Below, piece after piece: positions 1 to 64,000 of a DNA stretch of 64,000 nucleotides (position 1 is its first letter; every line of letters starts with the position of its first letter). The position numbers were made by a program, and so were the translations under genes. A model generated the notes under the pieces. That model was not told where the DNA came from. It searched no databases and saw only the letters and a program-made list of their open reading frames with translations. The stretch is from Frankiales bacterium. GTDB lineage: Bacteria; Actinomycetota; Actinomycetes; JAFAQI01. The stretch spans positions 1 to 64,000 of the forward strand of contig JAICXQ010000004.1 of NCBI GenBank assembly GCA_025980325.1, read 5' to 3'.

Positions 1-689
1 AGTCGCTCAAGGCGCGCGGGGAGAAGCCGGTGCCGGCCGAGCAGATGCTGCGCGACATGCGGATCAACCGCATCTTCGAAGGCTCGACCGAGATCATGCA
101 CTTGCTGATCGCGCGCGAAGCCGTCGACCAGCACCTCGCCGTCGCCGGCGACATCATCGAGCCCGACGTCGCGATGGGCGAGAAGGCGAAGCTCGCGTTG
201 AAGGCCAGCGGCTTCTACGCGAAGTGGCTGCCGAAACTCGCCGCCGGTCAGGGCACCAACCCGACGTCGTACAACGAGTTCGGCGACCTGGCCGAGCACC
301 TGCGCTTCGCCGAGCGCAACTGCCGCAAGCTCGCGCGCTCGACGTTCTACGGCATGAGCCGTTGGCAGGCAAAGCTGGAGAAGAAGCAGACCTTCCTCGG
401 GCGCATCGTCGACATCGGCGCCGAGCTGTACGCGATCGCGTCGGCGTGTGTCTATGCGCAGACCAAGCGGACGGAGGACCCCGCGAACGCCGCGCAGTAC
501 GTCGAGCTGGCCGAGTTGTTCTGCACACAAGCGCGCCGGCGGGTCGACCGGTTGTTCCACGACCTGTGGTTCAACGACGACGCCGAGACCTACGACGCCG
601 CGATGAAGGTGCTCGACGGCCGCTACACGTTCTTCGAGGCCGACATCATCGACCCGGCAGGCGAGGGGCCTTTACTGTCCTCGTCGTAA
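1..689 (+). CDS. acyl-CoA dehydrogenase, C-terminal part (5' end outside window)
   Basis: Frame 3 is open from the window edge; protein contains RINRIFEGSTEIMHLLIAREAVDQHL, typical of acyl-CoA dehydrogenase C-terminal domains. Confidence 0.85.
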   Translation, partial: SLKARGEKPVPAEQMLRDMRINRIFEGSTEIMHLLIAREAVDQHLAVAGDIIEPDVAMGEKAKLALKASGFYAKWLPKLAAGQGTNPTSYNEFGDLAEHLRFAERNCRKLARSTFYGMSRWQAKLEKKQTFLGRIVDIGAELYAIASACVYAQTKRTEDPANAAQYVELAELFCTQARRRVDRLFHDLWFNDDAETYDAAMKVLDGRYTFFEADIIDPAGEGPLLSSS

Positions 690-725
690 GTCAAGCGGGC
701 CAAATCGGGGGCCGACACATCACTA

Positions 726-1544
726 GTGACGATGACGATCCTGCCCGAGTCCTCGCCCGCCGCCACCGGGCGAGCGCGCGGCCCGATTCCGCCGGTCGTC
801 GTGGCCGCCCTCGTGCTCGCGCTCGCCGCCGCCGGCGGTGGCGCGTGGTACCTGCTGCGCGGCTCGGCACCGGCAAAGCCGGTGTCGCACACGAAGTACG
901 TACAGCCTGGGCAGCTCCGGCCGGCCACCGCCGCTCAGTGGCTGGCGGCCGCCGGGCGCGCGGCGGCGGCCGCGACGAGCGTGCACATCACGGACGTCGA
1001 CCGGATGGCGCACGGGACGGTGACGTTCAACGACGACGACGGCCGAACCACCGGCCGGCAGATCATCACGCCCGGTCCGGGGATGCGGGCCGAAGTCCGG
1101 GTGATCGGCACGTCGACCTACTTCACCGGCAACGCGGCGACGCTCACGACGTTCTTCGGGTTCCGTGCCGATCAGGCGGCCCGGCTGCGCGGGCGTTGGC
1201 TGGTCCTGCGGCCGGGCGATCCGCAGTACGACACGGTCACCGAGGGCGTGACGCTCTCGTCGGCGATCAAGGAACTCAGGATGCCGACGCCGATGACTTT
1301 GCTTCCGGAGCAACGCGTCGGCGGTGTCGAAGCAGTCGGTATTCGCGGCACCGGCCGGGTGACCGGCGCGCCCGGACCGGTCACCGTGACGCTATGGATC
1401 GACGACACGACCATGCGCCCGGTTCGTTACGAGGCGCGGTCGGGCAACATCTCGGAGACGACGACGCTGACGAAATGGAACGTGCCGTTCACGGTCGTGG
1501 CGCCGGCCGATGCGCTATCTGCGGTCGCCGGCACGAAGGCCTGA
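726..1544 (+). CDS. membrane-anchored/secreted protein, LppX/LprG-like fold possible
   Basis: N-terminal TM/signal (VVVAALVLALAAAGGGAWYLL) and single extracytoplasmic domain; family assignment tentative. Confidence 0.6.
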   Translation: MTMTILPESSPAATGRARGPIPPVVVAALVLALAAAGGGAWYLLRGSAPAKPVSHTKYVQPGQLRPATAAQWLAAAGRAAAAATSVHITDVDRMAHGTVTFNDDDGRTTGRQIITPGPGMRAEVRVIGTSTYFTGNAATLTTFFGFRADQAARLRGRWLVLRPGDPQYDTVTEGVTLSSAIKELRMPTPMTLLPEQRVGGVEAVGIRGTGRVTGAPGPVTVTLWIDDTTMRPVRYEARSGNISETTTLTKWNVPFTVVAPADALSAVAGTKA

Positions 1545-1548
1545 CGGA

Positions 1549-2499
1549 TCAGCCCGTGCCGGCGGCGAGCGGCGGCAACTCGTAGAGCACCCATTCGTGG
1601 TCGGGGTGCATGCCGACGGATTCGTAGAGCCGGACCGCACCGGTCGGGTTCGCCGCGTCGACTCCGAGCGTCGCCTTGCGCAGCCCGCGCGCGGCGAATT
1701 CGGCGAACGCGATCCGGAGCAAGGTCGACCCGATGCCGCGACCGCGGACCTCGCGCAACGTGCCGAGTGTGCCGACGTGACCGGTCCACTCCTGCTCGTC
1801 GTCGGGGAGCCGCCACCCAAGCAACGCGGCGACCGCGACGCCGTCGATCTCGGCGAGCCACCACAGGCTGAGGTCGAGGTTCGAACGGCGGCGAAGCGAC
1901 GTCAGCCAATGCTCGTACGTGCGGGTGCCGTCGTGGCCGAAGTGATCCTGGAACGACGTGTCGACCACCCGGAAGACCTCGCGCAGATCGGTGTCGTCGT
2001 CGCGCACCGTCCGTACCCGCACGCCCGCACGTTGCGCCGGCGCCGCAGCGTGACTCTCGTCGAGATCGATGCGCATCCGCCAGAAGTGGCGGATCACGGT
2101 CGCGCCGTGACCTTCGACCCACGCGCGTGCGCGATCGGCCGACGCGTTCGCGAAGACGTGCAACGGCCGGTCCGGATCGGCCGCCGCGGCAGCGGAACGG
2201 ATCGCCGCGAGCAGCGGATCGCCGATCGCCTTGTCAAGACCGGGCCGCACCCGTACGTCGGCTTCGAACCCGATGTGGCCGCTCGGCTCCGTCTCCAGCC
2301 ACGCCGCGGCCACCAGCCCCTGCTCGTCGAAGATGCCGTACGACCTGTACTCGTCCACGCCGTCGCGAATCCACGAGACGACCTCGTGATCCGGATGGCC
2401 GGTCTCGGCGATCTCGCACAGCGTGTTGAGCTCGATCAGCGCGTCGACGTCGTCGGCGGTCAACGGCCGAAGCGTGCTCGTCTCCAACTCGGCGGCCAC
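1549..2499 (-). CDS. GNAT family N-acetyltransferase (tandem GNAT)
   Basis: GTG start near 2499; VRGRGIGSTLLRIAFAEFAARGLRKATLGVDAANPTGAVRLYESVGM motif. Confidence 0.85.
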   Translation of the reverse strand: MAAELETSTLRPLTADDVDALIELNTLCEIAETGHPDHEVVSWIRDGVDEYRSYGIFDEQGLVAAAWLETEPSGHIGFEADVRVRPGLDKAIGDPLLAAIRSAAAAADPDRPLHVFANASADRARAWVEGHGATVIRHFWRMRIDLDESHAAAPAQRAGVRVRTVRDDDTDLREVFRVVDTSFQDHFGHDGTRTYEHWLTSLRRRSNLDLSLWWLAEIDGVAVAALLGWRLPDDEQEWTGHVGTLGTLREVRGRGIGSTLLRIAFAEFAARGLRKATLGVDAANPTGAVRLYESVGMHPDHEWVLYELPPLAAGTG

Positions 2500-2560
2500 G
2501 GCCCCCAGCCTGACCCATCCCGCCGACAGGCGCACCTCAATTGTCGGGGACGATAGAGAC

Positions 2561-3088
2561 ATGACCGAACGATCGGACCGTCCCGGCGAAGGGCTGCGCA
2601 TCGTGACCGTCGGACCGGATGGTGCCCCGATCGCGGCCGAACCGACCGGCGACGACGACGAGTCGCCGCTGTCCGAGATGGTCGAGCAGCCGGCGAAGGT
2701 CATGCGGATCGGCACGATGATCAAGCAGTTGCTCGAGGAGGTACGCGCCGCGCCGCTCGACGAGGCCAGCCGGGTCCGGATGCGTGAGATCCACGAGAGC
2801 TCGATCAAGGAACTGGCGAGCGGCCTCGCGCCCGAACTGCGCGAAGAGCTCGAACGCATCACCTTGCCGTTCTCCGACGACTCGGTGCCGACCGACGCCG
2901 AGCTGCGGATCGCGCAGGCGCAGCTCGTCGGCTGGTTGGAAGGCCTGTTCCACGGCATCCAGACCGCGCTGTTCGCCCAGCAGATGGCGGCACGCGCGCA
3001 ACTGGAAGAGATGCGCCGCCGCGCCCTGCCGATGGGACCGGGCGACAATCCCGCACAAGGTCAGCCCCCCACCGGCCCTTATCTCTAG
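2561..3088 (+). CDS. bpa: bacterial proteasome activator Bpa/PafE (DUF2587)
   Basis: ATG at 2561; helical protein LAPELREELERITLPF...AQAQLVGWLEGLFHGIQTALFAQQMAARAQLEEMR with C-terminal GPYL (cf. GQYL of the mycobacterial protein). Confidence 0.85.
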   Translation: MTERSDRPGEGLRIVTVGPDGAPIAAEPTGDDDESPLSEMVEQPAKVMRIGTMIKQLLEEVRAAPLDEASRVRMREIHESSIKELASGLAPELREELERITLPFSDDSVPTDAELRIAQAQLVGWLEGLFHGIQTALFAQQMAARAQLEEMRRRALPMGPGDNPAQGQPPTGPYL

Positions 3089-3891
3089 GAAGGCCGGTAA
3101 AGCCGTTCGAGGACTGCGGCGACGCCGTCGTCGTCGTTTGACGACGTCACTTCGTCGACGACCGCGAGCACTTCCTCATGCGCGTTCGCCACCGCGACGC
3201 TGTGGCCGGCCCAGGCGAGCATCGGCAGGTCGTTCGGCATGTCGCCGAAGGCGATGACGTCGGCCGCGTCGTGACCGGTGCGGGCGACGACTTCGGCCAG
3301 CGTCGTCGCTTTGCTGATCCCGGCCGCGCTGATCTCCAGCAGGCCGTCGCGGGACGAGTGCGTCATCGTCGCGGTCGCCTCGTCGACGACGGCACGAGCC
3401 TGCGCGAGCAGCTCGTCGGAGTCGAGATTTTCGTGTCGTGCCAACAGTTTTGCCAGCGGTCGCGACAGCAGCGTTTCGAGATCCGCGACCAGCGCGCCGT
3501 CGGTCGACCAACGCGGGCGGTACGCCGGCTCGTGACCGAACTCCGACTCGACCGTCTCGACCGCGAAGCCGAGACCGGGGATCGCCGTACGGAGCGACTC
3601 GACCAACGCGCGGGCGACATCGACACCGAGCGGATGCGCTTCGACGATCGTCTCGGTGCGCAGGTCGTAGACGAGCGCACCGTTCGCGCATACCGCGAGC
3701 CCGTGGTGACCGGTCTGTGCCGCGACGTCGTGCATCCATCGCGGCGGCCTACCGGTGACGACGACGACCGCCGCACCGGCGCCCGATGCCAGCCCCAACG
3801 CATCCCGCGTACGCGAGGAAATCGTGCCGTCCGACCGCACGATCGTGCCGTCCAGATCGGTCGCCACCACCGCCGGCACGAGTGCGGTCAT
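3085..3891 (-). CDS. HAD superfamily hydrolase (Cof-type)
   Basis: [28 protein letters not shown]...[18 protein letters not shown] motifs; start codon within 4 bp of the serS stop. Confidence 0.88.
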
Positions 3892-5150
3892 GAGACCGGT
3901 TCGAGCACCTCGCGGCCCAGGTGCGGCCGCAACGCCGGCGGCACCCGCACCGATCCGTCGGCCTGCTGGTGCACTTCGAGCAGGCACGCGATCGTGCGCG
4001 CGATCGCACACAGCGTCCCGTTCAGCGTCGCGACCGGAGCCGGCCCGTCCGCGCTGCGATAGCGAACGCCGAGGCGGCGCGACTGGAACGTCGTGCAGTT
4101 CGACGTAGAGGTCAGTTCCCGGTAGCGAGCCTGCGACGGGAACCACGCCTCGCAGTCGAACTTGCGCGCCGCGCTCGATCCCAGATCACCGGCCGCGATG
4201 TCGAGCACCTGAAACGGCAGCTCCAACGCGGTGAGGAACTGCTTCTCCCAGTCGAGCAGCCGGCGATGCTCCGCCGCCGCGTCTTCCGGCGGGCAGAACG
4301 AGAACATCTCGACCTTGTCGAACCAGTGCACGCGCACGATCCCGCGGGTGTCCTGGCCGTACGACCCGGCTTCGCGCCGGAAGCACGACGAGAACCCGGC
4401 GTAGCGCAACGGCAACGCGGCACCGTCGAGGATCTCGTCCATGTGCATCGCGGCCAGCGCGACCTCGCTGGTGCCGACGAGATACAGGTCGTCGGACTCG
4501 ACCCGGTAGACCTCGGCCGCATGCGCGCCGAGGAAACCGGTGCCCTCCATCGCCTCCGGCCGCACCAGCGACGGCGCGATCACCGGCACGAAACCGGCGG
4601 CGGTCGCCTGCGCCATCGCGAGGTTCACCAGCGCGAGCTCGAGCAGGGCGCCGACACCGGTCAGGAAGTAGAAGCGCGCGCCACTGACCTTCGCCCCGCG
4701 TTCGAGGTCGATCGCGCCGAGCCGCTGCCCGATCTCGACGTGGTCGCGAACATCGAAGTCGTACGCCGGCACAGTGCCGACCGTTTCGAGGACGACGGAA
4801 TCGGCCTCGCCGCCTTCCGGCACCTCCGGCTCGACGAGATTCGCCAGCCCGTACGTCGCCTCCCGCAACGCCGCGTCCGCGGCCGACTGCTCCTCCTCCG
4901 CGGCCCGGACCGAGTCCTTGAGCGCCTTCGCCTTCTCGATCAACGCCGGACGATCCGCCGCCGGCGCAGTCTGGATCGCCTTGCTCGCGACGTTGGACTC
5001 GGCGCGCAACGTGTCGGCGGCCGTCACCGCCGCGCGCCGCCGTTCGTCCGCAGCCAGTACGACGTCGACCAGCGCGGGATCGGCGCCGCGGACGCGCTGG
5101 CTGCGCCGGAAGGCGTCCGGGTCGGCGCGCAGCGCCCGCAGGTCGATCAC
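3888..5150 (-). CDS. serS: seryl-tRNA synthetase
   Basis: [22 protein letters not shown]... and class II motifs [27 protein letters not shown]. Confidence 0.97.
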
Positions 5151-5288
5151 GCCCCGAGGCTATCTGTGCAGACAGCGGGTTCGCTGTCGCGAATCTTTGC
5201 CGAACCCGCGCGCGAGGTTCACCACGGTGCGCCGTTGTCGGGTCAGTACGAACGGGTCGTACGTCCCCCACGAAGGGAGCACCACCAC

Positions 5289-5438
5289 ATGAAGCGGATC
5301 GCCGCTGTACTCACCCTCGCCGGCGCGCTCGTCGGCTTCGTTGCCCCGGCCGCGTTCGCCGACGGCAGCGCCTGCGTTCACCTGTACGTCAACGTGAACG
5401 GCACCGAGCAGACCGTCGACCAGTGCACCCCGGTCTGA
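5289..5438 (+). CDS. small secreted peptide (49 aa) with two Cys after the signal peptide
   Basis: MKRIAAVLTLAGALVGFVAPAAFADGSACVHLYVNVNGTEQTVDQCTPV; GAAGGGAG RBS upstream; strong hairpin downstream. Confidence 0.7.
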   Translation: MKRIAAVLTLAGALVGFVAPAAFADGSACVHLYVNVNGTEQTVDQCTPV

Positions 5439-5456
5439 CCGACTGACCCAGCTTTC

Positions 5457-5491
5457 GAGACCCCCGCAACCGTCGTCGGTGCGGGGGTCTC
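5457..5491 (+). terminator. hairpin terminator, likely serving convergent 5289 and pheA transcripts
   Basis: Perfect 12-bp stem GAGACCCCCGCA / TGCGGGGGTCTC, 11-nt loop. Confidence 0.75.
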
Positions 5492-5507
5492 GTTCGTCAG
5501 CACCCGA

Positions 5508-6446
5508 TCAGGTGGCCGGGCCGCGGCGCAGCGCCTCGACCCAGGCATGCGCGTCGGTGAAGTCGACGTCCGCCGTGCCCGGTCGTTCGCTCGCCGCGAC
5601 TCCGTCCGCGCGCGGGTAGGAGCCGAGGAACCGTACGTCCGCGCACTCGCGCCGCAGCGCGGCCAGGGTCTCCGCGACCCGGGCGTTGGCGATGTGGCCT
5701 TCGGCGTCGATGGAGAAGTAATAGCGACCGAGGCCGACGCCGGTCGGGCGCGACTCGATCCGGGTCAGGTTGACTCCGCGGACGGCGAACTCGGTCAGCA
5801 GTTCGAGCAGCGCGCCCGGATGGTCGTCGCGGATGAACGCGATCACCGTCGTGCGATCGGCCGGGCTCGGCGGCGGCGGCGCGGCCGGCCGGCGCACCAA
5901 CACGAACCGGGTCACCGCACCGGCGTTGTCGGCGATGTTGTCCGCCAGCGCGCTCAGCCGGTAATGCTCGCCCGCGATCGGCGCGGCCACCGCCGCGTCG
6001 TACTCGCCCGCGGCGACCGCCCGCGCGCCGTCCGCCGTGCTCGGCGCCGGGACGAACCGCGCCGACGGAAGATGCGTCCGCAACCAGCCGCGCACCTGCG
6101 CCTCGGCGTGCGGCATCGTCGTGACGGTCGTGACGTCGCCGAGCGCGGTACCCGGCCGCGCGAGCAACGTGAACGTGACCGGCAGCAGCACCTCGCGGGC
6201 GATGTGCAGCGGATCACCGGTCGCGAGCCCGTCGAGGGTCTCGGCGACCGAGCCCTCGACGGAGTTCTCCAGCGGTACGACGGCGCCGGCCGCCTCGCCG
6301 GCGCGGACCGCGTCGAGCGCGTCCGACACGGACACACACGGCAGGTGCTCGACGCCGTCCGCGGCCGGGATCGTCCGTAGCGCGGCCTCGCAGAACGTGC
6401 CCCGCGGGCCGAGGTACGCGTAGCGCCCCGGCGGCAGCCCAGGCAC
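5508..6446 (-). CDS. pheA: prephenate dehydratase with ACT domain
   Basis: YAYLGPRGTFCEAALRTI, VPLENSVEGSVAETLDGL, ESRPTGVGLGRYYFSIDAEGH. Confidence 0.95.
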   Translation of the reverse strand: MPGLPPGRYAYLGPRGTFCEAALRTIPAADGVEHLPCVSVSDALDAVRAGEAAGAVVPLENSVEGSVAETLDGLATGDPLHIAREVLLPVTFTLLARPGTALGDVTTVTTMPHAEAQVRGWLRTHLPSARFVPAPSTADGARAVAAGEYDAAVAAPIAGEHYRLSALADNIADNAGAVTRFVLVRRPAAPPPPSPADRTTVIAFIRDDHPGALLELLTEFAVRGVNLTRIESRPTGVGLGRYYFSIDAEGHIANARVAETLAALRRECADVRFLGSYPRADGVAASERPGTADVDFTDAHAWVEALRRGPAT

Positions 6447-6448
6447 CG

Positions 6449-6952
6449 TCAGCGCCTGGGTGAAGGCCCGCGCATCGCGAGCTCGATCGATTGTTCCTCC
6501 TCCGGCGACAGCGACTGTTCGCTGCGACCGGCCTTCACACCCTTCGCGTACGTCCGCGCCTCACTGCGGCCGTGGATCGAGGTGATCACGAGCCCGTCGC
6601 CGGCGTCGTCGAGCAGCGCGGCGGTGAACGACAGCCGGCCACCCATCTCGCCGAAGGCGTCGTACCGCACGACCGAGACGTGCCGCAACGCGTCGGCGAG
6701 TTCCGCCCGCGTCGCCGCGACGTCGTTGCGCGCCGCGGCGACCTCCGAGCGCAACGCCGCGGTCTCGCGCTGTTGCGCGCCGAGCGCGTCGAGGACACTG
6801 TGCGGCCCGTCACCGCTGTCGAGTACGGCGAAGCCGCGCCGCAGCCGACCCACGCGAACGTGCGCCGTCAGCGCGAGCAACAGCGCCACGAAGGCGCCGC
6901 CGGCCGCCGCCAGCGCGACCACGTCGACGGTCCTGGCTGGCAGCGGTAACAC
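6449..6952 (-). CDS. DUF4446 family membrane protein
   Basis: N-terminal TM, then VVRYDAFGEMGGRLSFTAALLDDAGDGLVITSIHGRSEARTYAKGV. Confidence 0.8.
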   Translation of the reverse strand: MLPLPARTVDVVALAAAGGAFVALLLALTAHVRVGRLRRGFAVLDSGDGPHSVLDALGAQQRETAALRSEVAAARNDVAATRAELADALRHVSVVRYDAFGEMGGRLSFTAALLDDAGDGLVITSIHGRSEARTYAKGVKAGRSEQSLSPEEEQSIELAMRGPSPRR

Positions 6953-6991
6953 GGTGCGCCAGCGTAATGGAGGTCGAACTAGTGTCGTCGC

Positions 6992-7756
6992 GTGGACGCC
7001 GAGGAGCTGCGCACGCTGCTCGAGTCGGTCGCGGCCGGCGACACCGGCGTCGAGGCAGCCGCCGCGACACTCTCCGCCGGCCCGCTCGCGGGCTACGCCG
7101 ACCTCGGTTTCGCCCGCCTCGACGCGCACCGCGGTGTCCGCACCGGCGACCCCGAAGTGGTGTACGCGGCCGGCAAGACGTCCGAGCAGGTCGTCGCCTT
7201 GCTCGGCGCGCTCGCGGCCCAGCCCGGTGACCGGCCGGCGCTCGCGACCAGGCTCACCGAGGGCATGCTCGCCCCGGTCGCCGTCGCGTTCCCGGACGCA
7301 ACCGTCGATGCCGTCGCGCGCTGCGTCGCGGTCGGCGCACTGCCGGTGCCGCGCGGCGACGTCGTCGTCGTATCGGCCGGCACCAGCGACGAACCGGTCG
7401 CGGCCGAGGCGGCGTTCGTCGCGCGGGCGTTCGGCGCGCAGGTGCAACGGGTGTGCGACGTCGGCGTCGCCGGCATCCATCGGTTGCTCGCCGAACGCGA
7501 CGCGCTCGCCGAGGCCGACTGCCTCGTCGTCGCCGCCGGGATGGAAGGCGCGCTGCCCAGCGTCGTCGGCGGCCTGGTCGGCACCCCGCTCGTCGCGGTC
7601 CCGACCAGCGTCGGGTACGGCGCCTCGTTCGGCGGATTAGCGGCGCTGCTCGCAATGCTCAACTCCTGCGCGCCCGGCGTCACGGTCGTGAACATCGACA
7701 ACGGTTTCGGCGCAGGTGTCTTCGCGGCCCGAGTGGCCCGGCGCGCCGCCAGATGA
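6992..7756 (+). CDS. larB: nickel pincer cofactor biosynthesis protein LarB
   Basis: GTG start; DLGFARLDAHRGVRTGDPEVVYAAGKTSEQV and VVAAGMEGALPSVVGGLVGTPLVAVPTSVGYGASFGGLAALLAMLNSCAPGVTVVNIDNGFGAG. Confidence 0.93.
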   Translation: MDAEELRTLLESVAAGDTGVEAAAATLSAGPLAGYADLGFARLDAHRGVRTGDPEVVYAAGKTSEQVVALLGALAAQPGDRPALATRLTEGMLAPVAVAFPDATVDAVARCVAVGALPVPRGDVVVVSAGTSDEPVAAEAAFVARAFGAQVQRVCDVGVAGIHRLLAERDALAEADCLVVAAGMEGALPSVVGGLVGTPLVAVPTSVGYGASFGGLAALLAMLNSCAPGVTVVNIDNGFGAGVFAARVARRAAR

Positions 7757-8934
7757 TCGGCTGGGTCGACGCCGGCTCGGGCGTGAGCGGCGACATGTTG
7801 CTCGGCGCGCTCACCGATTTGGGCGCGCTCGATGTCGGCGCGCTGGCGCGGACGCTCGGCGTGGACGTCTCCGCCGCCGAGGGCAATCGCGGCGGGCTAC
7901 GCGGCATCTCGGTCGACGTGCGGCCGGGCGAGGATCAGCCGCACCGGCGGCTCGCCGACCTGCTCGAGCTCGTCGACCACGCCGCTGTCGAGCCGGCCGT
8001 ACGCGACCGGTCGAAGGCCGTCTTCCGCCGGCTGGCCGCGGCCGAAAGCCGGGTGCACGGGATCGAGCCGGAGACAGTGGAGTTTCACGAAGTCGGCGCG
8101 CTCGACACGATCGTCGACGTCGTCGGCGCATGTCAGGGCTTCGCCGCACTCGGCCTCGACCGGCTGGTGGTGTCGCCGATCGCGCTCGGCGGCGGCCGCA
8201 TTTCGACCGCGCACGGCGTCGTCCCGGTGCCCGGCCCGGCGGTGCTCGAACTCCTCGCAGCCGGCAACCTCGTCGGGTACGGCGGGCCGGTGGACGTCGA
8301 GTTGGCGACCCCGACCGGCGTCGCGCTACTCGCCGAGTTCGCCGGCGGCGCCGGCCCGATGCCGGCCATGGAGGTGAGCGCGACCGCGGTCGGTCTCGGC
8401 GCTCGCGAACTCGACGAGCAGCCGAACGTCTTGCGCCTCGTCGTCGGGCACGCGGTCAGCCCCCGAGCCGAGGACGACGACTGGTTGCTGCTCGAAGCGA
8501 ACGTGGACGACCTCGATCCGCGACTGTGGCCGGCGGTGCTGGCCCGGCTGCTCGACGCGGGCGCCGGCGACGCGTGGCTGACCCCGATCGTGATGAAGAA
8601 GGGCCGGGCCGCGCACACCGTCAGCGCGCTGGTCGCGCCCGACTTCGCCGACGCCGCCGCGCGGGTGCTGTTCACCGAGAGCTCGACCATCGGCATCCGG
8701 ACGACCCGGGTCGGCAAGCGCGCACTCGACCGCGAATGGGTCAGCGTCGACGTCGGCGGTCACGCGATCCGGGTGAAGCTCGCCCGGCTCGACGCGCGCA
8801 TCGTCAACGCCGTACCGGAGTACGACGACGTCGCGGCCGCGGCGGTCGCACTCGGCCGGCCGATCAAGGCGACGCTGGCCGCAGCAACCGCGGCCGCCGC
8901 GCATCTGCTCGGCGACGAGCCCGGCGAGGGCTGA
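7753..8934 (+). CDS. larC: nickel pincer cofactor biosynthesis protein LarC
   Basis: ATGA overlap with larB; MIGWVDAGSGVSGDMLLGALTDLG...EANVDDLDPRLWPAVLARLLDAGAGDAWLTPIVMKKGRA. Confidence 0.93.
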   Translation: MIGWVDAGSGVSGDMLLGALTDLGALDVGALARTLGVDVSAAEGNRGGLRGISVDVRPGEDQPHRRLADLLELVDHAAVEPAVRDRSKAVFRRLAAAESRVHGIEPETVEFHEVGALDTIVDVVGACQGFAALGLDRLVVSPIALGGGRISTAHGVVPVPGPAVLELLAAGNLVGYGGPVDVELATPTGVALLAEFAGGAGPMPAMEVSATAVGLGARELDEQPNVLRLVVGHAVSPRAEDDDWLLLEANVDDLDPRLWPAVLARLLDAGAGDAWLTPIVMKKGRAAHTVSALVAPDFADAAARVLFTESSTIGIRTTRVGKRALDREWVSVDVGGHAIRVKLARLDARIVNAVPEYDDVAAAAVALGRPIKATLAAATAAAAHLLGDEPGEG

Positions 8935-9539
8935 TGTCGTTCGTCGTCGCGCTCACGGTGTTCGCCACGATCTTCCCGGCCGAGCTGCCGGACAAGACGT
9001 TCGTCGCGACGCTGGTGCTCTCGACCCGGTTCTCGCCGTTCCCGGTCTGGGTCGGTGCCGCCGGCGCGTTCGTCGTCCAGAGCATCGTCGCCGTGACCGC
9101 CGGTGGGCTGGTGTCGTATCTGCCGAAGCAACCGGTGCGTGCGGTCACGGCAGCGTTGTTCCTGCTCGGCGCGATCGTGTTGCTGCGGCTGCGCGACGAG
9201 ACACCGGAACAGGAGGCGGCCGAGGTCGAGGGCGAGGTCCAGGACGTGCCGCGCCGGGCCAGCTTCCGGCGCGCGTCGCTGACGACGTTCGGCGTCTTGT
9301 TCGCGGCCGAGTGGGGCGACCTCAGCCAAGTGCTGACCGCGGCGTTCGCGGCGAAGTACCGCGACCCGGTGTCGGTCGGGGTCGGCGCCACCACCGCACT
9401 CGTCCTGGTCGCGGCGCTCGGGGTCCTCGGCGGCCGGTCGTTGCTGCGCGTGATCCCGGTCCTCTGGATCCGGCGGTTCGCCGCCGGGCTGTTCCTCGCC
9501 TTCGCCGTCGTCACTGCGGTCGACGCCGCCCAGGCCTAG
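8934..9539 (+). CDS. TMEM165/GDT1 (UPF0016) family cation transporter
   Basis: Two ELPDKTF / EWGDLSQ signature repeats in a multi-TM protein; overlaps the larC stop. Confidence 0.9.
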   Translation: MSFVVALTVFATIFPAELPDKTFVATLVLSTRFSPFPVWVGAAGAFVVQSIVAVTAGGLVSYLPKQPVRAVTAALFLLGAIVLLRLRDETPEQEAAEVEGEVQDVPRRASFRRASLTTFGVLFAAEWGDLSQVLTAAFAAKYRDPVSVGVGATTALVLVAALGVLGGRSLLRVIPVLWIRRFAAGLFLAFAVVTAVDAAQA

Positions 9540-9546
9540 CGAGCGG

Positions 9547-10068
9547 TCAGTGGCCGCCGACCGGCGCCATGAACGTGAACGAGCCGACCGTCTCGCCGTG
9601 TGCGTCGTGGATCGGCGCGGCCGACGCGTCGACGGTCTGCCGGCCGCCGTCGCTACGCCGTACCCGCAGCAGGCTGCGCATCAGGCCGTGCCCCGGCGAC
9701 AGCACCGCGATCGGCGCGATCCGTACGGCGTAATCGGGGCGCGCGCCGCCGGTCTCGAAGTCGACCAGCTCGATCACGTCGAGCAGCCGGCGGCCGATGA
9801 CCGCGACGTCGCTGCACCCCAGCAGCTCGGCACCCCGGGTGGACACCGAGAGGATCTGCCCCTCGGCGTCGAGGACGAGGCAGGGGTCGTGTGCCGCCGC
9901 GGCCGTGGCGATCCAGCGGGCCAGCGGGGTCGAGGCCGCGGGCGCCCGGCCGTTGTCGCCAAGATCGACGACGTGGTGCGCCGTACCGCCGGCGCGAGGG
10001 GCGGGAGCCGTGCCGGTGACCACCTCGGTGCCGTGCAGCCGTTCGAGCCGCAGGATGAGCTTGGTCAC
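9547..10068 (-). CDS. PAS domain protein
   Basis: CLVLDAEGQILSVSTRGAELLGCSDVAVIGRRLLDVIELVDFETGG PAS core. Confidence 0.75.
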   Translation of the reverse strand: MTKLILRLERLHGTEVVTGTAPAPRAGGTAHHVVDLGDNGRAPAASTPLARWIATAAAAHDPCLVLDAEGQILSVSTRGAELLGCSDVAVIGRRLLDVIELVDFETGGARPDYAVRIAPIAVLSPGHGLMRSLLRVRRSDGGRQTVDASAAPIHDAHGETVGSFTFMAPVGGH

Positions 10069-11330
10069 GTATCTCCCCCCTGGTGGACGTCCTCATTGTG
10101 ACGCAGAGTTACCGAGTCCGCCATGGAGGATCGCAAAATCGAACCCGTCATCCGGGCCGGTACGGAGCACAACAGGACAAGACACATCAGACCGAACCCA
10201 TCTTGCACGATTCGACCCAGCGGCACCAGGGTCCCTGACGCCGCGGCGTGCGATCCGAGCCACGGCACCCGTACGACGAAGAACACCCAGACCGCGGTGG
10301 CGGCCGCCCACCGCCAGCGCGCCCGGCCGGTGTCGAGCAGGACGCCGAGGATCAGCGGCAACCAGACGAGGTGGTGGATCCACGACACCGGCGACACCAG
10401 TACGGCGGTGAGCCCGACCAACGCGACCGCCGCGACCTCGTCGCCGCGCCGCGACGCGGCACGGGCCCGCCACAGACCGAACACCGCGACGACCGCGGCC
10501 GAGACGAGCCACGCGGCGGTGACCACGTGGCTGTGACCGGGCAACGCGCGTAGCCACATCCCGCGCAGCGACTGGTTCGACGTACCGGCGTTCGACCGCA
10601 GCCGCTCGGTGTGGAACAGCGCGTCGGTCCAGTACCGATCCGAATCGTGCGGCAACAGGGCCGCGGCGGCGAGCGTGCAGCCGGCGAACGTCGCGGCAGC
10701 GGTCGCGGCGGCGCGATAGCGACCGCGGACGAACAGGTACACGACGAACGCCGCCGGGGTGAGCTTGACCGCGGTGGCGACGCCGACGAGCACTCCGGCC
10801 GCCTTGCCGCGCACCTTCAGGCAGTCGATCGCGACCAGCAACGCAAGCAGTTCGTCGACCTGGCCGAACTTCACCTCGTCGCGGAAGGGCAGCGTGAGTT
10901 GGATCAGGCCGGCGAGCAGGCCGAGCAGCAACGGCCACCATCGGCTCGTGCGCTTGTCGCGCAGCAGCCGGCCGAAACCGATCGCCGTCAGCCCGACCGT
11001 GCAGGCGAGCTCGCCCAGGGTCCAGAGGATCCCCGCGACGTCGAACGGCAGCCAGGCGAGGGGCACCGCGAGCAGGGCCGCGAACGGCGGGTAGGTGAAC
11101 GGCAGGCGCTGCGGCGGGTGGCTCAGGTAGCCGTAGAGGTCGCGGCCGTGCAGCACCGACGTGCCCGCGTTGCGATAGACGTCGAGGTCGACGAGGCGTT
11201 GCGACGGTGTCGCGGTGAGCTGGCTGACGACCAGCCAACCGACGAGCGCGGTGAACACCGCGAGTCCGGCGACGGCCGCCGCGGGCAGCCGGCGGTGCAT
11301 GCAGCAGATGAAAGCAGAGCGCGCCGCCAA
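10065..11330 (-). CDS. glycosyltransferase family 87 (DUF2029)-like integral membrane protein
   Basis: Multi-TM; DVYRNAGTSVLHGRDLYGY, LPFTYPPFAALLAVPLAWLPF, SWIHHLVWL. Confidence 0.85.
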   Translation of the reverse strand: MAARSAFICCMHRRLPAAAVAGLAVFTALVGWLVVSQLTATPSQRLVDLDVYRNAGTSVLHGRDLYGYLSHPPQRLPFTYPPFAALLAVPLAWLPFDVAGILWTLGELACTVGLTAIGFGRLLRDKRTSRWWPLLLGLLAGLIQLTLPFRDEVKFGQVDELLALLVAIDCLKVRGKAAGVLVGVATAVKLTPAAFVVYLFVRGRYRAAATAAATFAGCTLAAAALLPHDSDRYWTDALFHTERLRSNAGTSNQSLRGMWLRALPGHSHVVTAAWLVSAAVVAVFGLWRARAASRRGDEVAAVALVGLTAVLVSPVSWIHHLVWLPLILGVLLDTGRARWRWAAATAVWVFFVVRVPWLGSHAAASGTLVPLGRIVQDGFGLMCLVLLCSVPARMTGSILRSSMADSVTLRHNEDVHQGGDT

Positions 11331-11368
11331 CCCGAATATCCGGCGCGGTCAGCGGGGAGACAACGGTC

Positions 11369-12340
11369 ATGACCTGCGATGCCTCGACACCGCTGGCCGG
11401 CGACCTCGACGTCGCGCTGCGCCGCTCCGATCCGGTGGCGATCGAAGCACTCGCCGGCCGGCGTCCGGCGGACTTGCGCGATCGCTATACGACGTTGTTG
11501 CGCATCTACGACCTGCACACCGGGCCGGTTCAGCGACTCGGCCAGGCCACTCGCTGGCAGCACCATCCGGCGATCGCGGCGCTGAAGCAGACGTGCGAGT
11601 CGGCGTGGCTGGCCGAACTCGAAGCCCTTTCGTTGCCGAGCGATCTCGCCGGTGCCGAACCGGTCGAGGCGATGCGGACACTCGCGGCCCGCGACCGCTT
11701 GCCGATGGTCTACAAGTGGCTGGCGCGCGAAGCGACGTGGCCCGAGGTCGTGACGTTCCTGGCCCTCGAAGGCGGACCGGACGCGAACTTCGACGATCTC
11801 GTCGCCGCCTGCCAGATCGGCCTACGCGGTCCGGCGAAGATGGAACTCGCCACGAACTACTGGGACGAGATGGGCGACGGCTCGCCCGACGCGGTGCATA
11901 CGACGTTGCACGACCAACTCGCCGGCGCGATCGAGTTGCCGAGCGTCTCCCTGTCCGCGCAACCGGTGTCGGCGCTCGCTCGATCGGCGTTCTGCGGACT
12001 GCTCGCGACCAACCGCTGGCTGCAACCGGAGATGCTCGGCGCGCTCGGCCTGATCGAGCTGCAGGCCGGCCCGCGTTGCCGGCTGGTGCTGCAAGCGTTC
12101 GATCGCTGCGGCGCACCGCAAGCGGCGTACCCGTTCTACGAAGTGCACGCCGAGGTGGATCCACGTCACGGCAAGGACTGGCTCGACAACGCGATCGCGC
12201 CGATCGTCCGGACGTATCCCGAGTGGGGCGAGCGCATCGTTCGCGGCGCGATGTGGCGCAGCGCGGTCAACGCGGAATTCCTCGACGAAGTCGCCGCGAT
12301 GCTCGTGCAACCGCGGCTCACCGAGGAGACCGCCGCGTAG
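11369..12340 (+). CDS. iron-containing redox enzyme family protein (heme-oxygenase-like diiron, HDO)
   Basis: Candidate ligand motifs [12 protein letters not shown] (E-x9-H) and HAEVDPRH (H-x3-D-x2-H). Confidence 0.8.
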
Positions 12341-12350
12341 GCTTCGCGCC

Positions 12351-13610
12351 GTGACCAGCGTCGACAGTCCGGCGGGTGTCGACAGCGAAGTCGGGCGGCT
12401 GCGCACCGTCGTGCTGCACCGGCCCGGCCCGGAACTCAAGCGGCTCACTCCGCGCAACTCCGCCGACCTGCTCTTCGACGCGATCCCGTGGGTCGAACGC
12501 GCGCAGGACGAGCACGACGTGTTCGCCGCAGCCTTGTCGCAGCACGGCGTCGAGGTCTTGTATCTGCGCGAGCTGCTGGTCGAGACATTGGCCGACCCGG
12601 ACGTGCGCGCGACGATGGTGGCGCGGACCGCGAACGATCCGCGTCTCGGCCGCACCCTGTCCCGCGAAGTCAGCGCCTACCTCGCCGGTCTCGACGCCGA
12701 CGGCCTCGCCGCCGTACTGATCGGCGGTCTCGCGCACGAGGAGCTGCGCAAGGGATCCGGCCTCGTCTACCGGCTGATGGATCCACACGACTTCGTCGTC
12801 CCGCCACTTCCCAACCTGCTGTTCACCCGGGACAGCTCGGTGTGGATCGGATCGTGGGTCGCGGTGACCAGCCCGAGCATGCCGGCACGGCAACGGGAGA
12901 CCCAGCTGACCGACATCATTTACGCGCATCATCCGCGCTTCGCCGGCACGCGACGCATCTACTCGCCCGGCGAGCAGTGGCTCGAAGGCGGCGACGTCCT
13001 CGCGCTGGCGCCGGGCGTGCTGGCGATCGGCGTCGGCCAGCGCACCACTCCGGCCGGTGCCGAAACTCTTGCCTCGCGGGTGTTCGAAGCCGGGCTCGCA
13101 CACGCGGTCGTCGTCGTACCGATCAAGCAGGAACGGGCGACGATGCACCTCGACACCATCTGCACGATGGTCGACCACGACGCCGTCGTCATGTACCCGG
13201 CCGTCGCCGACAGCCTCGTCGCGCATGTGGTCACCCCGGCGGCGGATCACCACCTCGACGTCGCCGCACCCGAACCGTTCCTGCGCGCGGCCGCCCGGGT
13301 CATGGGCATCGACACCTTGCGCGTCATCGACACCGGACTCGACCCGGTCACCGCCGAACGCGAGCAGTGGGACGACGGCAACAACACGCTCGCGATCGCG
13401 CCGCGACTGTGCGTCGCGTACGAACGCAACATCGAAACGAACGCTCGGCTCGAGACCGCGGGCATCGAGGTGGTCCGCATTCCCGGCAGCGAACTCGGCA
13501 CCGGCCGGGGCGGGCCGCGGTGCATGAGTTGCCCAGTCAGCCGTGAACCAGTTAGCCGTGAGCCGGTGACGCGAGCAGCTGCTGGCGCACCGCCGCCGGC
13601 CGGTTCGTGA
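12351..13610 (+). CDS. arcA: arginine deiminase
   Basis: GTG start; [68 protein letters not shown] (catalytic Cys). Confidence 0.95.
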
Positions 13611-14433
13611 TGATGACGTCGACCCCGAGCCTCATGACGTAATCGACGTCGCCGGGATCGTCGACGGTCCAGACGTGCACCGGCGCGCCGTTCGCGTGCG
13701 CGCGTTCGACGTACGCCGGCCACGTCCGCAGCGCGCGCAACGAGGGCCCGACGGCGTCGGCCGGGTGGGGCGCGACGCCGTCGCGCAGCCGCAGCGGAAT
13801 GCGCTGCATCAGATAAACCGTCGGGACGGCGGGGGCGAGGCCGCGCACCCGACGAAGGCTCGACGACGCGAAGCTCATGACCCGGGCCGGCGAGCGGCCG
13901 TCGGCACCGGGACGGTCGAGGCCGAACCGGGCGAGCAGGTCGACGAGAGTCAGCTCGACCAGCCCGGCGTAACGGGTCGGGTGCTTGGTCTCGATCGCGA
14001 CTTCGATCCAGCGGTCGCAGTCGGCCACCGTCTCGAGCAGTCGCTCGAGAGTGAGGACCCGGCCGTCCTCCGGACCGTGTTCGAGGTCCGGCGCCTCGAC
14101 CCGCGAGGGATGCCACGAGGAGAAGTCGAGTTCGGCGAGGTCGGCCAACTCCAGCGCCGAGACGACGCCGCGACCGTCGCTGGTGCGATCGACCCGCCGG
14201 TCGTGCACACATACGAGGACGCCGTCGCGGGTAAGCCGAACATCGCACTCGACCGCATCCGCGCCCGACGCGATCGCGCGACGGTACGCCGCGAGGGTGT
14301 GTTCGGCGGCATCCTCCGAGGCGCCGCGGTGCGCGACGACCTGCGGGAGGCCCAAGGTGCGGCCCGGCACGGCCACATGCTGGCACGAGACGGCGACCGG
14401 CCTCTCGCCGTATCCTGAACGTGCGGAAAACAC
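13552..14433 (-). CDS. glycerophosphodiester phosphodiesterase
   Basis: [46 protein letters not shown]; start codon uncertain (may be downstream of 14433). Confidence 0.92.
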
Positions 14434-14455
14434 CGCATTGTCCGGGGAGGCCGAG

Positions 14456-15832
14456 GTGAGCGGGCTGCGCCGGCTAACGGGGTGTGCCGCCGTCGGACTT
14501 GCCGTCGTACTCGCGAGTGCCGGCGCCGGTCTCGCACCGGCCGCCGCGGCGCCGGCGACGTACTACTTCGAGGGCGAGACGACCGCGACCGCGGTGCACC
14601 TCACCCTGACCCAGAAGCCGGCGAGTTCCATCATCACCGCGTCCCTCGTCGACGACGCGGCCGGTTATGCCGCGAGCGCGTACGACTCGAGCGGCAGCAG
14701 CGAGGCGCAAGCGGCGACGCTGTATCCGGGCAATCTCGTCGTGCAGGGGCCGAGCCTGTTCTGCGAGGACGTGTTCGGCAGCGATCCCTTCCCGGCCTGC
14801 CCGGTGCCGCCGCCGGCGTACCCGCTGCTCGCCGACGCGAGCTACCCCCGGTCGCAGACGGCGCACGCGCAGACCAACCAGCAGCCGGTCGGCTCCGGAC
14901 CGTTCGTGCTGACGCCGGCAAGTGCGGACGCGACCGCGACGGCCGACGGCAACGACGGCTCGACGATCGGTACCGGGTTGTCGTTGCTGGCCGGCTCGCC
15001 CGCGGCGATCACCGTCGGCGCGGCGGCCGCGCACTCGACGTTGCGGACGACCGGCACCGACATCGACGTCCATGTCCAGTCCACGGTCAGCGACGTCACG
15101 ATCGCCGGCCTGGTGCACATCGCATCGGTGCGTGCCGTCGACGACGTCACCGTGCACGGGACCGGCAAGCCGGTCGACCATCCGGCCATCACCGTCAGCG
15201 GTGTCACCGTCGCCGGCCAGCAGGCGAGCATCGACGGCGACGGCATTCACATCGCCGGCCAGAACGGTCCGTCGCTCGCGCAGAAGATCGCCGAGCAGGG
15301 CCTGACGTTGAGGACCGTCGGCGTCAACCGGGCCGACACCGCAGGATCGGCCCGCAGCGACGCGACCGGCCTGTCGATCGGGTTCAGCGTGCCGGTGTCC
15401 GGCCTGCCCTACATTCCCAATCCGCTGCCGCCGCCGTTCGACGCGGTGCCCGGTGTCAACGCCAACGGCACCTACGTCGGCACGATCACCCTCGGCGCGG
15501 CCGGCGCAGTCGCGGCCGGTCAGACCCAACCCGGCTTCGACCTGGGCGGGTTCGTCGCGCCGCTGACCGGACCGGTGGCGACGCCGCCGAGTACGCCGCC
15601 CGCCGCCAACCCGCCGTCGGCACCGGTCGTCGCGTCGATCCCGCCGGCCGTGCCGCCCGTCGTCGCGAGTCGGCCGGGACTCTTCCACGCCGTGCTCGAC
15701 GCGTTCTCGCTGCGCGATCTGTACGGCGTCCTGGCTCTCGGCACGGTGCTGATGTTCGTCGGCTGGCGCGGCATGATGCTGGCGCGGATGCTTCGTCGCC
15801 GGGGCGGAACGACCGCGGGCGGCGGCGCATGA
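14456..15832 (+). CDS. secreted, C-terminally membrane-anchored protein of unknown function
   Basis: GTG start, signal peptide (VGLAVVLASAGAGLAPAAAA), Pro-rich stalk and C-terminal TM LYGVLALGTVLMFVGW followed by basic residues. Confidence 0.75.
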   Translation: MSGLRRLTGCAAVGLAVVLASAGAGLAPAAAAPATYYFEGETTATAVHLTLTQKPASSIITASLVDDAAGYAASAYDSSGSSEAQAATLYPGNLVVQGPSLFCEDVFGSDPFPACPVPPPAYPLLADASYPRSQTAHAQTNQQPVGSGPFVLTPASADATATADGNDGSTIGTGLSLLAGSPAAITVGAAAAHSTLRTTGTDIDVHVQSTVSDVTIAGLVHIASVRAVDDVTVHGTGKPVDHPAITVSGVTVAGQQASIDGDGIHIAGQNGPSLAQKIAEQGLTLRTVGVNRADTAGSARSDATGLSIGFSVPVSGLPYIPNPLPPPFDAVPGVNANGTYVGTITLGAAGAVAAGQTQPGFDLGGFVAPLTGPVATPPSTPPAANPPSAPVVASIPPAVPPVVASRPGLFHAVLDAFSLRDLYGVLALGTVLMFVGWRGMMLARMLRRRGGTTAGGGA

Positions 15833-16386
15833 CGCAGGCCGCCGAGTCGGCGTCGCGACCGCAGGAGCGCGCCGCCGACCGGCCGCTCGACCTGCCCGAC
15901 CGCCGGGTGTTCTGGCAATGGGTGTGGTCCGCCATCCGCCCGATCGTCGGCTGGGTGCTCGCGCTCGCCGGTGCGGTCGCGCTGTTTGTCGGCTGGTGGG
16001 GCGTGTCCGGCGAGGCGTTGACCGCGAAGCAGATCCCCTACCTCGTCTCGGCCGGGCTCACCGGTGTCGCGCTGTTCATCATGGCGGGCGTCTTCCTGGC
16101 GACCGACGACATTCGCCAACAGTTCAAGCAGATCGCCGAGCTGCAACGCAAGGTCGACGACCTGTACGCGTTGTTCGCCGCCGACATCGCAGCCGGCGAC
16201 ACGGCCCACGTCGCGACCGCGGACCGGGCGGCATACGTCGCGCTGCCGGCGGGATCGTCGTACCACCGATCCGACTGTGCGCTCGTCGCCGGAAAACGCG
16301 AGGCGGTCGCGGTCGACGCGGCCGCGGTCCGCGACCGCGGTTTGTCGGCGTGCCGGGTGTGCGGGCCCGGTCGCCCGGCCGGCTGA
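15829..16386 (+). CDS. two-TM membrane protein with C-terminal YHxxxC...CxxC motif
   Basis: ATGA overlap with the upstream gene; two TM segments; C-term SSYHRSDCALVAGKREAVAVDAAAVRDRGLSACRVCGPGRP. Confidence 0.75.
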   Translation: MTQAAESASRPQERAADRPLDLPDRRVFWQWVWSAIRPIVGWVLALAGAVALFVGWWGVSGEALTAKQIPYLVSAGLTGVALFIMAGVFLATDDIRQQFKQIAELQRKVDDLYALFAADIAAGDTAHVATADRAAYVALPAGSSYHRSDCALVAGKREAVAVDAAAVRDRGLSACRVCGPGRPAG

Positions 16387-16402
16387 GCCGGACTGCTGCG
16401 AC

Positions 16403-18370
16403 GTGCTCGCACTCAACTTCCTGTTCGCCGGGCTCGCGCTCGGTGCCGTCGCGGCGCTGTCCGGTGTCGGGATGCTGGTCACGTATCGCGCGACCGGCGT
16501 GTTCAACATGGCGCACGGCGCAATCGCGATGCTGTCGGCGTACTTCTACTGGCAACTCGCCGACGAGTGGGGCCTGCCGCGGTGGCTCGCGGCGGTGATC
16601 GTGCTGCTGGCGTTCGCGCCGGCGTTCGGGGCGGTAGTCGAACGCGTCGTGTTCCGGCCGTTGCAGCGCCGGTTCGCCTCGCCGGCCGAGTCGCTGGTCG
16701 CGACGATCGGGATTCTCGTGCTGCTGCTCGGGATCGCGCATGTCGTCTGGGGCGACCAGGCCCGCCATCCCAGTTCGCTGTTCCCGAACGACGTGCTGCA
16801 TCCGGGTGGTCTGACCCTGCACGTCGACGCGTTCGCCGACCTGGGTGCGGTCATCGTCGGCACCGCAGGCCTCGGTCTGCTGCTGCGGCTGACGCCGCTG
16901 GGCACGCAGATCCGCGCGGTCGTCGACCGGCGCGATCTCGCCGAGCTGTCCGGCGTCAATGCCGATCGGGTAGCGGCGATCGGCTGGGCGCTCGGCTCGG
17001 TGTTCGCCGCGTTGACCGGCATCCTGCTCGCGTCGCAACTGTCGCTCGATTCGTTCAACCTCACCTGGGTGGTGTTGGAGACGTTCGCGATGCCGGTGAT
17101 CGCCGGGCTGACCAACATCCCGATCGCGGTCGGCGCCGGCATCGCCCTGGGCATCGGGTCGAGCGAGATGAACCTGTTCTCGCCCGGTATCGGCCCGGTG
17201 CTCGACATCTGGAACGCGTTGCACGCCAACTTGCCGGTGGTCCTGCTGCTGCTCGCGCTGCTGGTGCGCAAGCGGCTCGCGCAAAGCGGCGGCGACGCCG
17301 GCATCGCGACGACGTTCGCGCAGCGCCGTGCGGTCGAGCCGACGATCCCCGCGATGGCCTTGCAGTACGGGCTCGCGGCGGTGGTGGCGTTCGCGCCGTT
17401 GCTGTTCGATCCGGTGCATCTGCGCGAAGCGCAGGAGGTGCCCGCGCTGGCGATCATCTTCGTCTCGATCGTCGCGGTCACCGGTTACAGCGGGCAGATC
17501 TCGCTCGGTCAGGCGGGGTACGCCGGCGTCGGCGCGCTGTTCTTCGCGAAGGTGAGCGGCGACACTCCGGAACTCGTCGCGTTGCTCATCGGTGTGCTCG
17601 CGGCCGGCATCGTGGGTTTCGCCACCGGCTATCCCGCCATCCGCCGCCGCGGGTTGTTCCTCGCGTTGACGACGTTCGCCGTCGGCACCTTCGTCAGCCG
17701 CTTCGTCTTCCAGCAGCCGTACTTCACGAACGGCGTGACGGTACGGCGGCCGTCGGTGTTCGGCTGGTCCCTCGCCGGCGACCATGCGTTCTACCTGTTC
17801 GAGCTCGCGCTGCTCGCGATCGCGTTCCTCATCATGTACAACCTGCGCTCCGGATCACTCGGCCGCTCGCTGATCGCGATCCGCGACAACGAAGACGGCG
17901 CGCGCGCGGTCGGGGTCGACGTGCGTGCGTTGAAGGTCATCATCTTCACCGTCAGCGCGATGCTCGCCGGTCTCGGCGGCGCGCTGCTCGCGCAGCAGAA
18001 AGTCACCTTCGATCCGAGCGACTTCGATCCGCTCGCGGCGAGCTTGCCGTGGTTCACCGTCGTCGTGGTGTTCGGTGCGGACAGCGCGGTCGCGGCGGTC
18101 GCCGGTGCGGCTCTCGTCGTACTCGTCAACTCCCTCGCCGGGCAGGTCGGCGCGTACGAGATCCTCGTCGGGCTGCTGGCCGCGTTCCTCGGCCGGCTGC
18201 CCGGCGGGGTCGCCGAGTTGAACCGGCGCGTTCTCGAATGGGTGATGACGCCGCGGGCGTTGATGCGCCGGTATGCGCAGCACACGGCGCCGCGGCCGGT
18301 GCCGGTGCTGTCCGAGCGCGGGCGAGCGGCACTCGACCGGCTGCACGCCGCGAGGGCGAGCCGGTCGTGA
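16403..18370 (+). CDS. branched-chain amino acid-type ABC transporter permease, fused LivH-LivM
   Basis: GTG start; LivH half (TYRATGVFNMAHGAIAMLSAYFYW) and LivM half (VAVTGYSGQISLGQAGYAGVGALFFA ... RGLFLALTTFAVGTF) in one ORF. Confidence 0.92.
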   Translation: MLALNFLFAGLALGAVAALSGVGMLVTYRATGVFNMAHGAIAMLSAYFYWQLADEWGLPRWLAAVIVLLAFAPAFGAVVERVVFRPLQRRFASPAESLVATIGILVLLLGIAHVVWGDQARHPSSLFPNDVLHPGGLTLHVDAFADLGAVIVGTAGLGLLLRLTPLGTQIRAVVDRRDLAELSGVNADRVAAIGWALGSVFAALTGILLASQLSLDSFNLTWVVLETFAMPVIAGLTNIPIAVGAGIALGIGSSEMNLFSPGIGPVLDIWNALHANLPVVLLLLALLVRKRLAQSGGDAGIATTFAQRRAVEPTIPAMALQYGLAAVVAFAPLLFDPVHLREAQEVPALAIIFVSIVAVTGYSGQISLGQAGYAGVGALFFAKVSGDTPELVALLIGVLAAGIVGFATGYPAIRRRGLFLALTTFAVGTFVSRFVFQQPYFTNGVTVRRPSVFGWSLAGDHAFYLFELALLAIAFLIMYNLRSGSLGRSLIAIRDNEDGARAVGVDVRALKVIIFTVSAMLAGLGGALLAQQKVTFDPSDFDPLAASLPWFTVVVVFGADSAVAAVAGAALVVLVNSLAGQVGAYEILVGLLAAFLGRLPGGVAELNRRVLEWVMTPRALMRRYAQHTAPRPVPVLSERGRAALDRLHAARASRS

Positions 18371-19158
18371 GCGGCGCACGCCTGGAAGGCATCGGCATCA
18401 CCCGCCGGTACGGCGGCCTCACCGCCGTCGACGACGTCTCCGTCGTCGCCGAACCGGGCACCGTGACCGCGTTGATCGGCCCGAACGGCGCCGGCAAGAC
18501 GACGCTCTTCCAGTGCCTGACTGGGGCGGAGCGACCCGACGCCGGCCGGGTGCTGCTCGACGGTCGCGACATCACGAAGCTGTCGTCGGACGCGCGGGCC
18601 CGGCTCGGCATCGGTCGCACGTTCCAGCGGCTCGCGGTGTTCCCGACGATGACGGTCGGCGACAACCTCAGCGTCGGCGCCGAGAACCGGTCGAGCGGTC
18701 CGAGCCTCGTGCGCAACGGCAAGTTGGTGCTGGGTGTCTTCGGGTTCCCGTTCGAGAACACCGCCCGGGACCGCCGTACCGTCGAGGAAACGTTGCAGTT
18801 GTTGCGTTTGGACGAGGTGCGCGACACCCCTGCCGGTGCACTTCCGACCGGCACGCTGCGCCTGGTCGAGTTGGGCCGGGCGCTGTGCAACGGGCCGTCG
18901 GTGCTGTTGCTGGACGAGCCGGCAAGCGGGCTCGACACGACCGAGACCGACAACCTCCAACACGTGATCCGTCGGGTCGCTGCCGAAGGCGTCGCCGTAC
19001 TGCTGGTCGAGCACGACGTCGACCTCGTCTTCGACGTCGCCGACACCGTGTACGCGATGGCCGAGGGGCGGCTGATCGCGTCCGGCCGGCCCGACGACGT
19101 ACGCGCGCATCCCGCCGTGCAGGCGGCGTACCTCGACGTGTCCGCGAGCGACGCATGA
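18367..19158 (+). CDS. livG: Liv-type ABC transporter ATP-binding protein
   Basis: GPNGAGKTTLFQCLTGAERPDAGRVLLDGRDI, LLLDEPASGLD. Confidence 0.93.
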   Translation: MSGARLEGIGITRRYGGLTAVDDVSVVAEPGTVTALIGPNGAGKTTLFQCLTGAERPDAGRVLLDGRDITKLSSDARARLGIGRTFQRLAVFPTMTVGDNLSVGAENRSSGPSLVRNGKLVLGVFGFPFENTARDRRTVEETLQLLRLDEVRDTPAGALPTGTLRLVELGRALCNGPSVLLLDEPASGLDTTETDNLQHVIRRVAAEGVAVLLVEHDVDLVFDVADTVYAMAEGRLIASGRPDDVRAHPAVQAAYLDVSASDA

Positions 19159-19865
19159 GCATCGAACTGTCGCTGCGCGAACTCCGAGCCGGGTACGGCG
19201 CGGTCGAGGTGCTGCACGGGGTGTCTCTGGATGTGCCGGCCGGCGCGCTGACCGCCCTGCTCGGCCCGAACGGCGCGGGCAAGACGACGCTGCTGTCGGT
19301 GGTCGCCGGGCTGCTGCCGGCGCGCGCCGGGCAGGTCGTCTGGGGCGGTCGCGACGTCACGCACGTGCCACCGGACGCGCGGGCGCGCGGGGGCATGGCG
19401 CTGGTGCCCGAACGCCGGGGCATCTTCACCGACCTGTCGGTGCGCGAGAACCTCGAGATCTTCGCCGGTCGCGGTGAGCCGGCGGATGCGGCATTCGCGG
19501 CGTTCCCGGTGCTCGCCGACCGGCTCGGTCAACGCGCCGGAAGCCTCTCCGGTGGCGAGCAGCAGATGCTGGCGATGTCGCGGGTGATGCTGCGCGATCC
19601 GCGGCTCATGCTGCTCGACGAGATCTCGCTGGGGTTGGCGCCGCGGGTCACCCGGCGGCTGTTCGACGTGGTCGGCGAGTTGGCGCGTACAGGCACGACG
19701 GTGCTGCTCGTCGATCAATACCTCTCCGATGCGTTGCGATTGGCCGACATCGTGTACGTGCTGGCGCGCGGCGAGGTGGCGTTCGCGGGCGAGCCGGCCG
19801 AGCTGGCCGGTCGTACGCTGCCGGGCTACGTCACGCCGGTCGCGGCGCAGGAGTTGCGCCGCTAA
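19155..19865 (+). CDS. livF: Liv-type ABC transporter ATP-binding protein
   Basis: GPNGAGKTTLLSVVAGLLPARAG, LSGGEQQMLAMSRVMLRDPRLMLLDEISLGLAP. Confidence 0.93.
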   Translation: MSIELSLRELRAGYGAVEVLHGVSLDVPAGALTALLGPNGAGKTTLLSVVAGLLPARAGQVVWGGRDVTHVPPDARARGGMALVPERRGIFTDLSVRENLEIFAGRGEPADAAFAAFPVLADRLGQRAGSLSGGEQQMLAMSRVMLRDPRLMLLDEISLGLAPRVTRRLFDVVGELARTGTTVLLVDQYLSDALRLADIVYVLARGEVAFAGEPAELAGRTLPGYVTPVAAQELRR

Positions 19866-21376
19866 CTACTGCGCCGAGTAGGGCCACTCGTGCACGGTGA
19901 AGCAGTTCTTGTCCATGTCCGGAACCTGCGTCACCCAGCCGTGGGCCGAGTCCTGCCAGCGCGCGACGTTGATGCAGTTGGTCTGCGGCTCGCGGGGTGT
20001 GCTGCGTTCCTCGAAATAGCGCGGCACCAGCAACCCGTCCCCGTCGTACGGATGCGCCGGTCCGGCGTTCATGAACTTCTCGACACAGCGCCGGGTGACG
20101 TCGGCGCCGCACGACGCGACCGCGTCGGCCAGCCATTGCCCGCCGGCCCAGCCTTCCAGCGCCCACTCCGAGAGCTGGTCCGCGCCGCCGTGTCCATCCG
20201 CGGCCATCTGCTGGCGGAACGCCGCTACGCCCGGATACTTCGTGTCCTCGTAGTTGCGCGTCATCCCGGTCGCGAACAACTTGTTCCGGCACTTCGGCGA
20301 GTCGGTGTAGTCGCTGTCGATCGACTGTTCCCAACTCTGCGTCGTGAGCACCTTCGCCTGCAACGTGTCGGAGACGCCGTTGTCGTCGAGTGCCTTGCAC
20401 AGCCGGACGTTGCCCTCACGGTCGATCGTGTCGTAGACGTACTTCACGCCCTGGTTCTTGAACGCGATCGCGACCGAGTCGTAGTCCGGCAGCGCGAAGT
20501 TCACGGTCTTCACGACGACCTTGTATCCCTCGTGCTGCAACCCGTTCGCGATGCTGTTGCCGAACCGCGTCGACGCCGACTGGTTGTAGTCGACGACACC
20601 GGCGACGAGCGGCACGCTCTGATACTTCGTCTTGAAATAGCGATAGATCTCGGTGCCGCCGTAGAGCTGGCCTTTGATGCCGACCTGCTTGCCGTCGCGC
20701 GGGTACTCCTCGCCGTAGATGTCCCACATGTGCGGGTACTGGTTGTACGCGTTGTCGATCGGCTGGCCGCCGATGTCCGGCACGCCCTTGCTGTTGACGT
20801 ACGCCGCGCCCGAGTACGTCAGGATCGCGTTGCTGGCGAACGCGAAGACCTTGTCCGAGTCGACGAGTTGGTGCACGCACGTGTTGTTCTGGTCGCCGCT
20901 GCCCTGGTCGTCGCAGAACCTCAGCACGAGTTGCCGGCCGTGCACGCCGCCGTGCGCGTTGGTCCAGTGGATGAACGCCTCGAGCCCGTACGTCGGACCG
21001 ACGAACGCGCGCGGATCGAACGGATTCGTCTTGCTGACGATGTTGCCGACCGTGATGGTCGTCGGCGTCACGCCGATGTCGGACGCGGTGTTTCCCATCG
21101 GCCCGGTGCCGCCGCCGTTGCCGCCCTGCGGCCCGCTGCTCGGCCCGGTGCCGGGGCCTTGCGTCGGCACCCCGCCCGGTCCGACCGGACCGCTCGTCGC
21201 GTCGGGTCCGGCGCCCGGACCGTTGGTCGCCTGCGGCCCCGACTGGCCGGACTGAAGTTGCTGCGCGCGCTCGAACGCCCCGTTGGACAACCTGGTCCCG
21301 CAAGCGGCGAGGAGCAACGTGCTGACCGCGAGTGCGCCGGCCAACCGCCGGGGAGGCGCCATAACGGACCATTGTG

Positions 21377-21380
<4 letters not shown>
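19866..21380 (-). CDS. ABC transporter substrate-binding protein (LivK/PBP1 fold), lipoprotein
   Basis: Lipobox LLLAACGTRLS; periplasmic-binding fold; convergent with livF. Confidence 0.85.
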
Positions 21381-22791
<1,411 letters not shown>

Positions 22792-22795
<4 letters not shown>

Positions 22796-23847
22796 GCCGA
22801 CACCTCCGCGAGCATGCGGCCGTGCAGCACGAGTTCGGCGACGGCGTCGGCCGTGATCGGCGCGAGCAGTACGCCGTTGCGGTAGTGCCCGGTGGCGACG
22901 ACGAGCCCGGGGCCGGCGGCTTCGATGACCGGCGTGTTGTCCGGCGTCGCCGGCCGCAGCCCGGTGCTCACCTCGACGAGTTCCATTTCGAGTGTCGCCG
23001 GGAGCAGCAGTTGTGCGTCGCGCAACAACTCGTAGACCGCGCCGGCCCGTGGGCTCTCGTCGTACCCGGCCTCTTCGCTGGACGCGCCGACGACGATCTC
23101 GCCGTCCTCGCGCGGGACGAGGTAGACCGGGTTGCCGCGCACCGAACCGCGCAGCACGTGATCGATGACCGGCTTGCGTGATCGCAGCCGCAGCGTCTGC
23201 CCCTTGACCGGTCGCAGCCCGGCGATTGCCGGCCCGCCGGAGATCTGACCGGAACGAGCGCCGGCCGCGACGACGACGGTGCCGGCGGCGATGACGTCAC
23301 CGTCGGCGAGCGTCACCGCGCCCGTCGCGATCGACGCGACCGGTTGCCGTACGACCTGCGCGCCGTCGAGCAGCGCGTCATGCAGCCGGCGCGGATCGAC
23401 CGAATGGTCGTCGGCGGCGAACAGCCCGCCGGACAACCCCGGCGCGACCGCGGGCTCGAGGGCACGCAGTTCGCGTGCGGTCAACAGCTCGGACGTCAGG
23501 CCGAGGCTCTTGTGCAACTGCGCGAGATCGCGCAGGGCGGCGAGGTCGGCCGCATCCCACGCCGCGACGACGGTGCCGGTCTGCCGGTAGCCGACGTCGG
23601 CACCGAGCTCGGCGACGAAATCGGGATAGCGGCGCGCGGAGGCAAGGTTGAGCCGCAGCAGCCGCTCCTCGCCGTAGTGCAGCTCGGTGACCGGCGCCAG
23701 CATGCCGGCGGCCGCGTGCGTTGCACCGAGTCCGGGCGCCGGGTCGACGACGGTCACCGCAGCACCATGCGTCGCGAGCCGCCAGGCAATCGCGGCGCCG
23801 ATGATCCCGCCACCGACGACGACGACATCCGCAGAAGTTGTGCGCAT
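22792..23847 (-). CDS. thiO: glycine oxidase ThiO
   Basis: FAD motif [48 protein letters not shown]. Confidence 0.95.
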
Positions 23848-23880
23848 TTATCTCCACGCTACGCCGCTACTGTCGGGCGG

Positions 23881-24534
23881 GTGGATGCTCGGGCGGCGCT
23901 CGCGGACGCGCGGTTGTACCTCTGCACCGATGCGCGGCGCGCGCGCGACGACCTCGCCGAATTCCTCGACACGGTGTTGCGTAGCGGAGTCGATGTCGTC
24001 CAGCTGCGTGAGAAGGGGCTGGAGGCGCGCGAGGAGCTGTCGCTGCTCGAAGTCTTCGCGACCGCCGCCGAACGGCACGGCAAGTTGTGGTCGGTCAACG
24101 ACCGCGCCGACATCGCTGCGATCAGCGGCGCGCCGGTGCTGCACCTCGGGCAGGACGACCTGCCGGTGGCGGCGGCGCGACGCCTCGTCGGCGACGGCGT
24201 CGCCATCGGCCGGTCGAGTCACAGCGCGGCGCAGTTCGACGCCGAGATCGCCGACGCCCCAGTCGATTACGTGTGCGCCGGTCCGACGTGGGTGACCCCG
24301 ACCAAGCCCGGCCGGCCGGCCGCCGGTCTCGGTCTACTGACACACGCCGCGAGCGCGGCCGGCACCCGGCCGTGGTTCGCGATCGGCGGCATCGACCTGT
24401 CCAACCTCGACGAGGTGATCGCCCGCGGCGCCCGGCGAATCGTCGTCGTACGGGCGATCACCGAAGCAGACGATCCCGGTGCGGCCGCGGCCGAGTTCGC
24501 CAGGGCGCTGCGAGACCGTCGAACCGGAACGTAA
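23881..24534 (+). CDS. thiE: thiamine phosphate synthase
   Basis: GTG start; [59 protein letters not shown]. Confidence 0.95.
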
Positions 24535-24978
24535 TCACGTCGCGGCCGCGACGACGGGTTGCGGGATGAACACCTGCTCGACTTTCGGCAGGCACGTCGG
24601 GGTGCCGGCATCGACCGACTGGCACAACTCCACGTCGTCGGTCGGACTCGCCTCATACTCGATCTGCACGAAGTCTTCCTGGTAACCGGTGCCGACAGTT
24701 TCGATCCGGGTTCCAGGACGTTCGACGCCGTCGACCTCGATCCAGCAGGAAACGTCGGCGAAGACCGGTTCGTGGTTTGCATCCAGCGTGGCCGACAGGT
24801 CGCCGATAACGCCCTGGTCGTTGCCATTGGTGACGAGCGTGTCTTGCACCGTATCGGCATAGCAGCCGCCGGCCATGGTCCCGACCGTCGCCTGCGCGGC
24901 TGGGGCCAGCAGTAGCGTCCAACCCGCCGTCGCCGCGGTCAGCAGGACGAGGGCAGCAGCTCTCCTGCGGATTCTCAT
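24535..24978 (-). CDS. small secreted protein of unknown function
   Basis: MRIRRRAAALVLLTAATAGWTLLLAPAAQA signal peptide; Cys-containing mature domain. Confidence 0.65.
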   Translation of the reverse strand: MRIRRRAAALVLLTAATAGWTLLLAPAAQATVGTMAGGCYADTVQDTLVTNGNDQGVIGDLSATLDANHEPVFADVSCWIEVDGVERPGTRIETVGTGYQEDFVQIEYEASPTDDVELCQSVDAGTPTCLPKVEQVFIPQPVVAAAT

Positions 24979-25008
24979 ACGTGGACTACCTGTTCCACTC
25001 GCGTTTGC

Positions 25009-25812
25009 TTACGCGCGGATGCGCCAGAAGTGGCCGACGGGACCGCGGCCGGAGCCGAGCGGGAACGAACCGTCCACTGCCGACGTGATGAACGACTTCG
25101 CGGACGCGACCGCCGCAGGTACGTCGAGCCCGCGGGCCAGCGCCGCGGTCGTCGCCGCGGCCAACGTGTCACCGCTGCCGTGCGTGTGCACCGACGGATG
25201 CCGCGGCGCGGTCAACTCGGTGAACGACGAGCCGTCGTACAGGACGTCGACCGCCGCCGACTCCGGATCGAGGTGACCGCCCTTCACCAGCACCCACTGC
25301 GGCCCAAGGTCGAACAACCGTCGGGCCGCCTCGCGCATCCCGGCCGGATCGCGTACCTCGAGACCGATCAGCACCTTCACCTCGGGCAGGTTCGGCGTCA
25401 CCAGCACGGCGAGCGGGAACAGCCGCGAAGTCAACGCGTGCACTGCATCGTCCGCCAGCAACGGATCGCCGTGCTGCGACGCGCACACCGGGTCGACCAC
25501 CAACGGTCCGAGGTCGACCGAACCGACGACGTCGACAACGGCGTCGACGACGTCGCGATTCGCCAGCATCCCTATCTTCGTCGCATCGACGCCGATGTCC
25601 GAGGCGACCGCGACGACCTGCTCCGCGACGAACGAACCCGGCAACGCATGCACACCGACGACGCCGCGCGAATGCTGCGCCGTCACGGCCGTCACGGCCG
25701 ACATCCCGTGCACGCCGCAACACAGGAACGTCTTCAGATCCGCTTGCAGCCCGGCGCCGCCGCCGGAGTCCGACCCCGCGATCGTCAACGCGCGCGGCGG
25801 AACGTCCCTCAT
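25009..25812 (-). CDS. thiD: hydroxymethylpyrimidine/phosphomethylpyrimidine kinase
   Basis: RALTIAGSDSGGGAGLQADLKTFLCCGVHGMSAVTAVTAQ...VLVKGGHLDPESAAVDVLYDG. Confidence 0.95.
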   Translation of the reverse strand: MRDVPPRALTIAGSDSGGGAGLQADLKTFLCCGVHGMSAVTAVTAQHSRGVVGVHALPGSFVAEQVVAVASDIGVDATKIGMLANRDVVDAVVDVVGSVDLGPLVVDPVCASQHGDPLLADDAVHALTSRLFPLAVLVTPNLPEVKVLIGLEVRDPAGMREAARRLFDLGPQWVLVKGGHLDPESAAVDVLYDGSSFTELTAPRHPSVHTHGSGDTLAAATTAALARGLDVPAAVASAKSFITSAVDGSFPLGSGRGPVGHFWRIRA

Positions 25813-27164
25813 CGAGCAAATCGTCGAGACAGCGGCAACGTGAGCACCGCCGCGACGACGAACGACAGCAGCGACGCGCTCATCCACGACTGCGGCGTGA
25901 ACGACAGCCAGTCCGCGACGTGATGCCACGCGCGCGCCCACCAGGTCACGTAACCCGGATTCACGAGCTGGTACGCCGCAACGCCGAGCAACCACGGTCC
26001 GACCATCCACGCGCGCGACGGTGCGTCTTCGCCGACGTTCCAGGCCCGTCGCCGGCCGAAGAAGTAGTCGACGAGGAACACTGCGGTCAGCGGCACGAAC
26101 ACCGAGCCCAACAGCAGCAGGAAGTTCTGGTAGCTGCCGATTCCGAAGATCAGCGCCAGCACCGTCGCGGCCGTCCCGATCAGCACGGCGAGCAAGCGAC
26201 GGTCCGCGCGCGGGACGACGTTCTGCAGCGACACGACGGTCGAGTAACTGTCCGCGAACGACTGGTCCAGCTCGCGGGCGACGAGCGCGCCGAACGCGAG
26301 CCAGCCGACCGGCACCGCGATGAAGCGCGCGAACATGTCGTGCTGCATGTTCGTGTCCGAGGCCTGCACGACCGTCAGCAACGCGACGAGACCGAGGACG
26401 TAGCAGGCGATCTGCGCGACGCTGTAACCGATCATCGCGGCACCGAACGCCGACCGGCCGCTGCGGGCATGCCGGGTGTAGTCGCTCGCCAACGGCGCGA
26501 ACGACACCGCGACCGCGACCGTGTAGTCGGTCCCGGTCCAGAAGCCATTCCAGGTGCCGTGCGTCAACGACGGCAACGGATGCCGCAGCACCTGCACCAG
26601 CAGATACGCCGTGGCCAGCGCGACGACGACGAGCGCGTAACGGCGCAACACCCGCACGACCGACAACGGGTAGATGCTCATCAGCGTCGTCAGCGCGCCC
26701 GCGATCACGACGTAGGGCCACAAGTGCCCGTGCCAGCCGAACAGTTGCTGCGCGCCTTGCGAGATCACGACGATCTCGAACACGGCCCAGCCGATGAGCT
26801 GTACGACGTTGATCAGCGTCGGCAGGTACGACAGCCGCAGCCCGAACAGCCCGCGCAGCAACACCATCGCGGGTGCACCGGTCTCCGCGCCCGGCACCGC
26901 GGCGGCGGCGAGCATCGCCGTACCCAGCACCGTGCCGACCACGATCGCGAGCGCGGCGGCCACGAACGACATCGCGTGCACGCCGTCCGGCTGCAAGACG
27001 TACACCGCACCGACCGGGCCGAGCAGCGAGATGCCCAGGTTGAACCACAACGCGATCTGGTCGAGCCAGCCGAGCACCCGCGGCGCCGGTTGATCCAGAG
27101 TCAGCGGCGCTTCGACGCCTCGGTTTCCACCAGCAGTTGCAAGCTGTTCGACCGTCGCCGTCAT
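25809..27164 (-). CDS. cytX: purine-cytosine permease family transporter, putative hydroxymethylpyrimidine transporter
   Basis: NCS1 family multi-TM protein; overlaps thiD start and lies behind a TPP riboswitch. Confidence 0.88.
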   Translation of the reverse strand: MTATVEQLATAGGNRGVEAPLTLDQPAPRVLGWLDQIALWFNLGISLLGPVGAVYVLQPDGVHAMSFVAAALAIVVGTVLGTAMLAAAAVPGAETGAPAMVLLRGLFGLRLSYLPTLINVVQLIGWAVFEIVVISQGAQQLFGWHGHLWPYVVIAGALTTLMSIYPLSVVRVLRRYALVVVALATAYLLVQVLRHPLPSLTHGTWNGFWTGTDYTVAVAVSFAPLASDYTRHARSGRSAFGAAMIGYSVAQIACYVLGLVALLTVVQASDTNMQHDMFARFIAVPVGWLAFGALVARELDQSFADSYSTVVSLQNVVPRADRRLLAVLIGTAATVLALIFGIGSYQNFLLLLGSVFVPLTAVFLVDYFFGRRRAWNVGEDAPSRAWMVGPWLLGVAAYQLVNPGYVTWWARAWHHVADWLSFTPQSWMSASLLSFVVAAVLTLPLSRRFAR

Positions 27165-27168
27165 GGCA

Positions 27169-27256
27169 AGCTCCCTCGGGCCCGCATTACCGGGCCGGTT
27201 AGGCGGTCGGCGGCCGGACAGCCGCCCTCTCAGCCCGGTGCTTCCGAGCTCCCGCG
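27169..27256 (-). promoter_or_regulatory. TPP riboswitch (THI element)
   Basis: Minus strand: GGGAGCTCGGAAGCACCGGGCTGAGAGGGCGG...CCGCCTAACCGGCCCGGTAATGCGGGCCCGAGGGAGC; conserved CTGAGAGGG and GGTAATGCGGG blocks, immediately 5' of cytX. Confidence 0.9.
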
Positions 27257-28162
27257 TGCCTCGACGACGAATCTACGCCTCGGCAGTCGATCTTCGGCGA
27301 CGAGGATGCCGGCCAAGACGACGAGCGCGCCGACGAAGTCGTTCCACCGCAGCGACTCGCCCAACGCCGCGACGCCGAGGGTCACCGCGACGAGCGGGAC
27401 GAGGTAGGTCACCGTCGACGCCGTCGTCGGGCCGACGTCGCGGACGAGGCCGTAGTAGAAGACGTACGCGATCCCGGTGCCGGCCGCACCGAGGGCGAGC
27501 ACCGACAACCAGACCCGCGGCGGCAACGACACCGAATGCGTCGCGACGATCGGCGCGACCAGGCCGATCTCGACCGCCGCGCAGGTCAGTTGCGCGGTCG
27601 CGAGGCCGAGCGGCGCCGCCCGGCCGGACAGGAACTTGCGGGTGTAGACGAACGCGACGCCGTAACACGCGCTCGCGCCGAGGCAGGCCAGCTGCCCGTC
27701 CAGCGCCGCGCCGTGCAGGCTCCGCCACGGCGCGAGCACGACCAGGACACCGACGAAGCCGGCGACGAGACCGATCAGTCGCGCGCGGGTCGGCCGTTCC
27801 GTCGGCAGCACCAGCAGCACGAAGACCAGCGTCCACAACGGCGTCGTCGCGTTGTAGATCCCGGCCAGCCCGCTGGTCGCGCCGTTCTCCTCACCCCACG
27901 CAAACCCGAGGAACGGTACGACGTTCGAGATCAGCCCCATAGCGGCGGCGTGCAGCCAGACGGAGGGCTGGCGTGGCAACGGTTCGCGCCGGATGGCGAC
28001 CCACGCGAGGATCGCCACGGCGCCGAGAACGATCCGGCCGAGCACGACCTGCGTCGCGGTCATCCCCTCCAGCGCGACCTTGATGAACAGGAAGCTGCAG
28101 CCCCAGATGCCGGCCAATACGACGATCCGAGCCCACGGCGACGCCCACCACGAGCGGGTCAC
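27230..28162 (-). CDS. EamA/DMT family transporter
   Basis: 10-TM pattern; GIWGCSFLFIKVALEGMTATQVVLGRI; GTG start overlapping the stop of the upstream glycosylase gene. Confidence 0.85.
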   Translation of the reverse strand: MTRSWWASPWARIVVLAGIWGCSFLFIKVALEGMTATQVVLGRIVLGAVAILAWVAIRREPLPRQPSVWLHAAAMGLISNVVPFLGFAWGEENGATSGLAGIYNATTPLWTLVFVLLVLPTERPTRARLIGLVAGFVGVLVVLAPWRSLHGAALDGQLACLGASACYGVAFVYTRKFLSGRAAPLGLATAQLTCAAVEIGLVAPIVATHSVSLPPRVWLSVLALGAAGTGIAYVFYYGLVRDVGPTTASTVTYLVPLVAVTLGVAALGESLRWNDFVGALVVLAGILVAEDRLPRRRFVVEARGSSEAPG

Positions 28163-29019
28163 TTCAGCAGCCGGGAGAGCCGTCGATCGGCGAGCGGCTT
28201 GCCGCCGGTCTGGCAGGTCGCGCAATAGTCCAGCGTCGAGTCGGCGAACGACACCGAACGCACGACGTCACCGCACACCGGGCACGGCTGGCCGGCCCGC
28301 CCGTGCACGCGCATGCCGAGCTTCTTCTCGGCCTTCAGGTCGGCCGCGGCCAGGCCGCGGGCCCGCTCGACCGCGTCCGCCAGCGTCGCCCGCACGGCGT
28401 CGTACAGCCGGGCGATCTCCTCGTCGTCGAGGTTCGCCGCGGGCTTGAACGGCGACATCTTCGCGACGTGCAGGATCTCGTCGGAGTACGCGTTGCCGAT
28501 GCCGGCCAGCTTCCCCTGGTCGCGCAACAGACCCTTCAGTTGCGACCGGTCGCCGGCGACGATCGCGCGGAAGTCGTCGAGGCTGAAGCCGTCGGCCAGC
28601 GGATCCGGGCCGAGCCGCGCGATCCCGGGGACGGTCGCCGGATCGCGGACGACGTACACGGCGAGCCGCTTCTGAGTGCCCTGCTCGGTCAGGTCGAATC
28701 CGGATCCGTCGTCGAGATGCACCCGCAGCCCGAGCGGGCTCTTGCCCGGCTTCGGCGGCAACGCCGGCAGCGAGTCCCGCCAGTGCAGCCAGCCGGCCCG
28801 GGAGAGGTGCGTGACGAGGTGCAGGCCGCTCACGTCGAGGTCGAGAAACTTGCCCCATCGCCGTACGCCGGTGATCTCCAACCCGCCGAGCGCCGTCACC
28901 GGCGGATCGAACGTCTTGAGCACGCTGATCGCGGCGACGTCGACCCGCGCGACGACCCGGCCGACCGCGCGGCCGACCAGGAAGTCGGCCAGCGCTTGCA
29001 CTTCGGGCAGCTCAGGCAT
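28159..29019 (-). CDS. Fpg/Nei family DNA glycosylase
   Basis: MPELPEVQALADFLVGR N-terminus; GIGNAYSDEILHVAKMSP H2TH; C-terminal CPVCGD...CATCQ zinc finger. Confidence 0.93.
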   Translation of the reverse strand: MPELPEVQALADFLVGRAVGRVVARVDVAAISVLKTFDPPVTALGGLEITGVRRWGKFLDLDVSGLHLVTHLSRAGWLHWRDSLPALPPKPGKSPLGLRVHLDDGSGFDLTEQGTQKRLAVYVVRDPATVPGIARLGPDPLADGFSLDDFRAIVAGDRSQLKGLLRDQGKLAGIGNAYSDEILHVAKMSPFKPAANLDDEEIARLYDAVRATLADAVERARGLAAADLKAEKKLGMRVHGRAGQPCPVCGDVVRSVSFADSTLDYCATCQTGGKPLADRRLSRLLK

Positions 29020-29036
29020 CGGTACCCAAGTCTTGT

Positions 29037-29381
29037 CTAGGCCCAGCCGAGCTCGTCGAGCCGGTCGTCGTCGATGCCGAAGTGGTGCGCGACCTCGTGC
29101 ACCACGGTCACCCGGACCTGGTCGACGACGTCGGCCAAGGTCCGCGCCCGGCGCACGATCGGCAGCCGGTAGATGGTGATCCGATCCGGCAGCACCCCGC
29201 CGTACGACGTCGTCCGGGCGGTGAGCGGCACGCCGTGGTAGAGCCCGAGCAGGTTGGGCGAGGCGCCCATGTCCTCGACGACGACCGCGACGTTGCGCAT
29301 CAGCTTGCCGAGTTCGGGCGGGATGCTGTCCAGAGCCTGCTCGACGAGCGCGCCGAACGTCTCCTCGTCGACGTCGACCAT
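29037..29381 (-). CDS. minimal metallopeptidase (zincin) family protein
   Basis: VVHEVAHHFGIDDDRLDELGW and ILPDRITIYRLPI-type core (VLPDRITIYRLPI). Confidence 0.9.
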   Translation of the reverse strand: MVDVDEETFGALVEQALDSIPPELGKLMRNVAVVVEDMGASPNLLGLYHGVPLTARTTSYGGVLPDRITIYRLPIVRRARTLADVVDQVRVTVVHEVAHHFGIDDDRLDELGWA

Positions 29382-29459
29382 GCGTCCATCATCACCCGGG
29401 CCTCCATCATCACCCGGCCTCCGTCATCACCCGGACGGCGCGAATGCCAGCATGGCCCG

Positions 29460-30644
29460 ATGCCACCGAGGGTCTCTGCGCTGCGTTTCGTCGCGTGGTT
29501 CGGCCTCGTCTCGGCGCTCGGCGACGTCGTGTACGAAGGCGCGCGCAGCGTCATCGGCCCATACCTCGCCACCTTCGGCGCCTCGGCCGCGACCGTCGGG
29601 CTGGTCACCGGCATCGGCGAAGCAGTCGCGCTGGTGCTCCGGCTCGGCACCGGACCGTTCTCGGATCGGACCGGCCGGCCGTGGCCGCAGACGATCCTCG
29701 GGTACGCGCTGACGATGGCGTGCGTGCCGCTGCTCGCGGTCGCCGGTGGCACGGCGAGCGCCGCGGCCCTCTACAACGGCGAGCGGCTGGGCAAGGCGGT
29801 GCGCTCGCCGAGCCGGGACACGATGCTCGCCCACGCCTCGGCGGTCGTCGGTGTCGGCAAGACGTTCGGGCTGCACGAGGCGCTCGACCAGACCGGCGCC
29901 CTCGCCGGGCCGCTGCTGATCGCCGGCGTCCTCGCCCTAGGCGGCGGTTACAAGCTCGCGTTCGGCCTGCTCGCGATCCCCGGCGTGATCGCGCTCGTCG
30001 TCCTCGGCCGGCTGCGCGCGGCCGCGCCCGACCCGAGTGAGTACGACCCGCAGGCGGAGGTCTCGGACGCCAAGCGGATGCGGCTCGCCGGCCACCTGCC
30101 GGTCAGGTTCTGGCTCTACAGCGGGTTCTCCGCGTTGACGATGCTCGGCTTCGCGACCTGGGCCGTGCTCGCGTACCACCTGGTGCACCGCCACGTACTG
30201 TCGACCTCGACGATCCCGATCCTGTACGCCGCGGCGATGGGTGCGGCCGCGCTCGCGTCGCTGGCGGTCGGCCGGCTCTACGACCGGGCCGGCTTCCGCG
30301 GCCTCGTCGTACTGCCGGTGCTCGCGGCCGCCGTCCCGGTGCTGTCATTCTCGACGTCGGTCCCGGCCGTGGTCGCGGGCGCCGTCGTGTGGGGCGCGGG
30401 CATGGGCGTGCACGACTCGACCATGCGGGCGGCCGTCACCGATCTCGTCCCGCGCGCCCGGCGCGGGGCCGGCTACGGCACGTTCACCGCGATCTACGGC
30501 GTCGCCTGGCTGATCGGCGCGTCGATGATCGGCGCCCTGTACGACGTCAGCGTGACCGCGATCGAGGTCGTCGTGGTCGCCGTCCAGGCCGCCGCGCTGG
30601 TCGCCCTCGTGCCGCTGCTGCGCGCTCGGGGTGGCGACAGCTAA
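29460..30644 (+). CDS. MFS transporter
   Basis: 12-TM pattern; GTGPFSDRTGRPWPQTILGY; VGRLYDRAGFRGLV. Confidence 0.85.
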   Translation: MPPRVSALRFVAWFGLVSALGDVVYEGARSVIGPYLATFGASAATVGLVTGIGEAVALVLRLGTGPFSDRTGRPWPQTILGYALTMACVPLLAVAGGTASAAALYNGERLGKAVRSPSRDTMLAHASAVVGVGKTFGLHEALDQTGALAGPLLIAGVLALGGGYKLAFGLLAIPGVIALVVLGRLRAAAPDPSEYDPQAEVSDAKRMRLAGHLPVRFWLYSGFSALTMLGFATWAVLAYHLVHRHVLSTSTIPILYAAAMGAAALASLAVGRLYDRAGFRGLVVLPVLAAAVPVLSFSTSVPAVVAGAVVWGAGMGVHDSTMRAAVTDLVPRARRGAGYGTFTAIYGVAWLIGASMIGALYDVSVTAIEVVVVAVQAAALVALVPLLRARGGDS

Positions 30645-30837
30645 GGCGACCGCCACCCGCGGAACCTGTGTCACGGACCCAACCCGCCACCGGCTTAACG
30701 TCAAGCTCCAAGACGCTTGGGTTGTATAGCGTGCGCCAATGTTCCCTGGCATGGGAACGCAAGTCGCTCATCGGGCCTCCTAGTCCCACACGCTAGGACT
30801 AGCGACAGGGCCGCGTGGGTCCCTACGCGCGGCCGTC

Positions 30838-31827
30838 CTACTCCCTCTCGCGACGATCGACTTCGGCTTCGCGGCGCAGACGCGCAATCTCCTCGGAAAG
30901 CTCAGGTGGCCCCGCCTCGTCCGCATATAGAACGCGAGCGATGGCCCTCCCTGCGGGCGTCAGGACATAGAACCCGCTGATCGTCCCGTAGGGGGACGGC
31001 TCGATGAGTCCCCTCCGCTCGAGTTCCTCGGAGTACACAGTGGCCAACCCCGGCGCGAAGGAGCTGCTTGGCCGTCTCGACCGAACCTCATCTTCGGCCA
31101 GCCGCATCAGACCGAACCGTTGTTCCGGCGAGAGTTCAGCGGCCACAGCAAGAGCGCGTTCGAGTTCCGCTCTGTCGTCTGGAAGCGTGACAAGGGAGCG
31201 GGCAATCGCCACGTCTTCTAGGTCAGCCGTGTGGCGACCAAAGCCCAGATCCCCGACGTCCGGACGAGGGTCGCCAAGCGCCCGGCCTGTCGGCCAGTCT
31301 CCAGCGGCGTCTGACTGCTTGCGCGGCTTGCCTCGGGGACGCGGCTTCGAGGAAACAGTTGCAACCGGCCCGCCTCCCGTACCAGGATTCGAAGTGAGCA
31401 AGTGTGAGAGTGCCCTCGCCACCTCAGGGGCATAGCTCGACGCCCCCAAAGGCGCCCCCGATTCTCCAATCGCCTTACCCAGGACATGCTCCAGAAGCCG
31501 CTCGTTAATCGAGGTGATGGCCGTCTGCGTGCCCTGAGTGCGCTCACGAAGTTCTGCGAGGACGCCCATCATCGACCCATACACCTCCTGCGCCCTGAGG
31601 TCTTGCTGGCTTGCTACTTGCGACTGCACGATGAACACGATGAGCTGAACGACGAAGGCGATCACCGCTAGCCCCAGCGCGACCGTGGCGAGCGTGTCGG
31701 CGGACTTGACACTTGCCACCACAGCGAGCGCTGCGAGTGAGGCAAGCGCGACCACGATCGACGCGACAGCGACCGACCCGGGGGCTATCCGCCAGTCCGC
31801 GTCGCCGTTGCCTGCGCGCACACGCAT
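30838..31827 (-). CDS. two-TM membrane protein with predicted C-terminal winged-helix-like region
   Basis: Two TM helices near the N-terminus; C-term ATVYSEELERRGLIEPSPYGTISGFYVLTPAGRAIARVLY. Confidence 0.6.
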   Translation of the reverse strand: MRVRAGNGDADWRIAPGSVAVASIVVALASLAALAVVASVKSADTLATVALGLAVIAFVVQLIVFIVQSQVASQQDLRAQEVYGSMMGVLAELRERTQGTQTAITSINERLLEHVLGKAIGESGAPLGASSYAPEVARALSHLLTSNPGTGGGPVATVSSKPRPRGKPRKQSDAAGDWPTGRALGDPRPDVGDLGFGRHTADLEDVAIARSLVTLPDDRAELERALAVAAELSPEQRFGLMRLAEDEVRSRRPSSSFAPGLATVYSEELERRGLIEPSPYGTISGFYVLTPAGRAIARVLYADEAGPPELSEEIARLRREAEVDRRERE

Positions 31828-32044
31828 GCCCAGATCGTAGGCATTCCGGTACGAATCCCGCGATTGCCTCCCAAACGGTCTGCTGGGACCGGCTTGCGGT
31901 GGCGGTCGAGTTTCGTTGCTGATTCAAGTCAAGTGCACGCCACGCGTGCGACGGCGGCACGCCCGAGATCGAGGGTCTGTAGAGAACGCCGGCATCCCGG
32001 AAAGGTATGTACGGCCGGCCGCCTGCCGCGGCCTGGTGCTGGAG

Positions 32045-32983
32045 CTAGAGCCCGTGGGGCAGGCCGACGCAGGTGTCTTTGACGTAAACGAGCCCACCGA
32101 CACACACGATGCCGTGGTCGTCGGGATCGCGGTCGTGACCGCGCACGTCGATCGTCCCGCCCTTGTCCGGGCTGCGCAGGTGGATCCCGGTCCCCGCCGG
32201 CCGGGGCGCAGAACGGGCCGCCGCACCATGGCGCACCGCGGTGGCCGGCCGGGCGGCCCGCCGTACGGAGACCGCGGCGGCGCTGACCGGTTCGACCCGA
32301 GCCGTCACCGGCGCGATGTGCAGCCGGACCTGCCCGGGAGACGCGCCGAAGTGCAGCGGTCCGGCCACGACGGTCGCCAATGCGACGGTCGCGATCGCCG
32401 CCGAACTCAGCCCGAGCGTCGTCCGGCCGGCCCGGGGCCGCAGCGCGCGAACGACGACGCCGATCAAGCCGAAGCATCCGACCATCTCGGAGAGCCGGCG
32501 GCGCAGCCGGTGCCGCCGCGCCCGTAGCGCCGGCGAGGCCACCTCCGGCGCGGTGTCGTCGAGACTTGCCACGACGCACCGGACGTCGTCGTAGGACATG
32601 TTCGCCAGCGCCCGCAGGACTCGATCCAGGCGCATCCGGGCCTCGACCAGGTCGTGGAGTTCGGTGCCGCCGACCGCGTCGTCCTCGCAGTCGTCGAGCG
32701 GGACGCTGCGCCGCAGCCGGCGATGCTGGTCGATCGCGGCGTTGCGCGCGACGGTCATGCACCAGCGCATCAGGTCGTCGATGTCGGTGTGCGGGACCTC
32801 GCGGGTGAGCAACCGCTCGGCGACGTCTTGCACGGCGTCTTCGGCGGCGTGGGCGGAGACCCCCCGAGAGCGCAGGAAGCGCAGCAGCCGCTTGCGCATC
32901 AGTGGCCACCATTCGGCCCACTCCGGTGTAACGCGGGCCGCGTTCGCACGTGTCACTGATGCCAACTGCTCGTCGTCGAGCAT
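32045..32983 (-). CDS. ECF-type sigma factor with C-terminal TM and extracytoplasmic tail
   Basis: Sigma2 RSRGVSAHAAEDAVQDVAERLL...MRWCMTVARNAAIDQHRRLRR; TM LGLSSAAIATVALATVVAGPLHF; tail GIVCVGGLVYVKDTCVGLPHGL. Confidence 0.75.
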   Translation of the reverse strand: MLDDEQLASVTRANAARVTPEWAEWWPLMRKRLLRFLRSRGVSAHAAEDAVQDVAERLLTREVPHTDIDDLMRWCMTVARNAAIDQHRRLRRSVPLDDCEDDAVGGTELHDLVEARMRLDRVLRALANMSYDDVRCVVASLDDTAPEVASPALRARRHRLRRRLSEMVGCFGLIGVVVRALRPRAGRTTLGLSSAAIATVALATVVAGPLHFGASPGQVRLHIAPVTARVEPVSAAAVSVRRAARPATAVRHGAAARSAPRPAGTGIHLRSPDKGGTIDVRGHDRDPDDHGIVCVGGLVYVKDTCVGLPHGL

Positions 32984-32998
32984 CTCTAGGAGGACACC

Positions 32999-33175
32999 GT
33001 GCGGGTCGTCGCCGCGCTTGCCCTTGCTGTCGCCACCGCGGGACTTGGCTGTATCGCCGCGTCCGGGCCGGCCAAGGCCGTCGGAGCTCTGCCCCCGCAG
33101 ATCTCCCAGTGTTACACCGTGATGATCAGTCCACCGGCCAGCATCAGGCCGACGATCACGATCTGTCAGCCCTGA
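32999..33175 (+). CDS. small secreted peptide (58 aa), two Cys after the signal peptide; not in the ORF track
   Basis: AGGAGG RBS then GTG: MRVVAALALAVATAGLGCIAASGPAKAVGALPPQISQCYTVMISPPASIRPTITICQP stop. Confidence 0.7.
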   Translation: MRVVAALALAVATAGLGCIAASGPAKAVGALPPQISQCYTVMISPPASIRPTITICQP

Positions 33176-33249
33176 CACTTCGACCCCCCATTGCTTGAGA
33201 GGTAGTGGGGCTTCGCCACGCGTCGGCATTTTCCTGCCGCGCGGTATCG

Positions 33250-33281
33250 CCGCCCGGCCGGCCACGACCGGCCGGGCGGTT
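33250..33281 (+). terminator. strong GC hairpin
   Basis: CCGCCCGGCCGG ccacga CCGGCCGGGCGG followed by TTCT. Confidence 0.7.
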
Positions 33282-33353
33282 CTAACCTCAGCCCGCGCAT
33301 CTGACCGGGCGCCGGCCGGGCGTTCGCGACGGCCCGTTCGGGCCGTGGTCGGC

Positions 33354-33383
33354 GGTGCCGGCCCGGGGGGGAGGGCCGGCACC
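33354..33383 (-). terminator. strong GC hairpin downstream of the 33443 gene
   Basis: Perfect 11-bp stem GGTGCCGGCCC / GGGCCGGCACC. Confidence 0.6.
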
Positions 33384-33442
33384 ACCGAGTCAATTGCCGA
33401 GACGATCCCGGCATCTGAGAACACGCACCCGCGCCCACGGCG

Positions 33443-36400
33443 TTACGGATAATTTTCGGTCGCAATTTGCCCGGCCCGGCGGCGCCGGCCCAACGCGAGG
33501 GCGGCGCCGCTCGCCATGGTCAGCGTCGCGGTCGCGAACAACCACCCCGCCTCGTCCGTCGGCGTCCAGCCCCGCTCGAAGGCGAGCCCGGTGGCCGGCT
33601 CGCTCTCCTCGTTCGGGGCGCCGGCACCGACCGCCTGGCTCAGCGGCTGGCTGGCCGGTGCCTGCGCCTCGGCCTGCGCCTGCGGCGGTGGCTGTACGGC
33701 GGCGACGGCCCGGTCCGGCACACCGGTGTCGTCGAGCCGGAACGGCGGGACGAGCGGCGGCAGCACGAACAGGTGCCGCAGCGGATGGTGGCGGGGCGGG
33801 ATGCGTGTCGGCGTCGGCAGCGGGACCGGCGGGGGCAGCAGCCCGCAGGACGGGATGATCGGCGGCGCCGGCACGAGAATCGGCGGCGGCGTCACGTTCA
33901 CCGTGGGCAGCGGCGTAATCGTCGGCACCGGCACCGGCGCTGAGTGGGTCCGGACGTCAGCGCGGTCGCGGCCGGGCGTGGGGATCGGCGGCAGCGGCGA
34001 CGCGACGCCGATGTCGGCGCACCGCAAGCCCGGGTCGTAACCGACGCCGGTCGACAGGTGGTCGACCGGGGTCCAGGTGCCGGTGGAACCGTCCGGCACC
34101 CCGCCGGTGAGGACGTCGGTCCGCGCGGCGAGCTCGGACAGCCTCGTCCCCGGCTGCGGGTCACCGACGTCCACCGCCGGCACCGTCAACACCAACGTGT
34201 TGCCGGCCACGTGACCGGACCCGCTGCCGGCCACCACCTCGCCGTCCGGCCCGCCGATGGTCCCCCACTGGTAACTGACCGTCGGCGCACTCGGATCAGC
34301 CGACGGCGCGGTCGGGTCGCCGACGGCCGGCGAGCGGGCGCGCAGGAAGTAGTGCACGCCGCGGCTGACCCACGTCACCGTCCACGCCGAGCCGGTCGCA
34401 CCGACCGGAGGTACGGCGCTGAATGCGCTGACGCCGACCGCGGCGGTCAGCACGCCGCCGGCGACCTGCAGGCCGAGTTGGCGCAGGTCGAGGGAGCTCT
34501 GCTCGGTGCCCGACCAGCTCGCGTCGCCGGCCGCATCCGTGCCTTGCGGCGCGCACCGCGCCGGACCGCTGTCGGCCGACGCCGGCACCACGCTGCACGG
34601 CCGCGAGACCACGTGCACGAGCAAGCTCGGTCCGGTGCATTGACGCGACATGAGGATGCCGGCCGACGAACCGTCGTCGAGGACACCGCGCGACTCGGAG
34701 TAGGCGAGGATCGCGCGGCCGGTCTCGGGATCCATCGCGACCTGGATCCCGCTGCCGGCGTCGGCCGGGCCGGACGTCGTGGTGATGCCGCAGACCGCGC
34801 CGGCCGTCTGGCACAACGTCCCGTCGTGCACGGCCGTACCGCTCGCGAGGCTCTGCACGAACGACGGACGGCTCGAGGCCGCGTCGGTCGACGTCGCGAG
34901 GTAGACCCACCACTGGTGGTCCGGCGTACCTACGTCGCGACCGACCGCCGTACTGCCGTAGAACGCGATCGCGACCCGGCCGTCGTCCCCCGCGACGATC
35001 GCCGGGTAGGCCGCCGCGGTCACGCCGGTGTCCACCCGGGTCGGGGTCGACCACGTCGCGCCGTGGTCGGTGCTGTGGGTCAGCACGATGTGCTGGCCGT
35101 CGTCCCAGACGAGGTACGCCGTCCCGCTCGCGTCGACCGCGAGCTGCGGCGCGCCGTGGTAGCCGAAGCACCAGGCGTCGCGGGTGTACCAGCCGTTCGA
35201 CCGGCACGGCAGTGTCTTCACGACCGACGGGTCGGCCCAGCTCAGGCCGCGGTTCGACGTCGCGACCGTCTCGATCGTCGTCGTCGCCGATTCGTACGAG
35301 CCGAGGCAGGTGTGCACGACGCCGCCGGCGACCGGCTGGCAATCGGTCGCCGTCGCGAACAGCGGGACGAGACCGTTCGAGCCGGCCATGACCGGCCGGG
35401 AGGTGATCCGCGCCGGCGACGAGAAGTCGTGCTCGCCGATGCTGGCGACATGGGTCAACTGCACGTACTGCGTCCCGCCGCGGCTGAGGGCGTAGTCGAC
35501 CGAGCTGTCCTGCGTGTCCTGGAAACTCATCGCGCTGGTGTCGCCGTCGATCGCGACGACCGACGGGGTGTCGATGTCGTCTTTCGCGGTCGTCGTCAGC
35601 GCCGCGCTCGGGCTGCTGAGGAAGGTGTGCGCGCCGTCGCGCGACGAACCGGCCGCGACCGGCGCCGCGACGAAGAACGCCCGCTCGGAGCCGCTGGCGT
35701 ACACCAGCCGGTCGCCGTTGCCGCTCGGCGGTGTCAACGGCGTGCTTCCCGGTGGCGACGCCGCGAGTGAACACGTACGGCTGCTCGGTGCGGTCGCCCC
35801 GTTCAGGTCGGGCTCGCCGAGGTACGCCGGCGCATCGTGGCCGCGGCCGTCGGCGTCGAGCGCGTAGGTCCAGACGGCGCAGGGCATCGTCCGGGCGGAA
35901 CCACCGAAGAAGAGATTGAGGGCTTCGGACAGCGGCTGGTTTGGCGCGGACACCGGCGCCATCACGTAGACGTTGCCCTGGCTGTCGACGGTGAGGCTCG
36001 GGTCGGTGGTCTCCTGGCCGAAGTCGGGCAGCCGGACCGCCGGTGTGAAACCCCAACCGGCGCCGCGATCCGGTACGGCGTCCGCCCGCAACGGCGCGGC
36101 CATCGCGCGAGTGATCCGGCGAACGCGGTTGCTCGCCGTGTCGGTGGCGATGAGGTCGCCGGCGGCGTCGAGGTGCAGGCTGCGCAGGCCGGCGAAACAG
36201 GCCGTCGTGGCCGGGCCGCCGTCGGCGCATTCGCCGCCGCTGTACCACCAGGCGTTGGCCGTGCTGCCGAAACCCCAGATGTCGTAGCTGTCCCAGCTGT
36301 TTCCGGCGATCGTGCCGACGACGCCGTCGCTGCCGATCCGCCGGATCCGGTTGGTCGACTCGGCGACGTACACCGTGCCGTCGGGCGCGACGTCGAGCCC

Positions 36401-39382
36401 GAACGGCACGGCGAACGCGACTTGCCGGGCATGGCTGCCGTCGCCGTAACTGCAGAACGGACCGTTGGTGCACGCGGCGCCGCCGGCGTAGGTCGCGATG
36501 GTGCGCGGCGCGAGCGGGTAACCCCACAGGTCGACGGCCCGAGTGCCGAGGTTCACCGCGAGCACCCGCCCGGCACTCGTGTTGCCGGCGGTCGTCGTCA
36601 TCGCGTCGGATATCAGCAGCAGGTCCCGGCGAGTGTCATAGGCAAGAGCAGCCGGTGCGATGTCGACGTCGTACGCGGGCTTCCCGTCGGCGAGCGGCGC
36701 AGCGACCACCGGCGTCACGCCGAGCAGGTTCGAGACCTGGGTGAGCAGTGTCTGCGCGCGACCGGCGACCAGATAATCCTTGCCGCAGTAGGTGACCGCG
36801 AGCACCTGCTGGTCGAGCTGGTCAACGACGAACAACGTGCCGCGATGCGGATCGAGGGTCATCGCGCCGAGCCCGATGACGATGTCGAGGTAGGTGTTGC
36901 AGAAGTCTTCGCAACTGCCCACCGTCGGGAACATCGGCAGGTGCAGCCGTTTCACCGGATGGCGGTAGACGGTGCCGATGCTGTCGGCACGAACCGGCAC
37001 TCCTTGCGGCCGCAGCGTGTGCGCGGAGAAGTTGACGTAGCGCACGGCGTCGCCGTCGGAGATGTAGAGGTTGTCGTACTGGTCGAGCAGCAGGTTCTCG
37101 GGATCTTCGAGCACCGCGTCCTGCGGCCGGCCGCCGTCCCCGGCGCCGCGCGCGGGCGGCTGGCAGTCGAGCGACAGGCCTTGCCAGATCGGCGGCACGG
37201 CCGCGCACGATCGCGGCGTGCCGGCCGCGACGCTCACCGTTCCGTCCACGTCGATGCGCACGACGACGCCGTAGTTGGGAATGGCGGCGTAGGTCACGCC
37301 GTGGCTGTCGGTAACCGCGTCGACCGCGTCGCCGAGATCGGCGCCGGTGAGGAACGCGCGGTTGCGGGTCAGCGCGCCGCCGCTCAGATCCGACGGGCGG
37401 ACGAGGTCGCCCGCAGCTGCGGATCCGAGACCGCAGTACGCCGCTTGCCTGTCGCCGGCGAGCACGCTCGTGCGACCGGTCGGCCCGACCTCCACGAGGC
37501 GGCTCGCGCCCCAGTCCGACACGACGACGCCTTGGCGCGATGCGGCGGCGCCCATCGGGTAGTCGAGATCGCTCGCGACGGTCCGGACCGTGCCGGTCGC
37601 GGAGATGTCGCGGACCGCGTTGTTGTAGGTGTCGGCGACGAGTAGCCCACCGTGGCCGTCGGGCGTGAGGTCGCCGTAGAACCAACCGTCGTGGTCCCGT
37701 ACGTCGAACTGCGCCTTGGTGAGCGGACTTCCGTCGCCGGCATACCCGGGCGCGCCGCCGCCGAGGCTCACGATCGCGCCGGCCGCGACGTTGGTCCCGT
37801 ACATCTGCCGGGACGCGCTGCCGGTGTTGAGGCCGAGCAGGTAGACATCGCTGTGGTCGATGACCCAGACGGTGGGGAAGCCGACGCCGACGCCGCGATA
37901 GGTCTCGCTGGACGCGAGCAGCGCGAGCCCGTTCGGGGTGGCAACCATCCCGGCGATGAACGGAAGGTGGGCGCTCGCGGCCGGCTCGGCGGGATCACCG
38001 GGCGCCGGCGACGGGGTCGTACCGAACGTCGTGTCGGTCAGCGCCGGGCCGGCCGGGTCGCCGGCGATCGTCCCGACCGTCCCGGCGGCGACCGTGACCT
38101 CGTTCTCGGTCCCGGCGTAGAAGGTCACCGCGTGCTTGGAGAGGTTGAGGTAGCGGATCAGCGTGGCCGCGACGTAGCCCGGTTGGTCGTTGCCGAAGTG
38201 GTGGTCGGCGGGTCCGTCGGCCTGCCCCGATCCGCCGCCGGTGAGGCTCGCGTCGGCCATGAGCGTCGTACTGGAATCGGCGACGTACAGATTGCCGTCG
38301 GCGTCGGCGGTCATCGCGGCGATGTTGTTGAACGCGGCGTTCGCGACCGGGCCGCCGTCGTTGCGGCTGCCCGGCACTCCGAGCGACCCGGCGACGAACT
38401 GGTTGCTGCCGTCGGCGCGCAGCCGGCCGATCGCCGGCGCACCGGCCGGGACGTCGCGGGCCTGCCAGTCCGCGCCGGCCGGGTGCCCGTCGTCGACGAG
38501 CCGGTTGAAGGTGTAGAAGACGCCGCCGGACTGGTCGGGAACGATGCGGACGTCGGTGCTCTCGATCGTGAAGTAGCCGCGGAACAACCGCCCCTCGAGC
38601 GGACCGTTGAGATTGCCGAGTGTGCGGACGGTGCCGTCGGGGTCGAGGGTGCGGATGTAGACCCCGGATTGCGCGTGCAGGTCGGACCCGACGTCGACCC
38701 AGAAGATCCGACCGGCCCGGTCGACGACGACGTTGCCCGGGCTGACCGATGCCTGCCCGCCCGGCAGGCCGTCGCAGCGACCGCCGAGGACGGTGGTCAC
38801 GGTGCCGGGGCCGTGGCTGATCTGAGCCGGCGGGTAGAAGACCGACTGCCGGGTCCCGGCGAGCTTCGGGTCCCACGGATCGGTTGCCGTCGTTGGGTTT
38901 GCGCGTTGGTCCTGCCCGGCCGCGGCGGACGACGTACGTCGCAGCAGCGGGTTCGGGACCGTGTCGCGGCCGCTGGACTTCGGCTTGAACGGCGTGGGCT
39001 CGATCGGCAGCTCGGCGCCCAACTCGGCTTGCGCGTCCGCAGTCGCCGGCAGGTGGCCGAGGACCGGAACGGCGGTGGGCAGGACGAGATGCCGGCCGTT
39101 GCGCAGATCCATGACGAGCTGCCGGTCACCGCTCGTCGCGAGCGACAGGAACGGCGAGGTCAGCTTCTTCGCGGCCGCGATGCTCGTAGTGCCGAACGCG
39201 GCGTGCCAGGCCGGAACCCAGGCGAGCAGGAGGGTGGCGGCAATCGTCGCGCGCAGCGGTTTGCGCGATCTCGCCCGACTGCTCGAACCGCCGCGCACGA
39301 CACCCTCCCCCGGCGGGCCAGACACTGGGATAAGTCTGGACAAGCCAGGGCAAACGGTAAGCCTCGGATGTACCGGTAGCAA
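33443..39382 (-). CDS. very large (~1960 aa) secreted protein with NHL-type beta-propeller and BNR/sialidase-like regions, C-terminal TM anchor
   Basis: Repeated NHL-like segments (ADGNLYVADSSTT, GGLLVADTYNNAVRDISATGTV, GTVYVAESTNRIRRIGSDGVVGTIAG); BNR-like SNRGLSWADPSV, STDHGATWSTPTRV; C-terminal LFATATLTMASGAALALGRRRRAG; exact start uncertain. Confidence 0.8.
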   Translation of the reverse strand: MLPVHPRLTVCPGLSRLIPVSGPPGEGVVRGGSSSRARSRKPLRATIAATLLLAWVPAWHAAFGTTSIAAAKKLTSPFLSLATSGDRQLVMDLRNGRHLVLPTAVPVLGHLPATADAQAELGAELPIEPTPFKPKSSGRDTVPNPLLRRTSSAAAGQDQRANPTTATDPWDPKLAGTRQSVFYPPAQISHGPGTVTTVLGGRCDGLPGGQASVSPGNVVVDRAGRIFWVDVGSDLHAQSGVYIRTLDPDGTVRTLGNLNGPLEGRLFRGYFTIESTDVRIVPDQSGGVFYTFNRLVDDGHPAGADWQARDVPAGAPAIGRLRADGSNQFVAGSLGVPGSRNDGGPVANAAFNNIAAMTADADGNLYVADSSTTLMADASLTGGGSGQADGPADHHFGNDQPGYVAATLIRYLNLSKHAVTFYAGTENEVTVAAGTVGTIAGDPAGPALTDTTFGTTPSPAPGDPAEPAASAHLPFIAGMVATPNGLALLASSETYRGVGVGFPTVWVIDHSDVYLLGLNTGSASRQMYGTNVAAGAIVSLGGGAPGYAGDGSPLTKAQFDVRDHDGWFYGDLTPDGHGGLLVADTYNNAVRDISATGTVRTVASDLDYPMGAAASRQGVVVSDWGASRLVEVGPTGRTSVLAGDRQAAYCGLGSAAAGDLVRPSDLSGGALTRNRAFLTGADLGDAVDAVTDSHGVTYAAIPNYGVVVRIDVDGTVSVAAGTPRSCAAVPPIWQGLSLDCQPPARGAGDGGRPQDAVLEDPENLLLDQYDNLYISDGDAVRYVNFSAHTLRPQGVPVRADSIGTVYRHPVKRLHLPMFPTVGSCEDFCNTYLDIVIGLGAMTLDPHRGTLFVVDQLDQQVLAVTYCGKDYLVAGRAQTLLTQVSNLLGVTPVVAAPLADGKPAYDVDIAPAALAYDTRRDLLLISDAMTTTAGNTSAGRVLAVNLGTRAVDLWGYPLAPRTIATYAGGAACTNGPFCSYGDGSHARQVAFAVPFGLDVAPDGTVYVAESTNRIRRIGSDGVVGTIAGNSWDSYDIWGFGSTANAWWYSGGECADGGPATTACFAGLRSLHLDAAGDLIATDTASNRVRRITRAMAAPLRADAVPDRGAGWGFTPAVRLPDFGQETTDPSLTVDSQGNVYVMAPVSAPNQPLSEALNLFFGGSARTMPCAVWTYALDADGRGHDAPAYLGEPDLNGATAPSSRTCSLAASPPGSTPLTPPSGNGDRLVYASGSERAFFVAAPVAAGSSRDGAHTFLSSPSAALTTTAKDDIDTPSVVAIDGDTSAMSFQDTQDSSVDYALSRGGTQYVQLTHVASIGEHDFSSPARITSRPVMAGSNGLVPLFATATDCQPVAGGVVHTCLGSYESATTTIETVATSNRGLSWADPSVVKTLPCRSNGWYTRDAWCFGYHGAPQLAVDASGTAYLVWDDGQHIVLTHSTDHGATWSTPTRVDTGVTAAAYPAIVAGDDGRVAIAFYGSTAVGRDVGTPDHQWWVYLATSTDAASSRPSFVQSLASGTAVHDGTLCQTAGAVCGITTTSGPADAGSGIQVAMDPETGRAILAYSESRGVLDDGSSAGILMSRQCTGPSLLVHVVSRPCSVVPASADSGPARCAPQGTDAAGDASWSGTEQSSLDLRQLGLQVAGGVLTAAVGVSAFSAVPPVGATGSAWTVTWVSRGVHYFLRARSPAVGDPTAPSADPSAPTVSYQWGTIGGPDGEVVAGSGSGHVAGNTLVLTVPAVDVGDPQPGTRLSELAARTDVLTGGVPDGSTGTWTPVDHLSTGVGYDPGLRCADIGVASPLPPIPTPGRDRADVRTHSAPVPVPTITPLPTVNVTPPPILVPAPPIIPSCGLLPPPVPLPTPTRIPPRHHPLRHLFVLPPLVPPFRLDDTGVPDRAVAAVQPPPQAQAEAQAPASQPLSQAVGAGAPNEESEPATGLAFERGWTPTDEAGWLFATATLTMASGAALALGRRRRAGQIATENYP

Positions 39383-39387
39383 GGTAG

Positions 39388-40782
39388 GTGGGCCCGAGCA
39401 GGAAGACGGGCGGCGGCGGCGAAATCCTGTTGGTTGTGGGGGGCACGGTCCGATCCGCTCGACGACGGCTGCTCGGTGGCGCCGTCGTTGCCGCCGCCGT
39501 GGCCCCGTTGACGCCAGGAGTCGGGCCGGTCGCGGCCGCCGCGCAACCGCAGCTCGTCTGCCAGGCGTTCGGCGTCTCGCCCGCGGCGCAAGCAGGCCTG
39601 AGTGCCATGTGCGTGCGTGCCGACATCACCCGCGACAGCCAGACCGGGGAAGAGACGAGCCGGGTCCTGCACGTCGTCGTCTCGCACGATGGCGGCCGGA
39701 CATGGACGGCGATGAAGGCGCTCGGGTTGCCGCCGATCCCGTCGGTCGACGCACCGCCCCCGAACCAGAGCGGCGGCGGATACGTCGAGTCCGAAGGAAC
39801 CGTTCCCGACGAGGTGATCTATTCCGCCGGGTACGCGCAGGACCACACGGTCTACCTGTCGGTCTACGGCCAGATCACCGGGCTTTACAAGACCACCGAC
39901 GATGGCGACACGTGGACGTTCAGCACACCGATCGTCGGCAACGACATCGGCGGCCCGTTCACGGCTTATGCCGATCCGCGGCCCGGCCCGGCCGGCGCTT
40001 CGACGCTGACCGGTGACCCGATCGCGCTCGGCAACCGGACGAAGCCGGACCGCTTCGACGGCCCGATGACGACGAGCGAGAACGGCGCGAATCCCGCGTG
40101 GTCGCTGCAGTTCGCGTACGCCGCGCGCGCGTACAAGGGAATCCAGCTCGTCGGCGTCGCCGAGGTCGAGGATCCGCTCGCGTACTTCACCGACATCGCG
40201 TCGGTCCGCAGCTGCACGCTGGATCTCGACTGTTCCCGGGTTCTGCACACGTTCCCGGTGAACAGCGCTCTCGGTCCGCTCGTGCTCGCGGGCGATTTCG
40301 GTACGACCGGACGAATGTTCGTCGAGGAATCCACCAACGATTCGCACAAAGGCCTCGGTTGGCTCGAGTCGACCGACGGTGGCCGCAGCTTCCACGGCTG
40401 GTCGCTCGCCGCGAAGGCGGCACGCGACGTCGCGCGGGTGCATGGTGACCGGCCCGACATTGCCGTCGTGACGAACCCGCTGCTGCCGAGGGTGGTCGTC
40501 GCAGACGTCTTCTACGACACCGCGCGAGGAACGTACGAACGCGACTACGTCAGCCGGGACGACGGCCGGCAGTGGACGGCGAGCCGCCCGGTGTTGCGAG
40601 CCCCAGCCAATTACGAGTGGGTGCGCCGTACGGTGACCCTCGCCCCGAACGGCAGCCTGTTCGTGCTCGCCCCGGTGTCGCCCGGCGGACCGAGCGCTGC
40701 GCAGCAGGACGTCTTCACACCGAAGCAAGCGATGTGGTGCTCGTCCGACTACGGCCGGACCTGGGGCTTCGCCTGCCGCTAG
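39388..40782 (+). CDS. secreted BNR/sialidase-like beta-propeller protein
   Basis: Signal peptide; VVSHDGGRTWTAM, KTTDDGDTWTF, ESTDGGRSFHGW, SRDDGRQWTA, SSDYGRTWGFACR Asp-box repeats. Confidence 0.8.
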   Translation: MGPSRKTGGGGEILLVVGGTVRSARRRLLGGAVVAAAVAPLTPGVGPVAAAAQPQLVCQAFGVSPAAQAGLSAMCVRADITRDSQTGEETSRVLHVVVSHDGGRTWTAMKALGLPPIPSVDAPPPNQSGGGYVESEGTVPDEVIYSAGYAQDHTVYLSVYGQITGLYKTTDDGDTWTFSTPIVGNDIGGPFTAYADPRPGPAGASTLTGDPIALGNRTKPDRFDGPMTTSENGANPAWSLQFAYAARAYKGIQLVGVAEVEDPLAYFTDIASVRSCTLDLDCSRVLHTFPVNSALGPLVLAGDFGTTGRMFVEESTNDSHKGLGWLESTDGGRSFHGWSLAAKAARDVARVHGDRPDIAVVTNPLLPRVVVADVFYDTARGTYERDYVSRDDGRQWTASRPVLRAPANYEWVRRTVTLAPNGSLFVLAPVSPGGPSAAQQDVFTPKQAMWCSSDYGRTWGFACR

Positions 40783-40857
40783 GCGTCACGCAGCCGCTTC
40801 TGCCAAGTCCTCGTCCGTAGGGGTGGCACGGACCGGTCGGTCGGTTTAGGTTGGGCC

Positions 40858-43665
40858 GTGTCCGCAGACCCGTCCCGGGACCGATCATTCGTCGGGCGGA
40901 CGGTCGAGCTGGAAAAGTTGAGCGCGCTCGCGCAGCTAGCCGGCTCCGGACGACCGGCCGCGGCGGTTGTCACCGCTGAGCCGGGTCTGGGCAAGACGCG
41001 ACTGCTGGCCGAGTTCGCGCGCGGGCTGCAGACGCCCCGGGTCGAGCTACGCGGTTACGAGCTGGCGTCGGAGATCCCGTTGAGCGCGGCGGGCGGCTTG
41101 CTGCGTGCGCTGTCAGCCGTGCCCGACGAAGGCGAACGGCTCGACGCATTGCTTCTGGGCGAGGTCGGCGCGGCAGGCCGGGCGCTGGAGACCGTGCGAC
41201 TGTTCGAGGCGGCGTACCGGTGCACCGCGCTGGCCGGATCGTTGACGGTGATCGTCGACGACATTCAGTGGGCCGATACGCAAACGCTCTCGCTGCTGCA
41301 GTACGTGCTCGCCGGCGCGCGCTCGGCCGGCTTACGCCTCCTCGTGCTGTGCGCGGGACGCCCGTCGGTCCCGACGAACGCGTTCACCTCGGGTCTTCGC
41401 GGATTGCTGGAGCCCGAGTGTTTCGAAGACGTCGTGCTGGGACCGCTCGACCAGAACGAGGGCATCGATCTCGCCTGCCTGCTCGCGGCGGACCTGGGGC
41501 CGGCGGAGGCGCAGCGATTGTGGCGCCGAGCCGAAGGCTCGCCGTTCTGGATGAAGACGCTGATCGGCGATCGCTCCGAGTCGCGTCCGTCCGCCCTGAT
41601 CCGTGTCCGGCTCACCCGCCTCGACAGCGATGCCGCCGAATTGTTCGGACTGCTCGTCGTCGTCGCGCAACCGCTGCGAATGCAGGACATCATGCAGTTG
41701 CTCGACTGGGCCGCGGAACGAGTACGGTCGGCCGAGGCCATGCTCGTCGACCGGGCTCTCGTGGTTCACGACGCCGGTGGTGTCCGGGTCGCACACGACC
41801 TGATCCGGGAGACAGCGCGAGCGGAACTTCCCGACGACGAGCAGCGGCGGCTGCACCGGTTGCTGGCGTCCTGGCTCGAGGACAACGCCGGTGATGACGT
41901 TCGCCAGTTGTTGCGTGCCCTCGAACATCGCGCGGCCGCCGGCCTCGAAGGTACGGAGCTCGCATTGCGCGTCGCGCGGTCTCCACAACGACGGCTGTTG
42001 GGCAGCGACGGGTTGGCGACGGTCGGCGCGTTCGCCGACGCCGCCGGCGCCGGTACGGACCTGCAACGGGAGGTTGCCGTACTCGCTTCGGAGTTGGGTG
42101 AGTGGACCGTCGCGTTCGAACGCTGGGCCGCGTTGGCGGACGGTCCGCGCGAGAAAGGTGAGCGCACCCGCGCGGCGCTCGCGGCAGCGGCAGCGGCTTT
42201 CCGGGCGGGTCGTGCCGCGGACGTCCACGTGTTCGTGGCGAAGGCGCGAGAACAGGCCGGCGACGATCCCGCGGTCACGATCGAAGCGGACGCCTACGAG
42301 GCGCTGTCGCTGCTATGGCTGGAAAACCTGGTGAGCGAAGCCAGGCCGCTCGTCGACCGGTCCGCCGCGGTCGCGCAAAGAATGGTCGAGCGCGCCGGTG
42401 GCGTCGAGCACCTCACCGACGAGGAATGCGTCGCCTATGTCCAGGCGATGCGAGCCAAGCTCGACGCGGCGATCCGCCGCGCGGACGCGGACACGGTCGC
42501 GAGCTGCGCAGACCTGATCCGCGCCGGCGCGCGGGAACCCGCGGAAGCACTTACCGCGGCGTCGGACCAGGTGTTCTCCATGCTGCAGTTCGACGGCACG
42601 CCGCGGGCCGCCGAGCCGCGCGCCCACCGGCTGCTCGAAGAGGCCCGCCGACGCATGCTGCCGAGCATCGAGGTCGAGGCGACCCATTGGGTCGGCTGGA
42701 TCGCGCACCACCGCGGCCGGTTGGACGAGGCCGCCGCGTATATGGATCAGGCCGTCACACTGGCGGCGCGGGTCGGTCCGCCGCGGCGGTTCACCATCGC
42801 CCAACTGCGAGCCGTGGCGGCCAGTATCGACGCCAGCCGCACCGAGTGGCATCGCAATGTCGAGGTGATTGCACAAGCGATCGCGGCCGAGCCCGACCCG
42901 CACTTTCGACTGGTGATCAGGCTGCTGCACATCTGGCTCGTCGGCAGGTTCGCCAAGCCCAGCGCCGCGGATCTGACCGCGCTGCTGCTCCCGATGGCCG
43001 ACGATGCCGATCGGGCGGGATGTGGTCGTTGCCTGTGGGAGTCGGTCCTGCATGCCGCCGAGGCACAAGCGCGCGCCGGTGACATTGCCGGTGCGCGGGC
43101 ATCGCTGGAACGTTGGGATGCGACCCATCCCAGTCCGCGCGGTGGGCCCGCGGCGCGCCGCCGCTACGTCGCTGCACTGCTGACGATGCATGACGCACCG
43201 GCCGACAGCTTGCCGTTGTTCGTCGCGGCCGGTTCCGATGCCGCCGCGGTCGGTTACGAGCTGATGCGGTTGTGGGTCGAGATCGACGCGGCACTCGCCG
43301 CGTCGCGCGTCGACCGTTCCGCCGGCATCGCACAACTGCGCGCGGCCGCGCGCACGGCCGAGTCGATCGGGGCGTTGAGCGAGCAGCAACTCGCCGTACA
43401 GCAACTGCGTGCACTTGGCGTCCGCACCTGGCGGCGCGGCGGACATGCCACACCGCTGACCGAGCGCGAGCTGGAGATCGCCAAGCTGGTCGTCGCCGGC
43501 CAGTCCAATCCGGAGATCGCCGGCGCGCTGTTCCTGTCCCGCAAAACCGTCGAACGCCATATCTCGAACATTCTCACCAAAGTCGGCGCCAGGAACCGCA
43601 CCGAACTTGCGCACCGCCTCAACGACGCATCGAGTGCGCCTGCGGATGCGGGACCTCCCGGATGA
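40858..43665 (+). CDS. LuxR family regulator of LAL type (N-terminal AAA ATPase, C-terminal HTH)
   Basis: VVTAEPGLGKTRLLAEFA Walker A; LTERELEIAKLVVAGQSNPEIAGALFLSRKTVERHISNILTKVGARNRTELAHRL. Confidence 0.92.
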   Translation: MSADPSRDRSFVGRTVELEKLSALAQLAGSGRPAAAVVTAEPGLGKTRLLAEFARGLQTPRVELRGYELASEIPLSAAGGLLRALSAVPDEGERLDALLLGEVGAAGRALETVRLFEAAYRCTALAGSLTVIVDDIQWADTQTLSLLQYVLAGARSAGLRLLVLCAGRPSVPTNAFTSGLRGLLEPECFEDVVLGPLDQNEGIDLACLLAADLGPAEAQRLWRRAEGSPFWMKTLIGDRSESRPSALIRVRLTRLDSDAAELFGLLVVVAQPLRMQDIMQLLDWAAERVRSAEAMLVDRALVVHDAGGVRVAHDLIRETARAELPDDEQRRLHRLLASWLEDNAGDDVRQLLRALEHRAAAGLEGTELALRVARSPQRRLLGSDGLATVGAFADAAGAGTDLQREVAVLASELGEWTVAFERWAALADGPREKGERTRAALAAAAAAFRAGRAADVHVFVAKAREQAGDDPAVTIEADAYEALSLLWLENLVSEARPLVDRSAAVAQRMVERAGGVEHLTDEECVAYVQAMRAKLDAAIRRADADTVASCADLIRAGAREPAEALTAASDQVFSMLQFDGTPRAAEPRAHRLLEEARRRMLPSIEVEATHWVGWIAHHRGRLDEAAAYMDQAVTLAARVGPPRRFTIAQLRAVAASIDASRTEWHRNVEVIAQAIAAEPDPHFRLVIRLLHIWLVGRFAKPSAADLTALLLPMADDADRAGCGRCLWESVLHAAEAQARAGDIAGARASLERWDATHPSPRGGPAARRRYVAALLTMHDAPADSLPLFVAAGSDAAAVGYELMRLWVEIDAALAASRVDRSAGIAQLRAAARTAESIGALSEQQLAVQQLRALGVRTWRRGGHATPLTERELEIAKLVVAGQSNPEIAGALFLSRKTVERHISNILTKVGARNRTELAHRLNDASSAPADAGPPG

Positions 43666-43733
43666 TCGGCATCGCTGCGCAGCCCTAACGTCACCGCCAG
43701 CCGGCAACAACCGGCGGATCACGAGGGGGCGCG

Positions 43734-44018
43734 GTGGGGACTCTGGTGTTGCTCGTTGCCAACGAGGACCCCGCGGCCGAGGTCGGTCCAGCCGTCGCGC
43801 AACGACTGGCCGCCCTCGGCGTAACCAGCCTGTCGGTCCTGCGCGACGAGCAGTCGACGGCCCTGACGCTGCAGGGATGGGCATTCGACCCGCTTCGTTC
43901 TGCTGACGCCGCCGTGGACGCCTTGGCCGCGGGTCGAGCCGGCGTTCGCGTCCTCCGACCGGTCCTCGAGTCCGAGATTCACCGTCCCACGACCAGCGCA
44001 GAGAGAGGCGCGTCATGA
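43734..44018 (+). CDS. hypothetical protein (94 aa)
   Basis: GTG start; compact ORF overlapping the next gene (ATGA). Confidence 0.5.
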   Translation: MGTLVLLVANEDPAAEVGPAVAQRLAALGVTSLSVLRDEQSTALTLQGWAFDPLRSADAAVDALAAGRAGVRVLRPVLESEIHRPTTSAERGAS

Positions 44019-44419
44019 AACAGCCACTGCTCTTAGCCGCGATCGTCGCGGCTGTCACGTTCGCCAACCCGCTCGCGGCGTCGGCCGGCGCACCAGCGGC
44101 GACCGTCACGCACTACACCGCGTCGTACTCGTGTCCGTGCTTCGGCCAGTTCACCCTCAGCGGCGTTCACCTGACCAACAAGAACTTCCCCGGTGTCGAC
44201 AACGGCCCGTCCTCGACGACCACCACGGGCGGTCGAGACAACTACTCCGGCACCGTCAGCGAACCGCCGGACGCCCAAGTCGTACTGAACAACGCGAACG
44301 CCGGCGAGTGGTGCTCCGACTACGACCAGGCGCGGCCTCTGTGCACGACCGACTGGTCGGAAACCATCGACCCCGACGGCTCCGTCAGCGGATGGGCCGT
44401 CTACCCGGACGGCGCCTGA
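44015..44419 (+). CDS. secreted protein of unknown function
   Basis: MKQPLLLAAIVAAVTFANPLAASAGA signal peptide; SCPCFGQFTLSGVHLTNKNFPGVDNG. Confidence 0.65.
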   Translation: MKQPLLLAAIVAAVTFANPLAASAGAPAATVTHYTASYSCPCFGQFTLSGVHLTNKNFPGVDNGPSSTTTTGGRDNYSGTVSEPPDAQVVLNNANAGEWCSDYDQARPLCTTDWSETIDPDGSVSGWAVYPDGA

Positions 44420-44476
44420 CCGCCCGCGAGCGCGAACCAAAGTCCGTCACCAACGACAGCAAGAGGAGCGAATGCG

Positions 44477-44734
44477 ATGACCAACACCACACTGGCGAAG
44501 ATCGCCCTGGCCGTGGCGCTCGGCTTCGGCGGCACGGTACTGGCTGCCAGCCCGGCGGCCGCGGCGGGCGGGGCGGCTCCCGGCACCGGACTGATCGGCG
44601 GCTGCAACATGGTCAAGGATCCGACGATGTTCAGCGTCGCGATGGCGAACGCGTCGGCGCAAGGCGTCAGCGGAATGTTCGTGGGCGTCGCCGCCTCTGG
44701 AGACCCCTTCTGCGAGAAGTCGCTCGGCGGTTGA
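44477..44734 (+). CDS. small secreted protein
   Basis: AGAGGAG RBS; MTNTTLAKIALAVALGFGGTVLAASPAAAAGG signal; two Cys in mature part. Confidence 0.6.
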   Translation: MTNTTLAKIALAVALGFGGTVLAASPAAAAGGAAPGTGLIGGCNMVKDPTMFSVAMANASAQGVSGMFVGVAASGDPFCEKSLGG

Positions 44735-44752
44735 ACAGGTCGGGCTACCGAA

Positions 44753-44797
44753 GTGGCCCCTCGTCCTTCCGATGTTGACGGAAGGACGGGGGGCCAC
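44753..44797. terminator. bidirectional hairpin terminator between convergent genes
   Basis: GTGGCCCCTCGTCCTTCC / GGAAGGACGGGGGGCCAC long stem. Confidence 0.8.
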
Positions 44798-44826
44798 TCG
44801 TTGTGACCGCCGTTACGACGTTGCTC

Positions 44827-46299
44827 TCACGCGCCCGGAGGGCAACTGATCGTCCCCGGGCACTTCGGCGGCGGGGCCGGTTGAACGGCAAAGCTGGTGT
44901 CGATGGCCCAGAAGTAGGTCTGCGACGCCAGTGCCGTGCCGTCGGCGTTGTAGACGGTGGCCGCGCCCTGCCCGTTGACCACGACGTCCGGTCCGATCTG
45001 GTACGCGACGTTGCACGTGACTCCGACGGTTGCTCCGGGCGACAGGCTGAGGGGACCCGTCCCGCAGGTGAACACCCACGAGTATTGGAATGACACAAAG
45101 CCGTCGGGAGACACGTACGGGCCGGCGACAAACTTGAATGTGAGCCCGGTTTGCGTCAGTGACGAGCAGCTGGTGACCAGCGCCGACATCGTCTCCGTCC
45201 CGGATGCACCCTGGTTCGTGCTGGCGCGAGGGATGCTCGACGTCGTCGCGCTCGTCACGGTGGCGCAGGGCGCGGCCACGAGTGCCGGACCCGCTGTGAT
45301 CTTGATCGTGACCGTCGTGGCGTTGTTGGCAGTGTTGGGATCGGCGAGGGTCGAGGTCGCGCTCCCCGTGGTCGAATACGTGCCGGTCCCGGTCTCGGCG
45401 ATCGGCGCGTCGACGTTCAGTGTGATGGTGGCCTGGCCGCCGGCGGCGATGGTCATCGTGCAGGTGACCAGCGTGCCGAACGCACCGTCGCTGGCAGAGC
45501 TGCACAGGGTGGGGTCGGCGTTGACCGCAGCGGCAACGAGTGTCGCGCCGGGGGTTGGGTTGTTGGTTACGCTTCGGCCCTCGGCGAGGTCGTCCGTGAA
45601 CGTCACCGACGAGGCGCTAGTCGGCCCGGCGTTTTTCACCTGGTAGGTGTAGGTGTAGGCCTGCCCCTCCAGCGGCGCACCGAGATTCGACGATCCGGAC
45701 ACCTGGATGTCCGCGCCACTCGGAGTGGTCGTCGTGCCGCCGCCTCCGCCGCCTCCGCCGCCGGTCGTGGTCGTCGTCGTCGAGGCTTGAACCTTGATCG
45801 TGATCGACGGCGTGTTGTTCGTCAGGTTCGGGTCGGTCACCGTCGACGTCACGGTCGGGGTGAGCACGAACTGACAGACGCAACTACCTGCGACGGCGTT
45901 CTCGACGACGGTCACCTGCGCACCCGACGCCAAGTCGCCGAGGCTGCACTGCATGTCCTGCTGAAACGTCGTCGCGTCCGTGATGAAGCCGCAGGCGGCG
46001 GCGTTGCCGTTCACGGTCGCGCCCGTGTCCATGAACGCGTCCGGGTCGAGGAAGGTCGCGCCGGTCGCGGTCTGCGGCCCGTTGTTCTTCACCAGGTACG
46101 TGAGCGTGAAGGTGTCACCGGTGTGCGGTGACGCGTTACTGGCGGATCCGGACATCTGCAGGTCAGCCCCCGTCGCCGTGCCGCCCGCTGCGTGTGCGGC
46201 GAGCTGGCCCGGGGCGAAGGCAACGATGGACGTCGCCACCGCGACAGGTAGCAGAACCCGATACGGCCACAGTCGAGCGAAGCGTGCGGTCGCTGACAC
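44827..46299 (-). CDS. secreted protein with two DUF11-like domains separated by a Thr/Gly linker
   Basis: DLQMSGSASNASPHTGDTFTLTYLVKNNGPQTATGATF and ADIQVSGSSNLGAPLEGQAYTYTYQVKNAGPTSASSVTFTDDL; linker TTTTTTGGGGGGGGGTTTTPSG. Confidence 0.8.
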   Translation of the reverse strand: MSATARFARLWPYRVLLPVAVATSIVAFAPGQLAAHAAGGTATGADLQMSGSASNASPHTGDTFTLTYLVKNNGPQTATGATFLDPDAFMDTGATVNGNAAACGFITDATTFQQDMQCSLGDLASGAQVTVVENAVAGSCVCQFVLTPTVTSTVTDPNLTNNTPSITIKVQASTTTTTTGGGGGGGGGTTTTPSGADIQVSGSSNLGAPLEGQAYTYTYQVKNAGPTSASSVTFTDDLAEGRSVTNNPTPGATLVAAAVNADPTLCSSASDGAFGTLVTCTMTIAAGGQATITLNVDAPIAETGTGTYSTTGSATSTLADPNTANNATTVTIKITAGPALVAAPCATVTSATTSSIPRASTNQGASGTETMSALVTSCSSLTQTGLTFKFVAGPYVSPDGFVSFQYSWVFTCGTGPLSLSPGATVGVTCNVAYQIGPDVVVNGQGAATVYNADGTALASQTYFWAIDTSFAVQPAPPPKCPGTISCPPGA

Positions 46300-46473
46300 C
46301 TGGCTTCACCTCCCCGGCGGCCGTAGTGGCCGCACGGACGGAGCGTGTTCTCGGAGCAGCTCGTTGCGCTATTGGACGATGGTCTTAGGACTTCGGCGGC
46401 CCCGTGACTAGTCCCGGCCACGAACACCCGCGGCGTAAAGCACGGATGTGGTGGGCGAGGGGACGGTGACGAC

Positions 46474-46686
46474 TTAGCCGTGTCCCATCCTGGCCAGCAG
46501 CGTGAGGTCGTAGAGGGCGAGCGCGGCGGCGGCCATACCGAGCACTGACGCGAGTCGGTACGTGCGCCGCTGGGCGATGTCGAGCTGATCCTGGCGTCGG
46601 TTGCGTGCGTTCGCGAGATCGAACTGGACCACCGCGAGTTGTTGCTCCAACGGGGTCATCGCCGGCCGATACTCGGGCGCGGTCAT
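46474..46686 (-). CDS. small protein with C-terminal TM
   Basis: MTAPEYRPAMTPLEQQLAVVQFDLANARNRRQDQLDIAQRRTYRLASVLGMAAAALALYDL; overlaps the upstream gene start. Confidence 0.55.
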   Translation of the reverse strand: MTAPEYRPAMTPLEQQLAVVQFDLANARNRRQDQLDIAQRRTYRLASVLGMAAAALALYDLTLLARMGHG

Positions 46687-47678
46687 GATCGGCCCGCTGG
46701 GCTGACGACGGCGATGCTTTGGCGGACCAAGACGAGACCGGTGAGAGCAAAGGCGAGCAACAGCGAGGCGGTGTCGATCGCCGTACCGTGTTGTACCCGG
46801 ACGGTGAGGACACCGAGGGCGAGGAACAGCGGCGCGAACGGCACGAGAGCGCTGGCTGATGACGGCGCGTCGAGCGAGTGCCGCTCGTATACGGGCTGCG
46901 TATTCGTCTCGGCCCGTGCGGCGCAGGCGCCAACGGCGATCGCGGCGTACGCGGCTAGCCAACCGACGTCGATCAGGTTGCCCGTGGTGTAGCCACGGAC
47001 CGCGGTGAGGTAGGTGTAAGCGCTGTCGGAGACGGCCATTGCGAACAGGCCGAGCAAGACGTAGCCGACCGCGCGCCGATGTGCACCGTCGAGGCGCAGC
47101 AGGACCCGGACGAGCAGGAACAGGATGACGACGTCGCCGAACGGATAGCCGACGGAGACGAGCCCGGTCGCGGTGGTCATGTCGTTCTCGCGCCAGACCG
47201 GACCGAGCACGAACGTCCAGTTGAGGAAGAGCAACGCGGTCGCGAGGATCGAGCCGTCGAGGATCGCCCGCGCGCGGGCGGCAGCGGTGTGCCGGTGCGC
47301 GGGGTGGCACAGCAGTCCGGCAACGGCGAGCGGGATAGCGCCGAGATAGCCGAGATCGGCGTACGACGGAACCGGTACGTCGACGTCGAGAATGAGGTCG
47401 TACACCGCCCAGGCGCCCTCGGCGAAAGCCCACGCTGCGCTCGCGGCGCCGAGCAGGAGCCAGAATCGGCGGTGTCGCGCGCTGACCCGCTTACTGGCCC
47501 GCTGGCACGCGACCGCGGCGGCCGCGGCAGCGAGGAGCGTCGAGAGGTCGTCGACGACCTTGGTGACGGTGGGGCCACCGACGCCGAAGCCGATCCAGAC
47601 GGAGAAGATCGCGATGGCGGCGCAGGCGAGCGCGACCGGGATACCCGGCTTGTGGCCCGCCGCGCGCAAGTGACCCAT
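46683..47678 (-). CDS. multi-TM integral membrane protein, resembling sensor modules of diguanylate cyclase-type proteins
   Basis: Multiple TM helices, no catalytic domain seen in the ORF. Confidence 0.6.
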   Translation of the reverse strand: MGHLRAAGHKPGIPVALACAAIAIFSVWIGFGVGGPTVTKVVDDLSTLLAAAAAAVACQRASKRVSARHRRFWLLLGAASAAWAFAEGAWAVYDLILDVDVPVPSYADLGYLGAIPLAVAGLLCHPAHRHTAAARARAILDGSILATALLFLNWTFVLGPVWRENDMTTATGLVSVGYPFGDVVILFLLVRVLLRLDGAHRRAVGYVLLGLFAMAVSDSAYTYLTAVRGYTTGNLIDVGWLAAYAAIAVGACAARAETNTQPVYERHSLDAPSSASALVPFAPLFLALGVLTVRVQHGTAIDTASLLLAFALTGLVLVRQSIAVVSPAGRS

Positions 47679-47772
47679 AACTAAGGGGATGTCGGCACAT
47701 CGGCAATACGACTGACTCGAACGATTGTCCGTCGCTTCTAGTCAATTTGTGCCGTGTCGCCTAGCAGTGGTG

Positions 47773-49161
47773 TCACCGGGTGCCGGTGTTCGACGGTGAA
47801 GTCGACGATGTCCTGGTGGTCCAGGTTTTGCCGGTCCAGGTGTTCCAGTGGCGCCGGTCGGTGGTGGGTTTGCCGAGGAAGTAGCCCTGGGCGTTGTCGA
47901 CGCCGAGGGTTGTGAGGGCGTGTAGTTCGGCGGCGGTCTCGACTCCTTCGGCGGTCAGTGCGGCGCCGAGGTCGAGCGCGAGGAGGACGAGAGCGGTGAC
48001 GAGCGAGCGTCGGGCGGGGTCGTCGGCGAGGTAGCCGATGAGGGACCGATCGATCTTGATGATGTCGGGCCGGAGTTGGAGCACATGGCTGAAGGAGGCG
48101 TAGCCCGCTCCGGTGTCGTCGATCGCCAGTCGCACTCCGCGCTCACGCAGCGGCAGCAGCGCAGCGTTGAGGGCGTCGTAACTGCTGATCTCGACGTGCT
48201 CGGTGATCTCGACGACGAGCCGCTCCAGCGGGAAATCCCCGGTAAGCAGTGTTTCCCGCCACCGCTCGTCGAGGATCAGTTCCGGGGTCGCGTTGATCGA
48301 CAGGTACGCGTCCGCAGGCAGCGCGCCGATGACCTGAGCACCGGTGTCGAACGCGAGCCGATCCAAGTCGAGGCTCGAGCCGCATTCGCGTGCGTCGGCG
48401 AACCACTGATCGGGGCCACGCCCGTCGCGGAACCGAGCAAGCGCTTCGGTACCACACAGCCGTCCGGTGGTCACGTCGACGATGGGCTGGAGCGCGGTGT
48501 CGATCGCGCGCTCGGCGACCGTCGTCTGAATGCGGCTGCGGGCGGCGATGATGGCGCGCTCCACGGTCATCGCTTCGGTGACGAGCCGTCGGCTGCCGCG
48601 AAACCCGACGACCTGTCCCTGCGGGTCGATGATCGGCTCGGCGCTGCCTTGCAACGTCACCACATGGCCGTCGGCGTGACGCCAGTCGAGTTCCACGTCG
48701 TGCCATCCCCGCCCGCTCGCGACCGCCTCGGATGCGATGCGGCGCGCCTCGGCCTCGCTGTCCGGTGTCATCAACGTGGGCATGGCAACGCCGAGCAAGT
48801 CCTCCGCCGAGTAGCCGAGCTGGTCGGCCACCCGCGGGCTGCAATAGGTCAAGCGCAGGTCGCGGTCGGCCTCCCACACCCAATCCCGGCTCGTGGACGC
48901 CACGTCGGCCACCGCGGTCTCGCTGATCGCCAAGCTCCGCCGAGCCGCATACACGGTGCGGGACACTCCCGCCATCGCGAGCAGCAACACGATCAGCCAG
49001 CCAAGCCCGACCGCCGCGAGCACCGTCTCCAGCGTCGCTTCACCACCCACGAGGCGATGCACGTCCTCGAGCCGCAGCACCAGGGCGAGGGCCGCCTCCA
49101 CCACACCCGCGACCAGCAGTAGCGCAAGCCACCGCGAAGACACGCGCAAACCGCTTGTCAT
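47773..49161 (-). CDS. PAS-EAL domain protein, putative c-di-GMP phosphodiesterase
   Basis: TM segments; PAS core; GTEALARFRDG (EAL), VEITEHVEI, LAIDDTGAGYASF, KIDRSLI, AEGVET. Confidence 0.9.
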   Translation of the reverse strand: MTSGLRVSSRWLALLLVAGVVEAALALVLRLEDVHRLVGGEATLETVLAAVGLGWLIVLLLAMAGVSRTVYAARRSLAISETAVADVASTSRDWVWEADRDLRLTYCSPRVADQLGYSAEDLLGVAMPTLMTPDSEAEARRIASEAVASGRGWHDVELDWRHADGHVVTLQGSAEPIIDPQGQVVGFRGSRRLVTEAMTVERAIIAARSRIQTTVAERAIDTALQPIVDVTTGRLCGTEALARFRDGRGPDQWFADARECGSSLDLDRLAFDTGAQVIGALPADAYLSINATPELILDERWRETLLTGDFPLERLVVEITEHVEISSYDALNAALLPLRERGVRLAIDDTGAGYASFSHVLQLRPDIIKIDRSLIGYLADDPARRSLVTALVLLALDLGAALTAEGVETAAELHALTTLGVDNAQGYFLGKPTTDRRHWNTWTGKTWTTRTSSTSPSNTGTR

Positions 49162-49228
49162 GTAGAAAGTGTCGGATTCCGAGACTTATAGCTGAAACGA
49201 CACGCCGCACCGTCGCGCCAGGCGTCTC

Positions 49229-49423
49229 TTACCGGTGCTCGACCAGCGGCGGGGTTGCCACATTGTGGCCGACCTTGATGAGGCCCGCACCGACTCCGAT
49301 CACCGCGGTGTTGAAGGCCAAGAAGTACTTCGAGCGATCCCAATTCAGGTTGACCTGAAAGCGGTACTCGTCGACAGCGAGTTTGTATAGATCGACGAGT
49401 TCTTCACGACTCGGATCGGCCAC
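49229..49423 (-). pseudogene. short/truncated membrane protein (64 aa)
   Basis: VADPSREELVDLYKLAVDEYRFQVNLNWDRSKYFLAFNTAVIGVGAGLIKVG then early stop; looks like the N-terminus of a longer family. Confidence 0.4.
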
Positions 49424-49494
49424 GGCGAACCGGCGCCCCCGGCGCCGGAGGTGTCCGCCTGGCCGGACACCCGACCCTTCGCATCGGCCCTCGG

Positions 49495-49752
49495 TTGAGG
49501 GAGCTGCGCAAGGCACGCGGGATGTCGCTTCGCGAGGCCGCACGCGTCGCCGGGATTGGACGGACCCTGCTGAGTGAGATCGAGCGGCAGGACCGGCCCG
49601 ACCCGCAGCTTTCGGTACTCCTGAAGCTGCAGTACGCCTACGGCCTGCGGAGCATCGAGGAACTGCTCGGGGAGCCTCCCGGCCAGCCCAGCCGCGTGCT
49701 CGCGGCGACGTACGTGACTGCGGCGACAACGGACAGCGGCGACACCGAATGA
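49495..49752 (+). CDS. small XRE-type HTH protein
   Basis: MRELRKARGMSLREAARVAGIGRTLLSEIERQDRPDPQLSVLLKLQYAYGL; TTG start. Confidence 0.65.
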   Translation: MRELRKARGMSLREAARVAGIGRTLLSEIERQDRPDPQLSVLLKLQYAYGLRSIEELLGEPPGQPSRVLAATYVTAATTDSGDTE

Positions 49753-49859
49753 TGCGGGCCGGGGTGACATGAGATCGCACGCGACATCGTCCGGTAGAAG
49801 CTGGGTGGAAGCCGCCAATTTTCGCGGCGGGCAGATGTGGCCTGACCTGCACAGATGTT

Positions 49860-49882
49860 GTGGGCGAGGGGGGAGTTGAACC
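49860..49882. repeat. distal att copy (direct repeat of tRNA-Leu 3' end)
   Basis: GTGGGCGAGGGGGGAGTTGAACC, identical to 58405-58427. Confidence 0.85.
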
Positions 49883-50135
49883 TCGCGCGCACGGCTCCTC
49901 ACCTCGAATTTTACTCCACGTGAGCGCGGCCGTAGCGATCTAGGACGCCGTTGTGAACCGTTCGCCGCGGTCCTCGACGGTCGGTGATGCCGCGCGGCAT
50001 CACCGATGATCTTGGCCGGCGCAGCCAGCGCGAACAAATTTGGGAACCGGTCTTGGAAACGGTCCGAGCACCGTCCGCAAACCGTCGACTCGCGATCGTC
50101 TAAGCGGGAATCCGTGGCCCGCGCGTCTCGATCGG

Positions 50136-50681
50136 CTACTGCGACCGAAGGACGTCCTCGACGACGGCGAGGACCTGAGCACGCTGTCGTGGGTTCAGCT
50201 GCTTTACCAGACGAAGCAGCCGTTTGAAGGTCTGGTCCGAGTAGGCGTCGACAGCGCCGGCGACCCCGGCGCCGCCGACATTCGGAGTCAACCCCGCCCA
50301 TTCAGCAAGAGAGTCGAAGTCAAGCCGGTAGAGGTCCGCCAACTCAAGGAGAACGAGGGGGTCCGGCTTCTTGATCAGTCCTCGCTCGACTTGCGACAAG
50401 TAAGCATTGGACCGTCCGGTTATCCGCTCGACCTCACGCAACGACAACCCGCGGTGCTGACGTGCGTGGCGCAGAACACGTCCGACGGCCGGCGTGTCCT
50501 GTCCGACCCGATCGACAGCCATGGGAATGCGCTCCCGAGGAACCTTGCGATCACCACTCCTCCCAGTTTTCGTCGGCGCTAGCTGCGAGGGTTCACGCGG
50601 GCCCGCCATCGGCTCACCGTAGAGCGACTCGACCGAGACTGGAATGCGAATGGAGGAAGACGCTTGCACAGAACACTGCAT
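50136..50681 (-). CDS. XRE family transcriptional regulator, divergent from the CBASS operon
   Basis: VGRVLRHARQHRGLSLREVERITGRSNAYLSQVERGLIKKPDPLVLLELADLY; start may be 50681 or internal ATG 50522. Confidence 0.8.
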   Translation of the reverse strand: MQCSVQASSSIRIPVSVESLYGEPMAGPREPSQLAPTKTGRSGDRKVPRERIPMAVDRVGQDTPAVGRVLRHARQHRGLSLREVERITGRSNAYLSQVERGLIKKPDPLVLLELADLYRLDFDSLAEWAGLTPNVGGAGVAGAVDAYSDQTFKRLLRLVKQLNPRQRAQVLAVVEDVLRSQ

Positions 50682-50722
50682 GAGTGCATAGTACTTCGCA
50701 TCACCGCTAAGGAGAACGCACC

Positions 50723-51628
50723 GTGGACGTAGCCGAGACGATCACCCAGTGCCGCGTCATGCCCGATGCAGCGTACGAACCCTTGTGGGACTCCATCGTG
50801 GTGCCGCCGACCGTCAAGGACAGATTGCTCCGGTCTGCGCTCCTCGCGCTCTCGTTGCGACCGAATCTGCCCTTCGAGGTTACGGCCTTGCACGGGCTCG
50901 CCGTGCTGTTCGGACCTCCGGGTACGGGCAAGACAACCCTCGCGCGTGGCCTCGCCGCGCAGTTGGCGCCCCTTACCTCCGCGAAGAAGACCCGTTTCAT
51001 CGAAGTCAACCCACATGGGCTGATGAGCGCTGAGCACGGTCAAAGCCAGCGCAAGGTCGCCGAATTGCTCGGTGAGCACATCCCGCGCCTCGCCGACGAC
51101 GGCATTCCAACCGTCGTTCTGCTCGATGAAGTCGAGTCAATGGCCGTCGCGCGCAGCGAAGCGTCACTGGCCGCCAACCCCGCCGACGTTCACCGCGCGA
51201 CTGATGCGGTGCTTACCGCCTTGGACGCCAACGCGGTCCGCACGCCTCAACTATTCATCGTCGCAACGAGTAACTTCACCCGCGCACTCGATGCGGCATT
51301 CCTCTCTCGGGCCGACGTCGCCATCGAGGTTCCTGCACCCGATAAAGACGGCGCTCTGGCAATCCTGCAGAGGACGCTGACGGGAATGGGCCAGGCTTAC
51401 CCACCCTTGGCGGACCTCGCATACGACGCCGGCCTCAAACGCGTGGCGACGAAGCTCGCAGGCATCGACGGCCGACGCATTCGCAAGGCCGTGACGGAAG
51501 CGATGCTCAGTCGAATCGAGACGGTGCTGGACCCCGGGACCTTGACCGTGAAGGACCTCTTAGCAGGAGCCACGACGGCAACCGAGAGCTCGGACTTCAA
51601 GGAAGGAGACGGCCATGCTGCGGCATAG
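50723..51628 (+). CDS. cap6: CBASS TRIP13/Pch2-like AAA+ ATPase (Cap6)
   Basis: GTG start with AAGGAG RBS; GPPGTGKTTLARGLA, VVLLDEVESM, ATSNF, FLSRADV; downstream HORMA and CD-NTase genes. Confidence 0.88.
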   Translation: MDVAETITQCRVMPDAAYEPLWDSIVVPPTVKDRLLRSALLALSLRPNLPFEVTALHGLAVLFGPPGTGKTTLARGLAAQLAPLTSAKKTRFIEVNPHGLMSAEHGQSQRKVAELLGEHIPRLADDGIPTVVLLDEVESMAVARSEASLAANPADVHRATDAVLTALDANAVRTPQLFIVATSNFTRALDAAFLSRADVAIEVPAPDKDGALAILQRTLTGMGQAYPPLADLAYDAGLKRVATKLAGIDGRRIRKAVTEAMLSRIETVLDPGTLTVKDLLAGATTATESSDFKEGDGHAAA

Positions 51629-52100
51629 ATCGATTGCGGCCGCGCCGGTTCGCGGCGCATCGGAGGCATGGCAGGTGGTCGTACAACTTCTTGCCGACAC
51701 GCTCGAGAGAAGCCCGTCCATCCAAGACGGCAGCGTTCGCGCGGAACTTGCCCCTCTGGCTGGTCTGGGCACCGCCCTCGTAGCCGGAGGTCACCTCGAG
51801 AAGACGCCGCTGATGCTTTCCGACGAAGCCCTAGAGGTGGAGATCCGCGTCGTTACCTCGGATGCGGCGCTGACGATCGAGGAAAACCTCAATCCGGTGC
51901 CGGGTGGGGGCTCTGCGACAACCGACTGGAGCCTCTATCTCCCGGCCCCGGCGCCTTTGGCTGACGCGGCGCGGACAGCCGTCGAGGATTGTGCGCACGT
52001 CACGACCGAAGCGCCAGCGGTACGTAAAGCGAGCGCGGAGGGCAAGGCGGGGAACCTCGTCGACCACTCAGCGGTCGGTCGCTTGGGGAGCGATCAGTGA
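51615..52100 (+). CDS. uncharacterised 161-aa protein embedded in the CBASS operon
   Basis: Overlaps the ATPase stop (14 bp) and the HORMA start (ATGA-like); RHRSIAAAPVRGASEAWQVVVQLLADTLERSPSI...TIEENLNPVPGGGSATTDWSLYLP. Confidence 0.75.
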   Translation: MLRHRSIAAAPVRGASEAWQVVVQLLADTLERSPSIQDGSVRAELAPLAGLGTALVAGGHLEKTPLMLSDEALEVEIRVVTSDAALTIEENLNPVPGGGSATTDWSLYLPAPAPLADAARTAVEDCAHVTTEAPAVRKASAEGKAGNLVDHSAVGRLGSDQ

Positions 52101-52606
52101 CTTACACGTCGACGTCCACCTCGACATTCACTCGCACGCATACCGCGACGTACTTGGCCGACGTCATCCTCGGCTCGATCGCAGACATTCTCGGCAGCGT
52201 CGGTATCGACACCACACGGCTCTTCGCCGACTGGGACACCGACCAGCACGCGATCGGCGAATGGATCAAGGAGGGGTCACTCAGCTGTGTTGCGCTTGAG
52301 TGTCATCAGCCCTCGGGACGGGTCGACCCGATCGTTGAATTCCCAGTGAGCTACTCGGGCACCGGCGAGGGCGACCGGAAGTTCACTGCGGACAGGGCCG
52401 CGTTGGCCGTCTACATGACCAAGATGAAACGGGTCCCAGCAGGCACTACCTACCGGCTCTTCTGCACCTACAACGGCGCCCACAGCGACCAACCTGGCTG
52501 GGGACCGGCCACGCGCGCGGCGACCTCGGGCATGCGTTCGTTTAGTTTCGGCACGCTCGCCGCAGCGCCGCACGCCTCAGCACACCTTCGCTACTACACG
52601 AACTAA
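52097..52606 (+). CDS. cap7: bacterial HORMA domain protein (CBASS Cap7-like)
   Basis: STSTFTRTHTATYLADVILGSIADILGSVGIDTTRLFADWDTDQHAIGEWIKEGSL, typical N-terminus of bacterial HORMA-1 proteins; operon context. Confidence 0.8.
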   Translation: MTYTSTSTSTFTRTHTATYLADVILGSIADILGSVGIDTTRLFADWDTDQHAIGEWIKEGSLSCVALECHQPSGRVDPIVEFPVSYSGTGEGDRKFTADRAALAVYMTKMKRVPAGTTYRLFCTYNGAHSDQPGWGPATRAATSGMRSFSFGTLAAAPHASAHLRYYTN

Positions 52607-52616
52607 CGAGGTCGCC

Positions 52617-53474
52617 ATGGGATACGTCGACGAGGCCTTCGACAACCTCAAGCAAACGCTTGAGATCACTGAGACCGAGCAAGCACTCGCCAAGTCTCGG
52701 CACGAGCTAGTCCGAGAGCACGTGGAAGCGGCGTGGAAGCTCAAGGACCACTTTCTTACTGGTAGTTACTCGCGGCACACCAAGACAAAAAAGTTGAAGG
52801 ACGTCGATATCTTCGTCGTCATCGACCCCGCCGGACCGCAGGGTTACCTCGCCGACAGCTCGCCCACGGATGCTCTCAAGGCGCTCTACGAGGTACTCGC
52901 GACGCGATGGAGTGACCTAACGCTCGACGACAACGTCGTCACCGTCAACTACACCGGTGAGGACGTCGCGTCCTACGAGATTGCACCTGTCTTCCCCCGC
53001 GACGGCGGTGGTTACGTCATGCCGAACGGCCGCAGCTGGATGGCAACTGATCCAACGGTGCATAAGACGATGGTCACGGCGATGAACAAGGAGTGCGACG
53101 GCAAGTTCGTTCCCCTAGTCAAAATGATCAAGGGCATCAACCGCCACTTCGACGAACCGATCTGCCCCTCGTTCTTGCTTGAAGTCATGGTGCTCCGGCT
53201 AGTGCTGCCGCCCTGTGCGCGCTATCGAGACGAAATTCGCTTCTTTCTCGCATCGGCCGCGGATCAACTTACGGTTGACTGGCCGGATCCAGCGGGACTG
53301 GGCGAGGACGTAAATGCGGAGGTCAGTGAAACGCAGCGTCGAACGCTCGCCGATGTTGTTCGAGGATGGCTAACAACCGCCGAAGAAGCACTGTTGCTGG
53401 AGCAGGAGGGTAAGGAACGCGCAGCTGTTGAGAAGTGGCGCGAACTCTTCGGATGGCGAATGCCACGCCCATGA
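52617..53474 (+). CDS. CBASS oligonucleotide cyclase (CD-NTase)
   Basis: Nucleotidyltransferase motif GSYSRHTKTKKLKDVDIFVVI; ASYEIAPVFP third-acid region; VKMIKGINRHF. Confidence 0.9.
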   Translation: MGYVDEAFDNLKQTLEITETEQALAKSRHELVREHVEAAWKLKDHFLTGSYSRHTKTKKLKDVDIFVVIDPAGPQGYLADSSPTDALKALYEVLATRWSDLTLDDNVVTVNYTGEDVASYEIAPVFPRDGGGYVMPNGRSWMATDPTVHKTMVTAMNKECDGKFVPLVKMIKGINRHFDEPICPSFLLEVMVLRLVLPPCARYRDEIRFFLASAADQLTVDWPDPAGLGEDVNAEVSETQRRTLADVVRGWLTTAEEALLLEQEGKERAAVEKWRELFGWRMPRP

Positions 53475-54433
53475 TCGAGGCCGCCGACGGGCATGAGCCG
53501 GCACGACAGGGGTTTCAGATAGTGCAACGACGCACTGAACCACCTATTACCGAGCAACAGAACTCGGATGCCTGCCTTCGGCTGCTGGCAGCCCAACGTC
53601 AGCTGTACGCAGAAGTCAAGCGAAGCAGCGACCGACGGCTCGCCACCCTGTTCCTGGTGACGATCGCTACGATTCTCGTAGGTGCAATCGTTCCTGATTC
53701 TCGCAACTACATCGGCGGCGTCGCGGCGTTGGCGATGGGCACGTGGGTCAGTGTCGCGGAGTTGCGCGAGCGAACGAGCATCGGCCAAGCCGCCAGCATC
53801 CAAGAACACTTCGATACGGGTCTGTTTCAGCTGCGGTGGCACGACTTCCTGGCGGATCGCCCTTCCGAATGGGCGATCACCGAGGCGGCCGGACGCGGCT
53901 CGCTAGATGGTCTCGCTGATTGGTACCGACCCAAGACGATCAGCAGCATCGTTCGGCCCCTCGACGTGCTCATCTGTCAGCGAGCCAACCTCGACTACGG
54001 CGTCAGCCTGCATACGTCCTATGCGCGAAGCCTGGCCTGGATGCTGGGCGCCGGGATCGTCGGTGCATTCGCTGCCGGCGGCGTGCTCGGGTACTCCGTA
54101 TGGAACTTCGTCTTTGCCATCGCAGCACCTCTCGCGCCCATCGTAGTCACCGCCGTTAACGAAATCCAGGCGCACCTGACGAGCGCTTCGAACAAGGAGT
54201 CCGCCGAGGCGAAGGTAGCCGATCTTTGGCGGCGCGGACTCGCAGAGCCGAATGAGATCACCGACGACGAGTGCCGCGCTGCGCAGGATTGCATCCTCGG
54301 CTTCCGCAAGACCAATGCCCAGGTGCCCGAGTGGTTGTACAACCGCTCGCGTGAACGGAACGAGGCAGTCATGTTGGCGACTTGCTCGGCGCTGGTCGAA
54401 GAGGCGATCCGCCACGGCCACGCCCTCCGATGA
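53471..54433 (+). CDS. S-4TM family putative pore-forming CBASS effector
   Basis: ATGA overlap with CD-NTase; ITEQQNSDACLRLLAAQRQLYAEVKRSSDRRLATLFL and four predicted TM helices. Confidence 0.85.
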   Translation: MIEAADGHEPARQGFQIVQRRTEPPITEQQNSDACLRLLAAQRQLYAEVKRSSDRRLATLFLVTIATILVGAIVPDSRNYIGGVAALAMGTWVSVAELRERTSIGQAASIQEHFDTGLFQLRWHDFLADRPSEWAITEAAGRGSLDGLADWYRPKTISSIVRPLDVLICQRANLDYGVSLHTSYARSLAWMLGAGIVGAFAAGGVLGYSVWNFVFAIAAPLAPIVVTAVNEIQAHLTSASNKESAEAKVADLWRRGLAEPNEITDDECRAAQDCILGFRKTNAQVPEWLYNRSRERNEAVMLATCSALVEEAIRHGHALR

Positions 54434-54632
54434 CCGCTCGTCGCGATAGTCGACGATCTAGGGTTTCTTGCCATCGCTGACGTGTTGGTGCGACGGATTT
54501 CAAGTCGGCTCAGGTGAGTGTCGACCAGTGTCGCGCAGTGCTGACCCGGGCCGTTCCCGCAGGTCAATGAGCCACTGCCGCCCCGCGAAGTGCCGTCCGT
54601 GTCGCGGCAGGTTGTCGCCTCGCAACCTACGC

Positions 54633-54651
54633 GTGATCACGGCGTGATCAC
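54633..54651. promoter_or_regulatory. candidate operator: two GTGATCAC palindromes 11 bp apart
   Basis: GTGATCACGGCGTGATCAC upstream of the DUF262 gene. Confidence 0.5.
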
Positions 54652-54703
54652 GAGTCCGCTTGCGGTGCTGGTTAGATTCCTCATGATCTGCAGGAGGTAA
54701 CGG

Positions 54704-56803
54704 ATGAAAGCTGTCGACTCACATCTGCTGACGTTGCTCAAGGCGAGTAGTCAGTTCATTGTGCCGATCTACCAACGGGTCTACTCCTGGCAAGACTCGG
54801 AGTGCGCTCAGTTGTGGGCAGACATTCTGCGGGCCGGGGCCAACCTGAGACTTGGAGCGCACTTCACCGGCTCGATCGTGTACGTAGCCAAAGACCAGTC
54901 GACCAACACCTCCGCAGAGCCCGATCTCATCATCGACGGCCAGCAACGGATAACAACGGTGACCCTCATCCTGACGGCTTTGGCGGCGCAGCTTGAGGCC
55001 CTTCCCGAAGATGCGCGTGAGCCTTGGGATGGGTTTTCCCCCAAGAAGATCCGCAACCGCTACCTGCTCAATGACGACGAAGAGGGTGAACGTCAGTTCA
55101 AGCTGATCCTGTCGCAGAACGACAAAGATGCCTTGATCTCACTCCTTCAAGGGGTCGAGCCAACCGATGGCCTTGTGACTCGCGTGGCCGACAACTACGC
55201 GTATTTTCAGCAGCGGCTCGCGGATCCGAAACTCGACCTCGCCGTTGTGTGTCGCGGTCTCGACAAGCTAGTCGTGGTTGATGTCAAGCTTGAGCGCGGT
55301 GTCGACAATCCGCAGCTCGTCTTTGAGGCGATGAACTCGACGGGTAAGAAGCTGTCGCAGGCGGATCTGATCCGGAACTACGTCCTTATGGATCTGCCAA
55401 CCAAGGAGCAAGAGAAGGTCTACACCGCTTATTGGCGACCGATGGAACTCGAGTTCTCCGGTGCCGACGAGAGCCAATTTGACGAGTTCGTCCGCCACTA
55501 CCTGACGATCAACACCGGCGACATCCCTCGACTCGACGACATCTACGAGGCGTTCAAGGACCACGCAGTCGTCAACACGAACGCCGACGAGACGATCCAA
55601 TCGCTCGTCGTCGAGTTGCGGCAATATGCGCGACGGTACTGCGCGATGGCCCTCGGCAAGGAGCCCGATCCGAAGTTGCGCCGTGCGTTCAAGGACCTGG
55701 ATCAGATCAAGGCCGACGTGGTCTATCCGTTCCTCCTGGAGGCCTATACGGACTATGAGCTTGGCGTCCTCGACCGCGACGAGCTGCACGAAATCGTTCA
55801 GATGGTGACGGCGTACATCTTCCGGCGCGCGGTTTGCCGCATTCCGACCAACTCACTGAACAAGACGTTCGCCAGTTTCAGCGCCGCCATCCGGAAGGAC
55901 CGCTACGTCGACAGCGTCAAGGCGCACTTCCTCAGCCTGAAGAGCTACCGATCGTTCCCGACCGACATCGAGTTTCGGGCGTCGCTCAAGACCACAGACC
56001 TCTACAACTTCCGGCGCCGGTCCTACTTCCTGCGACTGCTGGAGAACCACGGCCGCAAGGAGCACGTGACCATCGAGGATTACACCATCGAACACATCCT
56101 TCCCCAGAACGAGAACCTCTCGGAGGAGTGGCGTGAAGCCTTGGGGCCCGACTGGGCCGATCTCCAGCAGAAACATCTGCACACGCTCGGCAACCTGACG
56201 CTTACGGGCTACAACTCGGAATACTCCGACCACTCATTCGAGACCAAGCGCGACATGGAGGGCGGTTTCAGAGACAGCCCGCTTCGACTCAACAAAGGGC
56301 TCGGGCACTTGGCGACCTGGAACGTGTCGGAGATAGAGAAGCGCGCAGAGCGCCTCGCCGAGGACGCGATCGCGGTCTGGCCCCGGCCTGAACTTCCGGA
56401 CAACGTCATTGCCGAATTCCAGCAGCAGCGAGCCGCGTCTGACTTTTCCATCGAGGACCACCCGCACCTACTGCCACCGAAGCGCCGGCAACTGTTTGAG
56501 CAATTCAGCAACGAGGCGCTCGCGCTGGACCCGGGTATTACGCGTCACTTCCTCAAGCACTACGTGGCGTTCAAGGCAGAGACGAACTTCGTAGACGTGG
56601 TTCCGCAAAAGGGGCGGCTGCGACTGAGCCTGAATATTCCGCTGGAGGCACTTCATGACGAACGAGGCCTCGCTTGGGACGTCAGCAGGAAGGGCCATTG
56701 GGGCAACGGGGTGACCGAGGTCGGACTCAACGAAGAATCGGACTTCAACTACGTGATAGGGCTTGTTCGTCAAGCGTTCGAGTATCAGATGGGCGGCGAC
56801 TGA
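54704..56803 (+). CDS. DUF262/DUF1524 GmrSD-like protein with C-terminal DUF5655-like region (putative type IV restriction)
   Basis: FIVPIYQRVYSW, DGQQRITTVTLIL, TIEHILPQNENL, LGNLTLTGYNSEYSDHSFETKRD. Confidence 0.88.
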   Translation: MKAVDSHLLTLLKASSQFIVPIYQRVYSWQDSECAQLWADILRAGANLRLGAHFTGSIVYVAKDQSTNTSAEPDLIIDGQQRITTVTLILTALAAQLEALPEDAREPWDGFSPKKIRNRYLLNDDEEGERQFKLILSQNDKDALISLLQGVEPTDGLVTRVADNYAYFQQRLADPKLDLAVVCRGLDKLVVVDVKLERGVDNPQLVFEAMNSTGKKLSQADLIRNYVLMDLPTKEQEKVYTAYWRPMELEFSGADESQFDEFVRHYLTINTGDIPRLDDIYEAFKDHAVVNTNADETIQSLVVELRQYARRYCAMALGKEPDPKLRRAFKDLDQIKADVVYPFLLEAYTDYELGVLDRDELHEIVQMVTAYIFRRAVCRIPTNSLNKTFASFSAAIRKDRYVDSVKAHFLSLKSYRSFPTDIEFRASLKTTDLYNFRRRSYFLRLLENHGRKEHVTIEDYTIEHILPQNENLSEEWREALGPDWADLQQKHLHTLGNLTLTGYNSEYSDHSFETKRDMEGGFRDSPLRLNKGLGHLATWNVSEIEKRAERLAEDAIAVWPRPELPDNVIAEFQQQRAASDFSIEDHPHLLPPKRRQLFEQFSNEALALDPGITRHFLKHYVAFKAETNFVDVVPQKGRLRLSLNIPLEALHDERGLAWDVSRKGHWGNGVTEVGLNEESDFNYVIGLVRQAFEYQMGGD

Positions 56804-56999
56804 ATTGTCGATCGACCAACGGAGTAGGTTGGACTGCCGACGATAACCGCGCTATTGGCACTCTAGGCAACTCTGCGGTTCCGTGACCGCCGAGCGGACT
56901 GACATGTGTCAAGCCGCCGTCAAGGACATCGAAACCCGCCGCCGGAGAACCCCTTCCCCCCGCTCGTAACACTTCCGCACGAAGAAGCGGACTCCGGAT

Positions 57000-57575
57000 C
57001 TATTCGTCCGCTGCCTCGGTGGGCAGACGGTACGGACGCTGCCACTGAGTTGCGGGCGCGGTCTCGGTCGGATCATTCAGGTCCTCCTCGAAATACAGGC
57101 GCCCAAAGCGGTCGCGTACCCAGATCTTCTGGGCGGCGTCGATGAAGTGGTACTCCATTTCCCACACGTGAGTGCGGTCGGCCAAATCGGTTCCAGCGAC
57201 CTCGAGCGTCCGTTCGACCGTTTCACCGGGAGGTACGTAGTCGAGGATCACATCGTCGTGCGCCACTGGTCCCTCCTTAGGTGAGTACCATGCGCTGACC
57301 TCAACGACGAGAGCCCGAACCAACTCCTCGGAACCGTTTCTCATCAGCACCTTCACGCGCCAGTGGTAGTTCCCGTCCGACCGTCGAAAGCCACCTTGAT
57401 CCTCCAGCCAGACGGCCACTCGGCGGGCTTGAGAGACGAGTCGCTCGTGACGGTCCCGCCGACGTTCGACTTGATCGCGACCGAGAAGGAACATGGATAC
57501 AGCGAAAGCACCGGTAGTCCCTATGGCTGTTAGCCAATCGGCCAGTGTGTTCACGACGTAATCACACCGTGCCAT
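57000..57575 (-). CDS. membrane-anchored protein of unknown function
   Basis: One N-terminal TM (WLTAIGTTGAFAVSMFLL), then a soluble domain; island-encoded. Confidence 0.6.
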   Translation of the reverse strand: MARCDYVVNTLADWLTAIGTTGAFAVSMFLLGRDQVERRRDRHERLVSQARRVAVWLEDQGGFRRSDGNYHWRVKVLMRNGSEELVRALVVEVSAWYSPKEGPVAHDDVILDYVPPGETVERTLEVAGTDLADRTHVWEMEYHFIDAAQKIWVRDRFGRLYFEEDLNDPTETAPATQWQRPYRLPTEAADE

Positions 57576-57702
57576 CTCAACCGCCCGCAATAGATGCGCG
57601 GCTCCTTCGGCGGTCGTTGTGAAGGTCAGACGAGATTCAGCTCCTCGCGAGCGGTGTGCACGCGGATCGGGAAGGGCCGGAAGAGCCGCGACGGATGGAC
57701 GT

Positions 57703-57942
57703 TCAGGCAACATCGCCCGCCGGGAACAACTGCCACCCAAGTTCCGGAGCCCAACGAATCCCGTACGGCACCGACCATGCACTCGCAAGCCACAGATGAG
57801 TAAGAGGCTCAGGCAACTGCGGTGGCCGGTCGGGTAGCGGCGGTGTATCGCTTCCTAGCAAAGCCATGACCGCCTCGTCTGGCGCGATTGTCAGCGGCGG
57901 CAAGATAAGGAACAGGTGCCGCTGCGGAAGTTGTGCCGCAGT
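57703..57942 (-). pseudogene. C-terminal remnant of an unidentified protein
   Basis: ORF tail LPQRHLFLILPPLTIAPDEAVMALLGSDTPPLPDRPPQLPEPLTHLWLASAWSVPYGIRWAPELGWQLFPAG reads as real protein, without a plausible own start. Confidence 0.35.
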
Positions 57943-58304
57943 TAGCTGTCCTGACCAAGGACGTTGCTGGCCGTGGTCATGCGGCGAGCCGGGTGATCGG
58001 GGGGTGACCGCCGGCGGCTTTGCGTGTCCGGCCCGACACTCGTCAGCCGCCGTACGTACGCCTTGCCGAAGTCGAGCAGCGGCGTTTCTTCGAGCACGTC
58101 GTGCACCGTGGCGAATCCGACGCCCTTCACCCAGCCCGGCGGCCACCGGTTGCCGTGAGCTTCGACCTGTGCTTGGAACTTGGTCGCCGCGAGCTTGACG
58201 TCGAAGGTCTCGGACTGCCATCCGCTGCCTCGGCCGCCGGTGCGCCACTGCACCTTGTATGCCGTCGTGCCGTCGCTGCGTTTGCGGGTCACTAATCCGG
58301 CCAT
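57942..58304 (-). pseudogene. truncated tyrosine recombinase/integrase (N-terminal part only)
   Basis: MAGLVTRKRSDGTTAYKVQWRTGGRGSGWQSETFDVKLAATKFQAQVEAHGNRWPPGWVKG integrase N-terminal pattern; catalytic domain absent. Confidence 0.75.
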
Positions 58305-58402
58305 CGTCGCCGCCTTCCAAGATCAGGTGATGCCACCGTGATGCCTGGAGCCCGACGCTAGAGGTGACCACCGACAAAATCGCAGGTGACACGCGGTCTG
58401 AT

Positions 58403-58488
58403 TGGTGGGCGAGGGGGGAGTTGAACCCCCACGTCCTTACGGACACACGGACCTGAACCGTGCGCGTCTGCCATTCCGCCACTCGCCC
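58403..58488 (-). tRNA. tRNA-Leu (anticodon CAG), CCA encoded
   Basis: GGGCGAGTGGCGGAATGGCAGACGCGCACGGTTCAGGTCCGTGTGTCCGTAAGGACGTGGGGGTTCAACTCCCCCCTCGCCCACCA; class II with long variable arm; anticodon loop TTCAGGT. Confidence 0.95.
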
Positions 58489-58582
58489 AAGAGGCCCGAC
58501 CACGCTAGCACCCAGACCCGTCCGAAAGCCCCCACATAACCCCGCTGGATACGATCATGCTCGCCTGGGGAAGGGACGCTTC

Positions 58583-59371
58583 GTGGGAGTGGTTCAGCGC
58601 TTCGAGCGGCGTCTCGGTGGGCTGGTCGAGGGCGCCTTCGCCAAGGTGTTCAAGGGCGAAGTCCAGCCGGTCGAGGTCGCCCAAGCCCTCCAACGCGAAA
58701 CCGACGACCGCCGTACCGTCGTCGGCGACGGCAAGGTCCTCGTCCCCAACGACTTCGTCGTCGAACTCGGCCCGCACGACCACGCGAGACTCAGCCCCTG
58801 GACCAAGGCCCTCACCAAAGAACTCGCCGCCATGGTCCGCGAGCACGCCGCCGAGCAGGGCTATTCGTTCGTCGGCCCGGTCACGGTCGCGCTCGAGGAG
58901 ACCCCGGACGTCGACACCGGCGTGTTCCGCGTCCGCAGCGGCGTCTCGGCCGGCGACGTCGTCGACGGCGGCGTCCTCACCAAGGCCGGCTCCGGCGCGA
59001 GCACCGCCGGCGCGAAGATCGCGCACCCGAACGCGCTCCCGGGCAACCCCCGCCTCGTCGTCAGCGTCGACGGCAAGGCGCCCGCCGACTCACCCGAGGG
59101 CCGCGGCGAGGAGCGCGCTTACTTCCTCACCCACGCCGTCACGGTCATCGGCCGCGGCGCCGACTGCGACCTGCAGCTCACCGACCCCGGCGTCTCGCGC
59201 CGGCATGCCGAACTGCGACTCGAAAACGACGTCATCATCCTCGTCGACCTCGGTTCCACCAACGGCATCCGCGTCAACGACGTCGCCGTCGGTCGCCGCC
59301 AGCTCTCCCCCGCCGATCGCATCCAGCTCGGCTCGACCACCCTCGTCTACCAGCGCGACACCGAGGGCTGA
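58583..59371 (+). CDS. fhaA: FhaA: DUF3662 plus FHA domain protein
   Basis: GTG start; VQRFERRLGGLVEGAFAKVFKGEVQPVEVAQALQRE; FHA core RGADCDLQLTDPGVSRRHAELRLE...DLGSTNGIRVN. Confidence 0.93.
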   Translation: MGVVQRFERRLGGLVEGAFAKVFKGEVQPVEVAQALQRETDDRRTVVGDGKVLVPNDFVVELGPHDHARLSPWTKALTKELAAMVREHAAEQGYSFVGPVTVALEETPDVDTGVFRVRSGVSAGDVVDGGVLTKAGSGASTAGAKIAHPNALPGNPRLVVSVDGKAPADSPEGRGEERAYFLTHAVTVIGRGADCDLQLTDPGVSRRHAELRLENDVIILVDLGSTNGIRVNDVAVGRRQLSPADRIQLGSTTLVYQRDTEG

Positions 59372-59379
59372 CCGACGCG

Positions 59380-59853
59380 ATGAGCGCCGTACTCTTCGTG
59401 TTGCACGTCGTCATCCTCGTCCTGCTCTGGGGCTTGGTTCTCGCCGCGATCGTCGCGGTCCGCCACGACGTCTTCGGCGTACGGCGCCAACCCAAGCCGG
59501 CCGCACCCGCACCACCACCGAAAGCGCAACGCAAGCAATCCCCACCGAAGCAGCAATCGAAGACAGCCCGCACTCTCGTCGTCACGGGCGGCCCGCTCGC
59601 CGGTACGACGCTGCAACTCGACAACACCCCGGTCACGATCGGCCGCGCGGACGGCAGCACGCTCGTCATCTCCGACGACTACGTGTCCAGCAACCACGCC
59701 CGGCTGGTGCCCGACGGTGACGCGTGGGTGCTCGAAGACCTCGGCTCGACCAACGGCACGTTCCTCGACCGCGACCGCGTCACCAACGCGACCAAGGTCC
59801 CGATCGGTACGCCGATCCGGATCGGCAAGACCGTCCTGGAGTTGCGCCGGTGA
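59380..59853 (+). CDS. fhaB: FhaB/FipA: TM plus FHA domain protein
   Basis: N-terminal TM; TIGRADGSTLVISDDYVSSNHARLVPDGDAWVLEDLGSTNGTFLDRDRV. Confidence 0.93.
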   Translation: MSAVLFVLHVVILVLLWGLVLAAIVAVRHDVFGVRRQPKPAAPAPPPKAQRKQSPPKQQSKTARTLVVTGGPLAGTTLQLDNTPVTIGRADGSTLVISDDYVSSNHARLVPDGDAWVLEDLGSTNGTFLDRDRVTNATKVPIGTPIRIGKTVLELRR

Positions 59854-61154
59854 CGCTCTCCCTCCGCTACGGCGCGCGCAGCGACGTCGGGCTGCTGCGC
59901 GACCTCAACGAAGACGCGATGTACGCCGGCCCGCGGCTGCTCGCGATCGCCGACGGCATGGGCGGGCACGCCGCCGGCGAAGTCGCGAGCCGGGTCGCGA
60001 TCGAATCGGTCGCCCCACTCGACGACGACCAGCCCGGCGCTGACCTCGTCACGAGCCTGCGCGAAGCGGTCGAGACCGCGAGCCGGTTCCTGCAGGACAT
60101 GGCCGACGCGGACAGCGCACTCGACGGCATGGGTACGACGCTGACCGCGCTGCTGTTCGCCGATCGCCGGCTCGGTCTCGTGCACATCGGCGACTCGCGC
60201 GGCTACCTGCTCCGCGACGGCACCCTCAGCCAGATCACGCACGACCACACCCTCGTCCAGCACCTCGTCGACGAAGGCCGGATCACACCCGAAGAAGCGA
60301 GCACCCACCCGCAGCGATCGTGGATCACCCGCTCGCTCACCGGGCGCGGCGAACTCGAACTCGACCTGTCGATCCGCGAAGTGCGCGAGGGCGACCGCTA
60401 CCTGCTCTGCAGCGACGGACTGTCCGGCCCGGTCAGCGAAGACACGATCGCGGAAACACTGCGCACCGCACCCGATCCGCAGGCGGCCTGCGACCAACTC
60501 ATCGCCCTCGCGCTGCGCGCCGGCGGTCCCGACAACATCACCGCGATCGTCGCCGACGTGCTGCGCGTCGACGTACGGGGCACCGCCGCCGCCGCCGTGG
60601 CCCCGATCGACGGCGGCGCCGCCGCCGGTGCGGTCACAACTCGCGACGACGACTCGTCCGACACCCCGGCGACCCGAGCCGCGAAACTGTCCCGGCGCGG
60701 CCGCCGCACCGCCCGGCACAGCGCGGCCGCCGACGAGCCCGCACCGCAACGCTCCCGCGGCGGCCGGCGGATCGCGATCGCGCTCGGCGTCGTCGCGGTT
60801 GTCGTGATCGCCGTCGTCGTCGGCGCGTTCTTCTACATCCGCACGCAGTACTACGTCGGAGTCGCCAAGGGCAACCCCGCGACCGTCGGCATCTACCGAG
60901 GCGTCAGCGGCCACGTCATCTTCAGCCTGTCCAGCCTCGACCGCCGCACCAACCTGCCCTTGGAAGCATTGCCGCCGTACCAGCAAGAGCAGGTCAAGGA
61001 CGGGATCGACGCGTCGAGCCGCAGCGACGCCGAGCGGATCATCTCCGGCCTGCGTACGGACGCCTGCCCGTCGCCGACACCGACGCCAACCCCGACGTCG
61101 AAGACGCCGGTGATCCCGACGCCGACACCTTCCTATTGTGCGAGCACGCCATGA
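59850..61154 (+). CDS. pstP: PP2C-family Ser/Thr phosphatase PstP
   Basis: RYGARSDVGLLRDLNEDAMYAGPRLLAIADGMGGHAAGEVASR; GMGTTLTALLF; TM and extracytoplasmic tail. Confidence 0.95.
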   Translation: MTLSLRYGARSDVGLLRDLNEDAMYAGPRLLAIADGMGGHAAGEVASRVAIESVAPLDDDQPGADLVTSLREAVETASRFLQDMADADSALDGMGTTLTALLFADRRLGLVHIGDSRGYLLRDGTLSQITHDHTLVQHLVDEGRITPEEASTHPQRSWITRSLTGRGELELDLSIREVREGDRYLLCSDGLSGPVSEDTIAETLRTAPDPQAACDQLIALALRAGGPDNITAIVADVLRVDVRGTAAAAVAPIDGGAAAGAVTTRDDDSSDTPATRAAKLSRRGRRTARHSAAADEPAPQRSRGGRRIAIALGVVAVVVIAVVVGAFFYIRTQYYVGVAKGNPATVGIYRGVSGHVIFSLSSLDRRTNLPLEALPPYQQEQVKDGIDASSRSDAERIISGLRTDACPSPTPTPTPTSKTPVIPTPTPSYCASTP

Positions 61155-62563
61155 GCGTCGCGACGATTGCCCCGTCGTTCGGCCGCTGGCGCGGCACCGA
61201 GTTCGCACTCATCGTCTTCGCGGTCGTCCTGACCCTGACCGCGTATGCCGCGACCGGCCTCGCCCACAACAAGCACCTGCCGACCGACATGGTCACCTAC
61301 GGGCTCGGTCTCGTCGCGCTGTTCGGTCTGGCGCACCTCGTCGTACGACGGTTCGCGCCGTACGCCGATCCGCTGCTGCTGCCGATCGCGGCCGCGCTGA
61401 ACGGACTCGGCCTCGTCCTCATCTGGCGACTCGATCTCGCCACCGCCGACAAGGCGCGCGCGGCGCATCATGCCGTGCCGCGGGGCGCCGCGCCGCTGCA
61501 GCTCGTCTGGATGTGCGTCGGCGTCGCTTTGTTCGTCGCCGTCCTCGTGTTCGTGCGCGACCATCGCCGGCTGCAGTCCTACAGCTACACCGCGATGCTC
61601 GTCGGACTGGCGTTGCTCGTGCTGCCCGCGGTCCTTCCGGCCAGCCACAGCGAGGTCAACGGCGCGCGGATCTGGATCCGGTTCGGCGCGTTCTCGTTCC
61701 AGCCCGGCGAGGTCGCGAAGATCCTGCTGGAGATCTTCTTCGCCGGCTACCTCGTCCGCCATCGCGACCTGCTGCGGCTGGCCGGCCGGCGGGTCTGGCG
61801 CATGGATCTGCCGCGCGCCCGCGACCTCGGCCCGCTGTTGCTCGCGTGGGGCGTCAGCCTGCTCGTTCTGCTCCGCGAGAGCGACCTCGGCTCGAGCCTG
61901 CTGTTCTTCGGCATCTTCCTGGTGATGCTCTACATCGCGACCGAGCGCGGGTCGTGGTTGCTGCTCGGCTTGATGCTGTTCGTCGTGGGCTCGCTGATCG
62001 CCTACGCGACGATCGGGCACGTGCACGACCGCGTCACCGCGTGGCTCGACCCGTTCAACAACCACATCTACAACAAGCCCATCGGCAGCAGCTACCAGCT
62101 GGATCAAGGACTGTTCGGCATGGGTACCGGCGGCATCACCGGCACCGGACTCGGTCTCGGCCGGCCCAACCTCGTGCCGTTCGCGAACACCGACTTCATC
62201 ATGGCCTCGATCGGCGAAGAGCTCGGCCTCGTCGGCGTCATGGGCATCCTCACCTGCTACCTGCTGTTCGTCGGCCGCGGCCTGCGCGCCGCGATCGGCG
62301 CGCGCGACGGTTTCGGCAAGCTGCTCGCCGCCGGGCTCGCGTTCAGCTTCGCGTTGCAGGTCTTCGTCCAGGTCGGCGGCGTCACCCGGCTGATCCCGCT
62401 GACCGGGCTCACGCTGCCGTTCCTCTCGTACGGCGGATCCAGCCTGGTCACCAACTGGGTGTTGCTCGCGCTGCTGCTGCGGATCAGCGATGCCGGCCGG
62501 CGACCGCAAACACCGCCGGCGCCGACACCGGACGAGAACGCAACGGTGGTGGTCCGGCCATGA
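61151..62563 (+). CDS. rodA: FtsW/RodA/SpoVE family peptidoglycan polymerase
   Basis: GARIWIRFGAFSFQPGEVAKILLEIFFAGYL, RESDLGSSLLFFGIFL, TDFIMASIGEELGLVG, LPFLSYGGSSLV. Confidence 0.94.
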   Translation: MSVATIAPSFGRWRGTEFALIVFAVVLTLTAYAATGLAHNKHLPTDMVTYGLGLVALFGLAHLVVRRFAPYADPLLLPIAAALNGLGLVLIWRLDLATADKARAAHHAVPRGAAPLQLVWMCVGVALFVAVLVFVRDHRRLQSYSYTAMLVGLALLVLPAVLPASHSEVNGARIWIRFGAFSFQPGEVAKILLEIFFAGYLVRHRDLLRLAGRRVWRMDLPRARDLGPLLLAWGVSLLVLLRESDLGSSLLFFGIFLVMLYIATERGSWLLLGLMLFVVGSLIAYATIGHVHDRVTAWLDPFNNHIYNKPIGSSYQLDQGLFGMGTGGITGTGLGLGRPNLVPFANTDFIMASIGEELGLVGVMGILTCYLLFVGRGLRAAIGARDGFGKLLAAGLAFSFALQVFVQVGGVTRLIPLTGLTLPFLSYGGSSLVTNWVLLALLLRISDAGRRPQTPPAPTPDENATVVVRP

Positions 62564-64000
62564 ACCGTCCGCTGCGCAAGGTCGCCGTCGCCGCGCTGCT
62601 GATGTTCGTCGCGCTGCTCGTCAACGCGAACCTCGTCCAGGTCGTGCAAGCGGACAAGCTCGCGCACGACACCCGCAACAGCCGGCTCATCTACGACCAG
62701 TACTCGCACCTGCGCGGGCCGATCGTCGTCGCCGGCCAGCCGGTCGCGAAGTCCATCGCGACGTCCGACACGTTGAAGTACCTGCGGGTCTACCCGCAAG
62801 GCCCGCTCTACGCGCCGATCACCGGCTATTACTCCTTGACCTACAAGTACTCCGGCATCGAAGCCAGCGCGAACGACCTGCTCGCCGGCACCTCCAGCAA
62901 CTTGTTCGTCAAGCGACTGTCCGACTACTTCACCGGCCGCGAGATCCAAGGCGGCGCGGTCGTCCTCACCATCAACCCGCGCGCGCAGAAGGCGGCGTAC
63001 GACGCACTCACCAGCCACCATTATCGCGGCGCGGTCGTCGCGATCCAGCCGTCGACCGGGGCGATCCTCGCGCTGGTGTCGACGCCGTCGTACGACCCGT
63101 CGCGCGTCTCGACCCACGACACCGCGGCGAACACGAAGGCCTGGAACGCCTACCTGCACGACCCAGACATGCCCATGCTCGACCGGGCGATCTCGCAGAC
63201 CTACCCGCCCGGTTCGACGTTCAAAGTCGTCACGACCGCGGCGGCACTCTCGACCGGCAGCTACACCCCCGACACCGTCATCCCCGCGCCGGACAAGCTG
63301 ACGTTCAGCGACGGCAAGCCGATCGGCAACTTCGCCGGCGAGACGTGCAGCCCGTCCGGAAAGATGACGTTGCGCGACGCGTTGCGGCTGTCGTGCAACA
63401 CCGCGTACGGCGGTCTCGGCGTACGCATCGGCAGCGACCGCATCGTCAGCCAGGCCGAGGCGTTCGGCGTCGGCCGAGCGCTGTCGATCCCGCTGCCGAC
63501 GGCGATCAGCCGGGTGCCGCGCGAGACCGCGGCACCGTTCGCCGCGCAGGAAGCGATCGGCCAGCACGACGACGCCGTCACGCCGTTGCAGATGGCGATG
63601 GTCGCAGCCGGGATCGCCAACGGCGGCGAGGTCATGCGGCCGTACCTCATCGCACAAGAACGCGCACCGGACTCGTCGGTGCTGTCGCAGGCGACACCGC
63701 ATGCGCTGTCCCGCGCGGTCTCGGCGACGGTCGCGCGCGAACTCACCTCGATGATGGAAACCGTGGTGACCGCAGGCACGGGTACGGCGGCGCAGATTCC
63801 GGGCGTGGTCGTCGCCGGCAAGACCGGTACGGCGCAACACGGCGGCGCGTCGCCGTACGCGTGGTTCATCTGCTTCGCGCCGGCCGCGAATCCGAGTGTC
63901 GCGATCGCCGTCGTCGTCGAGAACACCACCCCGCACGACACCGGCGGGATCGTCGCGGCGCCGATCGCGCGCGCGGTGATGGAGGCGGTGCTCGGCAAGT
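62560..64000 (+). CDS. pbpA: penicillin-binding protein PbpA (runs off window end)
   Basis: MNRPLRKVAVAALLMFVALLVNANLVQV; STFK active-site motif (YPPGSTFKVVT), SCN (RLSCNTAYG), KTGTAQ; absent from the ORF track because no stop lies in the window. Confidence 0.94.
   Translation, partial: MNRPLRKVAVAALLMFVALLVNANLVQVVQADKLAHDTRNSRLIYDQYSHLRGPIVVAGQPVAKSIATSDTLKYLRVYPQGPLYAPITGYYSLTYKYSGIEASANDLLAGTSSNLFVKRLSDYFTGREIQGGAVVLTINPRAQKAAYDALTSHHYRGAVVAIQPSTGAILALVSTPSYDPSRVSTHDTAANTKAWNAYLHDPDMPMLDRAISQTYPPGSTFKVVTTAAALSTGSYTPDTVIPAPDKLTFSDGKPIGNFAGETCSPSGKMTLRDALRLSCNTAYGGLGVRIGSDRIVSQAEAFGVGRALSIPLPTAISRVPRETAAPFAAQEAIGQHDDAVTPLQMAMVAAGIANGGEVMRPYLIAQERAPDSSVLSQATPHALSRAVSATVARELTSMMETVVTAGTGTAAQIPGVVVAGKTGTAQHGGASPYAWFICFAPAANPSVAIAVVVENTTPHDTGGIVAAPIARAVMEAVLGK

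What the first reader, a model, noticed from the sequence alone, without database searches (positions are those of the whole stretch)
51615..52100. Uncharacterised 161-aa component inside the CBASS operon
Seen: this ORF starts 14 bp before the ATPase stop and overlaps the HORMA start by 4 bp, so it is coupled on both sides. It has an ordered N-terminal region with a striking TIEENLNPVPGGGSATTDWSLYLP motif and a polar, probably disordered C-terminal tail (TTEAPAVRKASAEGKAGNLVDHSAVGRLGSDQ). I cannot match it to any named Cap protein. Inference: a possible accessory factor, for example a second divergent HORMA-like or closure-motif donor, a sensor, or an inhibitor.
Basis: partly seen in the sequence, partly recalled or inferred. 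Interest (0 to 1): 0.8.

Follow-up and report, generated by a model that had tools for sequence, protein, structure and literature searches.

The report
Second HORMA protein of a CBASS operon
The supposedly unknown gene in this bacterial antiviral operon is the second, very divergent HORMA-type regulator already known from two-HORMA (type III) CBASS systems, and it carries a conserved short C-terminal tail that may act as a built-in binding peptide for its partner HORMA protein.

Summary
The ORF is real, at the stated coordinates, with the stated overlaps. It is not an unnamed component. It matches PADLOC's HORMA model PDLC00885 (E=8.7e-35). Its profile and its predicted fold both single out one solved protein, P. 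aeruginosa ATCC27853 'HORMA1' (6P8P), whose core is also solved bound to HORMA2 and a peptide (6P8S). All 15 homologous loci found across sequenced genomes keep the order TRIP13 – this gene – HORMA2 – CD-NTase (then the 4TM effector wherever the contig is long enough). Nine proteobacterial plasmids have a homologue in the same slot before other effectors. The window is therefore an actinobacterial two-HORMA type III CBASS. New detail: after an ordered core without a recognisable safety belt, the protein ends in a predicted-disordered tail. The tail's last residues carry a motif, hydrophobic-D/N-x-x-small-hydrophobic, conserved between Actinobacteria and Proteobacteria and under core-like purifying selection (dN/dS 0.15; linker 0.41). 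My best mechanism is a regulatory partner that docks on HORMA2 with its core and offers the tail as a closure motif. Binding was not tested. New member of a known kind; modest interest.

The parts
51615..52100 (+). Second HORMA protein (P. aeruginosa HORMA1-type; the HORMA3/Cap8 slot of two-HORMA type III CBASS), 161 aa
   Evidence: PADLOC PDLC00885 E=8.7e-35; PDB 6p8p phmmer 2.2e-4, profile 3.3e-8; Foldseek top 4 hits 6p8p/6p8s_C, prob 1.00; conserved gene slot
52053..52079 (+). Candidate closure motif in the disordered tail, residues 147-155 NLVDHSAVG
   Evidence: D150 invariant in the actinobacterial set; D/N position kept in proteobacterial tails; pattern in 11 of 13 divergent tails against 0.13 expected; dN/dS 0.15 against 0.41 for the linker
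50723..51628 (+). TRIP13/Pch2-like AAA+ ATPase (Cap6)
   Evidence: PADLOC TRIP13 PDLC00915 E=7.8e-118
52097..52606 (+). HORMA2, the canonical HORMA partner
   Evidence: Pfam bacHORMA_2 1.4e-22; PADLOC PDLC00883 4e-78; predicted fold matches P. aeruginosa HORMA2 (6p8r), then Mad2, HTP-2 and REV7
52617..53474 (+). CD-NTase (CBASS oligonucleotide cyclase)
   Evidence: NCBIfam NF041117 242 bits, above its cut-off of 200; nearest solved chain 6p8u_A, the CD-NTase of the CdnD:HORMA2:Peptide 1 complex
53435..54433 (+). S-4TM putative pore-forming effector (GTG start uncertain; domain begins at residue 37)
   Evidence: Pfam S_4TM 2.9e-58
50136..50681 (-). Divergent XRE-type HTH protein, possible operon regulator
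   Evidence: Pfam HTH_31 6e-12; weak PADLOC capH match 6.7e-5; role inferred from position

Best explanation
The 161-aa protein is the second, divergent HORMA subunit of a two-HORMA type III CBASS. Shown: its family, its fold match, its conserved gene slot and its conserved tail motif. Inferred: its core (about residues 5-130) docks on HORMA2, as the P. aeruginosa orthologue does in 6P8S. The flexible tail presents a short motif (here NLVDHSAVG) that can be captured by the safety belt of HORMA2 as a closure motif. This would hold HORMA2 in a defined, operon-controlled state, limiting or priming its activation of the CD-NTase until a phage-derived peptide competes for the same groove. TRIP13, translated just before it from an overlapping frame, would reset the complex. 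The CD-NTase product then opens the 4TM membrane effector. The direction of the effect (inhibitor or primer) is not determined. Confidence in the identity alone (second HORMA of a two-HORMA type III CBASS) is about 0.95; the figure below is for the whole mechanism.
For: Family: PADLOC HORMA PDLC00885 at 8.7e-35; all 15 aligned members, actinobacterial and proteobacterial, match PDLC00881. Structure: only 6p8p/6p8s_C are found by sequence profile (3e-8) and by fold (prob 1.00, TMt 0.64); the PDB titles are 'HORMA1' and 'HORMA1:HORMA2:Peptide 1 complex'. Neighbourhood: 15 of 15 genome loci plus a Rhodococcus plasmid, and 9 proteobacterial plasmids, keep TRIP13 - this gene - HORMA2 - CD-NTase. 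Tail: the motif is shared across two phyla; 11 of 13 divergent tails hold it against 0.13 expected after shuffling; dN/dS is 0.15 in the motif, 0.41 in the linker, 0.19 in the core. The model shows no safety belt after the last core helix, whereas HORMA2 has one. The orthologue in 6P8S is cut at residue 133, and a separate peptide is named in that entry.
Against: No binding was tested or predicted for the pair. 6P8S shows that the core binds HORMA2 without the tail, so the tail need not be the link. 6P8U shows CD-NTase and HORMA2 assembling with a peptide and without this protein. The shuffle-test pattern was chosen after seeing the tails. Profile-profile comparison of this protein with HORMA2 finds nothing, so homology to canonical HORMA rests on the P. 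aeruginosa structures.
Confidence: 0.5

Rival explanations
1. It works like p31comet in eukaryotes: a HORMA-like adaptor that docks on closed, peptide-bound HORMA2 and delivers it to TRIP13 for opening. The tail would be secondary.
For: 6P8S is a complex of the orthologue with HORMA2 and a peptide, the same composition as the Mad2/p31comet/peptide entry 2qyf listed. The gene always follows TRIP13 with a fixed 14-bp overlap in actinobacteria. The model shows no safety belt for its own ligand.
Against: The fold search with the model lists no p31comet chain among its 50 best. From memory, one-HORMA systems have TRIP13 acting on HORMA directly, so an adaptor is not strictly needed. A conserved tail motif is not explained.
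Confidence: 0.3
2. It is an independent sensor or simple inhibitor: its core covers the CD-NTase-binding face of HORMA2, with no closure-motif role for the tail.
For: 6P8S contains HORMA2 with this protein and 6P8U contains HORMA2 with the CD-NTase; no entry found here holds both.
Against: Does not explain the cross-phylum tail motif under core-like constraint. Interfaces could not be compared here.
Confidence: 0.15
3. It is a component unrelated to HORMA proteins that happens to lie in the operon.
For: No Pfam or NCBIfam match; no profile similarity to HORMA2.
Against: PADLOC HORMA models, PDB profile match and fold match all point to P. aeruginosa HORMA1; the slot is conserved.
Confidence: 0.03

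Closest known systems
P. aeruginosa ATCC27853 HORMA1 (PDB 6P8P; in complex with HORMA2 and Peptide 1 in 6P8S)
   Same: Same operon slot, sequence profile match 3.3e-8, best fold match, similar length (156 against 161 aa), and a C-terminal tail ending in a related motif (AMSLDLGGFLKS)
   Different: About 20% identity; the tail has a different sequence around the shared hydrophobic-D/N core and a few extra residues at the end. Actinobacterial systems found here use a 4TM effector; the proteobacterial plasmid systems mostly have DUF6602, one SAVED
Two-HORMA type III CBASS (cap6 TRIP13, cap7/cap8 HORMA; 'Type III (2-HORMA)' in PMC9122588)
   Same: TRIP13, two HORMA proteins, CD-NTase and effector in one operon
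   Different: Nothing essential; an actinobacterial lineage of it
p31comet (eukaryotic Mad2-binding HORMA-like adaptor of TRIP13)
   Same: A divergent HORMA-like partner seen with a HORMA:peptide complex, working with a TRIP13 ATPase (analogy)
   Different: Not among the 50 best fold matches listed; no sequence link; adaptor function not tested
Meiotic HORMADs with C-terminal closure motifs
   Same: HORMA core followed by a flexible tail ending in a short conserved motif (analogy)
   Different: The core here appears to lack a safety belt of its own; tail binding not tested

Membership tests
Bacterial second HORMA (PADLOC HORMA PDLC00885/PDLC00881; P. aeruginosa HORMA1-type) | Significant match to the curated family model over most of its length | tested here: met
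   PDLC00885 8.7e-35 over residues 1-155; all 15 aligned members match PDLC00881
Bacterial second HORMA (PADLOC HORMA PDLC00885/PDLC00881; P. aeruginosa HORMA1-type) | Fold of the solved P. aeruginosa HORMA1 | tested here: met
   Model pLDDT 73.7; Foldseek top four hits 6p8p/6p8s_C, prob 1.00, TMq 0.53, TMt 0.64, rmsd 4.4-4.6, so a moderate match
Canonical HORMA domain (Mad2, Hop1, Rev7, bacHORMA_1/2) | Sequence match to a HORMA family of Pfam | tested here: not met
   No Pfam family at E up to 1; none of the seven weak matches of the 15 members is a HORMA family
Canonical HORMA domain (Mad2, Hop1, Rev7, bacHORMA_1/2) | C-terminal safety belt able to wrap a closure motif | tested here: inconclusive
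   No strands after the helix at 116-124 beyond residue 130 in the model, whereas HORMA2 has strands at 147-157 and 160-168; shallow alignments
Two-HORMA type III CBASS | Operon with TRIP13, two HORMA proteins, CD-NTase and effector | tested here: met
   Window genes; same order in 15 genome loci and 10 plasmids; effector not seen where the contig ends
Two-HORMA type III CBASS | Protection from phage through HORMA-activated cyclase | not testable with these tools
   Needs expression and phage assays
Closure-motif donor | Conserved short motif in a flexible tail | tested here: met
Closure-motif donor | Tail bound in the HORMA2 safety belt | not testable with these tools
p31comet-like adaptor | Structural resemblance to p31comet | tested here: inconclusive
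   No p31comet chain among the 50 matches listed, but the only confident matches of any kind are P. aeruginosa HORMA1

The most novel reading that the evidence does not exclude
In two-HORMA CBASS the peptide sensor HORMA2 is kept loaded by the tail of its own operon partner. The conserved tail motif would be an internal closure motif shared by actinobacterial and proteobacterial systems, and phage sensing would be the exchange of this tail for a phage peptide of similar pattern. The motif would then give a handle for finding the unknown phage triggers.
Probability: 0.3. Interest if true: 0.6.

Novelty: new member of a known kind. Interest (0 to 1): 0.3.

Why it matters
It turns an apparently unknown operon gene into a known regulator and shows that Pfam and NCBIfam have no model for this HORMA class, so it is annotated 'hypothetical' in the annotated records seen. 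The conserved tail motif gives a specific, cheap test of how two-HORMA CBASS is kept off and what peptides switch it on, which as far as I know is still open.

Tried and rejected
Pfam and NCBIfam scans of the protein: nothing. tblastn in phage records and scans of viral contigs for this protein: nothing. Fold search in viral models: nothing at E<0.001. Profile-profile comparison with HORMA2: nothing. The two key papers, Ye et al. 2020 and Millman et al. 2020, are not in the library, nor is the earlier survey PMC4678834; what they say about this subunit could not be read, so the tail-as-closure-motif idea may already be published. A recalled sequence of 'Peptide 1' could not be verified and is not used. 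A phage contig carrying a piece of the gene pair is reported below and not used as evidence.

Full report
Observation. The ORF at 51615-52100 is present as described, 161 codons plus stop, overlapping the TRIP13 ORF by 14 bp and the HORMA2 start by 4 bp. In 14 actinobacterial loci the first overlap is always 14 bp, and the second is 4 bp in 11 of them. The first-stage description of the sequence is correct.

What it is. Pfam and NCBIfam give nothing, but PADLOC gives HORMA PDLC00885 at 8.7e-35 and PDLC00881 at 1.2e-9. In the PDB sequences the only convincing matches are 6p8p and 6p8s_C (2e-4 singly, 3e-8 with a 15-sequence profile). An AlphaFold2 model with 14 sequences has an ordered core and a tail (137-161) below pLDDT 50. 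Its four best Foldseek matches, the only ones with high probability, are chains of 'P. aeruginosa ATCC27853 HORMA1' and 'HORMA1:HORMA2:Peptide 1 complex'. The neighbour P0002 is a canonical HORMA: Pfam bacHORMA_2, and its model matches P. aeruginosa HORMA2, then Mad2, HTP-2 and REV7. A review in the library states that operons with the HORMA2 and HORMA3 classes behave differently from those with HORMA1 (PMC10419184), and PMC9122588 counts 'Type III (2-HORMA)' systems. The PDB calls the P. aeruginosa protein HORMA1; the class names differ between sources.

Neighbourhood. One scan of 84,980 species genomes found 15 loci. All have TRIP13, this gene, HORMA2 and CD-NTase in that order; the 4TM gene follows in all but L018, where the contig ends, and the gene itself is split between two frames in L018. 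A Rhodococcus opacus plasmid has the same set, with this gene annotated 'hypothetical protein' from an internal start. Searching with HORMA2 instead found nine proteobacterial plasmids. In the seven annotated ones the ~155-aa gene between the AAA ATPase and HORMA is 'hypothetical', and the two unannotated ones carry it too. Members of both phyla match PDLC00881. No homologue outside CBASS was seen. The family is rare in the sample: 2 of 397 genomes of the phylum, the window's own genome included.

The tail. After a variable linker, the last residues carry a motif: PLIDREAL in most actinobacteria, NLVDHSAV in the window, SLDLGGF, EIDLEGL or VLDPKGF in proteobacteria. The pattern [ILV][DN]xx[AG][ILVF] is in 11 of 13 divergent tails; shuffled tails give 0.13 on average and never more than 3. 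The pattern was chosen after seeing the tails and the sequences are related, so this is descriptive. In eleven closely related genes dN/dS is 0.15 for the motif, 0.41 for the linker and 0.19 for the core. A short conserved motif at the end of a flexible tail next to a peptide-binding HORMA partner is what a closure motif looks like; that step is inference. In 6P8P the construct has 156 residues and 130-132 are modelled, so the tail is probably mostly unseen in the free protein. In 6P8S the chain ends at 133 and a separate peptide is named.

Mechanism. That the orthologue and HORMA2 form a complex is shown by entry 6P8S; CD-NTase with HORMA2 and peptide, without this protein, is shown by entry 6P8U. 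It is therefore more likely a regulator of HORMA2 than the direct cyclase activator. I favour the tail as internal closure motif (0.5) over a p31comet-like TRIP13 adaptor (0.3); the two are compatible. The sign of regulation is open.

Novelty. The protein is a new, actinobacterial member of a known kind. The cross-phylum tail motif was derived here; whether it is already described in Ye et al. 2020 could not be checked because the paper is not in the library.

Noticed in passing
L028:2764-3005 (IMGVR_UViG_3300035557_000003): A viral contig carries 242 bp, 98% identical to the Tistrella pTM3 CBASS, between its portal gene (Phage_portal_3) and Mu-F-like head gene: the end of the second-HORMA gene with its tail motif, in frame with the portal, plus the first ~60 codons of HORMA2. 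A near-identical phage (L039) has a normal junction there. Assembly chimera or real acquisition, perhaps a decoy.
   Followed up: partly
window 49860-49882 and 58405-58427: A perfect 23-bp direct repeat brackets the CBASS and the GmrSD gene; the right copy is the 3' end of a tRNA-Leu(CAG) gene (58403-58488, minus). HORMA2 is absent from the 12 relatives searched and the region left of the tRNA differs in two congeners, so this looks like an integrated defence island.
   Followed up: partly
window 54704-56803: GmrSD-type (DUF262/HNH) protein with a C-terminal DUF5655 domain directly downstream of the CBASS; PADLOC 'Orf5' at 2e-175.
   Followed up: no
window 49495-49752 and 50136-50681: Two HTH_3-type regulators upstream of the operon, on opposite strands; no ImmA/IrrE partner was recognised, unlike several proteobacterial relatives that carry HTH plus ImmA/IrrE genes.
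   Followed up: no
window 57942-58304 (minus): 120-aa ORF beside the tRNA-Leu whose start resembles an integrase N-terminus by eye; no Pfam match, perhaps a remnant.
   Followed up: partly
L003:6001-6483: The Rhodococcus opacus homologue is annotated from an internal start (6181), losing 60 conserved N-terminal residues.
   Followed up: yes
L018:5938-6479: The second-HORMA gene is split between two frames in this metagenome-assembled genome, a frameshift or assembly error.
   Followed up: no
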